Positions 1 through 64,000 of a DNA stretch of 64,000 nucleotides are shown here, one piece after another; position 1 is the stretch's first letter, and every line of letters begins with the position of its first letter. Source of the stretch: Aeropyrum camini SY1 = JCM 12091 (lineage in GTDB: Archaea; Thermoproteota; Thermoprotei_A; Sulfolobales; Acidilobaceae); assembly GCF_000591035.1 (NCBI RefSeq), contig NC_022521.1:1116001-1180000 (forward strand), in the 5' to 3' direction. Under the pieces are notes generated by a model. It saw only the letters and a program-made list of their open reading frames with translations, ran no database searches and had not been told where the DNA came from. The position numbers and the translations under genes were made by a program.

Positions 1-3304
<3,304 letters not shown>

Positions 3305-3346
3305 GTCACCTGACACCCCCGGAAGCAAGGGCATTAAGCGGGAAGA

Positions 3347-6300
3347 TCAAGTATAGTCACCCACAATCTTCCTGATAACGGAGATTTTGTCGGTGACCTT
3401 GAGCTCCGGCTTTATCATCATGCTAGTTATTTCCTGAAGCAGTAGTTTGAACGCGTACGGGACTTTGACAGGCCTTATATCGCCCTCCTCTCCGTGTATC
3501 GGGCACTCGAGCACCTTCTTCCTCCTGTTGAACCACGCTATGTTTCCACATGTGTTGCACACATACATTATATATGCGTCGCTGTTCTCGAGCATCCTAT
3601 CTCTCAGCAGCATTGAGGCTCCATGCCCAACTAGACAGTCCCTCTCCATCTCGCCAAAGCGCAGGCCTCCCTGGCGCGCCTTACCTTCGGTAGGCTGTCT
3701 AGTGAGGAGGTGAACTCTGCCAGTCGCCCGCGCATGTATCTTATCTGCAACCATGTGATAAAGCCTCTGGTAGTATGCAACGCCGATAGTTATCGGCGCC
3801 TCTATTATCTGGCCCGTTCTACCGTCGTACATAACCTCCCTCGCGTTAGGGTCGTAACCCTCCTTCAGCAGCTCCAGCCTAAGCCCGTCTATATCCTCCT
3901 TGAAGAAGGGTGTAGCGTCCACGAACCTGCCCTTGATAGCACCCAGCTTACCAGCTATCTCCTCGAGAAGCTGGCCAACAGTCATCCTCGAGGGTATGGC
4001 GTGCGGGTTGAGTATAACGTCAGGCTCTATTCCGTCCTCCGTGTAGGGCATATCGTACCTGGGGAATATCATGCCTATAACACCCTTCTGCCCGTGCCTA
4101 CCGGCGAACTTGTCGCCTATCTCAGGTATCCTCAGGTTTCTCACTCTTACCTTCACAAGCTTGTTTCTCTCGACTGTGGTTGATATGACTACCATATCCA
4201 CAACACCCTTCTCACCCAGCCTCATTGGTATGCTGGTGTCGCGCCTCCTCACGGTCGCCATGGATATAACCCTGCCTTCACCTAGGAATCTCGGCGGGCT
4301 CACCCTACCTATTAGTATCTCGCCGCCTTCAACCTCGGTTTCTGGCGCAACTATACCGTCGGCCTCGAGCTTGGAATACGCTGCCGCTCCTCTATAGTCG
4401 TAAACCTCGTCGGGCTTTGGTAGGGTTATCCTATCCCTCTCTCCTCCTGGATACTCGTTCTCAATACCGGTGTATACTCTGAAGAAGTAAGCCCTAGCCA
4501 AACCCATGTCTATTGAACCCTTGTTGAATATGAGTGCGTCTTCTATATTGTAACCCGTGTAGGACATTATGGCCACTACCATGTTTTGCCCAGCGGGCCT
4601 CTCGTTGTAGCCCATTATATCAAGCATCCTAGTCTGGACTATAGGCACTTGCGGATACTGGAGTAGGTAGGAGTGGCTGTCTAGCCTTATCCTATAGTTT
4701 AGAGCGTAAACGCCGAGGGCTTGCTTAGCCATGGCCGCCTGGTATGTGTTCCTCGGGCTCTGGTTATGCTCGAGGTAGCCGATGGTGGCGGCGGCTACCC
4801 CTACTATTGCCGGGACCCAAAGCTCCATGTGCGTGTGTTCCTTAGTCACCTCCCAAGGCAGCTCTGCTATGAAAGCGTTCTGCTCCTCCTCTGGGTCTAG
4901 CATTTCAATTACTCCCTGTTTGACGAGGTCCCAGAATGTTATTTCGCCCTTTGACAGCTTCTCCACATGTTCTCTCGTCAGCTTAGGCACTCCATCCTCC
5001 ACTACGACAACAGGCCTCATGAGCCTACCTGAATCTGTGTTCACATAGAGCTCGTCTATCTCTCCCTCTTTTAGATGGTAAACACTTACTTCCCAAGGCC
5101 TTTCGACATTGAGCCTACCACTCCTCCTAAGCTCCCTAATCTCTCTTGCAAGCTCCTCACCGTCCGGATGGTAGCCAAGCGGCCTCCCGTTTATGAAAAC
5201 CTTTGTACCCTTAAGCATTATCTCAGGAGGCTCCCCTGCCTGCTTCGCCTCTTCCAGTATTCTTTCCAGAGGCACAACTCCTAGCTCCTTAACGAGCATC
5301 TCCTCGACTATAGACTCCTCTATACCCACCGAGATGTAGGCGGAGAGGGCTAAGTTCTTGACGAGACCACAGTTTATTCCTTCAGGGGTTTCGAAGGGGC
5401 AGTAGCGCCCCCAGTGGGAGCCATGTAGGTCCCTCGCCTCGAAGTGCGCCTGACCCCTGCTCAGGGGTGATATAACCCGCCTAAGATGGCTAAGAAGGCT
5501 GATCCAGTTCGTCCTGTCCAGCTGCTGGCTTATCCCTGTACGGTCTTGACCCCAGTTGCCAGTGGCTATGGCGCCTTTAAGCCTGTCGCTTATTATAGTG
5601 GGCCTAACTAGGAAGTCCAGCCTGATCTGCCTCCTTTCCGCCAGCTGCTCCTCAAGCTTCTGCGCCATAGTGTTTGCTAGAGCCTCTAGAGACTCTCTGA
5701 AGAGTTCCGCTATGAGATCGCCAGCTAGCCTCAGCCTCTTGTTACCCAGGAAGTCCTTATCATCCTCGCCCCTCTTACCTAGATATAGCTGGAGCACCCT
5801 GTTGGCCATCTCAGCCAGGAAGTATGCCTTCTTTATCCTGTCCTCTGGCCTGTTTCCTAGGTGGGGCAGCAGCTGCGTATCCAGAAACTCCTCAGCCCTC
5901 CTTATCCTAACCTCCAACGGCTGGCCTGGGGCTATCCTGTTGCCCAGGTACTTTAGGGCGTCCTCCTTAGTGGGCGCCAGAGCCCTCCCCTTCTCTAGGC
6001 TAGGCAGCATCTCCCTCTGCACATCTGGATCGGCGCTTACTGCAAGCATTATCTCTAAGTCCTTCTCCAGGCCCAAAGCCCTAAGGAGCACAACAAGGGG
6101 GATCCGGTATCTTAGCCTGCTCAGGCTGGCTTCCAAAGTTCCGTCGCTCATCCTGTCGACTATAGCCTGCCTCCTAAGCCCTAGCACCGTTGATACGGCC
6201 TTGGCTGTGTGGGTGATCCTAGCTGTAGCGGCTGTGCTCTTGTTTACTATAATCCTGTTTACCGCTAGATCCTCCTGGGCTACTATAACTTTCTCGCTAC

Positions 6301-6859
6301 CGTTTATGATGAAGTAGCCGCCTGGATCGCCTGGGTCTTCGCCCATCTCTATCACGGTTTCCTCGTCATACTTGGATAGCGGGTCTAGAACGCTCTTCAC
6401 CATAACAGGGAAGTCTGCTATCTTGACCTCGCGCGTCCTCTCAACCATGTTGTCCTGCACTATAGTCATCTCAACCATCAGAGGGGCAGAGTAGGTTATA
6501 CCCCTTACACGGCATTCGAATGGGGTAACGCGCCTGTCAAAACTCTCTATAACCTCCCTGGCCATAGGCTCCTTAAACCTGGCTTTCCCGAAAACAATCT
6601 TCACATCGGGCAAGTGAACCTCCGGCTCTTCAAATCTACCACGCCTGTACCTACGCCTTCCAGCGTATATCCTCCACTGAGGCCTAACCTCTCCTATACT
6701 ATCAATTATTTTCTGTATCTCCTGCGTGACCAACCTGTTGAAAGAGTCAAGGTGCTGCCTGGCAAGGCCTGTTTCCCTGATAAACGACTTGTAAACAGTC
6801 CAAAGCTCATCAACATCTATCTCTCCTCTATGCTGCTGCCCATCACCCATGTTAGACAC
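3347..6859 (-). CDS. rpoB: DNA-directed RNA polymerase subunit B
   Basis: Second-largest RNA polymerase subunit, 1170 aa and unsplit, as is usual in Crenarchaeota (many euryarchaea split it into B' and B''). Visible conserved blocks include HWGRYCPFETPEGINCGLVKN in the middle, GYNIEDALIFNKGSIDMG, EIGDKFAGRHGQKG, and a C-terminal zinc site with CNTCGN followed by CPIHG. The start is a GTG one base after the rpoH TAG stop; the RBS GGGGGTGA lies inside the end of rpoH, which suggests translational coupling. Confidence 0.97.
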   Translation of the reverse strand: MSNMGDGQQHRGEIDVDELWTVYKSFIRETGLARQHLDSFNRLVTQEIQKIIDSIGEVRPQWRIYAGRRRYRRGRFEEPEVHLPDVKIVFGKARFKEPMAREVIESFDRRVTPFECRVRGITYSAPLMVEMTIVQDNMVERTREVKIADFPVMVKSVLDPLSKYDEETVIEMGEDPGDPGGYFIINGSEKVIVAQEDLAVNRIIVNKSTAATARITHTAKAVSTVLGLRRQAIVDRMSDGTLEASLSRLRYRIPLVVLLRALGLEKDLEIMLAVSADPDVQREMLPSLEKGRALAPTKEDALKYLGNRIAPGQPLEVRIRRAEEFLDTQLLPHLGNRPEDRIKKAYFLAEMANRVLQLYLGKRGEDDKDFLGNKRLRLAGDLIAELFRESLEALANTMAQKLEEQLAERRQIRLDFLVRPTIISDRLKGAIATGNWGQDRTGISQQLDRTNWISLLSHLRRVISPLSRGQAHFEARDLHGSHWGRYCPFETPEGINCGLVKNLALSAYISVGIEESIVEEMLVKELGVVPLERILEEAKQAGEPPEIMLKGTKVFINGRPLGYHPDGEELAREIRELRRSGRLNVERPWEVSVYHLKEGEIDELYVNTDSGRLMRPVVVVEDGVPKLTREHVEKLSKGEITFWDLVKQGVIEMLDPEEEQNAFIAELPWEVTKEHTHMELWVPAIVGVAAATIGYLEHNQSPRNTYQAAMAKQALGVYALNYRIRLDSHSYLLQYPQVPIVQTRMLDIMGYNERPAGQNMVVAIMSYTGYNIEDALIFNKGSIDMGLARAYFFRVYTGIENEYPGGERDRITLPKPDEVYDYRGAAAYSKLEADGIVAPETEVEGGEILIGRVSPPRFLGEGRVISMATVRRRDTSIPMRLGEKGVVDMVVISTTVERNKLVKVRVRNLRIPEIGDKFAGRHGQKGVIGMIFPRYDMPYTEDGIEPDVILNPHAIPSRMTVGQLLEEIAGKLGAIKGRFVDATPFFKEDIDGLRLELLKEGYDPNAREVMYDGRTGQIIEAPITIGVAYYQRLYHMVADKIHARATGRVHLLTRQPTEGKARQGGLRFGEMERDCLVGHGASMLLRDRMLENSDAYIMYVCNTCGNIAWFNRRKKVLECPIHGEEGDIRPVKVPYAFKLLLQEITSMMIKPELKVTDKISVIRKIVGDYT

Positions 6860-6860
6860 G

Positions 6861-7133
6861 CTACTTCACCCCCTTCTGGTAGGCCACGACGAACCTATAG
6901 TATTTAGCCTCCCCAGCCGTGTAGCTGCGCCTGGTTATCTCAATAATGTCACCGGGCTTAGCCTTCAGAAGACGTGCCACAGGGTCGTTAACACTAATCT
7001 TCGGGAGCTGCCACGGCTTAATACCCAACTTCTTCAGAACCTGCACCGCCTCCTCAATACTCAAGAGCCTATGTTCAGGAACATACTCATGCTCCAAAAT
7101 CACCCTACTAGACTTACGGGTTTTAGAGGACAC
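6861..7133 (-). CDS. rpoH: DNA-directed RNA polymerase subunit H
   Basis: Small polymerase subunit, the homologue of the eukaryotic RPB5 C-terminal domain, 90 aa. The sequence carries the typical EHEYVPEHRLLS opening, the DPVARLLKAKPGDIIEITR core and a RFVVAY end. It starts at a GTG at 7133 after a GGGGGGTCTCC purine-rich stretch. It is the first gene of the polymerase operon; no further gene lies between it and the tRNA-Lys gene, so the operon promoter should lie in about 7140-7230. I could not fix a single TATA box there. Confidence 0.96.
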   Translation of the reverse strand: MSSKTRKSSRVILEHEYVPEHRLLSIEEAVQVLKKLGIKPWQLPKISVNDPVARLLKAKPGDIIEITRRSYTAGEAKYYRFVVAYQKGVK

Positions 7134-7235
7134 TTAGGGAGACCCCCCACTACCCACAACACACATTCTATCCAGGCCTAATTAACTTCAAACACCTAAC
7201 CCCCCCACATGCTTATAGCCCCGCGTCCAAAACAA

Positions 7236-7244
7236 CCTTAAAAC
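7236..7244 (+). promoter_or_regulatory. TATA-like box of tRNA-Lys
   Basis: CCTTAAAAC lies 12-20 bases upstream of the tRNA 5' end. This composition is expected for a short-leader archaeal tRNA promoter. The call rests only on sequence and spacing. Confidence 0.45.
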
Positions 7245-7255
7245 AGGCCGGGAGT

Positions 7256-7371
7256 GGGCCCGTAGCTCAGCCCGGCAGAGCGGCGGGCTTTTAACCCGTA
7301 GAGGGGGAGTGTTTAGGGGCTGCGTCCTGGCCCCGCGGAAGTCCCGGGTTCAAATCCCGGCGGGCCCGCCA
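7256..7371 (+). tRNA. tRNA-Lys (UUU) with a ~37-nt intron
   Basis: The acceptor strands GGGCCCG (7256-7262) and CGGGCCC (7361-7367) pair fully, followed by discriminator G and an encoded CCA. The D arm is GCTC/GAGC and the T arm is CCGGG-TTCAAAT-CCCGG. The anticodon stem GCGGG (7283-7287) pairs with CCCGC (7332-7336), placing anticodon TTT at 7290-7292. Between them lies an extra segment, about 7294-7330, at the canonical 37/38 position. Removing it leaves a 76-nt body plus CCA. Such introns are cut by the archaeal splicing endonuclease at a bulge-helix-bulge. The exact splice base can shift by one or two positions. Confidence 0.93.
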
Positions 7372-7655
7372 CAAACCCCCACATGGGGGGCAATACGGGC
7401 TCCTCACGAAACCCCTCTCCCTGTCTGGAGAATCCAACATAACAGAAGATCCTCTTCTTAGGCAAAGCATATAGTATGCCTCATCTGGCTCATACACTTA
7501 AACGCTAACACGCGGTATGCATAGTCTATACCCTTTTTGTTGGAAATAAATTGTAATACCCTCGCCCCCCATAACATCTAAGGCGAGGAGGCCGCCTAGA
7601 ATGGGTTAGGCTGGCTTAGTATGACGGGGCTGCGGGGATAAGATTGGCAGGGTCG

Positions 7656-8420
7656 ATGGTGAAGCTAGTACCTCTGGAGGAGGCTAAGGGCTTGTTTATA
7701 GTGGAAGGCTCGCCCATACTATATCACAAGCCCTCCTCTACAATACTCTTCTCGGACTTACATCTCGGTTATGAGCAGGCTATGACTGAGACTGGAGTCT
7801 TTCTCCCGCGTGTACAGCTACGCAGGGCTATGCTGACGCTTGACAGGGCTATTTCCGGGCTTAGGCCGAGGAGGGCTGTTATTGTTGGCGACGTGAAGCA
7901 CGTGTTCGACAGGCTTTTGAAGCAGGAGGCTCTGGAGACCGCTAAGCTTCTGGAATGGCTCTCGAGCAGGGGTGTTGAGAAGATTATAGTTGTCCGGGGT
8001 AACCACGACAACTATATACAAGGTGTCGTAACAAAGAGTGGTGGCGAGTTCGTTGAAGACTACTTTGAGGTCGAGAAAGGAGTTGTGGCTATCCACGGCC
8101 ATAAGAAGCTAGAGTTTAACTCTGATATAATTATAATAGGTCATGAGCATCCTGCTGTTAAGATAAACGTTGCTGGCAGCAGGGTGAAGTATCCCGCCTT
8201 CCTTATGGTACCCAGGGAGTGTGGAGGAAGCATAATAGTGTTACCCGCTCTCGGCGTCTACCAGACGGGTAATCCAATAACTCTGGACCGCAGCCTATAC
8301 CTCTCACCGTACATTAGAGAGGAGGGTATTGTTGAAGAGGCTGTGCCTATCATTATAGACGAGAGCGTAGGCTCCCTAAGGCTACCTCCCCTCAGAGAGC
8401 TTGCCAAAATATTTGATTGA
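7656..8420 (+). CDS. Archaeal metallophosphoesterase (MJ0037-like, SbcD/Mre11-related fold)
   Basis: Predicted two-metal phosphoesterase of about 254 aa. The metallophosphatase signature is complete and in order: SDLHLG (Asp, His), GDVKH, RGNHD, IHGHK and GHEHP. Length and the GD-x-KH variant fit the short archaeal stand-alone family rather than full Mre11. The substrate cannot be read from the sequence. An in-frame TTG at 7644 with GGGGAT before it is an alternative start; ATG 7656 is chosen. It stands alone, convergent with the TBP gene. Confidence 0.85.
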   Translation: MVKLVPLEEAKGLFIVEGSPILYHKPSSTILFSDLHLGYEQAMTETGVFLPRVQLRRAMLTLDRAISGLRPRRAVIVGDVKHVFDRLLKQEALETAKLLEWLSSRGVEKIIVVRGNHDNYIQGVVTKSGGEFVEDYFEVEKGVVAIHGHKKLEFNSDIIIIGHEHPAVKINVAGSRVKYPAFLMVPRECGGSIIVLPALGVYQTGNPITLDRSLYLSPYIREEGIVEEAVPIIIDESVGSLRLPPLRELAKIFD

Positions 8421-8469
8421 AATGTGAGGTGCGTGTACAGAGGCTATTTTCAGCGCTCAACCCTGTTCA

Positions 8470-9081
8470 TCACTCCGCTATGCCTATTATGGCGTCCGCT
8501 TCTTTAAGCTTTTTAGCTACTTTCTTAACAGCTTCGTACACCTCGTTCTCCATTTTAGCACCGGTGATAACCATCTTGCCGCTGCTGAATATCAACATTA
8601 CAACCCTGGGCTCGTCCATGCGGTATATGAGGCCGGGGAACTGCTCCGGCTCGTACAGGCTATTCTCGAACTCGAGGGCAGCCTTCTCAAGGTCTATGTA
8701 AACCTTAAGATTGGCGGAGGCAACTATGTTTTGGATCTGTATCTGCGGTTTACCGCTTATAGGTATGCCCTGGTCTGCGAAGGCTTTCAACAACTTCTTA
8801 ACAACATGTATTAGCTGGTTAATACTTTTAGCTCCCGTTATAACCATTTTACCAGACTTGAATATAAGAACTGTAACTCTCGGGCTCTCAAGCCTGTAGA
8901 CAAGGCCTGGAAACTGATCGGGATTATAGTCTACATCCTGTATCTTAGTCTCTATTAGGTTTAGATCGAGCTGGTTCTCCAGAATAACTGTGGCAACAAT
9001 ATTCTCTATCTTAACCTCTGGTTTAGGAAGGCCTTCAACTCCAGTATCTATTTCTTTTACAAAACTTATTTCCTCAGACAC
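8470..9081 (-). CDS. tbp: TATA-box-binding protein
   Basis: General transcription factor that binds the TATA box and recruits TFB and RNA polymerase. About 203 aa, made of two imperfect repeats: each has a PQIQNIVA-type strand, a [12 protein letters not shown]-type block and a [14 protein letters not shown] block, the saddle-shaped TBP fold. The frame is open to 9138, but GTG 9081 (VSEEISF) is preferred because GGAGGTG precedes it by 8 bases. The C-terminus ends soon after the second repeat, without a long acidic tail. Confidence 0.97.
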
Positions 9082-9140
9082 TACAGCCGCACCTCCAACC
9101 TGGCAGCCCTTAAATCCCTTAAAAAGGGTTATTAGCATGC

Positions 9141-9148
9141 TTTATAAA
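9141..9148 (-). promoter_or_regulatory. TATA box of the tbp gene
   Basis: TTTATAAA, a near-perfect and symmetric archaeal box A, lies 60 bases upstream of the chosen GTG start. Transcription would begin near 9115-9120, giving a leader of about 35 bases that includes the GGAGGTG site. A strong TATA in front of the gene for TBP itself would allow autoregulation, but that is inference. Confidence 0.6.
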
Positions 9149-9235
9149 GGGTTTGAATGCTGAACTATCAATACACTAGATAACATGGGGATGACGAGGC
9201 GGGCAGCCTTTGAGGATATTGTGACTGGCCTAGTC

Positions 9236-9709
9236 TCACTCCGACCCCATGCACCTCCAAACTATCCTACCATTAACGTAGACTACCCCACCCCCTCTTT
9301 TCTTAAGCTTCTCTAGAATCCTCCTGGCCCTTCTCCTAAACGGGCTTCCAGAATATGCTGCCCTCCTATCAGCAGGCTTCCCCGGGCCCATTAGACTCTC
9401 AATAGCTACAACAGTCACTGGAGCCCCGGCCTCACACATCTCCCTAGCTATACGGATAAGATCGCCTTCCACCTCCTCAGGATCTGTTAGAGGAATCTCG
9501 ACCAGAGCCTCCTCGGTGCCTCTTTCCCTGTCCAGACCGTAAACAACCGTAGCCCTCCGTGAAACAGCAAACTCCTCTATAAGGCTTGTTAGAAGAGCGG
9601 TGAACCTGTTAGGCTTGTAGGGGTCTAATCCTAGCATCCTGGTTTTCTCCTCAAACCTGTCGATATCAATGATTACTACAACAGCCTTAACCATAGAAGC
9701 ACTAGACAT
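9236..9709 (-). CDS. Conserved-type hypothetical protein, possible palm-domain fold
   Basis: 157 aa, function not recognised. The pattern is a hydrophobic strand ending in acids (VVVIIDIDRF), a helix, a strand pair (ATVVYGLDRERG, ALVEIPL), another helix and a strand (VTVVAIESL), then a basic PFRRRARRILEKLKKRGGG tail. This order resembles the palm fold of nucleotide cyclases and archaeal GTP cyclohydrolase III, which also begin with a strand plus one or two Asp residues. No family signature is certain. ATG 9709 is used because GGTGG lies 7 bases before it. Confidence 0.65.
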   Translation of the reverse strand: MSSASMVKAVVVIIDIDRFEEKTRMLGLDPYKPNRFTALLTSLIEEFAVSRRATVVYGLDRERGTEEALVEIPLTDPEEVEGDLIRIAREMCEAGAPVTVVAIESLMGPGKPADRRAAYSGSPFRRRARRILEKLKKRGGGVVYVNGRIVWRCMGSE

Positions 9710-9760
9710 CACTCAGCCACCGAAGCCGCAAAACACCAGCCTAGAACAACGGGGTAGTCA

Positions 9761-9848
9761 TGGTGCGGGGGGTGGGATTTGAACCCACGCAGGCCTACGC
9801 CATCGGGTCCTCAGCCCGACCCCTTTGGCCAGGCTCGGGCACCCCCGC
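9761..9848 (-). tRNA. tRNA-Leu (GAG)
   Basis: On the minus strand the acceptor GCGGGGG pairs with CCCCCGC, followed by A and an encoded CCA (9761-9763). The anticodon loop is CTGAGGA, giving anticodon GAG (Leu). The long variable arm expected of a class II tRNA is present, and the T arm contains GTTCAAATC. No intron is needed. Confidence 0.95.
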
Positions 9849-9975
9849 ACCGTGTAGTGTAAACAGGTATTTTAGGGGCTATAAAGTGTTAGCTTGGGAA
9901 AGCTTGGAGCAGCATTGTACAGAGGGGGAGGGCTAAAGGGGTGGCACAGCCTATAAATTTATAGTGGGGGTGGGT

Positions 9976-11076
9976 ATGGCTGGGCTAAGACTGACGGAGA
10001 AGCCGCATGTTAGGAAGGCCAGGCTTTGGGTTAAGCTCAGCAACGGTAAGGAGGGTTGGGTTAGATGTGACCTTTGCCAGAGAAGGTGTGTTATAGCCCC
10101 CGGGAAATACGGTGCATGTGGCGTTAGGAAGAATATAGGCGGAGAACTATACACCCTAGTATATGGCCTCCTCAGTGCCAGCAACATAGACCCTATTGAG
10201 AAGAAGCCTCTGCTCCACTTCTACCCAGGCTCGACCGTACTTAGCATAAGCACGGTTGGCTGCAACTTCTTCTGCCAGTTCTGCCAGAACTTTGAAATAA
10301 GCCAATCTAGACTAGAGAAGGGTCTCTACGGTGTGTATAGGACGCCCGAGGAGGTGGTGAGGCTAGCCTTAGCTTACGGTGCCGACGGCATCACCTACAC
10401 TTACAACGAGCCCACGATATTCATAGAAACAGTTTATGATGTCGCCAGGGAGGCCAAAAAACATGGCCTCCTCAACACTATGGTAACCAACGGCTATATG
10501 ACACCCGAGGCTGTCGACGAGCTAGGAGGACTAATCGACGCGGCTACAGTTGACTTCAAAGGAGGGGGAGACCCCGAGTTCTACAGGAAGATCATGTTCG
10601 TTCCAGATCCAGAGCCTATATACGAGGCTATATTGGCTATGAGGGAGAAGGGATGGTGGATAGAGATAACAAACCTAGTAGTGCCTAAACTGGGGGATAA
10701 GCCCGAGTATGTCAGGCGCATGGCCAGGTGGATAGTAGAGAACTTAGGCCCGGAAGTGCCTTTCCACCTGCTGAGGTTCCATCCAGACTATAAGCTTAGG
10801 CACCTACCCCACACTCCCGTTGAAACTCTTGAGAAGCTTGCTAGGATCGCCATGGAGGAGGGGCTGAAACACGTTTACATAGGCAACGTATGGGGCCACC
10901 CTCTGGAGGACACGTACTGTCCGAAATGTGGATACAAAGTCGTCGACAGGGAGGGCTTCGCCATAGTAGAGTGGAGACTCACCAGCGACTTCAGATGCCC
11001 ACGCTGCGGATACAGACTTAACTTCCGCGGTGAGTACACACCCCGCAGCATAAACTATCCAATGCCTATAATGTAG
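9976..11076 (+). CDS. amrS: AmmeMemoRadiSam-system radical SAM enzyme (AmrS family)
   Basis: 366-aa radical SAM protein. The cluster-binding motif CNFFCQFCQN lies after the STVGCNFF strand, an arrangement typical of the AmrS/PflA-like archaeal family. An N-terminal cysteine set (CDLCQRRC, ACGV) and a C-terminal four-Cys zinc-ribbon (YCPKCGYK and RCPRCGYR) flank the barrel. The family usually occurs with Memo (AmmB) and AMMECR1 proteins; neither partner is in this window, and the reaction is not established. ATG 9976 follows GGGGGTG; a TATA box (CTATAAAT, 9951-9958) sits about 25 bases upstream, so the leader must be very short. Confidence 0.88.
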   Translation: MAGLRLTEKPHVRKARLWVKLSNGKEGWVRCDLCQRRCVIAPGKYGACGVRKNIGGELYTLVYGLLSASNIDPIEKKPLLHFYPGSTVLSISTVGCNFFCQFCQNFEISQSRLEKGLYGVYRTPEEVVRLALAYGADGITYTYNEPTIFIETVYDVAREAKKHGLLNTMVTNGYMTPEAVDELGGLIDAATVDFKGGGDPEFYRKIMFVPDPEPIYEAILAMREKGWWIEITNLVVPKLGDKPEYVRRMARWIVENLGPEVPFHLLRFHPDYKLRHLPHTPVETLEKLARIAMEEGLKHVYIGNVWGHPLEDTYCPKCGYKVVDREGFAIVEWRLTSDFRCPRCGYRLNFRGEYTPRSINYPMPIM

Positions 11077-11229
11077 AGCCTGGGGAAACGCTTAGACTTA
11101 ACGTGATCTGCCGGCGAGCCGTACCCAGCGCTGGCAGACCCTAGTTAGATAGAGATTCTGAAGTGCAGCATGGAAGGCTTAGTACAGCCCGCCTTGCCGA
11201 TACTAGGAAAAATATATTTAAAACCGCCG

Positions 11230-11943
11230 TCAACTTTCCGCCTCTTCAATCTCTTCAAGCACAGTCTCGCCAGCCTTTACAAGCGCCAGTATCTCGTTAA
11301 CAACTTTCACAGCTTCCCTCTTCTCCACGTTTTGCGCCTCGGCGAACAGCTGCGAGACTTTATCGCTTATAAAATCGTCGAGATCGCCAGGTTCAACTTG
11401 TACTCTGGTCCTCTTGAGGACAAGAGGTGTCGGCTCCACAACAGCTCCCCTCACAAGCGCTTCACCATTTAGCGGCGTCACTATCAAAGCCCCGACGTCG
11501 GAACCCCTATACATAATTCTGTACACTATATCCCCGACGTCGGTTTCGCCAACCCTCTCCACCGTAAACCTAATCTCCTCCTCGAGAAGCTTGGGAGCGG
11601 TTTTAGCGAAATCCTCGACTACAGGCGCTATCTCCTCTTCGGGCACCCTCCTCCACAGCTCTACTCTGAGTGTTGAGAAGTCGAACTGTATTTGCGAGTC
11701 TTTAACATGATAGTCTATTTGAATCCTTACAACGTCGAGCTTGTCGGCCTTTAGCTTGTTGACAAGCAGCTCGAAGAGAACCCTGTTCAAATTACCTGCA
11801 GCCATAGCCACGTCCTTGTTGGAGAGTTCGCCAGACTTTATGGCGTCTCTAAGCTGAGCAAAGAGCACCCTACGAACCTTATCAGCGTAGCCAGCCGCAA
11901 TAACGAGACCCGTTCTCAGCGTGGGCAATATAGACCAACCCAT
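11230..11943 (-). CDS. DUF2258-like crenarchaeal protein (possible ThermoDBP-related ssDNA-binding protein)
   Basis: 237 aa, soluble, alpha/beta, ending in a helical acidic tail (LALVKAGETVLEEIEEAES). The opening GWSILPTLRTGLVIAAGYADK and the length match what I remember of the DUF2258 family, which has been linked to the ThermoDBP-related single-stranded DNA-binding proteins. That link is from memory and is the weak step. The promoter CTTATAAT lies about 25 bases before the ATG and there is no purine-rich RBS, so the mRNA is probably leaderless. It is a single gene flanked by intergenic stretches. Confidence 0.6.
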   Translation of the reverse strand: MGWSILPTLRTGLVIAAGYADKVRRVLFAQLRDAIKSGELSNKDVAMAAGNLNRVLFELLVNKLKADKLDVVRIQIDYHVKDSQIQFDFSTLRVELWRRVPEEEIAPVVEDFAKTAPKLLEEEIRFTVERVGETDVGDIVYRIMYRGSDVGALIVTPLNGEALVRGAVVEPTPLVLKRTRVQVEPGDLDDFISDKVSQLFAEAQNVEKREAVKVVNEILALVKAGETVLEEIEEAES

Positions 11944-12153
11944 TATATAGGAGTTATATTAAAGATTATAAGGTTTCGCGATGTTGGGAAATCAGGCTTT
12001 AAAACCCAGCACGGTAAAACAGAATATTATAGAGCCCGGTGCTCTGAGCCCCACATTCATGGGCTATGGCGAGCCGACCACCGGAAAGAGGAGCCCCGGA
12101 AGGGCTATGACATCTTAGCCGCCTGTTATGGCCGAACTCGTTAAAGTCTCTCC

Positions 12154-12981
12154 CTACGTCTTGGCCTGGCCGTCCTTCAGCGATACAAGCCTTTGCGGGG
12201 GTGTTATCTCTATACCCGCGTCGAGAAGCCTCCTAACTATTATGCTTAGCATTTTAATTTTTGCGTTAAACCACTGGTCGGAGGGTGCCCAGAAGCGTAT
12301 AACAATCTCAGCACCTCTCTCGCTAATATTGTCCACGAATACCTGGGGTTCGGGCTCTGCAAGGGCGAGAGGCTCCTCCTGGATAGCGTTTAACGCTATT
12401 TCCGCCGCTTTGGAGTAGTCGCTCGTCTCCTTCACCGGAATCCTATATTCTACACGTCTAGCCAGCGACTTGTTCAGAACGTCAACATTACTCTTGAACA
12501 GGGCTTCATTAGGTATCCTGGCCATGACACCGTCCCACTTCAATATCTTAGAGCTTAGTATGGAGATATCGTAGACTACTCCGCCTATGCTGCCGACTAT
12601 CACAGGGTCACCTACTTTGAATGGGCGTTCAAGGTAGAGAAACACACCGGCTATAAGATTGGAGGCGACCGTCTGGCTGGCGATGCCTAGGGCTATGCCG
12701 ACTATACCCCCGGCTACTAGGAAGACGGAGACATCTATGCCCAGCTGGGCAAGGGCCGCTACACCGGCTAGGAATAGTATAGTGTAGAAGAGGATCCGGG
12801 ATATAGCAACCGATATGTCTCTGGATGTGCGTTTTGAGAGGTATATGTAAACCCGGCCCCTCACTAGCAGCGCTGCAACAATTCCAACGGCCAGTATCAG
12901 TATGGCTGTTAGTAGCTGGTCCAAACTAACGCTCAACGGCCAGGAGAGAGACGCTCCACCTAAACCAGGTAAACCGGCCAT
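12154..12981 (-). CDS. MscS-family small-conductance mechanosensitive channel
   Basis: 275 aa. Three N-terminal hydrophobic segments (about residues 17-40, 60-85, 88-115) are followed by the pore-helix pattern GIVGIALGIASQTVASNLIAG and the beta domain signature ERPFKVGDPVIVG with GGVVYDISILSS, then the cytoplasmic alpha/beta domain. This is a minimal three-TM MscS that releases solutes on hypo-osmotic shock. ATG follows GGTGGTGGTGT. It lies 13 bases downstream of the DUF432-type gene, so the two are probably co-transcribed. Confidence 0.92.
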   Translation of the reverse strand: MAGLPGLGGASLSWPLSVSLDQLLTAILILAVGIVAALLVRGRVYIYLSKRTSRDISVAISRILFYTILFLAGVAALAQLGIDVSVFLVAGGIVGIALGIASQTVASNLIAGVFLYLERPFKVGDPVIVGSIGGVVYDISILSSKILKWDGVMARIPNEALFKSNVDVLNKSLARRVEYRIPVKETSDYSKAAEIALNAIQEEPLALAEPEPQVFVDNISERGAEIVIRFWAPSDQWFNAKIKMLSIIVRRLLDAGIEITPPQRLVSLKDGQAKT

Positions 12982-12994
12982 ACACCACCACCCC

Positions 12995-13750
12995 CTATAT
13001 ACCCCAAATCATGCTTATCCTGCTAGGAACCAGGGGTCCAAGGGCTTCGAAGAGCCTTCTATCCCTCTCAACCAGGGGAACCTCAATGAAGCCCTCTCCA
13101 GGCTCCGGCTCTTCGGCCCAAACATCGGCAGAGTCAATATCCCGTACTGACATCCTTATCGGGGAGGCCGCTATATCCCCGTTGACAGGGTTATAGAACA
13201 TAGACAGGCCTCGCCTCGGAATCACAACTCTTGAGACCGTAGCCTGCACGTCGGCGTTATTCACAACCGTCAACCTAGTGTTGGCGGCGGGCCCCTCCCA
13301 TTCTTCACGCCAGAACCGGCACAACATACCCTCGACGTTGCTACCATATACTGCCATCTTCGGCGTAACACCGCCTGGAGGAAAGTAGTCTATGAGTGTG
13401 TGACGCCCCTTACTGGAGGCTATGACGGCTATGTCGAAGGGAATCCCCACCTCCACTCTGAAGTGGTCTCCAGGAGGCACGACAACAGGGCTCCTTAGCC
13501 TCATATACAGGCAGTTAAGACGGCCGTGGAGCGGCAGGAGGAAAGGGGGGTATGGAGCAACCATAACCCTCACACCAGGTGCAAGCAAAGTTCTGTTGAC
13601 CACGTTACCACTGCTATCCGTCCTCTCGTAGACATGGCTATCTCCTGTAGTGGAAATGCTTACCTCATGGCCGTAAACGCTCTTCCGGGAACCCTCAGAG
13701 AGAAAGCCGAACACTGACTCCCCTGGACCGGAAGCAACGGTTTCAACCAT
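12995..13750 (-). CDS. DUF432-type protein, putative partner of MscS
   Basis: 251 aa, mostly beta, no membrane segment and no signal peptide. The SVYGHEVSI start and the GIPFDIAVIAS and FYNPVNGDIAASP blocks fit the archaeal DUF432 family, which is often encoded next to MscS channels. That assignment is from memory. The role is unknown; a soluble domain assembling with or gating the neighbouring channel is inference. It starts at an ATG with GGGTGG six bases upstream and is the first gene of the pair. Confidence 0.6.
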   Translation of the reverse strand: MVETVASGPGESVFGFLSEGSRKSVYGHEVSISTTGDSHVYERTDSSGNVVNRTLLAPGVRVMVAPYPPFLLPLHGRLNCLYMRLRSPVVVPPGDHFRVEVGIPFDIAVIASSKGRHTLIDYFPPGGVTPKMAVYGSNVEGMLCRFWREEWEGPAANTRLTVVNNADVQATVSRVVIPRRGLSMFYNPVNGDIAASPIRMSVRDIDSADVWAEEPEPGEGFIEVPLVERDRRLFEALGPLVPSRISMIWGI

Positions 13751-14041
13751 TCAATACCACCCAGAACATGGTGCTAACATGGCACCAAATAGTCATATCC
13801 ATAGTACTCAGCACTCCCACCAGTCCGAGCGATATAGGTAACAATTTTAAGAATTTCGACATTCCAGGATGCCAAGCATGCTGCCATAGCCTCGGGAGAG
13901 TGCTACCTTCTAGACCCATGGCTAGGTGCGGCGGGAGAATAGCCCTGTCTAAAGTATGTTAGGACTCTCGGGAAAATCGGGTCAGCAGGAAGGCTGTACA
14001 TAGAGTGGTGAACCGCAAGTTCGAAGCAATGTGCTATGGGG

Positions 14042-15307
14042 TCAACCGACTCTGAGACCTCCTCTACCGAGGAGTTCGTGAGCCTTGGCTAGCTGGCCAG
14101 CAGCTATAGCTGCAAGCAGGTTTAGCTCCCCCGCGAGCACTGCAGAAGCTACTATTTCAGCGAACTTCAGCGCGTTGGATCCCGGGGGGTTCCCGCCGCC
14201 AGCTACGCCTAGCAGGGCCAGTAGTTCTCTCTGGGTAGGTAGCCTCGTGCCCCCTCCTACAGTCCCCACTTCGAGGCTAGGAAGAGTTACACTTATGTAG
14301 AGGTCCTCGCCCCTTACCTCGGTCCATGTATAGCCCATACTGCTCTCGACAACCTGCGCCGCATCCTGGCCTGTAGCTATGAATATAGCCGCTATGATGT
14401 TGGCGAAATGAGCGTTAAACGAGAGGCTGCCTGCTGCAGCGCTACCTAGGAGGTTTTTTGTAGTGTTAACTAGGTCTATGCTTTGGGGGGTGGTTTTTAG
14501 AACTTCTCTGATTATGTTACCCTTAATAAGAGCCTCAGCAACAACATACTTCCCCCTACCCAGTATCTTGTTTATCGCAGCTGGCTTCTTGTCGGTGCAC
14601 ATGTTTCCGCTGAGTGCCACACACTTGGCATCACCCCCATAGTTCTCCTCTATGTAGCGGCATATTCTATCGCTCGATATGGTAACCATGTTCATGCCCA
14701 TGGCGTCCCCGGTTGAGAACGTGAGCCTGAGCCACACCAGGTTGCCTATTATGTAGGGGTAGATGTGCTGAAGCTTCCCATGCCGTGTAACCCCACCTAC
14801 AACCCTTCTGAGGTCCTCTATCCTCTCCTCCACCCACCTGGCCAGCCTGTAGGCCTCGTCAACGCTGGGAGTCCAGAGTAGCGGAGCCCTGGTCATACCA
14901 TCCCTTATAACCCTAGCCCTAGCACCCCCGGATAGAGTTATGGCTTTTGCGCCACGGTTTACACTAGCCACTAGAGCGCCCTCAGTGGTCGCTAGCGGGA
15001 TGTAGAAGTCTCCCCTGGCATATTCTCCGTTGACCCTGAGGGGTCCAGCTATACCTACTGGAACCTGCACAGCCCCTATAGGGTTCTCAATATTCCTCCC
15101 GTAGAGCTCCTGGAAGTCGAGTATAGTGCTCGCCACTCCCGAAAGGTTTGCACCTGTAACCCTCTCCAGGAAAAGCCTCCTGACGAGGGCTGCCTCGTTA
15201 GCATTACCCAGCTCTCTCTCGAGCCGGGAGTGGGTCAGGCTACCATTAGCAAGCCTGTCAACCAGGTCCTCTATCTTATTAGGCTTTTGGCCTGAACTTG
15301 ACCCCAT
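14042..15307 (-). CDS. hmgA: 3-hydroxy-3-methylglutaryl-CoA reductase (class I)
   Basis: Makes mevalonate from HMG-CoA with two NAD(P)H, the committed step to archaeal isoprenoid lipids. 421 aa without any membrane anchor. Signature blocks: ENPIGAVQVPVGIAGPL, the catalytic TTEGALVAS (Glu), GDAMGMNM (Asp), DKKPAAIN (catalytic Lys) and the dinucleotide-binding GTVGGGT; the C-terminal catalytic His lies in AKAHELLG. The start overlaps the end of the DUF35 gene by 29 bases. It is the last gene of the HMG-CoA synthase-thiolase-DUF35-reductase operon, so all early mevalonate steps are co-encoded. Confidence 0.96.
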   Translation of the reverse strand: MGSSSGQKPNKIEDLVDRLANGSLTHSRLERELGNANEAALVRRLFLERVTGANLSGVASTILDFQELYGRNIENPIGAVQVPVGIAGPLRVNGEYARGDFYIPLATTEGALVASVNRGAKAITLSGGARARVIRDGMTRAPLLWTPSVDEAYRLARWVEERIEDLRRVVGGVTRHGKLQHIYPYIIGNLVWLRLTFSTGDAMGMNMVTISSDRICRYIEENYGGDAKCVALSGNMCTDKKPAAINKILGRGKYVVAEALIKGNIIREVLKTTPQSIDLVNTTKNLLGSAAAGSLSFNAHFANIIAAIFIATGQDAAQVVESSMGYTWTEVRGEDLYISVTLPSLEVGTVGGGTRLPTQRELLALLGVAGGGNPPGSNALKFAEIVASAVLAGELNLLAAIAAGQLAKAHELLGRGGLRVG

Positions 15308-15689
15308 AGACTATCACTCCCTCATCGCCGTCTTCATAGATCCTTCTGAAAACCGCCTCAACCTGCATGCCTCTCTCCAGGATCTTGGGGTCGCCGTAGT
15401 CAACTATCTCTGTAACAACCTTAGCAACGCCTAGGTCGACGAGGCCTATGACAACCGGGCTCTTATCCCTGGCACCGCTCTCGACGGAGTAGAGCACCGT
15501 GTAGGCCTCGAGTCTCCCAACCCTCGGTAGCTCCGTTTCGGCTACGTTACGCGATCCACAGTAGGGGCAGGCCTTCGCAGGGGGGTAGAATGACCTGCCG
15601 CAATCGCTGCATTTACCCCCCAGCAGCCTATACCTGGGGAGTCTAGTGCGCCATTCCCTAACAGTTGACTCCCTAGACACCGGCACCAC
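15279..15689 (-). CDS. DUF35 Zn-ribbon/OB-fold acyl-CoA scaffold protein
   Basis: 136 aa. An N-terminal rubredoxin-like zinc ribbon has C27, C30, C41 and C44, followed by an OB-fold beta domain (RVGRLEAYTVLYSV onward). In methanogens this family bridges acetoacetyl-CoA thiolase and HMG-CoA synthase and lets the CoA intermediate pass between their active sites. The gene sits 3 bases after the thiolase-homologue stop and overlaps hmgA, in agreement with that role. Confidence 0.9.
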   Translation of the reverse strand: MVPVSRESTVREWRTRLPRYRLLGGKCSDCGRSFYPPAKACPYCGSRNVAETELPRVGRLEAYTVLYSVESGARDKSPVVIGLVDLGVAKVVTEIVDYGDPKILERGMQVEAVFRRIYEDGDEGVIVYGVKFRPKA

Positions 15690-15692
15690 CCC

Positions 15693-16826
15693 CTACGACT
15701 TGTCGGAAGCTAGTACGGCTATGTATGCGGACGATCCGTGGCCGTTTATCGATACCGCAGCCCCAGATCTAGCGTCGGGAGCGCTAACCCCCGGGAATAC
15801 ACCTGCCAGCTGCATCGCTACCTCGCCCAACATGTACACCCCGGTAGCCCCGCCTGTGTGGCCTCTGGCCTTAAGCCCTCCGCTTGCATTCACCGTCGGA
15901 CCTTCTCCCGAGGATGTAAAATAGCCTTCCGCAACTCTTATCGCCGCAGTACCTTTTTCAGCGAGGCCAAGGGACTCCAGGATTATTATGCCTGTTATCG
16001 TGTAGGAGTCGTGGATCTCAAGCACATCCACGCTCCTAATACCGGCAGAAGACCTCGCCTTATCCCACGCCTCCTTCACAGCAGGCATAACCAGGGGGTC
16101 GTCTAGGTGTGAGACCGAGATGGGGCCTGAGGCCGCTTCCACAGACTTCAACACGGCAAGGCCCCCATCGCCTCTGGACAGCGCCACAGCCGCCGCACCA
16201 TCTCCCATGGCAAACGTGTCAAGCATCGTGAGGGGTAGGGCGACGGGCATCGCATCCTTAACCGCCTCGGGCTTGATAGCGAACCTGAGCATGGCGTACG
16301 GGTTCTCCTTAGCGTTGCTATGCATTAGAGCTGGCCAGTAGGAGAGCGTGTCACGGTCTACCCCATACATGCTCATGTACAAGTCCGCCAGCAAGCCGTG
16401 TATGGCTGCGTGGGAAATCGGGTATACACCGTCCCAGTCCACGTTGTAAACACCCTTAAGTATGCTGTATACTCTGCTGCTTGGAGCGTCGGACATCTTG
16501 TCAACACCCAGGAGAACCACTCGTTTACCCTCCGCGGCCAGCCTGGCGGCCGTTACGGCTGCTGCGAGGCCGGAGGCCTCACCAGCCTCCACCGTTATGG
16601 CTGTAGCACCTCCGAATCCGAGGCTTGAAGCGATGTAGCTGGCAATGTCTGCCTGTCCAGAGAGTCTCGGGTAGACAAAGCTGGAGACCACAACAGCATC
16701 TATCCTACTCCAGCCCGCGTCGCTTAAAGCAGCCTCCAAAGCCTCCTTAGCCAGATCCTCAGCCCCGCTGCCGAAATGCCTGCCAACCCTCACCATTCCT
16801 ACACTCTTTATAGCCACGTTAAGCAA
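15693..16826 (-). CDS. Archaeal thiolase homologue lacking the nucleophilic Cys (Glu83)
   Basis: 377 aa, archaeal thiolase (SCP2-thiolase type) by overall layout: EIHDSYTI in the second half, VNASGGLKARGH with the catalytic His, and a terminal SINGHGSSAY glycine block. The expected nucleophile motif, normally VEAACASGG in relatives, reads VEAGEASG here, with Glu83 (codon GAG at 16578-16580) at the Cys position. The GHP motif is GHT. Surrounding residues are intact and the frame is clean, so this is not a decayed gene. As written it cannot form the acyl-Cys intermediate of acetoacetyl-CoA thiolase. A structural subunit, or a decarboxylating activity analogous to KSQ domains, is possible; both are inference. 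It starts at a TTG after GGAGGTG, downstream of HMG-CoA synthase. Confidence 0.9.
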   Translation of the reverse strand: MLNVAIKSVGMVRVGRHFGSGAEDLAKEALEAALSDAGWSRIDAVVVSSFVYPRLSGQADIASYIASSLGFGGATAITVEAGEASGLAAAVTAARLAAEGKRVVLLGVDKMSDAPSSRVYSILKGVYNVDWDGVYPISHAAIHGLLADLYMSMYGVDRDTLSYWPALMHSNAKENPYAMLRFAIKPEAVKDAMPVALPLTMLDTFAMGDGAAAVALSRGDGGLAVLKSVEAASGPISVSHLDDPLVMPAVKEAWDKARSSAGIRSVDVLEIHDSYTITGIIILESLGLAEKGTAAIRVAEGYFTSSGEGPTVNASGGLKARGHTGGATGVYMLGEVAMQLAGVFPGVSAPDARSGAAVSINGHGSSAYIAVLASDKS

Positions 16827-16867
16827 TAGACAGCCACCTCCTCGGAGAAGCCTTTTAGCTTTACAGG

Positions 16868-17953
16868 CTAAAGCTTCCTAACAACGAGCTTGCCCCTGAT
16901 CTTTGCGTATACCCCATAGTCCACCTCTATCCTCCTCTTCAGATAGTACTCCAGAGGCTGTGCTAAAGGCCTGGCATCCTCTATAGCGTCGGTCACTAGG
17001 AGGCTGTAGGCGTCGCTCCCAGCGCCGCTTCCGAAGGGGGCAACGAGTATCCTATCACCCGGCTTGGCCACGTCCAGCACCTTAACAAGGCCTAGCAGGG
17101 CGCTGGCGTTGTAGGTGTTACCTATAAATGGTGTCACTAGACCTGGCTTCACCTGCTCCAGGGTGAAGCCCAGCTTCTTAGCAACCTTGACAGGGAACTT
17201 GCCGTTGGGCTGGTGGAAGATAGCGTAGTCGAAGTCGCCCGGCGACAGGCCGGTCTTCTCGAAGAGGCCTTTAACAGCGCTCTCTATATGGTGGAAGTAT
17301 GCTGGATCCCCCGTGAAGCCCTCTCCATGGCTTGGATAGGGTTTCAGGCTTCTCCTCCAGAAGTCGGGTGTGTCGGTGACGTAGGTGAAGCTGGCCTCGA
17401 AAACGGCGGCAGCCCCCTTGGAGGAGCCTATGACGAACGCTGCGGCACCGCTGGAGGCGCTGAACTCTAGCACGTCACCGGGGCTGGCCTGGGCGGTGTC
17501 GCTGCCCACAACAAGGGTGTAGCTAATAATGCCCGATGCGACCAGCCCTATGGAAGCCCTCATCCCCTCACTGGCGGCTCTACAAGCGAACTCAAGATCG
17601 CTTGCCATGGTAACAGGCGTTATTCCAAGCGCCTCAGCTATTATAGTGGCGCTCGGCTTAACCGCGTAGGGCTTGGACTCGCTGCCGAAGAATACGGCGC
17701 CTATGCTCGAGGGGTCGACCCTAGCCCTGGCTATAGCGTTTCTAGCGGCCTCAACCCCCATTGTTGTGGAATCCTCATCCACACCCCCAACCGCCTTCTC
17801 ATACACATCAAGCGCCTTCCACTGGTGGTCAGGCCAGCCCCAGACCCTCGCTATCTCCCTAGTGGGGATCCTGTACACTGGAACGTAAGCTCCCCATCCG
17901 TGTATACCTGCAGACGACTCGGGCGTCTTACCCGCCAAGCTATCCATGGACAT
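16868..17953 (-). CDS. Hydroxymethylglutaryl-CoA synthase (archaeal type)
   Basis: Condenses acetyl-CoA with acetoacetyl-CoA to HMG-CoA. The thiolase-fold catalytic triad is visible: Glu in GGVDEDSTTM, Cys in EFACRAASEG and His in IFHQPNGKF; a PFIGNTYNAS block and GAGSDAYS complete the C-terminal half. About 361 aa. The frame opens at 17980 but ATG 17953 is chosen because GGTGTGGTG lies 6 bases before it. It is the first gene of the mevalonate operon. Confidence 0.94.
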   Translation of the reverse strand: MSMDSLAGKTPESSAGIHGWGAYVPVYRIPTREIARVWGWPDHQWKALDVYEKAVGGVDEDSTTMGVEAARNAIARARVDPSSIGAVFFGSESKPYAVKPSATIIAEALGITPVTMASDLEFACRAASEGMRASIGLVASGIISYTLVVGSDTAQASPGDVLEFSASSGAAAFVIGSSKGAAAVFEASFTYVTDTPDFWRRSLKPYPSHGEGFTGDPAYFHHIESAVKGLFEKTGLSPGDFDYAIFHQPNGKFPVKVAKKLGFTLEQVKPGLVTPFIGNTYNASALLGLVKVLDVAKPGDRILVAPFGSGAGSDAYSLLVTDAIEDARPLAQPLEYYLKRRIEVDYGVYAKIRGKLVVRKL

Positions 17954-18068
17954 TATAGACACCACACCAACCCGGGTCAAGCGGTTTACTTGTAGCCAAG
18001 ACTTAATAATGGTTCAGTCTATAGTATTACAGAGAATACGGCTATAGTCGAACGGAAGGGTGCTGCTG

Positions 18069-19139
18069 ATGCGCCGAAGCCCCGAGACGGCCCTGAAGCC
18101 CGCGGGCTGGCACTACGGAAGGAGGGTTTACTGGGTGGAGAGTCTCCCGCTAGTAGGGCATATAGCCTTCGGCGTCATAGATAGGGGGACAAACGTGCTC
18201 CAGGTAAGGCCCAGCACTCTCTGCTTTCACGACTGCATATTCTGCAGCGTAGACGCCGGTGCTAGCAGCCGGTGGAGGAGGAGCGAGTATATGGTTAACT
18301 GGGAGCTTTTGGTCGAGTGGGTAGAGCACGTGTCCAGGGTAAAGGGGGGCGGGGTCGAGGCGTTGATTGACGGTGTCGGAGAGCCTTTGACGCACCCTCA
18401 AATAACCAGGATCATAAGCGCCCTCAAGGATATGAATAGGATAGAGAGGGTAGCCCTCGAAACACATGGCGGAAGCCTGTCAAGAAGCCTGGCCCGCACG
18501 CTGGAGAAGGCCGGGCTGGATAGGATAAACCTTAGTGTGGACGCGGCGAACCCTAGTCTAGCCCGCCTGCTAGTGGGTGTGGAGTGGTATGATGTTAACA
18601 GGGTTTTGAGGACGGCGGAGTGGATAATAGCCAACACGTCTATTGACGTTGTTCTAACCCCGGTTGTGCTGCCTGGTGTTAACGAGGAGGAGATGCTGGC
18701 CCTTATTCGGTGGGCTAAGAGGGTGGGTGCAGGGAGGAAGAGTGGATGGCCCACGGGAATTTTAATTCAGAAGTTCGAAGCCCACAAGTACGGGAGAAGG
18801 CCCGCCGGGCTCAAGAGACTCTGGGGGTGGAGGAGGTTCTACTCCTGGCTCGCAAAGCTGGAGAGGGAAACAGGCTACAAGCTTCTCGTAGACCCCCGGG
18901 AGATAGGTTTTGAGCAGAGGCCTAAGATAGAGAAGCCGTTCGACCGGGGTGATAGAGTGACCCTCTCGATTATAGGCCCGGGGTGGCACAGGGGTGAGGT
19001 GTTGACTGTTGACCGTGGATGGAGAAGGGTTGTCGCCCTCTACGGCCTCTCCAACGCTACAGACCTAAACCCAGGCGTAGAGGTCAAGGCTAGGATAGTC
19101 CGGGATAAGGATAACATATTCATAGCAGTCCCTGACTAA
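18069..19139 (+). CDS. Radical SAM protein with C-terminal TRAM domain
   Basis: About 356 aa. Radical SAM cluster motif CFHDCIFC near residues 53-60, the GGVEALIDGVGEPLTHP strand-loop and a VDAANPSLARLL block form the SAM barrel. The last ~60 residues (from FDRGDRVTLSIIG to ARIVRDKDNIFIAV) look like a TRAM RNA-binding domain, found in tRNA-modifying enzymes such as methylthiotransferases and RumA. No N-terminal methylthiotransferase domain is present. An RNA substrate is inferred from TRAM only. ATG 18069 follows GGGTG by 6 bases. Confidence 0.82.
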   Translation: MRRSPETALKPAGWHYGRRVYWVESLPLVGHIAFGVIDRGTNVLQVRPSTLCFHDCIFCSVDAGASSRWRRSEYMVNWELLVEWVEHVSRVKGGGVEALIDGVGEPLTHPQITRIISALKDMNRIERVALETHGGSLSRSLARTLEKAGLDRINLSVDAANPSLARLLVGVEWYDVNRVLRTAEWIIANTSIDVVLTPVVLPGVNEEEMLALIRWAKRVGAGRKSGWPTGILIQKFEAHKYGRRPAGLKRLWGWRRFYSWLAKLERETGYKLLVDPREIGFEQRPKIEKPFDRGDRVTLSIIGPGWHRGEVLTVDRGWRRVVALYGLSNATDLNPGVEVKARIVRDKDNIFIAVPD

Positions 19140-19204
19140 GCCCGCCCCGCATGAGCTGATAATAACCGTGTAGCACACGACTACACTAGGGGTTGTAGAG
19201 AGTC

Positions 19205-20023
19205 TTGGAGACCCCCGAGCGCATAGGCCTAGCCCTAGTAACGTTTCTATCCTCACCCATAAAGCCGGGAGGCCTACACAGGCTAATCCCATCGGGAGCC
19301 TTTGAGGCTAGACTTGGTGAGGCCTATATAATCGCGCGCGCAGCATTTAAGGCGTTCAGGAGCGGCGAGGACCTGGGCTCGGGAAGGCTAGACGCTAAGT
19401 CTCTGGGACTAGGCAGGATCATAGCTTCGTCGATAATCGAGTCATTCGACGCTATTGGAGAGAAGCCTATACCTGGCGTTCACGCAGCAATAATAACGTT
19501 ATCCCTCCTCGCTGGCCTCGCTGAGAGGGAGGGAAAGCCTCTATCACAAAGCCTGTCTGCCTCGGCCAGAAGAGTGCTTTACCACTCATCGCCGGAAGAC
19601 TCTGTATCCCTAGTTGAGAGCCTGGAGGCTGTTGGGGCGTCCCAGCTTGTCGAGGTCCTCGAGAGAGAGGGTATTAGGAGGAGTTCCATACTAGCCTACG
19701 GCTACACCCTCGGAGATATATTTGAGAAGCTTCAAGACGTCGACTATGGATTCTCGGTAAACGTGAAGGGGTATGGAAGGGTTCTGACGGTTTACCGCGC
19801 GGCCTCGAGACAGAAGAACCTCGTCGCAGCCTCAGTAGCCTCCTACCTGGAGGTGATGAAGCTTGCCGGTGTTGAAGCGCCAGCATTAAACCCTAAAGAG
19901 TTGCTGGAGGCTGATAGGAAGCTCAGGGCTCAGGGGTTCAGGGGTGATAGGCTTCTGGGGCTTGCTGCTGCGGGAACGGTGCTAGCATATATAGAGAAAC
20001 CTATGCCCATAACATCTACCTAG
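19205..20023 (+). CDS. CitG-like triphosphoribosyl-dephospho-CoA synthase family protein
   Basis: 272 aa, mostly helical. The opening LSSPIKPGGLHR resembles the substrate-binding SP-x-KPG motif of CitG/MdcB-type enzymes, which make the prosthetic-group precursor of citrate lyase from ATP and dephospho-CoA. The middle and C-terminal parts (YTLGDIFEKLQDVDYGFSV) match the archaeal branch as I remember it. No citrate lyase or malonate decarboxylase gene is nearby, so the substrate may differ. The start is TTG 19205 preceded by GGGGTTG. It overlaps the 3' end of the convergent rhomboid gene by 4 bases. Confidence 0.6.
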   Translation: METPERIGLALVTFLSSPIKPGGLHRLIPSGAFEARLGEAYIIARAAFKAFRSGEDLGSGRLDAKSLGLGRIIASSIIESFDAIGEKPIPGVHAAIITLSLLAGLAEREGKPLSQSLSASARRVLYHSSPEDSVSLVESLEAVGASQLVEVLEREGIRRSSILAYGYTLGDIFEKLQDVDYGFSVNVKGYGRVLTVYRAASRQKNLVAASVASYLEVMKLAGVEAPALNPKELLEADRKLRAQGFRGDRLLGLAAAGTVLAYIEKPMPITST

Positions 20024-20838
20024 TAGTATGTCTTCAACAACAGTATCCTCAGGGCTAGGCCCAGCCTCCTCTTATCCACCAGCAGGGGGGCCAGAGCAAC
20101 CCCGGTGAGGAAGCCTCCCACGTGAGCCCAGAAGGCTATGCCTGCGGAGACGCCTGAGACTGATGTGGCGAGCCCCATTATCAGCTGGTAGATGAACCAG
20201 AACCCTATGAATATGCTCGCGGGAACATTTAGGACGAGGGGGAACCATCCCCAGAATGTCAGCATCCTCACCCTACTGAAAGGTATTAGGAGGGCGTAGG
20301 CTCCTAGAACCCCTGAGATGGCTCCTGAAGCCCCTACAGCGGGGATCATCCACGGGTTCGCGCTCGAAAGGGCCGCGTTTATAAGAGCTTCTGAGGGCAT
20401 GAAAGCTATGCTAGCCACGTGGAATACAACTGCGCCTAGCCCGCTTGCTATGTAGAGTATTACGTACCTCACCTTACCCAGTATGGACTCTATGTTGTCG
20501 CCGAAGATGTAGAGGTATAGCATGTTACCCAGTATGTGTGCCCAGCTGCCGTGTAGGAACATGGATGTGAATATGGTGTAGAGCCTCTCCCCAGCCACCA
20601 CGTAGGCTGGTACCATACCCAGGGCCGCTATAACGTCGCTGTAGCTCCTACTCCCCGGGACTATGAGCCAGGGTGCAGCTAGTCCTATTATGAAGACGGC
20701 GAAATTCAACACTATTATAGACATGTTTACGATGGGGGCGCCCAGCTCCCTCACATCCTCGTCTCCAAGGGGTATGCCCAACTCCAGCCTCCTCCCACGG
20801 CCCTCGCTATACACCAGAGTCCCGCGTAGACATCCCAT
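20020..20838 (-). CDS. Rhomboid-family intramembrane serine protease
   Basis: 272 aa with about six hydrophobic segments. The family motifs are present: HGSWAHILGNM in the loop/TM2 region, the catalytic serine in GASGAISGVLGAY and the catalytic histidine in AHVGGFLTG. A short soluble N-terminus carries RGRRLELGIPLGDED. It acts in the cytoplasmic membrane on membrane-spanning substrates, which cannot be predicted here. It lies divergent from the heme farnesyltransferase gene. Confidence 0.92.
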   Translation of the reverse strand: MGCLRGTLVYSEGRGRRLELGIPLGDEDVRELGAPIVNMSIIVLNFAVFIIGLAAPWLIVPGSRSYSDVIAALGMVPAYVVAGERLYTIFTSMFLHGSWAHILGNMLYLYIFGDNIESILGKVRYVILYIASGLGAVVFHVASIAFMPSEALINAALSSANPWMIPAVGASGAISGVLGAYALLIPFSRVRMLTFWGWFPLVLNVPASIFIGFWFIYQLIMGLATSVSGVSAGIAFWAHVGGFLTGVALAPLLVDKRRLGLALRILLLKTYY

Positions 20839-20966
20839 CTACCTATGACATACACGCCAGGTTTAAATGTGGGTTGAATAGGTTTCAAACAAAACATAGA
20901 ATAAATCCACTGGATATAGAGGTTGCCGGGTGTTCACGTGGAGGATAATAGGGGGTTAAGCCTGGC

Positions 20967-21884
20967 ATGAAAAGGGTTACCACATCATGGGTGGCCGCAC
21001 GCTCTTCAGCCCTAGGGAAGGTTAGGGCCTTCATATCCCTAACGAAACCGAGGCAGCTCGCCCTCCTTATGCTCACCATGTACGGCGCGTATTTCGCGGG
21101 TGGCGGCAGCCTGGATCCCCGGATGATTGGGCTCCTAACGGTTATGGGATTCTCCAGCATAGGGGGTGTTACAGCCTTCAACATGTACTTCGATAAGGAT
21201 ATTGACGCTGTTATGGGTAGGACGCGGAGGAGACCCTTGCCCTCGGGCGTGATAGGCCCTCGCGAGGCGCTGGTCGGCAGTCTAGCTTTAGTGCTGATCG
21301 GCGTTATCTCGGCCGCCGCCATAAACAAGTACGTGGCCCTAACCGTAGTTGCTGGCCTCTATTTCGACATAATAGCCTACACCCAGCTAACAAAAAGGTT
21401 CACCCCGCTAAGCATAGTGTTCGGCAGTATTGCAGGCAGCATGCCAGCTCTGGGCGGCTGGGCAGCCGCGGCCGGCTCGATAACCACGGGAGGCGTACTA
21501 ATGGCGCTCATAGTGTTCCTCTGGCAGCCTATGCACGTCTGGTTCCTCGGCTACTATTTCAGGGAGGAGTACAGTATGGCCCGCATACCTATTCTGCCTA
21601 GCGACGGCAACCCAAGGCTTATCTCCACCCTGATAGCCGTTAGCCTGGCAGGCCTCGTAGCTGTGGCGTGGGCATTCGCCCTCTATTATGGCTATGGGTT
21701 TATAACAGCCATTAGCACAACCATCCTCGCTGCCCTGGCGGTGTCGAGGATGGGAGAGTTCGCCAGGACGGGGGAGAGGCGCGACGCTTTGAAGCTCTTT
21801 AAATTTGCAAGCCCTATAATAGCGGTGGTGTTCATACTCCTCCCGCTAGAGAGAGAGCTGGTTTATGCAGTACTCCTCGGATAG
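20967..21884 (+). CDS. ctaB: Protoheme IX farnesyltransferase (heme O synthase)
   Basis: UbiA-type polytopic membrane prenyltransferase, 305 aa, that adds a farnesyl (or longer) group to heme B for terminal oxidases. Two Asp-rich signatures are visible: NMYFDKDIDAVMGRTRRRPL and YFDIIAYTQLTKR, plus SLTKPRQLALLM near the N-terminus and nine or so hydrophobic stretches. ATG 20967 follows GGGGGTTAAG. It is followed after 27 bases by another membrane-protein gene, a likely operon partner. Confidence 0.93.
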   Translation: MKRVTTSWVAARSSALGKVRAFISLTKPRQLALLMLTMYGAYFAGGGSLDPRMIGLLTVMGFSSIGGVTAFNMYFDKDIDAVMGRTRRRPLPSGVIGPREALVGSLALVLIGVISAAAINKYVALTVVAGLYFDIIAYTQLTKRFTPLSIVFGSIAGSMPALGGWAAAAGSITTGGVLMALIVFLWQPMHVWFLGYYFREEYSMARIPILPSDGNPRLISTLIAVSLAGLVAVAWAFALYYGYGFITAISTTILAALAVSRMGEFARTGERRDALKLFKFASPIIAVVFILLPLERELVYAVLLG

Positions 21885-21911
21885 CACAAGAGCCCTAAGG
21901 TGTGCCGTGGC

Positions 21912-22688
21912 ATGGCGGGAAATTGGAGGCTGGAGTGGAACGTGCTCGCCAGCCATCTATTGCTGGGCCTGGCGGGCATTCCTTTTATGGCGTTCCTCAT
22001 ACTTCCCGACAACCTAAGTTTCTCCATGCTGGCGCTAGGCATGTACATTGCGGGGGCTGCAGCCATAGTTTCCGCGGTAAAGAGCGTTAGAAGCCTTGCC
22101 ATAAGCCTGGCCCTCCTGCTGGGGGCTCTCCTCGCATTCGCCGTAAGCCCCCGTCTTTGGATTGCCTCGGTTGCACTAAACACCGTAGCATCAATACTCG
22201 CCTTCACAGGCAACAGGGCGGCGGGTGTGGCCGGGCTTGGCACTATAGTAGCGTTGGCTGTAGTGCTGAGCCCCTACAATTATAAGTGGCTCCTCCTCTC
22301 CAGCTATATAGCATTTATAGCTCTAGCATCCCTCGCCCTAACCAGGAGGCTACACTCCATATCGATAGGCGTGCTGGCCCCGGCCCCACTGTTTCTGGAC
22401 CACGAGCTTGCTATGGTCCTAGCCACAGCCACCCTATATTATTTTATATATTTTGCCGACCTCCTCAGAGCTTCGCGATGCCCCTTTAGGGTGGACGAGC
22501 CCACAATGATATCTAGCATACCTATACTCGCTGTAGGAACCATACTCTGGATAGCGGGCATGGTGGACTACGGCAAGCCAGTCCTCACCGCAGGACTAGT
22601 AGTACTATCCTCAGCGTTCCTGAGGCCTGTCTCCCAGGCCACACCAACCCACAAACCACTAGACACCGTAGAGGTCAAAAAAGGCTGA
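21912..22688 (+). CDS. Polytopic membrane protein, unknown function
   Basis: About 258 aa with around eight hydrophobic segments from residue 10 to 235, ending in a short charged tail (TVEVKKG). No conserved motif was recognised. It lies 27 bases downstream of ctaB on the same strand, which suggests a link to heme or respiratory-oxidase maturation, but nothing in the protein shows this. ATG 21912 is preferred to GTG 21900 because GGTG lies 9 bases upstream. Confidence 0.75.
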   Translation: MAGNWRLEWNVLASHLLLGLAGIPFMAFLILPDNLSFSMLALGMYIAGAAAIVSAVKSVRSLAISLALLLGALLAFAVSPRLWIASVALNTVASILAFTGNRAAGVAGLGTIVALAVVLSPYNYKWLLLSSYIAFIALASLALTRRLHSISIGVLAPAPLFLDHELAMVLATATLYYFIYFADLLRASRCPFRVDEPTMISSIPILAVGTILWIAGMVDYGKPVLTAGLVVLSSAFLRPVSQATPTHKPLDTVEVKKG

Positions 22689-22727
22689 GAGGTTAGAGCG
22701 TGTAGAAACGCGGGTCGGGGTGTCCGT

Positions 22728-25160
22728 CTAAGGCTTCCTGAAGGCGATCACAACGCTTCCGAGCCCAGCCAGCAAGGCCAGCACGCTCAGGCCCATGGCT
22801 ATGTTCCCCCTGTTCAACGCTGTCTCAGCGTTGCCCTCAACCTCAGTTACCCTCTGCTCCACAGCGTTCTTTAGACCGTCTATCGCATCCATTATGCCCG
22901 AGGTCCTATCCTCTATAAGCATCTTAATCTCGCCCAGTACCGAGTCCACGGTGCTCCTTGTCTTCTCACCCTCGCTCCGCACCTCCGTCTTCAGGTCCTC
23001 GGCGGCTGTATCTATCTTGGAGGCTATAGATGATTCGACGTCATCTAGCTTCGATGAGAGGCTGCTTACTCCGGTCGAGACGTTGACAAGCTCCCCCTTT
23101 ATCTCACTTATGTCCTGGCTGTTCTGCCTAGCTATCTCCTCCAGCGCCTCCATCCTAGCCTGGAGGGCTTCGAGGGCGGCACCCGTGTCCCCTGCTGTTT
23201 GCTGTATGCTGTTCAGTATCTCCTGCCTGCTGGTGTCTACAGCCTGAATCACCACGTCAGTATAGGTTATTTCTTTTTCGGCGTGGATGGAGGAGTCTGA
23301 GAAAGCCACTAGCTGCAGGGAGTACGATCCAGAAGCCAGTGGCGGAAGTATAGTCCTTTGAACCGCCCTACCCTGCTCGTCGACGAATATCAAGGTGTCT
23401 ATACTGGTTAGCGTTACACCCTCTATGCTCAACATGTATACCCCGTAGGAGGGGAAGTCTTCAAGCCGGAGCTCGGCTATAGCTGCTCTACCTGCCTCCA
23501 GCTCCCCCGGGGCCACCTCCAACCTGGGCTCAGGCCTTTCACCTAGCTTGGCAAGGAATATGCTTGTATCACCCCCTATGTATATGAGGGGGCCGACCTT
23601 CCTGAGGGACATCCTGGTGTCAGTCCACACCGCATACACCTGGCCCTGCGATGCCGCGACGTTGAAATAGTCTCCTATAAAGAACACTCCTAAGGCTAAA
23701 CTGGCATAGTCTGTTACCTGCCCGTACTCTATGGAGCCGCTGGCCGTGTCTACCCTGGCGTAGACCACGTGATATGTCATGTAGGAGGGGTCGCCCATCG
23801 TGTCACCCCATATCACGTGCACTCTACCGTCCTCGCCGACGTCTAGCCATGGGAAGAACTGCAGGCTCCCATCGCCTGCGCTGAGCCTCATAGGCTCCTC
23901 CCACAGCTGGCTATCGGGCGTCCGGTACACTAGGAAAACGTCGCCAGGATCACCGCTGGTTGCGGATGCATATGCTATGTATATGGTGCCGTCGGGGGAG
24001 ACGTCCATTGATGGGAACATAGACGCCGCCATCCTGAAGCCAGCGGGGGAGTAGTACTCCATCTCCCTGTCTATAACGGCAGCCTGCTCAGGCTCGCTCC
24101 AGGTCTGGCCGAGGTCCTGGGAGCTGGATACCATTATAGCCGCCCTGCCCTCGAGATAGCCGTCGCTTAGGGAGTCGTAGTAAGCAACATACACCTCGCC
24201 AGTAGGGGCTACGGCCGGGTTTGAGCCCTGGAGGACCTCAAACTGCCCCCCAGGTCCAAAGCCTTGAGACGTGTTAACCTTCTCGGCAACGGTCGAAGGG
24301 CCTATCCACGTCGAGCCTCCGTCGGGCGAGATCACGGCTGTTATCCGGAATATTGTCACACTTACACCCTTAGCCGGGTCGTAGCCGTCGGCTATCGCCG
24401 TATATGTAACCGCGACTATATCACTACCCCCCACCCTCGCCGCCGCTATGTAAGGCTTGTCGAGCATGACGTCAAAGACTATAATGCCGTTCTGGCTCAT
24501 CTCGTCGATAATATAGCCTGGGTCTATAACATTGATGACACTCCACGTAGCCCCGCCGTCAACACTCTTGGCTACAACTATGGACGCGGAGAAGAAGTAG
24601 CCCCCAGGCATCTCCCTAGGCCCTATGGACATGTAGGCTATGTAGAAGACACCGTCACCGGTAGCGGCTAGAGCCGGGTCCGAGTGGTATATATCGCTCT
24701 CGTTTGCCAAAGGCATTACAATCGGCCCGGTCCAGGTGGATCCGCCGTCAAGGCTGTAGTATACTCCTATGGCGTTCGGGAGACCGGCCAGACCCTCATG
24801 ATGGGCCGCAACCACAATATTGTCAGGATTACCTGGATCCACAGCCACTGAAGGCTCGTGCTCGAATCCGAACCGCCCGGCTTCGACGCTTACCTTGGAG
24901 TTCCTCGTGAAAGACACGGTAAAACTGGAATAGGGATTCTCGGCGCTTATGCCACTGGTGGCTAGCAGGAGTTTATCCTCCAGAACTGGAGAAGGCGCGG
25001 CGGCAGTCATCCCAGCCGCCATACTATAGTAGAACATATCGCCCGACACACTAGGCTGGCTAGCATGCTCTCCGCCGCCTGGATAGCCTGCCAGGGCTGG
25101 CGAGGCCGTTATAATCGAGAGGAGAATTAGAAAAGCCACAGCCCGGACCGTTACTTTCAA
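22728..25160 (-). CDS. Membrane-anchored surface protein with BNR/sialidase-like propeller and coiled coil
   Basis: 810 aa. Residues 1-24 are a Sec signal peptide (AFLILLSIITASPALAG). From about 60 to 530 come repeated Asp-box-like motifs (YYSLDGGSTWTGP, SVDGGATWS, SPDGGSTWIG, SQDLGQTWSEP), the signature of sialidase-type beta propellers. A beta-rich linker is followed at about 660-770 by a long heptad-like coiled coil (ALEALQARMEALEEIARQ onward) and by one C-terminal TM helix (MGLSVLALLAGLGSVVIAF) with RKP at the end. So the propeller is outside and is held off the membrane by a stalk. No catalytic Arg triad was confirmed, so hydrolase activity is unproven. Confidence 0.85.
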   Translation of the reverse strand: MKVTVRAVAFLILLSIITASPALAGYPGGGEHASQPSVSGDMFYYSMAAGMTAAAPSPVLEDKLLLATSGISAENPYSSFTVSFTRNSKVSVEAGRFGFEHEPSVAVDPGNPDNIVVAAHHEGLAGLPNAIGVYYSLDGGSTWTGPIVMPLANESDIYHSDPALAATGDGVFYIAYMSIGPREMPGGYFFSASIVVAKSVDGGATWSVINVIDPGYIIDEMSQNGIIVFDVMLDKPYIAAARVGGSDIVAVTYTAIADGYDPAKGVSVTIFRITAVISPDGGSTWIGPSTVAEKVNTSQGFGPGGQFEVLQGSNPAVAPTGEVYVAYYDSLSDGYLEGRAAIMVSSSQDLGQTWSEPEQAAVIDREMEYYSPAGFRMAASMFPSMDVSPDGTIYIAYASATSGDPGDVFLVYRTPDSQLWEEPMRLSAGDGSLQFFPWLDVGEDGRVHVIWGDTMGDPSYMTYHVVYARVDTASGSIEYGQVTDYASLALGVFFIGDYFNVAASQGQVYAVWTDTRMSLRKVGPLIYIGGDTSIFLAKLGERPEPRLEVAPGELEAGRAAIAELRLEDFPSYGVYMLSIEGVTLTSIDTLIFVDEQGRAVQRTILPPLASGSYSLQLVAFSDSSIHAEKEITYTDVVIQAVDTSRQEILNSIQQTAGDTGAALEALQARMEALEEIARQNSQDISEIKGELVNVSTGVSSLSSKLDDVESSIASKIDTAAEDLKTEVRSEGEKTRSTVDSVLGEIKMLIEDRTSGIMDAIDGLKNAVEQRVTEVEGNAETALNRGNIAMGLSVLALLAGLGSVVIAFRKP

Positions 25161-25297
25161 TGTACATCTCCCCGTAGAACCTCTACGGCATTGTCTATAC
25201 TTGTAAATACAAATTTAATAAATTGATTGGCCTATAATCGCGGGATAACTAATATATCCTGGGGTTGATGATGCAGCTCGCCTGCAGGATGTGTGGA

Positions 25298-25374
25298 TGG
25301 TGGACCGGCCGGGATTTGAACCCGGGGCCTCCCGGGTGCAAGCCGGGCGCTCTTCCAGGCTGAGCTACCGGCCC
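25298..25374 (-). tRNA. tRNA-Ala (UGC)
   Basis: On the minus strand the acceptor GGGCCGG pairs with CCGGTCC, including the G3-U70 wobble that identifies alanine tRNAs. Discriminator A and an encoded CCA (25298-25300) follow. The anticodon loop CTTGCAC gives TGC, and the T arm contains GGGTTCAAATCCC. No intron. Confidence 0.96.
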
Positions 25375-25411
25375 ACCCAGGCTTAACTATGATATGTGTA
25401 CAGGAGTTTAA

Positions 25412-27134
<1,723 letters not shown>

Positions 27135-27189
27135 CGCCGCCTAAATCCTCGAACCCCCCACTTATAGTTAGTGGAGGGTGTGGAACGCC

Positions 27190-28482
27190 TTGCAGTCTCC
27201 CTACGACCCCCGGCTCGACAGTATATGCGTCAGGATAGCGGCTTCCCCCCTTCACAGCCCCATTCTTATAGCGAGGATCTCTAGGCTGCTTGAGGAGGGT
27301 TTCAAGTCCCTCTGGGGCTCGTCGCCCGGTGTGGAGCCATACGCAGTGACTAGCGGTGAAGAGATCGAGCCGAGCGGGTGTAGAAGCCTCCTCCTAGTGC
27401 TCGCCACGGGGGGGACCGAGGCTATAGCGTTGGAGGCGGTCGAGGAGGCTAGGGGGAAGGGTGTTCCCGTGCTAATTGCCGCACAGCCATATGCAAACAG
27501 TCTCCCCAGCTTGCTTGAGGTTAAACCCATGCTAGAGGGCCCCGGGGCTTCCTGGATCTATCTCAGCAGCCTCGACCCCCGCAACAGCGAGACGTTATGG
27601 GTGCTGGAGCAGGGTGTAAGGGGCCTCTGGGCTGCCTCCAGGTTGAGGGGGTCGAGGATAGCTGCAATAGGTCCTCCAAGCCCCTGGCTAGTGTACAGCA
27701 GGGCCAGGCCCGAGGACCTTGCAAGACTTGGAGTGGAGCTCGTGCAGATCGACCCTCTCGAATTTGCAGGTTACGTAGCCAAGGAGGACGTTCCGGAGGA
27801 CCTCGGCAAGCAGTTGCTCGAGAAGGGTGAGGTGGTTGAACTTGCCGACGGCGAGCCTGCTAGAAGCCTCAAGGTCTACCGTGCTCTGAAGAGGCTATGG
27901 CGGGATAGAGGGTTAGACGCTGTGTCGCCGGCTTGCTGGTGGTTCTATAAGGAGGCGGGGGCAAACGCCTGCTTGGCCCACTCCCTCCTCAACGACGAGG
28001 GCTTGGTTGTAGGCTGCGAGGGCGACATCCCTGCAACGCTATCCATGATGCTAGCCACCTACGCCTCGGGTAAGCCAGCGTTCTTCGCAAACCCAGCTCA
28101 CATAAGGAGCGACAGCCTGCTCCTAGCCCACTGCACAGCCCCCCTCAGCATGGGCCTGAGGATACAGTTCAGGAGGCACTTCATAACCGGGGGTAGCGTC
28201 ACATCGTCAGTGTGGTTCCCCGAAGGCTCTAAGGTAACGGTATCTAGGCTGGATCCAGGGCTCCAGCTTCTCAGGGTGGGTGTAGGCGTTATAGAGAGGG
28301 GGCGTCCAGAACGGGAGATGCAGTGTGAGAGCCAGATGATAGTGCGCATGCCGGGCGCCTCAAAGATCCTGGAGGAGAGCATAGGCAACCACTACGTTGC
28401 AACCCTTGGCGACAGCTCGGAGGCTCTCAGAGTGGCGGCAGACCTTCTGGGTCTACGGCTCGAGAGGCTAGGCTCCAAGTGA
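27190..28482 (+). CDS. L-fucose/L-arabinose isomerase-like sugar isomerase
   Basis: About 430 aa. The C-terminal half matches the FucI/AraA fold: ACLAHSLLNDEG, CEGDIPATLSMML, SGKPAFFANPAHI and LLLAHCTAPLSMG, which include the Glu, Asp and His positions that bind the catalytic Mn in relatives. The N-terminal part has LVLATGGTEAIALEA, the sugar-binding Rossmann-like domain. Predicted to interconvert an aldose and a ketose, substrate unknown. The start is uncertain: GTG 27178, or TTG 27190 which has GGAGGGTG 9 bases before it. A TATA-like CTTATAGT at 27160 could give this gene its own transcript. Confidence 0.78.
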   Translation: MQSPYDPRLDSICVRIAASPLHSPILIARISRLLEEGFKSLWGSSPGVEPYAVTSGEEIEPSGCRSLLLVLATGGTEAIALEAVEEARGKGVPVLIAAQPYANSLPSLLEVKPMLEGPGASWIYLSSLDPRNSETLWVLEQGVRGLWAASRLRGSRIAAIGPPSPWLVYSRARPEDLARLGVELVQIDPLEFAGYVAKEDVPEDLGKQLLEKGEVVELADGEPARSLKVYRALKRLWRDRGLDAVSPACWWFYKEAGANACLAHSLLNDEGLVVGCEGDIPATLSMMLATYASGKPAFFANPAHIRSDSLLLAHCTAPLSMGLRIQFRRHFITGGSVTSSVWFPEGSKVTVSRLDPGLQLLRVGVGVIERGRPEREMQCESQMIVRMPGASKILEESIGNHYVATLGDSSEALRVAADLLGLRLERLGSK

Positions 28483-28527
28483 TTGTACGGGGGGTGTTGA
28501 GAGACGTCCACAGCCCGCCTGTTCGAT

Positions 28528-29157
28528 ATGCTCCACGAGAGGTACGATAGGTGGTATGAGGAGAACCGTATTCTAGCGGCTAATGAGGCCAAGGCTGTGT
28601 CTAGAGCCCTAGAAGGCGCGCCTAGACCTATTCTAGAGGTTGGGGTTGGCACCGGGTTCTTCGCCAGCCTAGTAGGTGCTGAGGCCGGGCTAGACCCTAG
28701 CCTTGGCATGCTGCGGAAAGCCAGGGAGAGGGGTGTGCCCCTGCTGGTAGCTGGGGTTGGAGAGAGGATGCCCTTCAGAAGCCGCGTCTTCGGCTCGGCA
28801 CTCATAGTGGTAACGCTGTGCTTCGCAGACGACCCCCAGGAGCTGCTTAGGGAGACGTGGAGGATTCTAGCCTGGGGTGGCGTTCTCGTCTCATGCATAG
28901 TGCCCAGGGATAGCAGCTGGGGGGAGTATTATGAGGCCAGGGGGAGAGCCGGCCACCCCTTCTACAGTAAGGCTCGTTTCATAACTAACTCCATGCACCA
29001 CTACATGCTCCGTAGTGTAGGCTTCAGCCTGGAGAGGCAGCTTGCAACACTCAGCTTCAAACCCTGGGAAAGGCCTAGGGAGGAGGAGCCCGTCGAGGCG
29101 TGGAGCGGGGACTACGGCTTCGTTTGCACCCGCGCCAGGAAACACCACGCCATATAA
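28528..29157 (+). CDS. Class I SAM-dependent methyltransferase
   Basis: 209 aa, Rossmann-type methyltransferase. Motif I is ILEVGVGTGFFASLVG, the motif II acidic residue lies in GLDPSLGMLRKA, and motif IV follows as ALIVVTLCFADDPQELL with an ILAWGGVLV strand. It resembles UbiE/type-11 enzymes acting on small molecules; the substrate is unknown. It lies 45 bases after the sugar isomerase on the same strand. The start is not supported by an obvious RBS. Confidence 0.82.
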   Translation: MLHERYDRWYEENRILAANEAKAVSRALEGAPRPILEVGVGTGFFASLVGAEAGLDPSLGMLRKARERGVPLLVAGVGERMPFRSRVFGSALIVVTLCFADDPQELLRETWRILAWGGVLVSCIVPRDSSWGEYYEARGRAGHPFYSKARFITNSMHHYMLRSVGFSLERQLATLSFKPWERPREEEPVEAWSGDYGFVCTRARKHHAI

Positions 29158-29234
29158 CCGCGCAGGATACCATACAATACAATGGGGATTCCCGGGGCCC
29201 CGGAAGAGAGATGACAGGCTGGGGGGTGGTGAGT

Positions 29235-29489
29235 GTGGGACAGACTCTGAGGAAGATAGAGCTCACGGAGGAGGCGTTCAGGAGCTGCAGGGACAAGCCT
29301 CAGTACAGGTTTCTGGTTACTATAAGCGAGGCAAAGCCGGGTGAGGAGTTTGAGATCGTGGGTGAAGACGCTATACTAAGCTTCGACACCGTGCTCTCGA
29401 TACTCGAGGACGAGGGTTTCGAGTACGATATCGTTGAGAGGGACGACCTGCTAGGCACCTACACTGTGATAGCGAGGAAGAGAGGCTAG
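29235..29489 (+). CDS. Small TusA/SirA-like protein without the catalytic Cys motif
   Basis: 84 aa. The pattern PGEEFEIVGEDA - FDTVLSILEDEGFEYDIVERDD - GTYTVIARK follows the beta-alpha-beta order of the TusA (SirA) fold and its C-terminal R-K end. The N-terminal CPxP motif that carries sulfur in TusA is missing; the only Cys lies in FRSCRDKP. Family membership is therefore tentative and a sulfur-transfer role is not supported. GTG 29235 is used since GGGGTG lies 6 bases before it; the frame is open further upstream. Confidence 0.6.
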   Translation: MGQTLRKIELTEEAFRSCRDKPQYRFLVTISEAKPGEEFEIVGEDAILSFDTVLSILEDEGFEYDIVERDDLLGTYTVIARKRG

Positions 29490-29491
29490 GG

Positions 29492-30250
29492 CTAGGGAGC
29501 GCAGCTCTCCAGAAGCGACTCCAGGAACCTCCTCACCCTCTCGCTACCCTCAACAAGCTCCGACGGCCTGCCCTCCTCCCTTATAACACCTTCCTCCATG
29601 AACGCCATTCTGTCCGCCACCTTGACGGCGAAGTCAGCCTCGTGCGTCACGACAATCATGGCCTTGCCCAGCGTTGCAACCCTAAAGAGAGCCTCCAGCA
29701 CGTCTGCCCTGGACTCCGGGTCCAGAGCGCTGGTAGGCTCGTCGAGGAGGAGAATGTCGGGCTCCATGGCGAGGGCTCGCGCCAGGGCGGCTCTCTGCTG
29801 CTGGCCTCCGCTCAGTCTTGCCGGGTGCCTGTGGGCGAGGTCCTCGATCCCAAGCATAGAGAGGTATTTAAACGCCCGCTCCTCCGCCTCCCTTCTGCTC
29901 AGTCCTAGAGCCTTCTCTAGAGGGTATGTTATGTTCCTGAGTACTGTCATGTGGGGGAAGAGGCTGTAGCTTTGCGGTAGATATCCTATTCTCCTCCTCG
30001 CCATCCTAAGCTTTGCTCCCGAAAGCCTGGTTATATCGACTCCTCTGAACAGTATTGACCCGGAGTCGGGCTCCACGAGCCTCGGTATAGCTTTTAGAAG
30101 AGTGCTCTTGCCCGAGCCCGAGGGGCCCATTATAACAAGCTTCTCACCGTGGCTTAGGCTAACGTTGACGCCTTTCAATACCTTTTCTCCAGAATAGGAG
30201 ACCACAAGACCCCTTACTTCTAGAAGCCCTGCCACCCTCTCTACACCCAC
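29492..30250 (-). CDS. Polar amino-acid ABC transporter ATP-binding protein
   Basis: 252 aa ATPase of the GlnQ/HisP class. Walker A GPSGSGKSTL, Q-loop region GYLPQSYSLFPHMTV, signature LSGGQQQR, Walker B ILLLDEPTSALDPE and the switch VTHE are all present. The C-terminal length lacks a methionine-type NIL domain. It overlaps the permease gene by 10 bases. The ligand is probably a polar amino acid, judged from the associated permease and binding protein. Confidence 0.92.
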   Translation of the reverse strand: MGVERVAGLLEVRGLVVSYSGEKVLKGVNVSLSHGEKLVIMGPSGSGKSTLLKAIPRLVEPDSGSILFRGVDITRLSGAKLRMARRRIGYLPQSYSLFPHMTVLRNITYPLEKALGLSRREAEERAFKYLSMLGIEDLAHRHPARLSGGQQQRAALARALAMEPDILLLDEPTSALDPESRADVLEALFRVATLGKAMIVVTHEADFAVKVADRMAFMEEGVIREEGRPSELVEGSERVRRFLESLLESCAP

Positions 30251-30903
30251 CTCTCGAAGCCTGGTATAGCCAGGCTCTTCTCGGCTCTCTTCAGCAGCCT
30301 AAATGCGATCATTGAGAGCGAGAGGTATATAAGCGCTATTAGAAGGTAGGCCTCTAACGCCCTGAACGTAGCGCTCACCATATACTCTCCCACCCTAGTA
30401 AGCTCCATTACGCCTATAACGCTCGCTAGGCTGCTCTCCTTCAAGAGTATAACGGCCTCGTTAGTCAACCCTGGTATAGCGTTTCTCACAGCCTGAGGTA
30501 TGACGACACCCTTCATAATCTCTATCTCAGAGAGGCCTAGGCTCCTCGCAACCAGCATCTGCTCCTCAGGTATACCCTTGATCGCCACCCTAAGAATCTC
30601 CGCCTGGTAGGCCCCGCTGTTTAAGCCTATAGCTATGACCGCGGAGTGGAAAGCCGAGAGGTTAATACCTATGCTGGGTAGACCGAAGAAAACCATCAAT
30701 ATCTGGACCAGCAGGGGGGTGCCTCTGAAGAAGTTTATATAAGCCTCCGCCGCGAGCCTAAGGGGTTTAAAGCCTAGGAATCTGGCTGCTGTGAGAACTA
30801 GTGATATCGTGAAGCCCATAGACAGGGATATGAGCGTTATGGCTATAGTGTATACCACCCCCCTCAGTATGTAGTCCTGATACTCTACAGCTAGGTCCAG
30901 CAA
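30241..30903 (-). CDS. Polar amino-acid ABC transporter permease
   Basis: 220 aa, HisM/GlnP-type permease. It has the YINFFRGTPLLVQIL motif after TM2, the EAA coupling loop (EQMLVARSLGLSEIEIMKGVVIPQAVRNAIPG) and TNEAVILLKESSL, all typical of the family. About five TM helices. It functions in the cytoplasmic membrane, probably as a homodimer because only one permease gene is present. Confidence 0.92.
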   Translation of the reverse strand: MLDLAVEYQDYILRGVVYTIAITLISLSMGFTISLVLTAARFLGFKPLRLAAEAYINFFRGTPLLVQILMVFFGLPSIGINLSAFHSAVIAIGLNSGAYQAEILRVAIKGIPEEQMLVARSLGLSEIEIMKGVVIPQAVRNAIPGLTNEAVILLKESSLASVIGVMELTRVGEYMVSATFRALEAYLLIALIYLSLSMIAFRLLKRAEKSLAIPGFERWV

Positions 30904-31016
30904 CGCATCTACACCCCGAAACAGCTATCACTAGCCTCCGAGACGCCGGGTCCTCGAGCGCAGCTTTCGGGGCCTATGCTGGAAGGCCAGTGGTTGAAGG
31001 CTGGGTTGAATGCCGC

Positions 31017-31889
31017 CTAGCTCTGCTGCAGCCACTTCTCCATCTCCTGGTCTATTATCTTCTGGAGCTCTCCGCTTTGTATGAGATCCCATATTATCGA
31101 TGAAACCTCCTTCTTTAGCTCGAAGGCACAGTGGGGGACTACTACAGTGCTGCAGCCAAAGTAGGGTATCTGGTCTATTATCACTAGACCTTCCTCAGCA
31201 GCGATTATCAGCTTGGCAACATCTGGGGCAGCCACCATAGCGTCTATCTTGCCAGTTTTAAGAGCTATTGTCATCTCGGGGTAAACTCTATCATAGGTTA
31301 CTATCTCCGCCTTGCCGCCGAAGTACTTGTTGGCGAGCTCCTCCTCGACGGTTGCCGACTGTACACCTATTTTCTTGCCGGAGAGCCAGTCGAAGCCTGT
31401 GTAGCTTGAAGCGTCCTCCGCTTTGATTATTATAGCCTTACCCGTCTCACACCTGTAGGGTATGGTGAAGTCAACGGCCTCAAGCCTCTCAGGCTTCATG
31501 GCCACATCCGCTATTACAATATCCACCTTACCGCTCTGAACGGCCTGGAAGAGCGCAGCAAACTTCATGTCAACAATCTCGAGCTGGACACCCAGTCCAT
31601 CGGCTATCTTCTTCGCAAGCTCAATATCGATACCCGCGTAGCCACCTTGGGGATCTATATACTCGTATGGAGGCCAGTCAGCGCTCGTTCCAACCTTAAG
31701 CACACCCCTCTCCTTAATCTCGCCCAGGAGACCGTAGCCGACGGAACACTTCTCCTGGAGAGCCTGCATCTCGGGCTGGCTAGCTTGGCCTCCGGAGAAT
31801 ACAGCCTGATAGGCGGCTGCCCCTAGAGCCAAGCCCACAACTAGAGCTACCAAGACGGCGATTAGTGTTTTGGGTTCCAGAACCGCCAT
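31017..31889 (-). CDS. Amino-acid ABC transporter substrate-binding protein (membrane-anchored)
   Basis: 290 aa. An N-terminal hydrophobic helix (TLIAVLVALVVGLALGAAAYQ) serves as signal anchor; no lipobox Cys follows directly. The family-3 solute-binding domain follows: VLKVGTSADWPPYEY, GYAGIDIELAKKIADGLG and DIVIADVAMKPER. Two Cys residues at YRCETGK and YFGCSTVV plus CAFELK may form disulfides. First gene of the transporter operon; the promoter lies in 31890-31950 (ATTTTAAA). Confidence 0.9.
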   Translation of the reverse strand: MAVLEPKTLIAVLVALVVGLALGAAAYQAVFSGGQASQPEMQALQEKCSVGYGLLGEIKERGVLKVGTSADWPPYEYIDPQGGYAGIDIELAKKIADGLGVQLEIVDMKFAALFQAVQSGKVDIVIADVAMKPERLEAVDFTIPYRCETGKAIIIKAEDASSYTGFDWLSGKKIGVQSATVEEELANKYFGGKAEIVTYDRVYPEMTIALKTGKIDAMVAAPDVAKLIIAAEEGLVIIDQIPYFGCSTVVVPHCAFELKKEVSSIIWDLIQSGELQKIIDQEMEKWLQQS

Positions 31890-31967
31890 TGCCTATCGCC
31901 TTCTCCAACCTTTCATAACAGGTCCTTTTTAAAATATCGCTACAGTTGAATTCTTTTAAGGTAGTAT

Positions 31968-31983
31968 AGTTACAAATGTAACT
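31968..31983. promoter_or_regulatory. 16-bp palindrome between the ABC transporter and ACT-protein genes
   Basis: AGTTACAAATGTAACT is a perfect 7-2-7 inverted repeat. It lies just downstream of a TATA-like CTTTTAAGG (31953-31961) and 17 bases before the plus-strand GTG start at 32000, where a bound protein would block transcription. It may be the operator for the ACT-domain protein encoded next to it, or shared with the divergent transporter. Function inferred from position only. Confidence 0.5.
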
Positions 31984-31999
31984 GCAGGGGTGCTTGGTG

Positions 32000-32719
32000 G
32001 TGTCGGGGGCCACGGCCAGGCTTGTCAGAGAGTATGTTATGGGAGATCCCGTTCTGCTCGAGTGCCTCAGGAAGGGCATAGTCAACTACAGCGCTCTAGC
32101 CAGAAGGCTAGCCGAGGACCTCGAGAAGGCTACTGGAGAGAGGCATAGTGTTGTAGCGGTTAAGATGGCCCTTGTGAGGCTCGCCGAGAAGCTTGAGTCA
32201 GAGCCTATAGGGCAGATTGAGAGGATAATAGCCGCTAGCGCTCTCGCCGTGCAAGATTATATATCAGTTGTAACTGTTCCTAGAGAGAGTATAACTAGGG
32301 CGCTTAAAATTGTATCACAGCTGGGCGAGAACTCCAGGTTTATACAGTTCGTCCAGAGCCTCAGGACGGCAACCATAATCATAGCCTCGGAGGACAAGGA
32401 TAAAGTCCTGGAGAACCTGCCGAACGTTATAGAAGTTATAGACGGCCAGAGCGCCGTTATACTTGTGAGCCCTAGAAGCATAGTCACAACGCCCGGGGTA
32501 GTCGCCTATATAACGGGGTTCCTGGCCCGGAGCGGGATAAACATAACCCAGGTTATATCCTGCTATGTCGACACCATACTCGTCCTCAACTCGGAGGAGG
32601 CTAGCAAGGCCTACACCCTCCTCCACAGGCTCATAGAGAGCCTGAGGACGAAGTACAGCGTGGCTAGGACGGCGGTCGGAACCGGTGGAGGCTCCACACA
32701 GCCCCAGTTTAGGGGCTAG
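32000..32719 (+). CDS. ACT-domain protein with helical N-terminal domain, possible amino-acid-responsive regulator
   Basis: About 239 aa. The N-terminal ~80 residues are helical and basic (NYSALARRLAEDLEKATG, VKMALVRLAEKL), compatible with a helix-turn-helix. The C-terminal part has an ACT-like beta-alpha-beta pattern with VAYITGFLARSGINITQVISCYVDTILVL, the usual ligand-binding helix and glycine. The tail GTGGGSTQPQFRG is disordered. It stands divergent from an amino-acid transporter. GTG 32000 or 31997 follows GGGGTG. No enzyme domain is attached, so regulation is the simplest idea but is not shown. Confidence 0.68.
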   Translation: MSGATARLVREYVMGDPVLLECLRKGIVNYSALARRLAEDLEKATGERHSVVAVKMALVRLAEKLESEPIGQIERIIAASALAVQDYISVVTVPRESITRALKIVSQLGENSRFIQFVQSLRTATIIIASEDKDKVLENLPNVIEVIDGQSAVILVSPRSIVTTPGVVAYITGFLARSGINITQVISCYVDTILVLNSEEASKAYTLLHRLIESLRTKYSVARTAVGTGGGSTQPQFRG

Positions 32720-32815
32720 GGGACGTGCAAAACTCCTCATCCCCACCCGGTAGCTAGTCTAGACTCCAGGCATTTTAAACGGGGCTAGCATCCCAGGATT
32801 TTCATCCCCCCTTCT

Positions 32816-34480
32816 TCACAGCTGCGGGACTATATCCTGGGGGACCACTATAGACCCTATAACGAAGTCTATAATCTCAACTGCTATGAATATGCTTCCA
32901 GCTGAGAGTAGGAGGTAGAGGGATAGGTAGAAGTAGAAGGATGTTTTTGAGCCTGGTGTCACTCTTGTAACCACGGCGCTGTTGACTATGACCAGTGTTG
33001 TCACGAAGACGAGGTTAAGGAGGGGGAGGAGGCTGACGTCCATGGATCTGAAGGGGAATATGGATGCTATCTCGGGGGGGAGCTGTGTTGTGAGCTGCTG
33101 CAGTATGTTGGAGAAGAGTTCTAGAAGCTTGCTCATAATCAACAGTATTATAATCGCAGCACCATGCATTATGAAGAGAGTAGAGGAGAACGTGCTGGCA
33201 ACCTGGTATCGCAGCTTCCTAAGACGGTTCATATCGTTGTGATGATCCGATATCAGAGCCCCCGCCAGGTTTGGGTCGCCTCCCGCCTCCACGGTGTCCG
33301 TGAAAATGATTATTCCTCTCCTAGCCATCTCACTCCCCGTTTCGGCCGAGAAAAGGTCCCACGCGATGGAGGGGTTTATAGAGTTCTTCAGCCTCGTGTA
33401 GAGCCTCTTTATCGGCCCCATCAATATACCCAGGTTGCTTATTAGGAGGGGCTCTAGGGCTTTCACCATGTTACCAACAGTCGAGAGGTGGCTGCCGTAG
33501 CTCCTTATGAATACCGGGAAGAACTCGTCTACATTCCTCACCTTAGACTCCTCCATCCTAGCCAGAATACCTATTGGAAGTAGAAGCAGCCCCGCGGCCG
33601 CGTAGGCCATTACCAGGCCTGTGAAGTCCAAGCCGCCCCTTAGGTAGACTATACCTGCCCCCACAGCCGCCCCAAGTGCCATGGCAAGGCCGCCAGCGGC
33701 CTTCAAGAGCCTGTACTTGAGGATCTCGGGGTCTCCCCTATACTCGAAGGGCTCTTGCTTGAGGGACATAAAGACCAGCAGGCCCAGTAGCACCGCCCCT
33801 ACAGTCACTGCTGCGTAGGAGAGGTAGAGTATCCTGGTGTCGCCGCCGAAGAAGAAGGCTAGCACCATAAACGTGGACACCAGGAAGACTAGGCTGCCAA
33901 GCATGGTTACGTATATCCCCAGCAACACCCTGGCCGAGTTCATTGTCCGGGTGTAAACGTTCTCATACTCGGCCAGCAGTGTCCTGTACTCCCTCTCGAA
34001 GAACTCCTCAACATCCTCACCAACAGCCAGAACCCCGCTCAGCCTCTGTAGTATGTTTCTTAGTATCTCCCCCTCGACAGAATCCGCCATAATCGATACT
34101 GCCTTCGGAAAGCTGTAGCCCCACTCCTTTCCCAGATCGTATATGCTTCTAAACAGCCTCGAGTACCCGCCGTATACCTGGGGGAAGTCTGCTATCGCCC
34201 TGAATATCCGGCCCACCGGTGGCTTGCCCGAGGCTACCAGCCTCATGTGGAGGAGTATGTAGAGTAGCTCGGCGTCGAGGACGTGTATCCTGGAGGCCAT
34301 CAAGTATAGCATAGCCTGGAGGCCGGCGAAAGTGAGCATTATTACTATGGCAGTCAGATAGCTTGTAGGAGGCTCCATTACGGCTGCGACAGCCCCGGCT
34401 ACGGGCAGGCCGAGAAGTATCAACCCGACCCTGTAGAAAGCCTTTCTGGCGGTAGCCCGCAGCCGGGGCACAGTTATCAC
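32816..34480 (-). CDS. arlJ: Archaellum assembly membrane platform protein ArlJ
   Basis: 554-aa polytopic membrane protein, GspF/TadC-like core: two sets of hydrophobic helices around cytoplasmic loops, with FFEREYRTLLAEYENVYTR in the first loop and DTVEAGGDPNLAGALISDH in the second. It anchors the ArlI motor ATPase in the membrane. Last gene of the archaellum operon, 8 bases after arlI. Confidence 0.93.
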   Translation of the reverse strand: MITVPRLRATARKAFYRVGLILLGLPVAGAVAAVMEPPTSYLTAIVIMLTFAGLQAMLYLMASRIHVLDAELLYILLHMRLVASGKPPVGRIFRAIADFPQVYGGYSRLFRSIYDLGKEWGYSFPKAVSIMADSVEGEILRNILQRLSGVLAVGEDVEEFFEREYRTLLAEYENVYTRTMNSARVLLGIYVTMLGSLVFLVSTFMVLAFFFGGDTRILYLSYAAVTVGAVLLGLLVFMSLKQEPFEYRGDPEILKYRLLKAAGGLAMALGAAVGAGIVYLRGGLDFTGLVMAYAAAGLLLLPIGILARMEESKVRNVDEFFPVFIRSYGSHLSTVGNMVKALEPLLISNLGILMGPIKRLYTRLKNSINPSIAWDLFSAETGSEMARRGIIIFTDTVEAGGDPNLAGALISDHHNDMNRLRKLRYQVASTFSSTLFIMHGAAIIILLIMSKLLELFSNILQQLTTQLPPEIASIFPFRSMDVSLLPLLNLVFVTTLVIVNSAVVTRVTPGSKTSFYFYLSLYLLLSAGSIFIAVEIIDFVIGSIVVPQDIVPQL

Positions 34481-34488
34481 GCCCTAGC

Positions 34489-36231
34489 CTAGTCCAACAG
34501 CTCGTCCCTCTCGAGACGCTTCAGAGCCTCCTCCACCCCGATGTTATAGGCCCTCACTATAGCCTTGTAGACGTCGAAGTAGTCTAGAATATTCTTGTCA
34601 ACAAGGGTCTGCAGGAAGCGCCTCCTCAGCTCCAGCTCCTCATATATTATAGACAACTCCCTCCTAGGTATCCCCTTCATAGTAGCTATCTTCTCCTCAA
34701 GCAGGTAGCTTGCCCCTCGGCCCGAGAATATGAACTTGTCCCTCACCGGGTCCCAGGTGAACGATGGTACAGCTGCTATAGCGCCGCTTGAGGGGTCGTA
34801 CCCTATTATCTCGTCTATCTCTAGAACCCTCCTAGCAGGGAAGCCTTTCACGTGAACGGCGCTCTGGAACCACGCTATGTTTAGGCTGTCTATGTTAGTC
34901 TTTGGAACGTTTATAGGGTGATTCGTGAGCCTCTGAAGCAGCCTGCTTAGGTTGGCTGCGTGGAACGTAGCCATCACCGGGTGCCCTGTCTGCATAGCCT
35001 GGAAGGCTATGTTACCCTCGGCACCCCTTATCTCTCCGACTATAATGTAGTTGGGCCTCTGCCTCAGGGCGGCCCTTAGAAGGTCGAACATAGTTACACT
35101 GGTCTCAGGCTTCCCAGTGTTCCTCGTGAGCTCCCTCGTCCAGTTGGGGTGGGGTAGAACTACCTCGGCTGTATCCTCTATAGTAACTATCTTGGCGTCC
35201 GGCCTTATGAAGACGGATATGGCGTTCAGGCTTGTGGTCTTGCCGCTTGCTGTCTCTCCACATATGAAAACGCTCATACCCTCCTCCAGCATCATCCACA
35301 TGTAGGCCGCTATCCTGGCGTCGAACGTGCCCCATTTTATCAGCTGTGTAACACTTATCGGAATCTTTGAGACCTTCCTTATAGTGAAGTTGCTCCCCTT
35401 GAGGCTGACGTCGCTACCGAAAACTATGTTAATCCTGCTTCCATCGGGTAGTGTAGCATCCACCACTGGCCTGGCGTGGCTTATCGGCTTACCTATCTTC
35501 TCGCCTAGCTTAAGTATAAAGTCGTCAAGCTCGCTCTCACTCTCAAACCTAATGCTTGACTCCAGGCTCCTGAACATCTTGTGCACTACATAGACGGGGC
35601 CGACTCCGTTGCAGGAAATATCCTCTAGGTAGGGGTCCCTGAGGAATGGTTCCAGAGGGCCGACTCCAACCTTCTCCCTTATGAAATGGTATTTCAGGTA
35701 ATTATAGTACTTCTCAGGCACTACTATGCGGCCACGCTTGACAGCATACTGCCAGCTACCGTTGCCGCCGTCACCACCCCCTAGATTCTCTGTAGAGGTT
35801 ACCGTGACAACCTTATCGAGAGCGGCCAGGAGAATCCTCTTCTTCTCCTGGCTACTCCTCGGGGCATCTTCCTCGCTCAGAACAAAGGCTATCCTATAGT
35901 CTATAAGCCTAACAAGGTCCTCAGGGGGCTTCGGGGGCTCCACAACGACATACTTGTTGTACCCGCTCTCCGACAAAGGATCGTTGTAGGCGTGTATGAA
36001 TATGCCGAAGCCCACTGGGTATACCACGTTGAACTCTCTCGCGTTCTTCATGGTAGAAGGAATCTTCTCCACCAGCTCCGGCTCCTCCCTGCCGGTATCC
36101 GAGGTAAACCTCCTTATATACTCCTCCAGATACTCCGGCCTGTCCCCGAACTCGGGCTCGCTAACCTCAATATCCCTAAGCCCCCTCCCACGCCGCCTCC
36201 CAAACACCCTTAGGAACGACAAGCCACTCAC
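34489..36231 (-). CDS. arlI: Archaellum motor/assembly ATPase ArlI
   Basis: Secretion-type ATPase that powers archaellum assembly and rotation, 580 aa. Walker A lies in FICGETASGKTTSLN, the Asp box in KIVTIEDTAEVVLPHPNW, Walker B in YIIVGEIRGAEG and the His box in TGHPVMATFHA. The N-terminal ~130 residues contain the extension typical of ArlI. It lies 5 bases after arlH and 8 before arlJ. Confidence 0.95.
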   Translation of the reverse strand: MSGLSFLRVFGRRRGRGLRDIEVSEPEFGDRPEYLEEYIRRFTSDTGREEPELVEKIPSTMKNAREFNVVYPVGFGIFIHAYNDPLSESGYNKYVVVEPPKPPEDLVRLIDYRIAFVLSEEDAPRSSQEKKRILLAALDKVVTVTSTENLGGGDGGNGSWQYAVKRGRIVVPEKYYNYLKYHFIREKVGVGPLEPFLRDPYLEDISCNGVGPVYVVHKMFRSLESSIRFESESELDDFILKLGEKIGKPISHARPVVDATLPDGSRINIVFGSDVSLKGSNFTIRKVSKIPISVTQLIKWGTFDARIAAYMWMMLEEGMSVFICGETASGKTTSLNAISVFIRPDAKIVTIEDTAEVVLPHPNWTRELTRNTGKPETSVTMFDLLRAALRQRPNYIIVGEIRGAEGNIAFQAMQTGHPVMATFHAANLSRLLQRLTNHPINVPKTNIDSLNIAWFQSAVHVKGFPARRVLEIDEIIGYDPSSGAIAAVPSFTWDPVRDKFIFSGRGASYLLEEKIATMKGIPRRELSIIYEELELRRRFLQTLVDKNILDYFDVYKAIVRAYNIGVEEALKRLERDELLD

Positions 36232-36236
36232 CCCCC

Positions 36237-36968
36237 TTAGACGCTCGCCAGGGCTATCGGGACTAGCTTTATCCCGAAGGATGGGTCCACGTCAAACGTT
36301 ATGGTCGGGTCGAACTGGCTTCTAGCCCCCTTGAGCTTCACAATCTTCAAAACCTTCACTGTCTTGCCAGCAAGGCTTGCTAGAGAGAGCTTCATGTATC
36401 CATCGCAGGTTGCCCTAGCCCTGGTGGTTAGGTCCTCCCTGAGGACGCCTTCGTGGAGGGTAAGTATGACTAGCTTGCCCCTGTCCGCTATTAGCCTTAC
36501 CGTGTTGAAGAAGTTGAGAACTCTTATGGGAGATGAGTAGATCGCCATGTGGCTCAGGCTATCCACTACGAGGACCTCGTACCTGTGTGACTCGGAGTCG
36601 AGGAACCTCGAGATCATGTCGAGTAGAACAGTGGCGCTCCGGCGCCCCCATCTAGACCCCTCGAACTGGGTAGAGTATACGTCAAGCCTCCCCTTGAGGA
36701 AATGCTCTGTTAAGCTTATCCCGGCCGCTTCGCTCTTCAGGATGTACCCCCTTATAGTTGACTCTGTGACTATAGCCAGGCCTCTGAGGCCCATATCCAG
36801 CGCTCCCTTCAAGAAGAGCTGTGACAAGGCTGTCTTTCCCGTGCCGTGGGGGCCTTCGATAATGAGTAGGCTGGGGAAAGGCACACCCCCACCCAGCTTT
36901 ATATCGAACTCTTCATTCCCGGTTGGAACTATCTCAACCTTACCGTTTACCCTCCCGTTCGACGCCAA
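36237..36968 (-). CDS. arlH: Archaellum KaiC-like ATP-binding protein ArlH
   Basis: 243 aa RecA/KaiC-fold protein. Walker A is EGPHGTGKTALSQ and the Walker B-like strand is YEVLVVDSLSHMAIYS. In the archaellum motor ArlH binds ATP and contacts ArlI and the cytosolic ring. Start and stop lie within a few bases of the neighbouring arlF and arlI genes. Confidence 0.93.
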   Translation of the reverse strand: MASNGRVNGKVEIVPTGNEEFDIKLGGGVPFPSLLIIEGPHGTGKTALSQLFLKGALDMGLRGLAIVTESTIRGYILKSEAAGISLTEHFLKGRLDVYSTQFEGSRWGRRSATVLLDMISRFLDSESHRYEVLVVDSLSHMAIYSSPIRVLNFFNTVRLIADRGKLVILTLHEGVLREDLTTRARATCDGYMKLSLASLAGKTVKVLKIVKLKGARSQFDPTITFDVDPSFGIKLVPIALASV

Positions 36969-36974
36969 GGCTCC

Positions 36975-37523
36975 TCACCTTAGGTATGAGAATAGTGCTC
37001 TCGAGCCTGTGGAGTAGGTGAAGATTATTGTGACCTCGTCCATCTCTAGAGAAACTATTGTATTCTTTGTGCTCTGGCTTAGGTTTATGTCGAGGACGAT
37101 TGTCTCTCCGGGGTATACAGGCTCCCCGCCGATGTATGTAACGTATGTGATACCCCTGTCAGCGTCGATCCTTCCTATGAGTGTGGGCATCCATTCAGCA
37201 CCGTAGTCGAGGGGGAGGGAGAGCGTGATACCCGTCCTAGAATTCTTGAAGACTATTATGAGGTCTGACGACGCGAAATCCCATATCGGCCTGGATCCTG
37301 TATTAATTATTTCAACCGCTTCTGGTATATCGAACTGGTCCACGTAAACCCTGTACACTTCAAGCTGAATGCCAGAGTACATGTTTTCCTTCATTATCTT
37401 CTCGTTGAAGTTCTCTGCAACCAGCGTGTCAACTGAGGATACTAGATAGCCTCCTACCAGGGCGAGAACAGCGATAAGCGCTATACCCACTATAGCCCCC
37501 GAAACGGCGGTAGACACCCCCAC
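36975..37523 (-). CDS. arlF: Archaellum stator protein ArlF
   Basis: 182 aa. One N-terminal TM helix (AVSGAIVGIALIAVLALVGGYLVSS) precedes an extracytoplasmic beta-sandwich domain, an organisation shared with ArlG. In Sulfolobus these proteins form filaments in the pseudoperiplasm that anchor the motor to the S-layer. F and G names are given by order in the operon (arlB-X-G-F-H-I-J); sequence alone separates them only weakly. Confidence 0.82.
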   Translation of the reverse strand: MGVSTAVSGAIVGIALIAVLALVGGYLVSSVDTLVAENFNEKIMKENMYSGIQLEVYRVYVDQFDIPEAVEIINTGSRPIWDFASSDLIIVFKNSRTGITLSLPLDYGAEWMPTLIGRIDADRGITYVTYIGGEPVYPGETIVLDINLSQSTKNTIVSLEMDEVTIIFTYSTGSRALFSYLR

Positions 37524-37530
37524 CGCCCAG

Positions 37531-38016
37531 TCACCCCGCAGGCTCTACGAACGACATCTTCGCGCCGGTGGGGGTTACGAGTATAAGCTTAACCGGGTTC
37601 GCGTACGCAGATGGAGGGTAGGCCACAATTTCGATGAGCTCGCCCACGTCCCATACCCCATCCTGGGAGCCGTGCTCAACGTAGCTCCAGGTACCCTGGC
37701 CCCCCGTAGTGCTATAGGTGTAGTAGTCGAGCTCGCCACCGTATGGGCCGAGGAAAACCTCCATTCTCTCGAGATTAGTCATCGGGGTGAGACCAGTATT
37801 CTTTAAATATATCCTGTATACATTGCCCGCATCATCGTACACTATGTAGACCAGGGTAACTTCCGTCCTCATCTTATCGGATATGCTCTTATAGATTGAC
37901 TGGAGAGAGTTTCCAATCTCGTACGAGCTGAAAATTGCTATCCCCGCGAAAAGACTGGCCATAGTCACCGCAACTATGGTGAGGAGGGCGTGGGCTATTA
38001 CTGTTGATTCTCCCAT
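37531..38016 (-). CDS. arlG: Archaellum stator protein ArlG
   Basis: 161 aa. N-terminal TM helix (ALLTIVAVTMASLFAGIAIFS) followed by a beta domain with VYRIYLKNTGLTPMTNLERMEVFLG. Same plan as its downstream neighbour ArlF, with which it is thought to form the stator. The ATG lies inside the end of the preceding gene (19-base overlap), so translation is likely coupled. Confidence 0.82.
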   Translation of the reverse strand: MGESTVIAHALLTIVAVTMASLFAGIAIFSSYEIGNSLQSIYKSISDKMRTEVTLVYIVYDDAGNVYRIYLKNTGLTPMTNLERMEVFLGPYGGELDYYTYSTTGGQGTWSYVEHGSQDGVWDVGELIEIVAYPPSAYANPVKLILVTPTGAKMSFVEPAG

Positions 38017-38774
38017 CTCCTACCACCAAGAAGCCTCACCACAAGCCTAAACACTTCCTTCTCAAATTCTTCATCCCTGACCCCAAGGCTCCTAGCTATG
38101 CTGTAGACAGCTATGATCTGCTCCTCGGGTGTGAGGCCTAGCTTCCTGGCCTCCCTCATCAGGTCTATATACTTTCTAACAACCTCCCTCCTCCTCCCAT
38201 CAAGCTGCCCCGAAGCCTCTAGCAAATCAATTATCTTCTCCAGGACCTCTGGAGGCATGCTCTCTCCTAGGTTCCAGAGAGTCTTGGCAACATCTACCAG
38301 ATCAGCAATGCTGGGGTGACCACCCACTCCACCAGGCTTAGAGATATTCTTGACGGTGGCCTCGTAAACACTCCCGAAGCGCTCGAAACTATCGGCCTCG
38401 AAAGGATGACCCTCCATATCCTCTCTAGAGGCCTCACTTTCACTACCGCTATTATCACCCGGGGTCTCAATAGCCTTCTGGGGCTTAGGGGTATGTGAGC
38501 TGCTATTCTCGCTGCTTCCAGGGCTTGTTGCCTGAGATAATCTCGGATACGAGCTAGACAAGGGGATGTTGGGTGTGAATATCCTGGGGGAGGCGCTTAC
38601 AGGGGCGAGCTCCTCCTCACCCCCCTTCTCACCATCATTGCCCTCACCCTCATCAACCATAACCTTCCTCAAAGGGTTCCTAGACTCAAGAAGCATACTC
38701 CTAAGCTCTAGAACAACCTCTCTTAGGGACTCAAGAAGCTCCTTAAGCTCCTTGTCGCTGTCCCCACCTCCCAT
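37998..38774 (-). CDS. Soluble protein in the ArlX position of the archaellum operon
   Basis: About 258 aa. A short helical, Leu-rich start (ELKELLESLREVVLELRSML) leads into a long low-complexity Ser/Pro/Glu-rich linker (about residues 50-140) and a C-terminal helical domain of about 110 aa (PSIADLVDVAKTLWNLGESM onward). Sulfolobus ArlX forms a ring around the motor and begins with a TM helix; none is visible here, nor a clear ArlC/D/E domain. It probably plays the cytosolic-ring role, by position only. ATG 38774 has GGGGGTG 10 bases before it; GTG 38822 is possible. Confidence 0.72.
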   Translation of the reverse strand: MGGGDSDKELKELLESLREVVLELRSMLLESRNPLRKVMVDEGEGNDGEKGGEEELAPVSASPRIFTPNIPLSSSYPRLSQATSPGSSENSSSHTPKPQKAIETPGDNSGSESEASREDMEGHPFEADSFERFGSVYEATVKNISKPGGVGGHPSIADLVDVAKTLWNLGESMPPEVLEKIIDLLEASGQLDGRRREVVRKYIDLMREARKLGLTPEEQIIAVYSIARSLGVRDEEFEKEVFRLVVRLLGGRRWENQQ

Positions 38775-38893
38775 GCTGGCCACCCCCAGTGCTTCCCTCC
38801 AACTACCCAGGTCGGCTTCCACACCTCTCCAAGCGTCATCGAAGCAATCTACCTTAAACTTACAAATAATATTATAAAAAAATGTTTTATATT

Positions 38894-38911
38894 ACAAAAA
38901 AATTGTTTTTG
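38894..38911 (-). terminator. T-rich terminator after arlB
   Basis: Directly after the arlB stop the minus strand reads CCAAAAACAATTTTTTTG. U-rich tracts of this kind terminate archaeal RNA polymerase. Only part of the transcripts needs to stop here, which would give a flagellin excess over motor proteins; a further TATA-like stretch (TTATAATATTATT, about 38867-38880) could restart transcription. Confidence 0.5.
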
Positions 38912-38912
38912 G

Positions 38913-39536
38913 CTAGCCAAGGCTCACAGCACCATCCGTCGGGAGGGAGGCGGGAATCATCCTCTCTACCGTCAGGGCAGCCCCCTGGATAGGCCTTATC
39001 TCAACCTTAAACTCATCATAGCTGTTTAGCGATGCTGGTAGCTCCATGACCAGTAGGCCCTTCTCGCCATGCTCCAGTACACTGTCTCCATCGCCGTTGA
39101 ATATCACAAGGTAAGCGAATCCAGCTGTGCATGCTCCATCGATGGTGGTGTCATTTATTATCGTGGAAAGCTTGCTGTCGGCTAGGGTGCTGCCGTCGAA
39201 GACTCCACAGTAGGCGTTCTCGTAGAAGCCGCTCGGCAGCATAACCCTGACAGTAGCCTTATCAACCGACATGTCAACACCCTCCCTGCCGGGCGATACC
39301 TTGAGGGGGACGGCTACGGCGTCAACGCTCCCTGTGGCTACATGGGCTATTACGCTGCCGTCAACCTCAAGGGCGGAGGTAGCCTCCTCAAGACCCCTCT
39401 GCATGACCTCCTTGCTCTTCTGAGTGGTGAACAGACCCATGTTCAGGGCGACGAAAGCCAGCGCCGCAGCCACTATCACGAAAGCTATCAGAACTATCGC
39501 AGCCTCAATACCCACAATACCTTTACGCCGCCTCAC
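38913..39536 (-). CDS. arlB: Archaellin (archaellum filament protein)
   Basis: 207 aa. Class III (type IV pilin-like) signal: RRRKG followed by [25 protein letters not shown], with cleavage expected after the Gly by the archaeal prepilin peptidase. The hydrophobic helix packs in the filament core and the beta domain ([20 protein letters not shown] onward) is outside. Two Cys residues (YCGVF, GACTAG) may form a disulfide. Only one archaellin gene is seen. GTG 39536 follows GGGTG. Confidence 0.94.
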
Positions 39537-39565
39537 GATCTCGCACCCTTTTGTCGCTTGGGCCA

Positions 39566-39575
39566 GTTATAATAG
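39566..39575 (-). promoter_or_regulatory. TATA box of the archaellum operon
   Basis: CTATTATAAC on the minus strand lies 30-39 bases upstream of the arlB GTG. Initiation about 25 bases downstream gives a very short leader that still contains AGGGTG. The position and the AT-rich sequence within a GC-rich region support the call. Confidence 0.55.
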
Positions 39576-39756
39576 ATAGTCTCTTTGTTCTGTAGAGGCT
39601 GATCCTCGTGGCGTAATACCCGGCCGTCCACAAGTATTTAAGGGAGTTCTATCTGGGAGGCTCGTTCCCCCGGTTTTTGCGTCTAGCCGGGTGTTCAAAA
39701 ACGGTATTACAGCGGGTGAGCCTAGTTTAAAAGGGGGATCCTGCCGCCTGCGGGAT

Positions 39757-40404
39757 TTACTTGGTCTTGCTCTGGGCTGCAGCTTTCCGGGATACCCTAG
39801 AGTAGGCTGCTAGCCCTGCGAGTGCTGTGGCTGTGCCTGCGGCTATGAGCATGTGCTCAGGGGTTCTAGAGTAGCCTTCAACCTTGTAATCCAGGGTGAA
39901 GCCTATCTCGCTGCCGAGGGGTACTGCTACTATGGCTAGCGACGTGCCGGGCTTTATCCTCGCCTCCGCCTCTGCTACCCCGGCTTGCGGCTCCACCTCC
40001 TCGACAGCCCCTATGGTGGGTAGGAGCTGTATCGTCTGTTGGCTAGCCTTCACCACGCCCCACCCATAGACTATACCAGCCCTTATGTCTGGCTCGACGT
40101 TTCTCCCTGTTATCTCTATGTTTATCGCCGCCAGGGCGTCGAACAGCATGAGGGGGTCTCCCGAGACTGTGAGGAGGTAGGCCCGGCCCACGCCCTCCAG
40201 CCGTACATCCAGCGTGCCTGAGGATGCTGTGGGCATGGCTGCTATGACCGCGGCCCCCCCGGTGCCCACTGGTATTGTGCCTGACCAGATGCTCTCGGTC
40301 TTGACTCCCCAGAGGCTGGCGGCTAGGCCGGCTACTATCAGTATAACGCCTAGCGCCGCTAGCAGTCTGGCGGCTAGGCCCGCGAGTATCCTCCCCGTCT
40401 TCAA
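39757..40404 (-). CDS. Membrane protein of an ABC exporter operon
   Basis: 215 aa. N-terminal TM helix (LLAALGVILIVAGLAASLWGV), a beta-rich extracytoplasmic part of about 130 residues and a C-terminal TM helix (MLIAAGTATALAGLAAYS) ending in a basic tail (KAAAQSKTK). No family was recognised. The TTG start overlaps the stop of the permease gene (TTGA), so it is translationally coupled to the ABC transporter and probably an accessory subunit. Confidence 0.72.
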   Translation of the reverse strand: MKTGRILAGLAARLLAALGVILIVAGLAASLWGVKTESIWSGTIPVGTGGAAVIAAMPTASSGTLDVRLEGVGRAYLLTVSGDPLMLFDALAAINIEITGRNVEPDIRAGIVYGWGVVKASQQTIQLLPTIGAVEEVEPQAGVAEAEARIKPGTSLAIVAVPLGSEIGFTLDYKVEGYSRTPEHMLIAAGTATALAGLAAYSRVSRKAAAQSKTK

Positions 40405-41156
40405 GGCTCTAGCCTCCTGGTGAAGTATGATAGGGCTGAGGAGGCGGCTGCCAGGGCTAGCAGGGGTACTAGGAGGGGCTGCCAGGGCTGTATCTCGCCC
40501 CCGCCGTAGTAGAGCACCACCACTCCTGGGAGGTATGAGGCCGTACCCAGGTCCACCAGTATCTGGCTCCCGGTCACCCTGCCGAGGAGGTAGAGGAGTG
40601 TCGAGGCTACTACTATGTATGCGAAGTAGAACGCCACGCTCAGTATGCCGCTCGTCCCGGGGCTGCGGGTGGCAAGGGCTATTAGCATGAAGAAGGAGCC
40701 GTACATGACCGCCTGGACTGTGTAGGCTAGGAATGTGGATAGGTACTCTACGGGGCTGCCTATGGCCACGGGCAGCATGACTATGGCTACAGCTATTGTC
40801 GGCGCGCCTAGTATAACCAGGCTGGGTACTAGCACTCTGCTGGTGTAGAGGGCTATGGCTAGGTGGAGCCTGTTGACAGGGTAGGAGGCCAGTAGCTGGA
40901 GCAGCCCGTTCTCCATCATACCAGTTATACCCGCGGCGCCTCGGAGGGCTAGGAATATGGTTGCCGCGAAGAGCGTGGGGTCTAGGGCGTAGCTCAGCAT
41001 GTATGAGGCGCTTGTGAAGGGCTGGATTACTACGAGGACGGAGGCTAGACTACCAACTATAACTACGAGGACATCCAGCCCCGGGGGCTTGAGGGTGTCC
41101 ATAAGGTCGACGAGGGCTATTACCCCGGTCCTCCTCAGCGCTCCCGGCCTGCTCAA
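40401..41156 (-). CDS. ABC-2 type exporter permease
   Basis: 251 aa with about six TM helices (VLVVIVGSLASVLVVI onward). The frame is open far upstream, but the coding part begins at TTG 41156, which overlaps the ATPase stop as TTGA and has GGAGGAGG about 10 bases upstream. The upstream part of the open frame is an antisense-like shadow of the ATPase. It exports an unknown substrate with the neighbouring ATPase. Confidence 0.82.
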   Translation of the reverse strand: MSRPGALRRTGVIALVDLMDTLKPPGLDVLVVIVGSLASVLVVIQPFTSASYMLSYALDPTLFAATIFLALRGAAGITGMMENGLLQLLASYPVNRLHLAIALYTSRVLVPSLVILGAPTIAVAIVMLPVAIGSPVEYLSTFLAYTVQAVMYGSFFMLIALATRSPGTSGILSVAFYFAYIVVASTLLYLLGRVTGSQILVDLGTASYLPGVVVLYYGGGEIQPWQPLLVPLLALAAASSALSYFTRRLEP

Positions 41157-42037
41157 CCGGCCATCGCCTCCTCCACACCCGGCTCCACTAGGTCGACGCC
41201 GAGGACCTCGACGCCCTGCCTGGCGAGATGTGCTAACGCCTGGTAGAAGCCCGGCAGGGGTTCTTCGACCCTGACTAGAACCCCCAGCCCGTCCTCCACC
41301 GCGCTGAAGCCTAGGCTCCTGAGCAGTGCTGCGGCTCGGCTGGGGTCTGAGGTCCTCAGCCTCGCTAGCCTGGCCCTCCTGAACAGCTCCTCCGGCCTCC
41401 CCCTCGCCGCCAGCCTGCCGGCTGTGAGCACGTATATCCTCGTGGCGACTCTCAGCAGCTCTACTATGACGTGGCTGGAGACGAGGAGGGATAGGCCGTG
41501 CTCCCTGTTGAGCCTGGCTAGGAGCCTGAGGACCTCCCTCCTCTCCAGGGGGTCTAGGTTTGAGGTGGGCTCGTCGGCTACGAGGAACCTGGGCTCGCCT
41601 AGGAGTGCGTGGGCTATCGCTGCCCTCTGCTTGAGCCCCGCGCTCAGCTCCGAGAAAGCCTTCCACTCGTGGCCCTCGAGCCCCACAGCCCTTATAGCCC
41701 AGTCAACCCTGGAGGGGCTGGAGCCGTAGACGGCCGCCGCGGACTCGAGGAACTCCACCACCGGCATGGAGGAGGGTAGGTTAGGCCTTTCAAACACAAC
41801 CCCCACCCCCTCCCTAGCCCCGGGCTCCCTCCACGGGTCTAGGCCGTTGAGCAGCACCCTACCAGCGTCCCTCCTAGCCAGGCCCAGCGAGACCTTTATG
41901 AGCGTTGTCTTCCCGGCGCCGTTGGGGCCCACGAGGCCGACCGCCTCGCCGCGGCCTACCTCTAGGCTAACCCCGTCGAGCACCGTCTGACCCTTGTACC
42001 GCTTAACTATACCCTCGGCCTCTAGAACTGCGTCCAA
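41153..42037 (-). CDS. ABC transporter ATP-binding protein (CcmA/NatA type)
   Basis: 294 aa. Walker A GPNGAGKTTLIK, the signature LSAGLKQRAAIAHALLG, Walker B FLVADEPTSNLDPLE and the H-loop VSSHV are visible; the signature has SAG in place of SGG. A C-terminal ~75-residue domain (RARLARLRTSDPSRAAALL onward) is usual in this exporter class. First gene of a three-gene coupled operon. Confidence 0.9.
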   Translation of the reverse strand: MDAVLEAEGIVKRYKGQTVLDGVSLEVGRGEAVGLVGPNGAGKTTLIKVSLGLARRDAGRVLLNGLDPWREPGAREGVGVVFERPNLPSSMPVVEFLESAAAVYGSSPSRVDWAIRAVGLEGHEWKAFSELSAGLKQRAAIAHALLGEPRFLVADEPTSNLDPLERREVLRLLARLNREHGLSLLVSSHVIVELLRVATRIYVLTAGRLAARGRPEELFRRARLARLRTSDPSRAAALLRSLGFSAVEDGLGVLVRVEEPLPGFYQALAHLARQGVEVLGVDLVEPGVEEAMAG

Positions 42038-42094
42038 GAGCTCACCGCCCCCTGAGGGCTAGCCACACCACAGTGTTGTGTTGGTTGGGCCGAT

Positions 42095-43279
42095 TTAACC
42101 TGAGGACCTCGCCCCCGCCGCCCTGAGGGCTAGGAGGGAGGAGAAGGCGAGTAGGAGCGTGCTTAAGGAGACTCCAACAGCTATACCCTCGAGCCCCATG
42201 GCCCCGCTTAGGATCCCGCCGAGGGGGGCTCCCAGGGCTACTCCAAGTATGTTGCTCACCTGCTGCACCGCTACTGAGGTGCCCCTCGACCATGGAGGGA
42301 CTGTTATGGCCAGGTATGTGCTGAGGGTCATGCCAGCCCCTATGAGGGGGCCGTAGAGGGCGGCGAAGAGGGCTACCTCCCCGGCGGAGTGGGCCTGGGC
42401 TAGAAGCGAGGCACCGGCTAGCGCTGAGGCAGTTGCAGACGCTATCGCCAGGGCGCCGCGGCCAGCGTCTATAAGCCTGCCGGCGAGGAGGAAGGCTGGC
42501 AGCGATGTTAGGGAAGCTAGGCCTATAGCCATCCCTGCAACCGCCGATGCCTCCTCCTCACCCCCAGCTACCCCCTCCCCTGTTAGGGCTGTGGATAAAC
42601 CGCCTACTAGCACTCCAAAGCCCAGGTAGAGGCTGGCCATTGTAGCCGCCGCCCCTAGCACCCTAGCCTTGGAGGCGGCGAGGCCCCGGGCTACCCCGCC
42701 CCTCCTTATGACCCCTGGGTCTCTGTAGGGGAGGGCTATGGCGGCGGCGGTGCCGAGGGCTAGTATGAGGGCAAGGAGCCTTAGCGCGTTCTGGAATCCG
42801 AGAGCCTCAGCGGCCCGCCCGCCCCCGGCCGAGCCTAGGGCGACAGCTGCACCCACCACCGCCAGGTAGCGTCCAGCCGCCGAGCCCTCCCTCCCCCTCC
42901 CGCCCGCGTCTCCCACTATAGAGAAGAACGCGGGGTAGACTAGGCTCCCCCCTATGGCGTGGAGCGCCCTGTAGAGAGCCAGCTCCCCGGGGGTGGAGGC
43001 GGTGGTGTAGAGGGCTATGGCCAGCGTATCCCATGCCAGCCCTGCCACTAGGGCCTTCTTCCTGCCAACCTTGTCCACGGCTAGGCCTGCGGCGAGGCTG
43101 GCTGGTATGGCTACCATGCTGTATAGCCCAGCTATGAAGCCCGCCTCCGCTTTTGAGGCTCCCAGGTGCTCGGCATACGCCGCGACAACTCCTAGTAGGA
43201 ACGCCGTGTCCATCAGGCCTGCAAAGCCAGCTAGAGCTAGGAGCAGGCTACCTTTGAGCCCTAGGCCGGGCAGGGCCAA
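42095..43279 (-). CDS. Major facilitator superfamily transporter
   Basis: 394 aa with 12 hydrophobic segments. The MFS loop 2-3 motif is clear (GLAVDKVGRKKALVAGL), and a weaker copy follows TM8 (LLAGRLIDAGRG). It resembles drug or metabolite efflux carriers; the substrate is not readable. Starts at a TTG after GGGGTAGGACGGC. High Ala/Gly content reflects the local high GC. Stands between an ABC operon and a peptidase gene, both on the same strand. Confidence 0.88.
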   Translation of the reverse strand: MALPGLGLKGSLLLALAGFAGLMDTAFLLGVVAAYAEHLGASKAEAGFIAGLYSMVAIPASLAAGLAVDKVGRKKALVAGLAWDTLAIALYTTASTPGELALYRALHAIGGSLVYPAFFSIVGDAGGRGREGSAAGRYLAVVGAAVALGSAGGGRAAEALGFQNALRLLALILALGTAAAIALPYRDPGVIRRGGVARGLAASKARVLGAAATMASLYLGFGVLVGGLSTALTGEGVAGGEEEASAVAGMAIGLASLTSLPAFLLAGRLIDAGRGALAIASATASALAGASLLAQAHSAGEVALFAALYGPLIGAGMTLSTYLAITVPPWSRGTSVAVQQVSNILGVALGAPLGGILSGAMGLEGIAVGVSLSTLLLAFSSLLALRAAGARSSG

Positions 43280-43315
43280 GCCGTCCTACCCCGGTGGAGG
43301 GTTGTTTCGGCGCTG

Positions 43316-44641
43316 CTACCCGTGTATCGTGCTTGCGAGTCGCCTGTAGAACTCTACCGCAACCTCAAGATGGCCTATATAGACGTACTCGTCGGGCCCG
43401 TGTATGTTGCCGCCGAGGGGGCCGTAGTCTATAGCCTGGGAGCCCCGCGGGCTGAAGTACCTGCTGTCACTCGCCCCCGCAGCCTCCCTCGGCTCGCCGG
43501 GGAGGCCTAGCGACGTGTTTATGGCTAGGGCGAGTCTCACGAGCTCGGCGCTGCGGGGGGTGTAGAGGTAGCCTCCCCCACCCTCGACCCTGTACTCCCA
43601 CTCAACCCTCGACCCCAGGCTCTCCTCGAGGCTCCTGGCAACCGCCTCCTCGACGACGCTCCGGTCACCGGTCATGGCCCTAACGTCGACAACAACCTCG
43701 TGCCAGCCCCCCTCTAGCCTGTAGACGTTGGGCGTCGCCGTGACGCCGTAGTCGCTGTAGAGGAGGCCTGTGGGCGTTATTCGGGAGAGGGGTATGAGGC
43801 TTGCTAGGAGTGCTGTGAGGCCGGCGTCGTATACCCCCGAGCCGTCGCCGCCAGGCTCTAGAGCCTCGAGCTCTACGCTCCCGGGGAGTACGTTGCTCTT
43901 CACCCACTCGCCGCTGAGGCTCGAGGCGAGCAGGCCAGCCTCCCTGACGAGGGCGGCGGCCTCCAGGAGGGGGTGGGTGTCTACCCCTGGGATGAAGTAG
44001 GCTGCATGCCTCGTGGGCCTCCCCCTCACCCGGAGCCCCAGCTTTTTCACGCTCCTCGACACCCCCTCGGCCTCCCCGCTCTCCCTCTTGACCCTCACTA
44101 CAGCGTTGAAGGCGTTCCTCCTCCTCGTTATGACAGCCCCCATGCTGCCGTCACCGTTAACAACGTAGTCCGGCCATAGCCCCTCGGACCTCAGCCTCTC
44201 GGCTAGCCATCCAGCCCCTCTCCCCCCGCCTATCTCCTCGTCCCCAGTGAAGGCGGCCACAACAGTGCCGCGGGCGGGCTCGAAGCCCGAGAGGGCGAGC
44301 GATATCGCGGCCACGTTGGACTTGTCGTCTGCGGCGCCCCGCCCGTAGAGCCTCCCCTCGAGCACTAGGGGCTTGAACGGCTCGGTAACTCTCCATCCAT
44401 GCCCCGGGGGGACTACGTCAAAGTGGGCCATGAAGAGGGTCACAGGCCTCCCGGAGCCCGTCATGTAGAGTAGTATGGGCACGCCCTCGTTCTCCACAAG
44501 CTCCATGTCCAGCCCCGTATGCTCCTTCAAAATACGCCTAACCTCCTCCCCCTCGCTAACACCAACATACCTGCTAGCGGAAGGATCGTTTACACTCTCC
44601 ACCTCGACAAGCCTGGATAGCAGCTCAACAACACTGGCCAA
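43316..44641 (-). CDS. M20-family metallopeptidase / ArgE-DapE-like deacylase
   Basis: 441 aa, two-zinc hydrolase. Metal and catalytic motifs: LFMAHFDVVPPG (His, catalytic Asp), GRGAADDKSNVA (bridging Asp), FTGDEEIGG (catalytic Glu and metal Glu) and a terminal GGNIHGPDEYVYIGH (His). A dimerisation insert lies between. Could be an aminopeptidase/carboxypeptidase or deacetylase for arginine or lysine intermediates; no pathway gene is adjacent. TTG start. Confidence 0.88.
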   Translation of the reverse strand: MASVVELLSRLVEVESVNDPSASRYVGVSEGEEVRRILKEHTGLDMELVENEGVPILLYMTGSGRPVTLFMAHFDVVPPGHGWRVTEPFKPLVLEGRLYGRGAADDKSNVAAISLALSGFEPARGTVVAAFTGDEEIGGGRGAGWLAERLRSEGLWPDYVVNGDGSMGAVITRRRNAFNAVVRVKRESGEAEGVSRSVKKLGLRVRGRPTRHAAYFIPGVDTHPLLEAAALVREAGLLASSLSGEWVKSNVLPGSVELEALEPGGDGSGVYDAGLTALLASLIPLSRITPTGLLYSDYGVTATPNVYRLEGGWHEVVVDVRAMTGDRSVVEEAVARSLEESLGSRVEWEYRVEGGGGYLYTPRSAELVRLALAINTSLGLPGEPREAAGASDSRYFSPRGSQAIDYGPLGGNIHGPDEYVYIGHLEVAVEFYRRLASTIHG

Positions 44642-44748
44642 GCCGCGGGCACCAAGGAGGATCTAACGGTGCATACAGGTGTTAAAGTATGGAGTATAGC
44701 CTAGGCTATACTAGCAAGGATACCCGATAAAACAGGAGAGCAGCTTTG

Positions 44749-44771
44749 GAGCGCCGCCTCCATCCACCAGC
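44749..44771. repeat. Pre-23S processing stem, 3' arm
   Basis: 23 bases that are exactly complementary to 48947-48969. The two arms enclose the whole 23S gene. In archaea such stems carry the bulge-helix-bulge cut by the tRNA-splicing endonuclease to free pre-23S. The exact cut sites were not placed. Confidence 0.75.
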
Positions 44772-45271
44772 AGGGCACAACACAAGCCGAGGATCCAGTG
44801 GGCGGCCCACAGCACGGGGCGCTAGGGCCAACTCCCCCAGCGCTCCCCGCCCCTCCGGGTGGCCGCTGGGGCCCCAGCAGCAGACGCCGCCGGGCCCTCT
44901 GGACCCCGCTCAGGGGCGGACAGCGCAGCTATACACCATGCTGTCCGCCCCCAGGCGAGCAGCCTACGGCCTCGGGCGATTGGGAGCGGCGGGCTACACC
45001 CCTCGGGGGCTAAGCCCCCTCGGGGCTCACACCCCCGCCCCATCAACCCCGTCTTCTACGGGAGCCCTCGTGGACGCCGGCTCGAGGCCGGCGCCCAACG
45101 GCCGCCTCTTTTCGGGGAGGGGTTCCCGCTTAGATGCTTTCAGCGGTTACCCCCTACGGCTTAGCTGCCCGGCGTTGCCCACCAGGACAACCGGTACACC
45201 AGAGGCCGCGGCGCCCCGTTCCTCTCGTACTAAGGGCACCTTCCCCTCAGGCGGCCCACACCCCCCGCGGG

Positions 45272-45310
<39 letters not shown>

Positions 45311-45951
45311 ACGTTCCCCTTTAATGGGCGGGCAGCCCCACCCTTGGGGGCTGCTGCACCCCCAGGATGGGAAGAGCCGACATCGAGGTAGCAAACCGCG
45401 GGGTCGATGGGGGCTCTCGCCCGCGACGACTCTGTTATCCCCGGGGTAACTTTTCTGTCGTGCCCGGCCCCCACCGAGGGGGCACGAGCGTGCGCTAGGC
45501 CACGGTTTCCCGGCCGGACCCCTTGCTTTCAGGGGTCCGGTCAGGCCGGCTTTTGCCCTTGCACTCTACGGCGGAGTTCTGACCCGCCTGAGCCGACCTT
45601 TGGGCGCCCGTGTTACCCTTTCGCGGGCGTGCCGCCCCAGCCAAACCGCCCACCCGACGCTGTCCCCCGCCCACACGGGGCGGGGTTAGGCCCCCGGGCG
45701 GGGGTGGGTGGTGTTTCATGGACGCCTCCCCACCCCCCGGAGAGGGTGGCTCACAGGCTCCCACCTACGCTACGCACCCCCACCCGGGGGCCAACGCCGG
45801 GCTGCGGTAAAGCTCCACGGGGTCTTCTCTCCCTGCGGGGGGATGCCGGACTGTGCACCGGCTCAGGGGGTTCACGGGGCCCCGGGCCAGGACAGTGGGG
45901 ACCTCGTTGACCCGTTCATGCGCGCCGGAACTTACCCGGCAAGGCATTTGG

Positions 45952-46455
45952 CTACCTTTCTCCCGGGGGCTCCACCGCCTTATCACAAGGAATAATCTTC
46001 AAAATTTCTTCTAGCGAGCGTTTTCGCTTAGACTTTTTATTTAGGCTAGATAGGGAGTACGATTTCAATACCAAGTCTCTTATGACGCAACACTCGACTC
46101 GTCTATATTTCATTCGGGTTAACGTTAATACAATCTCACGGAACATCTCGAATCCTCTTTTCTTGACGATTAATGGTAGACGATCCAATTTAGGGATTAG
46201 ACAATCAGCAAGAGCCTCTAGCCTATCAACCACATATAATGTTAGATGTTCTTGACCTGGTTTCGGCATCAACCTGCCACAGCCAAAGTAGTTTTTCACC
46301 ACGTTTAACACGTCTTTGCTGTCTTGTGTTATACTGAACACAGGATCGACGCGTACACGACATCTTAGATCCTCTTGAATTTTTATGCTTACTGAGAGGC
46401 TAGCTTCGGCATCTATTATTCCCGCCACATATCCCTCCAGTAGACACTGATCCAC
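45952..46455 (-). CDS. LAGLIDADG homing endonuclease of the 23S intron
   Basis: 167 aa with a single LAGLIDADG helix at residues 9-19 (YVAGIIDAEAS). The catalytic acid at the eighth position of the motif is Glu17 rather than Asp, which is tolerated in known enzymes (I-DmoI has one Glu). One motif implies a homodimer of the I-CreI type. The Lys/Arg-rich C-terminus (NKKSKRKRS) fits DNA binding. Base composition is AT-rich against the GC-rich rRNA. The GTG start lies within the intron, but the TAG stop is formed by the 3' exon (GGTAGCC). The ORF-to-intron relation matches A. pernix intron gamma as I remember it. Confidence 0.9.
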   Translation of the reverse strand: MDQCLLEGYVAGIIDAEASLSVSIKIQEDLRCRVRVDPVFSITQDSKDVLNVVKNYFGCGRLMPKPGQEHLTLYVVDRLEALADCLIPKLDRLPLIVKKRGFEMFREIVLTLTRMKYRRVECCVIRDLVLKSYSLSSLNKKSKRKRSLEEILKIIPCDKAVEPPGER

Positions 46456-46530
46456 TCTAATCTATCCTCAATAAGAAGCCAAGAAACCAAAACCCTAATA
46501 TATGCTGTGACTGGCGGTGGATAACCCCCG
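45957..46530 (-). other. 23S rRNA intron at E. coli position ~1927 (574 nt)
   Basis: The conserved crenarchaeal exon sequence CTCTTAAGGTAGCC is split into CTCTTAA (from 46531) and GGTAGCC (to 45956). The intervening 574 bases are AT-rich and bounded by GC-rich strands CGGGGGTTATCCACCGCC and GGCGGTGGAGCCCCCG that pair to form the bulge-helix-bulge region. Because of repeated A residues the cut can shift by up to two bases. Length agrees within a base with the 575-nt intron recalled for A. pernix. Confidence 0.9.
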
Positions 46531-47383
46531 TTAAGAGAGTCAGGGTTACTCCCGGCCTTCAGCGGCGCTTCGCCGGGTTGTACCCCGGTTTCACGGACCG
46601 CCAGTGGCCAGGGCTCACCCCCCGTACACACCCTTTCGGGCTAGCGGGGAGCTATGTTTTTGTTAAACAGTCAGGCCCCCCTAGGCACTGCGACCTGCGG
46701 TCCCAGGGTTCGGGCCCCAGGACCGCAGGCACCCCTTCTCCCGAAGTTACGGGGCCAATTTGCCGAGTTCCCTGGCCCGGGTTAGCCCCCAGACGCCTTG
46801 GGCTGCTCACCCAGGGGCACCTGTGTCGGTTCTCGGTACGGGCGCGGGGGATCCTTCCCCACCCCCTTTTCAAGGGCCCCAGGGGTCGGCGGAACCCGCC
46901 ATAGGCGGGCCATTCCCCCCTTCGGCCGGTTCTCGCCGTTACGGCACTCCCCGGCCTTCGGCAGGTTAGCCGGGTCGCCCCCCTAAGGGGGCCCCCGGTC
47001 CGCCTACCCCGAGGCGTCGGGGGTGGGGCCTTGCGTTGCCGCGAAGCGTACCCCCGCGGCACGGGAATGTTAACCCGTTTCCCCTTCCCGGGATCCGTGT
47101 TACGGTCCCGGTTAGGACCGGCTGACCCCCGGCTGACGACCATTGCCGGGGAACCCTTGCCCTTTCCGGCGGCGGGGATTCTCACCCCGCTTCGCTGTTA
47201 CTACCGCCGGGATCCGCGCTCGGGGCGGCTCCACCGGACCTCGCGGCCCGGCTTCTACGCCACCCCGACGCCCGCCTACCGCACGCGGCTCCATCGGAGC
47301 CGCGGCCCGGGGTCTCGGCGGCCGGCTTAAGCCCCGACCAATCTTCGGGGCCCCCCGCCTCGGCGGGTGAGCTGTTACGCACT

Positions 47384-47567
47384 CCCTCTCCGGCGGGCAC
47401 CCCACCCAAAGGTAAATAATAACGATTTATGTTGCCATCACTAGCCACTAACCCGGCGATGTAGGCAAGTGTAGACTTCATAGGCCTTCTACCCTATACT
47501 GGCATGAACTACAGAATGTAATACCAAATCAGTTAAACCCAACACGTGGAAGGGTGAGGTAACCCGC
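47384..47567 (-). other. 23S rRNA intron at E. coli position ~1085 (184 nt) with endonuclease remnant
   Basis: The GTPase-centre sequence CCATCCTCTAAAG|AGTGCGTAAC is interrupted by about 184 bases. Intron ends GCGGGTTACCTC and GTGCCCGCCGGAGAGGG pair through GCGGG/CCCGC. The body is AT-rich. Inside, 47481 down to about 47420 encodes a first LAGLIDADG helix without any following domain (see the pseudogene entry). A. pernix K1 is remembered to have a 202-nt ORF-less intron here. Confidence 0.82.
47405..47481 (-). pseudogene. Relic of a LAGLIDADG homing endonuclease gene
   Basis: From ATG 47481 the frame reads MKSTLAYIAGLVASDGNIN, a clear LAGLIDADG first helix (YIAGLVASDG) preceded by a normal N-terminus. 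After about 22 residues it runs into the structured 3' end of the intron and then the rRNA exon, so nearly the whole endonuclease is gone. An internal deletion that kept both splice ends and the N-terminus explains this best. Confidence 0.75.
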
Positions 47568-48242
47568 CTTTAGAGGATGGCTGCTGTTAGGCCCACCTCC
47601 CCGCTGTCTTAGGCGGGGGACGCCCTTTGGCTTGGCACTTAGCCGGCACTTAGGGGCCTTAACCCCGGTCTGGGTTGTTCCCCTCTCGGCCCCCGGGCTT
47701 ACCCCGGGGAACCCCACTCCCGCCATCTACGGCGGCCGCAGGTTCGGAGTTTGACTGGGCGCCGGGGGCTTTACGCCCCCTGCACGCCCAATCAGTAGCT
47801 CTACCCCACGGCCCGGCCTCCGGCGGGGCTGGCCTGCGAGCCACTTCGGCGGGAACCAGCTATCTTCCGGGCTAGATTGGCCTTTCACCCCTAGACGGGG
47901 GTCAGGGGAGCGATTTGCACGTCAGCACCCTTGCGGGCCTCCACCGGGGTTTCCCCCGGCTTCGCCCTGCCCCCGCCTAGATCGCCCGGTTTCTGGTCTC
48001 ACGGCCGTGACTCCGGGCCCTATTAGGACCCCGCCCCTCACCGGGGTCGCCCCCGGCTGCGGGCCTGTCGGTTTCCCTGCGCCTACGGGGTTGACCCCCT
48101 TAAGCTCGCCACGGCCGTGAACTCCCCGGCCCGTGTTTCAAGACGGACGGTGCGACCCCGGTCCGACCCCCTCGTACTCCCCGGTCGCCCGGGTTTCCTT
48201 CGGGGGTTTCACCCCTTTCGGGCCGCACCGTATGTCGCCGCC

Positions 48243-48321
<79 letters not shown>

Positions 48322-48946
48322 GGACGTATTTAGCCTTGGAAGTCGGTTCCTCCCAGCTTCCCACGGCAATACCAAGCCGTGGTACTCTGCCCTGCGGCAC
48401 GGGCCCCCACGGTTTCGCCTACGGGGCTATCACCCTCTACGGCGGGGCATTCCAGCCCACTTCGGCTACCGTGGGTCGGCCCGCCGGGGCTCGAAGCCCC
48501 AGCCGCAGGGCCGCAACCCCTCATCCCCCCACGGTCCTCCCGTGGGGGATTGGTTTGGGCTCTCCCCCTTTCGGTCGCCCCTACTCAGGGGATCCCTGTT
48601 GGTTTCTTTTCCTCCCCCTACTCAGATGCTTCCTTTCGGGGGGTTCCCGCCCCCAAACGGGGGCGCTGCGGGCTCTTCGCCCGCAGCGGGAAGTCCCATT
48701 CGGGGATCCCGGGTTCGACGGCTGCCTGCGCCTACCCCGGGCTTATCGCAGCTTGCCACGCCCTTCCTCGGCGCCCGAGCCGAGCCATCCCCCGGGCGGC
48801 ATAGGTGCCGTAGGCCCGCCTGGGCGGGGCCCCAAGGGCCCGGCGGCCTGCAGTGTACAGGCGCCCCAGCAGCCCCCCAAGGCAGGGAGCGCTGTCTAGG
48901 GCGGCCATGCGCCCCGCACGGGCGCCCCGGACCCTCGGCTGCACCC

Positions 48947-48969
48947 GCTGGTGGATGGAGGCGGCGCTC
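48947..48969. repeat. Pre-23S processing stem, 5' arm
   Basis: Exact 23-base complement of 44749-44771, located between the 16S 3' end and the 23S 5' end. Confidence 0.75.
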
Positions 48970-49094
48970 ACAGCAGGGCCCCCGGGGCTCGACCGCGATC
49001 CACGCAGTAGCACCCCGGGCTAGCCCTCTCGCGCCCTTCGCCCAGGAGCCCACGGCTCCTGAGCTGCATCCAACACACTAAACATCAACCATAA

Positions 49095-49114
49095 AGGGCT
49101 CTAGGACGGCGCCC
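49095..49114. repeat. Pre-16S processing stem, 3' arm
   Basis: 20 bases that are the perfect reverse complement of 50956-50975 on the other side of the 16S gene. Expected cleavage site of the splicing endonuclease in pre-rRNA. Confidence 0.75.
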
Positions 49115-49164
49115 ACACCCCCCTCACAGGCCTTTCACGAGCCCGCCCCCGGCTGCCGCCTAGC

Positions 49165-50816
<1,652 letters not shown>

Positions 50817-50955
50817 TTACGGCCGCGGCTGGCCGCGACCCCTAGGCGGCCAGCCGAGGGCGGAGAGGCTACTCGCGGGCCCAGAGGGGGGGAGGGAGCC
50901 TTTTTACAGGCTCCCATACGGGGGCGGCGAGCGTAGCCGCCCCTACCCCCTAGAA

Positions 50956-50975
50956 GGGCGCCGTCCTAGAGCCCT
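50956..50975. repeat. Pre-16S processing stem, 5' arm
   Basis: Perfect 20-base reverse complement of 49095-49114, upstream of the 16S 5' end in the rRNA leader. Confidence 0.75.
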
Positions 50976-51108
50976 GTCGAGCCCGAACTTCCCCGAGGTA
51001 GTCTCCCGGGGGTGTTCGGGCTCCCACTTGATTAAGCTTCAGGCACCAGCCGCCCCCGGTGAGGCTTGCGGGGCGGCAGTGCCGAATACTAGTCTAGAGC
51101 CCGGAGGG

Positions 51109-51117
51109 TTATAATAC
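51109..51117 (-). promoter_or_regulatory. Candidate TATA box of the rRNA operon
   Basis: GTATTATAA on the minus strand, upstream of the pre-16S stem. Initiation about 25 bases on, near 51085, would give a leader containing the whole 16S processing stem. A second candidate, GTTTAAAG around 51165-51173, cannot be excluded. Confidence 0.45.
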
Positions 51118-51197
51118 TTACGGGGGGGTCTTACTTCTGGCTTAACCGTTCCCCCAAGCGTTTAAACTTTAAACAGCGCAGCGCCGGGTTCTGGTGT

Positions 51198-51300
51198 GCC
51201 CGCGGCTGGAGGCTGGAGGCTCATCCCGGAGGAGAGGGGCTCTACAGCCCGGGGGTTCAACCCCGCGTCGCCCCCGCGCCGCCGCCGGGAAGCCGCGGGC
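51198..51300 (+). ncRNA. Candidate structured RNA closed by a 10-bp stem
   Basis: GCCCGCGGCT at 51198-51207 and its exact reverse complement at 51291-51300 enclose about 83 bases, which contain two further hairpins (GGGC-TCTACA-GCCC and GGGG-TTCAA-CCCC). A TATA-like GTTTAAACTTTAAAC lies at 51160-51174, about 25-30 bases before the stem. Neither tRNA, 5S, SRP nor RNase P signatures were found. Strand is assigned by the TATA position. The remainder, 51301-51642, is also GC-rich with hairpins and two AT-rich boxes (51304-51318, 51373-51383) but no gene I can name. Confidence 0.3.
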
Positions 51301-51642
51301 CCGTTATATAGTATATAGCTTTCGAGGAAGGGGTAATTGTGTAACGCTGCGAACCGGTTTAACCCCTCCAGCCTAATTTATAGGTTTGTGAGGGCGCCGG
51401 TGACATTGCTCGAAAGGGCGGAAGCCCCCGTTGGGGGCGGTGTAGAGCCCGCGCAGGGTTGAGGCGCCCCCCGGGTTGGTGGTGGGGTAGCCGGTTTCTC
51501 CCGCTTAAAGCCGCGTCCCACTAGTGTTATCCTTTGGGTGTGATGAGGCAGGGACGTTGCGGAGCCCCACTGGGGCTGGCTGCCCGTTGGGGCTGGGATC
51601 GCGGGTAACAAGCCTGACCCCATCGACGGCGGGTGCGGAGGT

Positions 51643-52383
51643 ATGGATTACCAGCTCATGGTGGATATCGTGGAGGAGTATGGCCTGCCAGGCCTTGCAA
51701 TAGTGTCATTCATAAACAACGCCATACCAGGCCTCCCACCCTTCTACCTGACGGTAATCTCGGCTTACGCAGCCGTCAGCGAGAACTCACACTGGCTTGC
51801 AACAGCCCTCTACGCTGGCCTCGGTGCCGGCATCGGCAAGGTCGCGCTCTTCGCCGCCAGCCTCTACCTGTTCTCCAGGACAGGCCGTGGCCGCCTAGTC
51901 AAAAAGTACTCCTCCAAGCTTATGGAGTCTAGGCGGGCTAAGGTTAGCCTCGCCATAGCAATATTCTTCATAGCACTCCTCCCGATACCCGACGACATAA
52001 TATATATACCGCTCGCGGCCACCTTCTACAACCTCCTATACTTCTCCATAGCAGTCATAACAGGCAAGCTCGTCCTAGTCACCCTATTCTACGGTGTCGG
52101 CAGAGCATCCAAAGGCCTCATAAGCGCCCTCCTAGACTACCTACTCCCCGAGGCGCCTGCCACAGGATATCCACTCGGCGCCGTGCTAATGCTAGTCGCA
52201 GTCAGCCTAGGCTTCAGCCTAGCCATAGCCGCTCTAGTGCTAGCGATAGACTGGACCAGCGTTTACACAACCTACATAAACCAGGGCAGCAGAGCCGCCG
52301 CCAAAACACTATTAAAAGAAGTAGCACGGATCGCCTCAAACACGAAAAACACGCTAAGATACGCTGTAAGGACGGGGAGATAA
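51643..52383 (+). CDS. VTT/DedA-like membrane protein
   Basis: 246 aa, about five or six hydrophobic segments. The order NNAIPGLPPFYLTV, a glycine-rich GAGIGKVALFAASLYLF helix and FIALLPIPDDIIYIPLA resembles the VTT (SNARE-associated, DedA) fold with its re-entrant loops and Pro/Asp residues. Lipid scrambling or transport is the family theme; no specific role can be given. ATG 51643 has GGAG closely upstream. The C-terminus is basic and extends about 40 residues into the cytosol. Confidence 0.7.
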   Translation: MDYQLMVDIVEEYGLPGLAIVSFINNAIPGLPPFYLTVISAYAAVSENSHWLATALYAGLGAGIGKVALFAASLYLFSRTGRGRLVKKYSSKLMESRRAKVSLAIAIFFIALLPIPDDIIYIPLAATFYNLLYFSIAVITGKLVLVTLFYGVGRASKGLISALLDYLLPEAPATGYPLGAVLMLVAVSLGFSLAIAALVLAIDWTSVYTTYINQGSRAAAKTLLKEVARIASNTKNTLRYAVRTGR

Positions 52384-52611
52384 ATACTATCCAGAGCCTA
52401 GGCCTGCGCCCCCCGGGTCAAGAACCCTCCCTAAAAACCCGGGAGTAATAATGTAGATCACGCTGGACGACCTGGCTGCCAGCGCCTAGCACGCACGGAC
52501 GCCAGCCCCCCAACGTATAACCAGTAAAGGATGGGGAGACGAGGCACAGATAACCCGGTTAGACGTCTAAACCCCCGGTGGGGGCTGTGAAGAGGATAGC
52601 GGACCCCGACT

Positions 52612-52657
52612 GGGGCTCTCAACCCCGATATGGGGAGGGATCAACCACCAGAGCCCC
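52612..52657. terminator. Inverted repeat between convergent genes
   Basis: GGGGCTCT at 52612-52619 pairs with AGAGCCCC at 52650-52657, with an inner CCCC-GATAT-GGGG hairpin. It abuts the stop codon of the permease gene read from the other strand. It may stop or protect transcripts from one or both sides; archaeal termination does not need hairpins, so this is tentative. Confidence 0.3.
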
Positions 52658-53878
52658 CTACTTAAGAAGGATAATCCTCTCGCTTGAGAACTCTCGTGCA
52701 GCCGCTGCTATGAAGAGGGCTGTGAAGCCTGCGAGCACGGTCATGTGCAGGGTTGTGGCCATGAGGTCGCCCACAGACGCTTTTATGACGGCCAGGCTGG
52801 CGTGTGTGAAGGGTATTGCCTGGAGTGCTATGGAGATCCAGAAGGGGAGTCTCGAATAGTCGACCACAAGTGCGGAGAAGTATATGGCTAGGGCTATCAT
52901 CAACACTATGAAAGACCCGCTCTGCGCGGACCTGATCGTCTCGCTCCTCGCGCTAATGAATGCCGTAATCCCCGCCGTTAGCACGACAAGGAGGGTGGAG
53001 GAGGCCGCCCACGATACCACTAGAAGGGGGGTGAGGAGCAGACCGAAGCCGGAGAGAGCGAAGAACGCTACCAGCGCTAGACTATCCGCAGCCGCAGCGG
53101 CAAGTCCTAGAGCAGCGGCTGCAGCCATCTTGCCAGCGAGAATCTCCAGCCTCGACGCCCCCGTGAGCAGCAGCTTCTCCAGCGTCCTCCTCTCCCTCTC
53201 CCCCACTATAGAGTCGGAGACGAAAACTATCGCCGGGTTAACCACGAAGAAGAGGCTGAAGGCAACAACCCTAGCGCTCATAGCAACCGCCTCGCCCCGG
53301 GCGCCCGCAGCACCCCCTCCAAAGCCTATGTACTCCCTCTCCACCTCCAGAGGGTCTAGGAGATTGTCAACGTCAACCTCGACACCAGCAGCATCGGCCA
53401 GCCTGGAAACCCTGCTCTCCACAACAGCCCTCTCGAACTGCGACGTGTAGCCCTCCACAAGAGACGCTACCTGGCCTGCAAGGGGGCTGCCGGGCGTCAC
53501 CACGAGCTTTATAGACACTCTACCATCGAGGTCCTCAAGGCCACTTGAAAAACCCTCTGGTATCACCACAGCTATGGAGCCAAAGGGGGTGTCGAAGCCC
53601 TCCACCCCCCTTACTATCTCCACATTAACATCCACACCCGGCAAGCCCCCCTCCAGATACCTGGAAAGACCCTCGGCGAACAAGCTCGAGAGTTCGGAGC
53701 CGTCGGCATCCACTATGTAGACGTCTATAGACTGGGCCGAGTAGAGCCCCCCAGAGAAGAGGGCGAGACCTGGGAGGGCGACTAGGGGTAGCACCACGAC
53801 GTATGCCAGGGTCTTGTAATCGCGGGATAGGTCGAGAAGCTCCTTCCAAAGTATAGTCTTCACCGACCATAGCCTCAA
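52658..53878 (-). CDS. ABC-2 type exporter permease (NatB/DrrB-like)
   Basis: 406 aa. One N-terminal TM helix (TLAYVVVLPLVALPGLALF), a ~150-residue extracytoplasmic domain and five C-terminal TM helices. The sequence SDSIVGERERRTLEKLLLTGASRLEILAGK before the TM block is the usual ABC-2 cytoplasmic signature. TTG start overlapping the ATPase stop (TTGA), so the two are coupled. Substrate unknown. Confidence 0.85.
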   Translation of the reverse strand: MRLWSVKTILWKELLDLSRDYKTLAYVVVLPLVALPGLALFSGGLYSAQSIDVYIVDADGSELSSLFAEGLSRYLEGGLPGVDVNVEIVRGVEGFDTPFGSIAVVIPEGFSSGLEDLDGRVSIKLVVTPGSPLAGQVASLVEGYTSQFERAVVESRVSRLADAAGVEVDVDNLLDPLEVEREYIGFGGGAAGARGEAVAMSARVVAFSLFFVVNPAIVFVSDSIVGERERRTLEKLLLTGASRLEILAGKMAAAAALGLAAAAADSLALVAFFALSGFGLLLTPLLVVSWAASSTLLVVLTAGITAFISARSETIRSAQSGSFIVLMIALAIYFSALVVDYSRLPFWISIALQAIPFTHASLAVIKASVGDLMATTLHMTVLAGFTALFIAAAAREFSSERIILLK

Positions 53879-54642
53879 CAGCCGTCACCCGTGACTACGT
53901 TTACGAAAGCCTCCTCCAACGTCTCCCCACAATACTCCTCCATAAGCCTGTGCGGATGGCCGCTGGCAACAGTCAAACCCCCATGTATTATGGTCACCCT
54001 ATCCGCAATCTCCTCCGCAAACGAAAGATCGTGTGTCGTGACGAGTATAGCCCTCCCCTCACGCGAAAGACCCTTCAAAATCTTCTTTATTCTATTTGAT
54101 GCTATCGGATCCACCCCGGAGGTGGGCTCGTCGAGCACCACGAGCCTGGGCTTGGACATGAGCGTTATACCCAGGAGGAGCCTCCTCTTCATACCCTTAC
54201 TATACCCCCCAGCCCTCCTAGAGAGGTCCTCGCGCGAAAGGCCGCTGTAGAGCACGGCGTTCTCCACCAGCTCCTCTACACCGCGCCAGCCCGAGTAGAG
54301 CCTAGCATAGAAAAGTATGTTCTCCATGCCGGTCAGCCTCTCATAGACCGAGGCATCCTCTGGCAGGTAGCCCACCTCCCTCTTAACAGGCTCGAACCCC
54401 CTGCTCCAAGGGTCTACACCAAGGACCCTCGCCTCCCCCGAGTCACGCGAGAGGAGGCCCATCAACACCCTCAAGCTAGTCGTCTTCCCAGCCCCATTGA
54501 GCCCCGCAAGCACGTGGATCTCGCCGAAGCCCACGGCAAGCGTAACACCCTTCAGTATAGGCCTCCCCCTAACACTCTTCGTAACACCGCAGAGGCAGGC
54601 TGCGTAGCCCCCCTCTAGACAGCCGCAACTATTCTTGTCCAC
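53875..54642 (-). CDS. ABC transporter ATP-binding protein (NatA-like)
   Basis: About 255 aa. Walker A AGLNGAGKTTSLR, signature YSKGMKRRLLLGITLM, Walker B LVVLDEPTSGVDP and VTTHD are present. The frame is open up to 54741; GTG 54642 (VDKNSCGC) is chosen with GGGGGGAT upstream, and the residues before it have no ABC homology. The N-terminus has an unusual cluster of Cys (CGCLEGGYAACLC) before the ABC domain. Pairs with the downstream permease. Confidence 0.85.
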   Translation of the reverse strand: MDKNSCGCLEGGYAACLCGVTKSVRGRPILKGVTLAVGFGEIHVLAGLNGAGKTTSLRVLMGLLSRDSGEARVLGVDPWSRGFEPVKREVGYLPEDASVYERLTGMENILFYARLYSGWRGVEELVENAVLYSGLSREDLSRRAGGYSKGMKRRLLLGITLMSKPRLVVLDEPTSGVDPIASNRIKKILKGLSREGRAILVTTHDLSFAEEIADRVTIIHGGLTVASGHPHRLMEEYCGETLEEAFVNVVTGDGC

Positions 54643-54760
54643 CGGAAACCTATCCCCCCAGAGAGCCCAGGATACGCAATTATACCCGAAACCCCATAAT
54701 AACAAAGGAGGCCCCCGAAAAAATCCCAGCCCCCCAGCCACGGCGAGGTGCCACCGAGCG

Positions 54761-55399
54761 GTGGATAGCCTGAGAGGCTTCCTCGAAAGATACGGCGAGA
54801 AGGGCTACATCGTGCTCAAGGCCATGCTGGAGGAGTCACAGTCTCCAGCGAGGGGGCCGAGGCCGGGGGACTTCAGCTTCAAGGGCCTCAAGGCCAGGAT
54901 AGCCAGCTACGGGCTCGAGTACAACCCCAGCCTCCTCCTAGCGAGGCTTGAGAGGGAGTATGGCGTAATAGAGACTAGCTTCAGATCCTCGAATCAGCAC
55001 TGGTGGAGGATAAGGGATAGGAGGGCTGTTGAGAAGGCTGTCAGGGAGTATGAGGGCGGGGAAGAGGAGGTCCTGGATCCCAAGGTGAGAGTTCTTAGGA
55101 TCCAGTTCTGGAGCCTGGAGCCGGAGAAACTGCTTAAAAAACTCAGGAGGCTCTCCACAATCAGAAGCCCGACACAGAGGGATAGAAGAGTGGTGAGGGA
55201 GATAGCGTTCGAAATACTACCACTCCTGGCCAGGTTCCTCGAAGAGGCCTACAACTATGAGGAGCAGCTGGAAAGAGAGATAATTCTAGCTGAGGAGATA
55301 CTGTCGGAGGCGGAAAAAGCCCTGGCAGCCTCAAGCCGGAGCCAGGCGAGGCTGCTAGGTGAGAATGCCCGACTCAGCGGCGCTGGAGAGCCTATCTAA
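54761..55399 (+). CDS. Unknown protein, winged-helix-like N-terminus with helical C-terminus
   Basis: About 212 aa. Residues 1-90 have the pattern of a winged helix (GEKGYIVLKAMLEES, FKGLKARIASYG, LLARLEREYGVIE, HWWRIRD). The rest is helical and charged, ending in a probable coiled coil (LEREIILAEEILSEAEKAL). DNA binding is inferred. GTG 54761 follows GAGGTG by 10 bases; the open frame further upstream overlaps the divergent ATPase start and is not believed. Its 3' end overlaps the convergent phosphopantothenate synthetase by 45 bases. Confidence 0.65.
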   Translation: MDSLRGFLERYGEKGYIVLKAMLEESQSPARGPRPGDFSFKGLKARIASYGLEYNPSLLLARLEREYGVIETSFRSSNQHWWRIRDRRAVEKAVREYEGGEEEVLDPKVRVLRIQFWSLEPEKLLKKLRRLSTIRSPTQRDRRVVREIAFEILPLLARFLEEAYNYEEQLEREIILAEEILSEAEKALAASSRSQARLLGENARLSGAGEPI

Positions 55400-56149
55400 T
55401 ATAGCCCTGAAAGCCCTCGAGAGTATCTCCCTGTTGTTATAGCCCTCCACAATACTCCTAAGCCTATCCTCGCTCGCTCCGGAAAGCTCCTCAACAAACC
55501 CGGCTATATTCCTAGTGGCCCGGACAGCCTCGTCCACTATAGTCACACTAGCCTTCTGCGCCGTCCTGCTGAACGGGTTGAGATCTATAGCTGCAACCCT
55601 CTTACCCCACCTAACAAGAGCCTCGGTCCTGTCACCATCCTCTATGGCGACCAGCACGAAGTCTGCGGAGGCTATGCCCTCAGCACAAACTATGCCGCGG
55701 GGGCTCTCCAGGCCGGGAACCCGGGTCTTCTCGCAGTCCGGGGGTAGTAGACCCCTAACACCGGCGGACTCGAGGACCTCGTGTATCCTCCTCACCCTCT
55801 CCTCAGTCCTATAAAATATGTTAACCTCCACCATAGCCCTGCCCCCGAGGACCTCGGATAGCCTCGCAATCTCACCCGCGGCTAGCGCCGCGTAGTTCCC
55901 GTTAACGGAGATCACAGGCCTCCTCGACAACAGCAGGTACGCCGCCGTCGCCCTCCCAGCCTCAAGAGCGAAATCGTGGCTCTTCTCCCCCAGAAGATAG
56001 TCAAAACACTCCCCCCTCCCATGGGCTATAAGCCCCTGAGGCACCACAACCCCCTTCTCAAACATCTCAACAAGCCTCTCCCTAGCAACGAGAGACTCAT
56101 ACCTAGGATGGCTCCTAGGTATCTCAAAGCCCTCATGCAAGCTGCCCAC
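55355..56149 (-). CDS. 4-phosphopantoate--beta-alanine ligase (archaeal phosphopantothenate synthetase)
   Basis: 264 aa. Joins phosphopantoate and beta-alanine with ATP in the archaeal CoA pathway. Family blocks: SHPRYESLVARERLVE, the glycine-rich GLIAHGRGECFDYLLGE, VISVNGNYAALAAGEI, VEVNIFYRTEER and AIDLNPFSRTAQ. The preceding gene on the strand, 66 bases upstream, is pantoate kinase, the step before. Confidence 0.93.
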   Translation of the reverse strand: MGSLHEGFEIPRSHPRYESLVARERLVEMFEKGVVVPQGLIAHGRGECFDYLLGEKSHDFALEAGRATAAYLLLSRRPVISVNGNYAALAAGEIARLSEVLGGRAMVEVNIFYRTEERVRRIHEVLESAGVRGLLPPDCEKTRVPGLESPRGIVCAEGIASADFVLVAIEDGDRTEALVRWGKRVAAIDLNPFSRTAQKASVTIVDEAVRATRNIAGFVEELSGASEDRLRSIVEGYNNREILSRAFRAILDRLSSAAESGILT

Positions 56150-56215
56150 ACCCTCAAAACCATGGTCCCCGGGAGGAGGGATATTCTAGAACACCCCCAC
56201 CCCCAGGCTGCGGAG

Positions 56216-57055
56216 CTACTCCACTCTAGGAGGGCCTGTGGAGGGTTTGAGAAGCCTCACAGCAAGCCCCGCCCTTGCCATCCTCCTGGCTATCTCCCCG
56301 ACAGACTCCTCACCCACGGCAACCACCAGCACCCTCTTCTTTACGTAGTACCCGTAGACGTCGTCCACCCCAGTAATTATCCGGCCCGCCTCGACGCCCA
56401 CCAGCTTCGAGTCAAGCCCCAGCAGCGTGGTCACCTTCTCAGCCTCCTCGAAGAACCTGTCCAAGCTAGGCTCCCTGAATATTCTGGAGAGGCTACGGGA
56501 AACCTCGTCCACAAACCTCTGGCTAGAATACAATCCTATAAGCCTGCTGGTGTCCATTGAGCCGGCCTCACCCGCCACTATATAGAGCCCGGGGCCTGTG
56601 GGGATGCAGTCCACAAGAGCCTCACCCGGAGGCCCTGGGGAGTATCGGATCACGAGGCCAATGCCACAGGCTATGGAGGCCACGTCTCCCAGGCCCGTGG
56701 ACATTGAAACCTCGACATCGTGGGCAGCCCTATAGGCTCTAAGCACGCCCACGCCACTCTCAACAGACGCGGCAAGAGCGCCGAGTATCGCAGAGGCGGC
56801 GCTAACCGCATACCCCCTCCCCGGGGGTAAAGGGTGTACCAGCCGTCCACGCGGCCTAGCCCCCAGGAGCCCTGCAGCCTTCTCAAACTGGGGGAGCCTA
56901 TATTCCCCCTCCAACTCCTCTAAGCCTCGGCAGAACCTTGCCCTAGGCTCCACAGCCAGCCCAGCCCCTATACTGCCGCTATAGCCAGGGCCGGGCCCGG
57001 GGACAGGCCTGAACAGCGCTGTTATATGGTGTGGAGTTGAAACGCAGCGAACCAC
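56216..57055 (-). CDS. Pantoate kinase (GHMP superfamily)
   Basis: 279 aa. Phosphorylates pantoate with ATP, replacing the bacterial pantothenate-kinase order in archaea. A SGSIGAGLAVEP strand, the GHMP ATP loop PLPPGRGYAVSAASA and GLGDVASIACG are visible, along with the HDVEVSMSTG helix. It forms a two-gene CoA operon with the downstream synthetase. Confidence 0.92.
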   Translation of the reverse strand: MVRCVSTPHHITALFRPVPGPGPGYSGSIGAGLAVEPRARFCRGLEELEGEYRLPQFEKAAGLLGARPRGRLVHPLPPGRGYAVSAASAILGALAASVESGVGVLRAYRAAHDVEVSMSTGLGDVASIACGIGLVIRYSPGPPGEALVDCIPTGPGLYIVAGEAGSMDTSRLIGLYSSQRFVDEVSRSLSRIFREPSLDRFFEEAEKVTTLLGLDSKLVGVEAGRIITGVDDVYGYYVKKRVLVVAVGEESVGEIARRMARAGLAVRLLKPSTGPPRVE

Positions 57056-57137
57056 CTAAACCACCCTTAGCTGAGCCGAAGTCCCGCAGCCTCCAGCTCT
57101 ACCCCATATTAAAGGTTTCCCGCGGAAACGCTCTATA

Positions 57138-57806
57138 ATGGAAGGGTCTCACACGGGGGGTAACCCTGTGCAGCTTAACATATACCTCAGGGACTCCAAG
57201 CTCTCCCACCCCGTCTTCAAAACAATGTCGGAAATAGCACTCTTCATAATAAACTCTATAAACGAGATAGACGTGGGCCAGGTAGACCGTTTTGTCGAAG
57301 AGCTGGAAAGGGTCTACAGGGAGGGGCGCAAGGTTCTTGTAATGGGGGCCGGCAGGAGCGGCCTCGTGGGCAAGGCGTTCGCAATGCGGCTCCTACACCT
57401 AGGCTTCAACTCCTATGTCCTCGGCGAAACCATAGTACCCAGCGTCAGAGAGGGCGACCTGGTCGTGGCGATATCCGGCTCGGGTAGGACTAAGGTGATA
57501 GTTACGGCTGCTGAGACGGCTAAACAGGTTGGAGCCACAGTAGCTGCCATAACTACATACCCCGACAGCCCCCTGGGAGGCCTCGCAGACATAGTGGTTA
57601 GGGTGCCAGGCCGGACAAAGTCCAGCAAGATGGACGACTACTTCGCCCGCCAGATACTTGGTATACACGAGCCCCTAGCCCCCCTAGGAACCCTCTTCGA
57701 AGACACCACAATGATTTTCCTCGACGGAGTGATATACTCCCTCATGACCAGGCTCGGCATAGACGAGGAGTACATGAGGAACATGCATGCCAACGTAGAG
57801 CTATGA
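57138..57806 (+). CDS. 6-phospho-3-hexuloisomerase (SIS domain)
   Basis: 222 aa. Interconverts hexulose-6-phosphate and fructose-6-phosphate; in archaea the ribulose-monophosphate route supplies pentoses from hexoses. SIS motifs: [20 protein letters not shown] and [17 protein letters not shown]; the end [17 protein letters not shown] and the C-terminal MHANVEL are typical for PHI. The partner hexulose-phosphate synthase is not in the window. Its stop overlaps the next start by 4 bases. Confidence 0.93.
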
Positions 57807-58669
57807 CCTCCGCATACAGCTTTGTCGAAGGCTGGATAGTAGAGGCTCCTGGAAGCCCCGCCGAGTACTGGATAGTCAAGGGGTATGAACACCCGCCGGG
57901 CAAGGTAGTGGCAGCACCCTACAGGAGGGGCGGCAAAAGGCTAGACCCACGCAGCATAGAGCAGGCGCCCCTCTGGACGATAGAACACTTCCCATGCAGA
58001 GGCGGGCCCGTCCCCATGCTGAGCCTGGATGCCGCTTCCTCAAAGCCTGTAAACCCCTGGAGGGTGCTGGAGCTAAGGTACCCCGACCTGCCACACCCTA
58101 TAAAGCACCTGCTAGAGGAGGTTAACCCCGAGCTAGCAGGGCTAACAGGCTCTTGGGCCGTTTTCGCCGAGGATAGAGGAAGCGACGTAGACCTGATAGT
58201 CTACGGAGACCCCGACGAAATCTATCTAGCGTTGAAATACCTCAAGTCCAGAGGCGCCATAGTGCGGCACAAACACAAGAGAAGCGAGTACCCACTAGAT
58301 AGTGCTAGACTGTTAGACTCGTGCATAAAGAACGGCGGCGAGACCGCGTGCTACACCCTCAGAATACTCAGATACACCACCCCACGAGAATGCTCGAAAA
58401 GGCTCACCCCTCTAGGCCTCTACGCAGGCCCGCTAGAAATAACTGGGGAACAGGAGGCGCTAGACAGTATACTAGTGCCAGCAAGGTACAGAGCTGTTCT
58501 GCTGAAGCTGGGGCTTCCCGCTGTTGTCGAGACTTGGAGGACGAGCTACCAGGAGCTCAAGCCAGGGGTCTACGCCGGTGTTCTCGAGGTTTTCGCAGAC
58601 CAAAATGGCGCAATAACTGCGTCGCCCGACCTGAAAGGCCACCTGAAGCCTATGGCCAGCGCATGGTAA
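57803..58669 (+). CDS. Nucleotidyltransferase-fold protein 1 (COG1665-like)
   Basis: 288 aa. Pol-beta-type nucleotidyltransferase signature in the middle: [22 protein letters not shown] with Gly116-Ser117 and Asp128/Asp130 as metal ligands. The N-terminal ~110 residues ([31 protein letters not shown]) are a separate domain; the C-terminal part has no recognised motif. I think this is the archaeal COG1665 type, from memory. Start ATG overlaps the PHI stop (ATGA), so it is coupled with a sugar-phosphate isomerase. The substrate is unknown. Confidence 0.75.
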
Positions 58670-58684
58670 AAGAGGCGGGCCACC

Positions 58685-59626
58685 ATGTACAAGGCTGGGA
58701 ACCTAAGCCACGTACACGGAGCCATGATCTTCGACAGGCTCTCCAGGATACACCAGGCAGTAGGCGTGCCATCCCCTCCAGGCCTCATACCAGCGATTCC
58801 AAAGTACGAGCCTTGCATGGAAGACGCTCCCTGGAGCAGGGCTGGTCTAAGGTTTTGTAGAACGCTGGAGCACTACACCCCCACCGGAGTCGAGGATTCC
58901 GCCAGGAGACTGGGTCTCGATATGCGTTTCGACGGGCTCTACAACGTCCACATGCCCTACGTCCCCTCAGAAAACGTTACACTCTACATTCACCCGGCGG
59001 AGGCTCTCGACCAGGTATACAGGCAGGGGCCCTACTGGACGCTAAAAACACTACACAAGATAGCGCGGGCTCTAGAGAGGCTCCCGCTAAGAGGGTTCGG
59101 CCTCACAGGCTCCCTAGCAACGCAAACCTCAAACCCAGCCTACTCCGACATAGACATTGTTGTGTTTGAAGCTCTAGACCCCTACACCCTGCTGGAAACC
59201 CTCGAAAAGCTGGGACGGCCAGAGCTCGACACTATAGAATACAGGGGGCCGCTACAAGGCTCGTACCGCGTCGGCTGGAGGAGAAGGCTAGTAGAGGGCA
59301 GAAGGGTGACGTTCGTGGCAGCACCACTAGAACCCGGCTCTACGTGCAAACCACTAAGCACATACTGGGCTATAGACACCCCTACGCTAAACGCGGTAGA
59401 GACAACACTCCACATACCCCCCGGCCAGCCATCCGCGCTCCACTACCCGCCGTGCGCCCGCTCACAAGAGGGCCTATGGGTAGTATCCTTCGAATACAAT
59501 GTTGCTCTAGAACTATTCGAGGGAGGGGAAATCCGCGTGTCCGCAGCAGCAGGATCCAGCGGCCGCACACTCTACATCGGCGTAAGAGGCTTAGAGACCA
59601 AGCTGGAACGTCCTAAAAGGAGCTAA
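58685..59626 (+). CDS. Nucleotidyltransferase-fold protein 2 (diverged tandem paralogue)
   Basis: 313 aa. Same plan as its upstream neighbour: an N-terminal ~130-residue part, then LTGSLATQTSNPAYSDIDIVV with Gly142-Ser143 and Asp155/Asp157. Outside the signature the two differ strongly, so the duplication is old or they were recruited separately. The ATG has GGCGGG 6 bases upstream and lies 15 bases after the previous stop. Function unknown. Confidence 0.72.
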   Translation: MYKAGNLSHVHGAMIFDRLSRIHQAVGVPSPPGLIPAIPKYEPCMEDAPWSRAGLRFCRTLEHYTPTGVEDSARRLGLDMRFDGLYNVHMPYVPSENVTLYIHPAEALDQVYRQGPYWTLKTLHKIARALERLPLRGFGLTGSLATQTSNPAYSDIDIVVFEALDPYTLLETLEKLGRPELDTIEYRGPLQGSYRVGWRRRLVEGRRVTFVAAPLEPGSTCKPLSTYWAIDTPTLNAVETTLHIPPGQPSALHYPPCARSQEGLWVVSFEYNVALELFEGGEIRVSAAAGSSGRTLYIGVRGLETKLERPKRS

Positions 59627-59715
59627 CCTCCCCCGGGGACTTCGCCTGATATAGAAGGGCCTAACTCCTAAATTCCTCCGTGCCCAACGCTAGAGTGGCA
59701 CGGGGCTAGAGGGCC

Positions 59716-60135
59716 TTGAAGGTTAGGAGCAAGGCTGAGCTGGCCATCACAATAGCCAGAGGGCTAGTAAGCCCTACCCGCTCATCAATACTGGACGTAG
59801 ACTTGGCTAGAGAGGAGGATGTAGAAGAGATAATCGAGGAGGCTGGTGTAAAGGGTGTAGTTAGGAAGGTTCGAGTAGACAACCTTATAATAGTTACTAT
59901 AAACGTGGAGCCCCTTGAAAGAGTCTGTTTCTACGAGAAATGTAGCAGGCTGAGGGATAGACCCGAGGCTCTTAGAGAGTGCATGGCTAAGTGTATGTTA
60001 AACGCCACTAGGGAAGTGGCGGAGAAGGCCGCTAGGAGTATAGAGGAGTTGGCAAAAACATGGAATACGAGAACAGAGGTTAGGACGAAACATCGAGACC
60101 CCGGCGGTGAAAGGCCCAGTCTCCCCTCTCCATAA
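59716..60135 (+). CDS. Small hypothetical protein with paired cysteines
   Basis: 139 aa. An alpha-beta N-terminal domain (ELAITIARGLVSPTRSS, VVRKVRVDNLIIVTINV) is followed by a helical part with CFYEKC and CMAKC, whose spacing suggests two disulfides or a metal site. The C-terminus is basic and Pro-rich, probably disordered. No family recognised. TTG start after AGAGGGCC. Confidence 0.6.
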   Translation: MKVRSKAELAITIARGLVSPTRSSILDVDLAREEDVEEIIEEAGVKGVVRKVRVDNLIIVTINVEPLERVCFYEKCSRLRDRPEALRECMAKCMLNATREVAEKAARSIEELAKTWNTRTEVRTKHRDPGGERPSLPSP

Positions 60136-60220
60136 GGGGGTAGGCGGGCCCACCGCAGCAATACCCCTGTTACCTTATAAACTGGGTGAGGCCCAAAGAT
60201 CAGAATGTGGGTGAAGCCCT

Positions 60221-60682
60221 TTGTCCGAGCAAGAGCAGCCTTCCACCGTGGATGTGTACGAGTTTACTAATGTCAGCCAGCTATTCGACTTTCTCGACAA
60301 CGAGATCAAGAGGAAGAAGGCGGTGCTAGGCGACATAATACGGGATATAGAGAAGCTTAAGACCCTCAGCGAGGCCGCCGTGAAGCTGGAGCAGATATTC
60401 GCGGAGCTGGCTGGGGGGCAGAGGATTGCTGGAAGACAAACAACAACCGCTGCAAAGCTGAACGGGGTTGAAGTCTATATAAACCCGGAACCTCTCTCCG
60501 AGACCAACCTGCTCACCAATGTGGCCAGGGGGCTTCAAACCAGCATAGCCAGCCTAGAGAAGGTTAGGAGAGCCCTGTCGCCGCTCTCCAAACTAGGGGA
60601 TATAGACCTGAATATAAGGCTTATAATGGAGAACGGGGTTGTGAAGACTGTGGTGATAAAAGTTCCTTCGCCCCCCATATAG
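60221..60682 (+). CDS. Hypothetical helical protein
   Basis: 153 aa. Helical and charged (FLDNEIKRKKAVLGDIIRDIEKLKTLSE) with a central break (GVEVYINPEPLSE), a second helix and a short beta end (LNIRLIMENGVVKTVVIKV). This helix-hairpin-helix with a beta centre is prefoldin-like in outline only. TTG start with GGGTGAA six bases upstream. Function unknown. Confidence 0.6.
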   Translation: MSEQEQPSTVDVYEFTNVSQLFDFLDNEIKRKKAVLGDIIRDIEKLKTLSEAAVKLEQIFAELAGGQRIAGRQTTTAAKLNGVEVYINPEPLSETNLLTNVARGLQTSIASLEKVRRALSPLSKLGDIDLNIRLIMENGVVKTVVIKVPSPPI

Positions 60683-60708
60683 GGCTGGCACGGTGTTTTA
60701 ACCCGTTA

Positions 60709-60822
60709 CTACCCGTAAAACAACATTCTAACAAGTTTAACAAGAGGCCTCAGCACTGGGGCATCGTCATCGCAATCCACACCAACTAGGCGGTAATACC
60801 ACTCTTCATCGGCCACATTCAT
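60709..60822 (-). CDS. Small 37-aa protein, leaderless
   Basis: ATG 60822 to TAG 60709. The product opens NVADEEWYYRLVGVDCDDD and ends VKLVRMLFYG: acidic aromatic N-terminus, hydrophobic/basic C-terminal helix. No RBS, but TATTAATA lies at 60845-60852, about 25 bases before the ATG, the right place for a leaderless transcript. The ORF fills the gap between two plus-strand genes and uses ordinary codons. Not recognised as any family; a chance ORF is still possible. Confidence 0.45.
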   Translation of the reverse strand: MNVADEEWYYRLVGVDCDDDAPVLRPLVKLVRMLFYG

Positions 60823-60887
60823 AGTATTCTCGCGCTCGTAGCGATATTAATACCTGCAATAACTGATAAGAGCTTGGTGGCTCCAGG

Positions 60888-61235
60888 GTGCCTAGGAGGC
60901 GTATGACGCTTCCCAAGAAGAAGGAAGATATAGAGAAGATAGTAGAGGAGGTCGAGCGGGAACACCACCACGAACACGAGCACCACCATCACCATCATCA
61001 CCACGAAGAGTCGGATCTAGAGATAGCAATCAAGGTGTTGGAGGACCTTGTTGACAGTCTCTCGGCCAGGGCGAAAGTACTCGAGTCTAGGATTGACAGC
61101 CACTCCATAGCCATAGGGACGCTCTACAAGGTTGTGGCCCACCTCGTCGAGGCTATAACAGCCGAAGATGATGAGTCCAAGCTAGCCAGCCTCAGAAACG
61201 CCCTGCAAGAGCTGGACAAGCTCAAAAACCTTTAA
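60888..61235 (+). CDS. His-rich coiled-coil protein
   Basis: 115 aa. Residues 26-39 contain an HHHEHEHHHHHHHH tract (12 His among 14 residues), a likely binding site for Ni, Zn or Cu. It is preceded by a basic helix (KKKEDIEKIVEEVERE) and followed by a long charged coiled coil (IAIKVLEDLVDSLSARAKVLESRI). It may store or buffer metal; no metal enzyme gene is adjacent. Start is GTG 60888 with GGTGG upstream, or ATG 60903. Confidence 0.65.
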   Translation: MPRRRMTLPKKKEDIEKIVEEVEREHHHEHEHHHHHHHHEESDLEIAIKVLEDLVDSLSARAKVLESRIDSHSIAIGTLYKVVAHLVEAITAEDDESKLASLRNALQELDKLKNL

Positions 61236-61280
61236 AAAGCATCTAAGTACCTCGCCTCCACCTGTCATGGCTGCAAGATA

Positions 61281-61925
61281 CTACTCCATGAACCCTGGCT
61301 TCAGCGAGCTGCACTTCTCGTCAATGTCCTCCTCTCGCACATATTGGGGTTCTCCTATAACCCTGCTAAGCCCGTCAAAGTCGCAGATGACAAGTGTAAA
61401 AGCCCGTCTACCCTCTATAGCCTCCTCTATCCACTTTATAACGCCCTTGCACTTCTCAAGATCCTCCGGATCAACAACGCCCTCCTTACACGCTACCTGG
61501 GCCACCTCATGGAACCTATGGAGTATCCCCTCAACAGTTGTTATGAAACCAACACTAACTGCACCGGGTATCATTTCCAGACCCGTCTCTGGTATGTACA
61601 CTGCTGACAAGGGCGACTTGGCCAGGAGATACCTCAGCTGCTTTTCACCCTTAACAGTGACAATAATTTTCTTAGGCTCCGTCGCCTCTGCTAATCGCAC
61701 ATCCCTATACCTGTAGCCACAGCTCCTACACTCGCCTACTCCGATGATTATATTGTTGAAATATGGAACGCTGTATAGATACTCGGAGATTTTCATGGCT
61801 CGTGCTCCGCAGGCCGGACATACCGCATTATCAACCTCAGCTATCTTAATGGGGGTTTTCCCACTCTCAGCTATAAGCCTTTCTAGAACATCGCCTCCAG
61901 GAGATTCTCCGGCCAACACGAGCAC
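61281..61925 (-). CDS. ZPR1-type zinc-finger protein
   Basis: 214 aa. A C4 zinc finger (CPACGARA ... CRSCGYRY) is followed by the ZPR1 beta domain with PETGLEMIPGAVSVGFITTVEGIL. Eukaryotic ZPR1 binds elongation factor eEF1A and acts as its folding chaperone; archaeal forms have a single ZPR1 module as here. An acidic C-terminal end follows. Confidence 0.88.
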   Translation of the reverse strand: MLVLAGESPGGDVLERLIAESGKTPIKIAEVDNAVCPACGARAMKISEYLYSVPYFNNIIIGVGECRSCGYRYRDVRLAEATEPKKIIVTVKGEKQLRYLLAKSPLSAVYIPETGLEMIPGAVSVGFITTVEGILHRFHEVAQVACKEGVVDPEDLEKCKGVIKWIEEAIEGRRAFTLVICDFDGLSRVIGEPQYVREEDIDEKCSSLKPGFME

Positions 61926-62045
61926 CCTCTGGGCACACCGTCTCTATGTTTATCTATTGAATGTTGGAGCCTGACAGCTATACTCCACCCTCTACGCGTT
62001 AATGAGAGAAAAGTTGATTATGGATTTGCAGAGATTGCAATCAGG

Positions 62046-62576
62046 CTACTCAACCTTAACCTCAGTACCCTCCTCAGCGGGCTTAACCTTCCTCAGCTTA
62101 ATCTCTAGGACGCCGTTCCTGTAGGACGCTTTAGCGCTCTTGGGATCCACTTTAGCCGGCAGCTCCACCTCTTTATAATATTTCTTCCCGTTCTCCGCCT
62201 TTATCACAACCTTATCCTCAGTAGCCCTAACTTTAATCTTATCCTTGCTAGCTCCGGGAATATCGGCTACAATCCATACTTCGTCGTCTCTCTCAATAAC
62301 GTCCACCAGCGGCTCCATCTCCTCCCTAATCTGAGGCCTCCCCCTAGCCATCCTTATGTTACCAAACTCCTCAACCTTGGGAACACCGTCTGGGCCTATT
62401 GTTATCCTCACTCCGTATATGTAGGGGCCTTTGCCGAGCTCCTCTCCCCCGCTCTGAACCCTTGAAGCCAGCTTCTCGAACTCCTCTTCTAGCTCTCTAA
62501 ATTCCTCCTCAAACTCCCTGAATATATCCTCGATTATGTCGAAGAAGCTCTTTCTCCTCCTCCTAAACCAGCTCAT
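62046..62576 (-). CDS. Small heat-shock protein (Hsp20/alpha-crystallin)
   Basis: 176 aa. A basic start (SWFRRRRKSFF) and an acidic helix (REFEEEFRELEEEFEKL) precede the alpha-crystallin domain at about 80-165: VWIVADIPGASKDKIKV and the A-SYRNGVLEI motif of the last strand. A short C-terminal tail lacks a clear I-X-I motif. ATP-independent holdase, probably a large oligomer. ATG 62576 follows GGTGGTG by 5 bases. Confidence 0.93.
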   Translation of the reverse strand: MSWFRRRRKSFFDIIEDIFREFEEEFRELEEEFEKLASRVQSGGEELGKGPYIYGVRITIGPDGVPKVEEFGNIRMARGRPQIREEMEPLVDVIERDDEVWIVADIPGASKDKIKVRATEDKVVIKAENGKKYYKEVELPAKVDPKSAKASYRNGVLEIKLRKVKPAEEGTEVKVE

Positions 62577-62770
62577 ACACACCACCATTTTAATTGATAT
62601 ACTCGGCCGAGCTCAATAAAGTCTTGGTCTTGGACTGGAGTGTCTAAAGTTTATCTACGCCGCTCCCAAACATTGGCCAGCGTCTAAACTGTTTATCATA
62701 TAATTATATATCAACTCAGATAAATAGAGAGTAAGGTTACGAAATATGTTAATGGCATGGGTGTTCCGGC

Positions 62771-64000
62771 TTGGCTACAGAGTATAGGTATGATGTTGTT
62801 ATAGTTGGTCTTGGACCAGCGGGATCCTCCCTAGCATACCTCCTCAAGGATACCGGGCTTAAAGTAGCGGGATTGGATATAGCAGACTTTAGCAGAGTCT
62901 GGGGCAAACCCTGTGGCGACGCTATAGGTAAGGGACACTTCCTAGAGACAGGCCTACCGCTTCCGAAGGGAGAGGCCATGATGCAGATCGTAAACGCGGT
63001 GGATATCTACAGCCCCTCAGAGGAGGTGAAAATCAGGCTCTCCGAGCCGGAAGGAGGGTTCATGATAGATAGGAACAAGTATGGGCTACAGCTTCTAGAG
63101 GAGGCTGAAAAGTCGGGTGTTGACGTCTACCTGAATACACATGCTCTATCACCTATTATCGAGAATGGAAAGCTGGCTGGTGTTTATGCAAAGAAGCATG
63201 GAGAAGACGGAGACGTCTACATAAAGTTCTACTCGAAAATAGTTGTAGATGCCACTGGCAGTGGAGGCGCTATTAAGAGGAAGCTCCCGAGCAGCTGGCC
63301 CGTGGTCGAGCCCTTGAAACCCACCGATAGCGCCGTGGCATATAGGAAGATAGTAGAGCTCGACTATGACATAGAGGAGCCCGACGTTATAAGGATTTAC
63401 ATAAACGCCGATATAGCGCCAGGCGGTTACTGGTGGCTCTTCCCAAAGGGGAGGAGGATAGCCAACATAGGGATAGGCGTTCAGAGGGGCCGGGGGTATC
63501 CACACCCCAGACACCTCTACGAGAAATATCTATCGAGGAGGCCCGACACAGGCAGGGTTGTAAGGCTTCTAAATGAGGCTGGGGCATTATTGCCGACACG
63601 TAGGCCCGCCAACACGATAGTATGGGACAACTTTGTTAGTATAGGGGACAACGCCTACACTGTAAACCCTGTACACGGTGGCGGTATGGGTTATGCCATG
63701 ACCGCCGCTATGTATGCCGCTAGAGGCATCGAAAAAGCTTTTGAGAAGGGCGACTATTCTGTTGAGACTCTCTGGGACGTAAACCTAGGCTACATGAGGA
63801 GTACTGGCGCGAAACAGGCGGGGCTAGACATTCTAAGGATATACCTCCAGACCCTGACCAACGAGGAGGTAGAGTGGGCTATGAGGAATGGGCTGGCAAA
63901 CGTTGATAGCCTCGTGGAGGCTAGCACCCAGGGTGAGATAAGGAGGCTGAACTTAACGCTGCTCGAAAAGGCTAAGGTCCTGGCTAAGCTGCTCGGAAGG
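62771..64000 (+). CDS. Geranylgeranyl reductase family FAD-dependent oxidoreductase (partial)
   Basis: 410 codons are visible before the right edge; the end is missing. The N-terminal FAD-binding motif is YDVVIVGLGPAGSSLAYLL, followed by KPCGDAIGKGH (the PCGD-type motif of archaeal geranylgeranyl reductases), the VDATGSGGAIKR block and SIGDNAYTVNPVHGGGMGYAM, the second FAD contact. It saturates geranylgeranyl chains of archaeal membrane lipids. The start is TTG 62771, with GGGTG upstream and an in-frame stop just before. Confidence 0.92.
   Translation, partial: MATEYRYDVVIVGLGPAGSSLAYLLKDTGLKVAGLDIADFSRVWGKPCGDAIGKGHFLETGLPLPKGEAMMQIVNAVDIYSPSEEVKIRLSEPEGGFMIDRNKYGLQLLEEAEKSGVDVYLNTHALSPIIENGKLAGVYAKKHGEDGDVYIKFYSKIVVDATGSGGAIKRKLPSSWPVVEPLKPTDSAVAYRKIVELDYDIEEPDVIRIYINADIAPGGYWWLFPKGRRIANIGIGVQRGRGYPHPRHLYEKYLSRRPDTGRVVRLLNEAGALLPTRRPANTIVWDNFVSIGDNAYTVNPVHGGGMGYAMTAAMYAARGIEKAFEKGDYSVETLWDVNLGYMRSTGAKQAGLDILRIYLQTLTNEEVEWAMRNGLANVDSLVEASTQGEIRRLNLTLLEKAKVLAKLLGR

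What the first reader, a model, noticed from the sequence alone, without database searches (positions are those of the whole stretch)
15693..16826. Thiolase homologue in the mevalonate operon has Glu83 in place of the catalytic Cys
Seen: the minus strand encodes VEAGEASG at residues 79-86, GAG at 16578-16580. Relatives carry Cys at this place in a VEAACASGG-type motif, and the GHP motif is GHT. Known: thiolases need this Cys to hold the acetyl group. In ketosynthases, Cys-to-Gln (KSQ) gives decarboxylases. Inference: the protein sits between HMG-CoA synthase and DUF35, so the known thiolase-DUF35-synthase complex may here contain a non-thiolytic subunit, either a structural gate or a decarboxylating source of acetoacetyl-CoA. 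The rest of the gene is intact.
Basis: partly seen in the sequence, partly recalled or inferred. Interest (0 to 1): 0.78.

Follow-up and report, generated by a model that had tools for sequence, protein, structure and literature searches.

The report
Cysteine-free thiolase in mevalonate operon
In many heat-loving archaea the protein annotated as the first enzyme of isoprenoid (membrane lipid) synthesis has lost the cysteine that does the chemistry, yet it is kept under strong selection in the operon, so it probably serves as a structural partner while another thiolase elsewhere in the genome does the reaction.

Summary
The 377-aa thiolase homologue (15693-16826, minus strand) has Glu83 aligned with Cys85 of the solved Methanothermococcus acetoacetyl-CoA thiolase, and contains no cysteine at all. 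It lies in an operon HMG-CoA synthase, thiolase-like, DUF35, HMG-CoA reductase. It is not a sequencing error: among 90 genomes of the order with this gene beside HMG-CoA synthase, 78 lack Cys (46 Glu, 25 Asp, 7 other), including all 20 of the window's family. A second Cys-less clade occurs elsewhere in the phylum. With the Cys went the C-terminal NxGG motif; fold and many other residues are invariant, and dN/dS is 0.06. Genomes with the Cys-less version almost always encode another, Cys-bearing thiolase (40 of 45 checked); genomes with the Cys version usually do not (2 of 15). The window's genome has such an enzyme, and no detectable carboxyltransferase to make malonyl-CoA. Best reading: a catalytically dead pseudo-thiolase kept as scaffold and CoA-site subunit of the HMG-CoA synthase/DUF35 complex, with acetoacetyl-CoA made by a separate thiolase. 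The decarboxylase idea is disfavoured. No paper describing this was found in the open library searched. Nothing was tested experimentally.

The parts
16868..17980 (-). HMG-CoA synthase (archaeal), catalytic Cys kept (EFACRAAS)
   Evidence: NCBIfam equivalog TIGR00748, 500 bits over cut-off 353; Cys motif read and in most HMGS of the loci
15693..16826 (-). Cys-less thiolase-like protein (pseudo-thiolase), 377 aa, TTG start
   Evidence: translation; Thiolase_N/Thiolase_C_1; no Cys; AlphaFold2 pLDDT 95.2; best PDB fold match 6et9_C, TM 0.94
16578..16580 (-). codon 83, GAG (Glu) at the nucleophile position
   Evidence: aligned with Cys85 of 6esq
16581..16583 (-). codon 82, Gly; Ala in all 32 Cys-bearing relatives, Gly in 65 of 69 Cys-less ones of the order
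16011..16013 (-). codon 272, His of the HD motif (kept here; lost in about a quarter of the Cys-less clade)
15858..15860 (-). codon 323, His of the GHP-type motif (here GHT)
15744..15752 (-). codons 359-361, Ser-Ile-Asn in place of the Asn-x-Gly of the C-terminal NxGG motif
15279..15689 (-). DUF35 protein (zinc ribbon plus OB fold), scaffold subunit of the known complex
   Evidence: PF12172 and PF01796 over cut-off; starts 3 bases after the thiolase-like stop
14042..15307 (-). HMG-CoA reductase, last gene of the operon (overlaps DUF35 by 29 bases)
   Evidence: TIGR00533, 509 bits over cut-off 442

Best explanation
The gene encodes a pseudo-thiolase: a thiolase-fold subunit of the archaeal HMG-CoA synthase/DUF35 complex that has lost the acyl-transfer chemistry and is retained for assembly of the complex and for its part of the shared CoA-binding site. 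Acetoacetyl-CoA is then made by a separate Cys-bearing thiolase (here probably the protein at 567,291-568,490 of the genome) and reaches HMG-CoA synthase from solution or by handover. Shown: loss of the nucleophile and of NxGG, conservation of fold, operon and selection, and presence of a separate Cys thiolase. Inferred: physical complex, scaffold role, which thiolase supplies acetoacetyl-CoA, and loss of direct channelling.
For: No cysteine in the protein. Cys absent in 78 of 90 HMGS-adjacent copies of the order. Loss is tied to the operon position: the closely related copies not beside HMGS keep Cys (the one exception sits at a contig end). Catalytic positions decay together: Cys 32/32 to 0/69, Asn359 31/32 to 6/69, His272 32/32 to 51/69, His323 31/32 to 47/69, while H169, D273, N313, K319, R321, Y331, E335 stay at 69/69. 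Purifying selection, dN/dS 0.064 between the two closest genomes. Faster divergence relative to HMGS: ratio 1.72 in Cys-less against 1.07 in Cys-bearing pairs. A separate Cys thiolase in 40 of 45 Cys-less genomes against 2 of 15 Cys-bearing ones, Fisher p 1.4e-7, not corrected for relatedness. Best PDB fold match is the thiolase chain of the HMGS complex. HMGS and DUF35 partners keep their own key Cys residues.
Against: An acidic residue is kept at the site in 62 of 69 sequences of the clade, which looks like more than decay. Both active-site His residues are kept in 43 of 81 Cys-less sequences, including this one. Five genomes of one family (f8) have no detectable Cys thiolase at all, only a second homologue with Ser at the site. 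The association with a second thiolase rests on very few independent changes in the tree. The complex itself is not shown for any of these organisms here.
Confidence: 0.7

Rival explanations
1. Repurposed enzyme: the acidic residue with His272 and His323 forms a new acid-base site acting on a CoA thioester (enolisation, retro-aldol, hydrolysis), as thiolase-fold aldolases Ltp2 and Sal do with DUF35 partners.
For: Glu or Asp in 62 of 69 sequences of the main clade and again in the second clade; both His kept here; thiolase-fold, DUF35-bound aldolases without the nucleophilic Cys are known (PMC12329534).
Against: The residue is Gly, Gln, Leu or His in other members in the same operon; His272 or His323 lost in 38 of 81; NxGG lost; the Tyr of the aldolase YDHF/YDCY motif is absent (HDSY here); no pathway step in this operon needs such an enzyme.
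Confidence: 0.13
2. KSQ-like decarboxylase that makes the acetyl-CoA enolate (and so acetoacetyl-CoA) from malonyl-CoA.
For: Loss of Cys in ketosynthases can give decarboxylases (general knowledge); Gln occurs at the site in two relatives (L050, L154).
Against: Glu/Asp rather than Gln in nearly all; no PF01039 carboxyltransferase found in this genome, control search rings in 12 of 14 genomes; NxGG lost; no nucleophile to hold the second acetyl group.
Confidence: 0.03
3. Still an acetoacetyl-CoA thiolase working without a covalent intermediate, by direct transfer between two CoA thioesters, with carboxylate and His as bases.
For: Five f8 genomes appear to have no Cys thiolase and must make acetoacetyl-CoA somehow; operon position is that of the true enzyme.
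Against: The other 40 genomes do have a Cys thiolase; catalytic motifs decay; in the f8 genomes the Ser-bearing second homologue is an equally good candidate.
Confidence: 0.06
4. The Cys-less subunit pairs with a Cys-bearing thiolase to form a mixed complex, as the inactive chain-length factor does with its ketosynthase, and tunes that partner.
For: Inactive thiolase-fold partners are known in PhlABC (PhlA).
Against: The replacement thiolases come from different families in different lineages, so no conserved partner interface is expected.
Confidence: 0.06
5. Decaying pseudogene product or sequencing error.
For: Faster evolution than the Cys-bearing form.
Against: Intact in dozens of independent genomes, dN/dS 0.064, invariant residues, operon kept.
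Confidence: 0.02

Closest known systems
[quoted passage not shown]
   Same: Gene set, fold of the thiolase-like subunit (TM 0.94 to 6et9_C), DUF35 and HMGS partners
   Different: Nucleophilic Cys85 is Glu83; HDCF is HDSY; the C-terminal NxGG motif of Cys-bearing relatives is SxNG; HMG-CoA reductase joins the operon
PhlABC (Friedel-Crafts acylase of Pseudomonas)
   Same: Three-part complex with DUF35 in which one thiolase-superfamily subunit is catalytically dead (PMC6392133, PMC2954200)
   Different: There the HMGS-like subunit PhlA lost its Cys and the thiolase PhlC kept it; here the reverse
Ltp2 and Sal steroid aldolases
   Same: Thiolase fold, DUF35 partner, no thiolase nucleophile (PMC12329534)
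   Different: They have a catalytic Tyr (YDHF/YDCY) and act on steroid side chains; here HDSY, in a mevalonate operon
ST0096 of Sulfolobus tokodaii (PDB 4YZO)
   Same: Archaeal thiolase-like protein without the Cys (Ser in VDNTSGSGG)
   Different: Its look-alikes L188-L191 form a separate branch of the tree and are not beside HMGS
Thiolase PFC_04095 of Pyrococcus furiosus (PDB 7YVY)
   Same: Close homologue, TM about 0.89
   Different: Keeps the Cys in a VEAACASGG-type motif (EAACASGG) and an Asn-Ile-Gly-Gly motif

Membership tests
Archaeal acetoacetyl-CoA thiolase (acetyl-CoA acetyltransferase) | Nucleophilic Cys in VEAACxSG | tested here: not met
   Glu83; no Cys in the protein
Archaeal acetoacetyl-CoA thiolase (acetyl-CoA acetyltransferase) | His of the GHP motif | tested here: met
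   H323, as GHT
Archaeal acetoacetyl-CoA thiolase (acetyl-CoA acetyltransferase) | His of the HDxF motif | tested here: met
   H272, as HDSY
Archaeal acetoacetyl-CoA thiolase (acetyl-CoA acetyltransferase) | C-terminal NxGG motif | tested here: not met
   SING here; N in 31 of 32 Cys-bearing relatives
Archaeal acetoacetyl-CoA thiolase (acetyl-CoA acetyltransferase) | Curated family score | tested here: not met
   NF004720 236 bits against cut-off 420; NF053570 173 against 600
Archaeal acetoacetyl-CoA thiolase (acetyl-CoA acetyltransferase) | Thiolase activity | not testable with these tools
   needs enzyme assay
Thiolase superfamily, SCP2/archaeal type | Fold and Pfam domains | tested here: met
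   PF22691 and PF00108 over cut-off; fold
Thiolase/DUF35/HMGS complex | Genes for the three subunits adjacent | tested here: met
Thiolase/DUF35/HMGS complex | Physical association and shared CoA site | not testable with these tools
   only single chains could be modelled
KSQ-type decarboxylase | Gln in place of the active-site Cys | tested here: not met
   Glu83
KSQ-type decarboxylase | Malonyl-CoA supply | tested here: not met
   no PF01039 match in the genome
Ltp2/Sal aldolase | Catalytic Tyr in YD(H/C)(F/Y) | tested here: not met
   HDSY; motif from PMC12329534
Ltp2/Sal aldolase | DUF35 partner | tested here: met
   adjacent DUF35 gene

The most novel reading that the evidence does not exclude
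The Glu/Asp version is a new catalytic type of thiolase-fold enzyme in which a carboxylate replaces the nucleophilic Cys, acting inside the HMG-CoA synthase complex (for instance as a general base that hands acetoacetyl-CoA or an acetyl-CoA enolate to HMG-CoA synthase), and it is spread across most of an archaeal order.
Probability: 0.15. Interest if true: 0.88.

Novelty: new variant of a known kind. Interest (0 to 1): 0.62.

Why it matters
The protein annotated as the first mevalonate-pathway enzyme in many Thermoproteota, including probably model Sulfolobaceae, is most likely not a thiolase. The text-book channelling complex (thiolase hands acetoacetyl-CoA directly to HMG-CoA synthase) would then not operate in these lineages, yet the dead subunit is kept. 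That makes a natural test of what the thiolase subunit does besides chemistry, changes pathway annotation and metabolic models for archaeal lipid synthesis, and points to which other thiolase really feeds the pathway.

Tried and rejected
Sequencing error: rejected by independent genomes. A shifted Cys in the nucleophile elbow: rejected, no Cys in the protein. One-off mutation in the window's genus: rejected. Convergent loss in many lineages: first suspected from the scatter of residues, but the tree needs only three changes. Malonyl-CoA decarboxylase: no carboxyltransferase found. W164, M168, Y331 and E335 as new scaffold residues of the Cys-less clade: rejected, they are equally fixed in Cys-bearing relatives of the same order. 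Independent-pairs test of Cys loss against a second thiolase: too few independent pairs for a p-value. The PNAS 2018 complex paper and the Ltp2 paper are not held, so contact residues could not be mapped. The essential-gene study of Sulfolobus islandicus is held but its main text does not name these genes.

Full report
Observation. The minus strand of 15693-16826 encodes a 377-residue thiolase homologue; residue 83 is Glu (GAG, 16578-16580) in VEAGEASG. The phmmer alignment puts it on the Cys of VEAACASG of PDB 6esq, residue 85 by count, the catalytic Cys85 named in PMC6392133. The protein has no cysteine at all. The window is bases 1,116,001-1,180,000 of a single 1,595,994-base contig; by that length I take it for Aeropyrum camini (from memory).

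Anatomy. The operon on the minus strand is HMG-CoA synthase (17980-16868), the thiolase-like gene, DUF35 (15689-15279) and HMG-CoA reductase (15307-14042), with gaps of 41 and 3 bases and a 29-base overlap. HMG-CoA synthase keeps its catalytic Cys (EFACRAAS) and DUF35 its four zinc cysteines. AlphaFold2 gives pLDDT 95.2. [quoted passage not shown] Against curated thiolase families the protein falls well below cut-off (236 of 420 and 173 of 600 bits).

Distribution. I collected the gene next to HMG-CoA synthase from genomes of the order and phylum. In the order, 90 genomes have a thiolase homologue beside HMGS: 12 have Cys, 46 Glu, 25 Asp, 4 Gly and one each Gln, Leu, His. All 20 of the window's family (f1; named relatives are Aeropyrum, Acidilobaceae, Caldisphaera, Thermodiscus), all 20 of f2, and all 19 of f11 lack it. 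Most of f7 (Pyrodictiaceae by named relatives) keep Cys. Outside the order eight further genomes lack it (Gly, Ser, Gln, Asp, Ala, Glu). Closely related copies not beside HMGS keep Cys. These are counts of fetched loci, not a full census.

Evolution. A tree of 119 sequences, with the trait columns left out, needs three changes between Cys and no Cys: one old clade holding nearly all Cys-less copies of the order, one clade outside the order, and a separate Ser-bearing group not beside HMGS. So the loss is ancient rather than repeated many times. Relative to HMGS the Cys-less copies diverge faster (ratio 1.72 against 1.07), yet dN/dS between the two nearest genomes is 0.064: relaxed in part, but under strong selection.

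What was lost and kept. From Cys-bearing to Cys-less copies: Cys83 32/32 to 0/69; Ala82 to Gly in 65/69; Asn359 31/32 to 6/69; Gly361 31/32 to 9/69; His272 32/32 to 51/69; His323 31/32 to 47/69. Kept at 69/69: H169, D273, N313, G316, G317, K319, R321, G322, Y331, E335. The chemistry is dismantled while fold, and probably CoA and partner contacts, are kept. Some of these residues are simply ancestral in the order, so they are not evidence for a new function.

Who makes acetoacetyl-CoA. In the window's genome a Cys thiolase (VEAACATG, NVGG) with its own DUF35 lies at 567,291-568,490; its orthologue is present in all 20 of these family genomes at 67-98% identity. Elsewhere the second thiolase is of other types: a classical NEAF/VCSSG thiolase (f6, parts of f5, f7, f11), a VEGACGSGG paralogue (f2), or a VENAC type (f2, f10). 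In all, 40 of 45 checked Cys-less genomes have a separate Cys thiolase against 2 of 15 genomes with the Cys-bearing copy (Fisher p 1.4e-7). The relatedness of the genomes makes that p-value too small: only one independent pair could be formed. The exception is five f8 genomes with only a Ser-bearing homologue (ENTSGSGG), like ST0096 of S. tokodaii.

Mechanism. Best supported is a pseudo-thiolase scaffold: the subunit holds DUF35 and HMGS together and contributes to the CoA site described for the Methanothermococcus complex, while acetoacetyl-CoA comes from a separate enzyme. A carboxylate-based new activity remains possible, because Glu/Asp dominates and both His residues are kept in 43 of 81 Cys-less sequences. 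The KSQ-like decarboxylase is unlikely: no carboxyltransferase was found in the genome.

Known context. Dead thiolase-fold subunits in DUF35 complexes are known: PhlA in PhlABC has lost the Cys of the HMGS-like subunit (PMC6392133, PMC2954200). Ltp2 and Sal lost the thiolase nucleophile and act as aldolases (PMC12329534). The present case is the mirror of PhlA: the thiolase-like subunit is dead and HMGS alive. I found no paper on it in the open library, but key papers on the archaeal complex are not held there, so prior mention cannot be excluded.

Noticed in passing
L188-L191, L325 (f8 genomes G019, G029, G008, G040, G048): These genomes have no detectable Cys-bearing thiolase; only the Cys-less HMGS-adjacent copy and a second homologue with Ser at the nucleophile (ENTSGSGG). 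How they make acetoacetyl-CoA is open; a Ser-nucleophile thiolase is possible.
   Followed up: partly
L003:269-2649, also L193, L339, L348: A conserved pair of adjacent thiolase-like genes, both without the nucleophilic Cys (VGGGTG and a deleted elbow), followed by two DUF35 genes in the window's genome; present in several families of the order.
   Followed up: no
L165-L172 (f12 and similar families): HMG-CoA synthase ORFs of about 510 aa with no thiolase homologue next to them; two read in full carry an N-terminal DUF35-like zinc ribbon/OB domain fused to HMG-CoA synthase.
   Followed up: partly
L034, L035, L104-L106, L123: Some Sulfolobaceae have lost one residue from the nucleophile elbow itself (ENGD-NGG), so the site is structurally altered, not only substituted.
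   Followed up: no
L131-L135, L138, L176 (f9): DUF35 stays beside HMG-CoA synthase while the Cys-bearing thiolase lies elsewhere in the genome.
   Followed up: no
L326 and L345 (G043): This f2 genome has two HMG-CoA synthase genes; the second (52% identity) is followed by a Cys-bearing thiolase (VESACASSG), the first by a Cys-less one.
   Followed up: no
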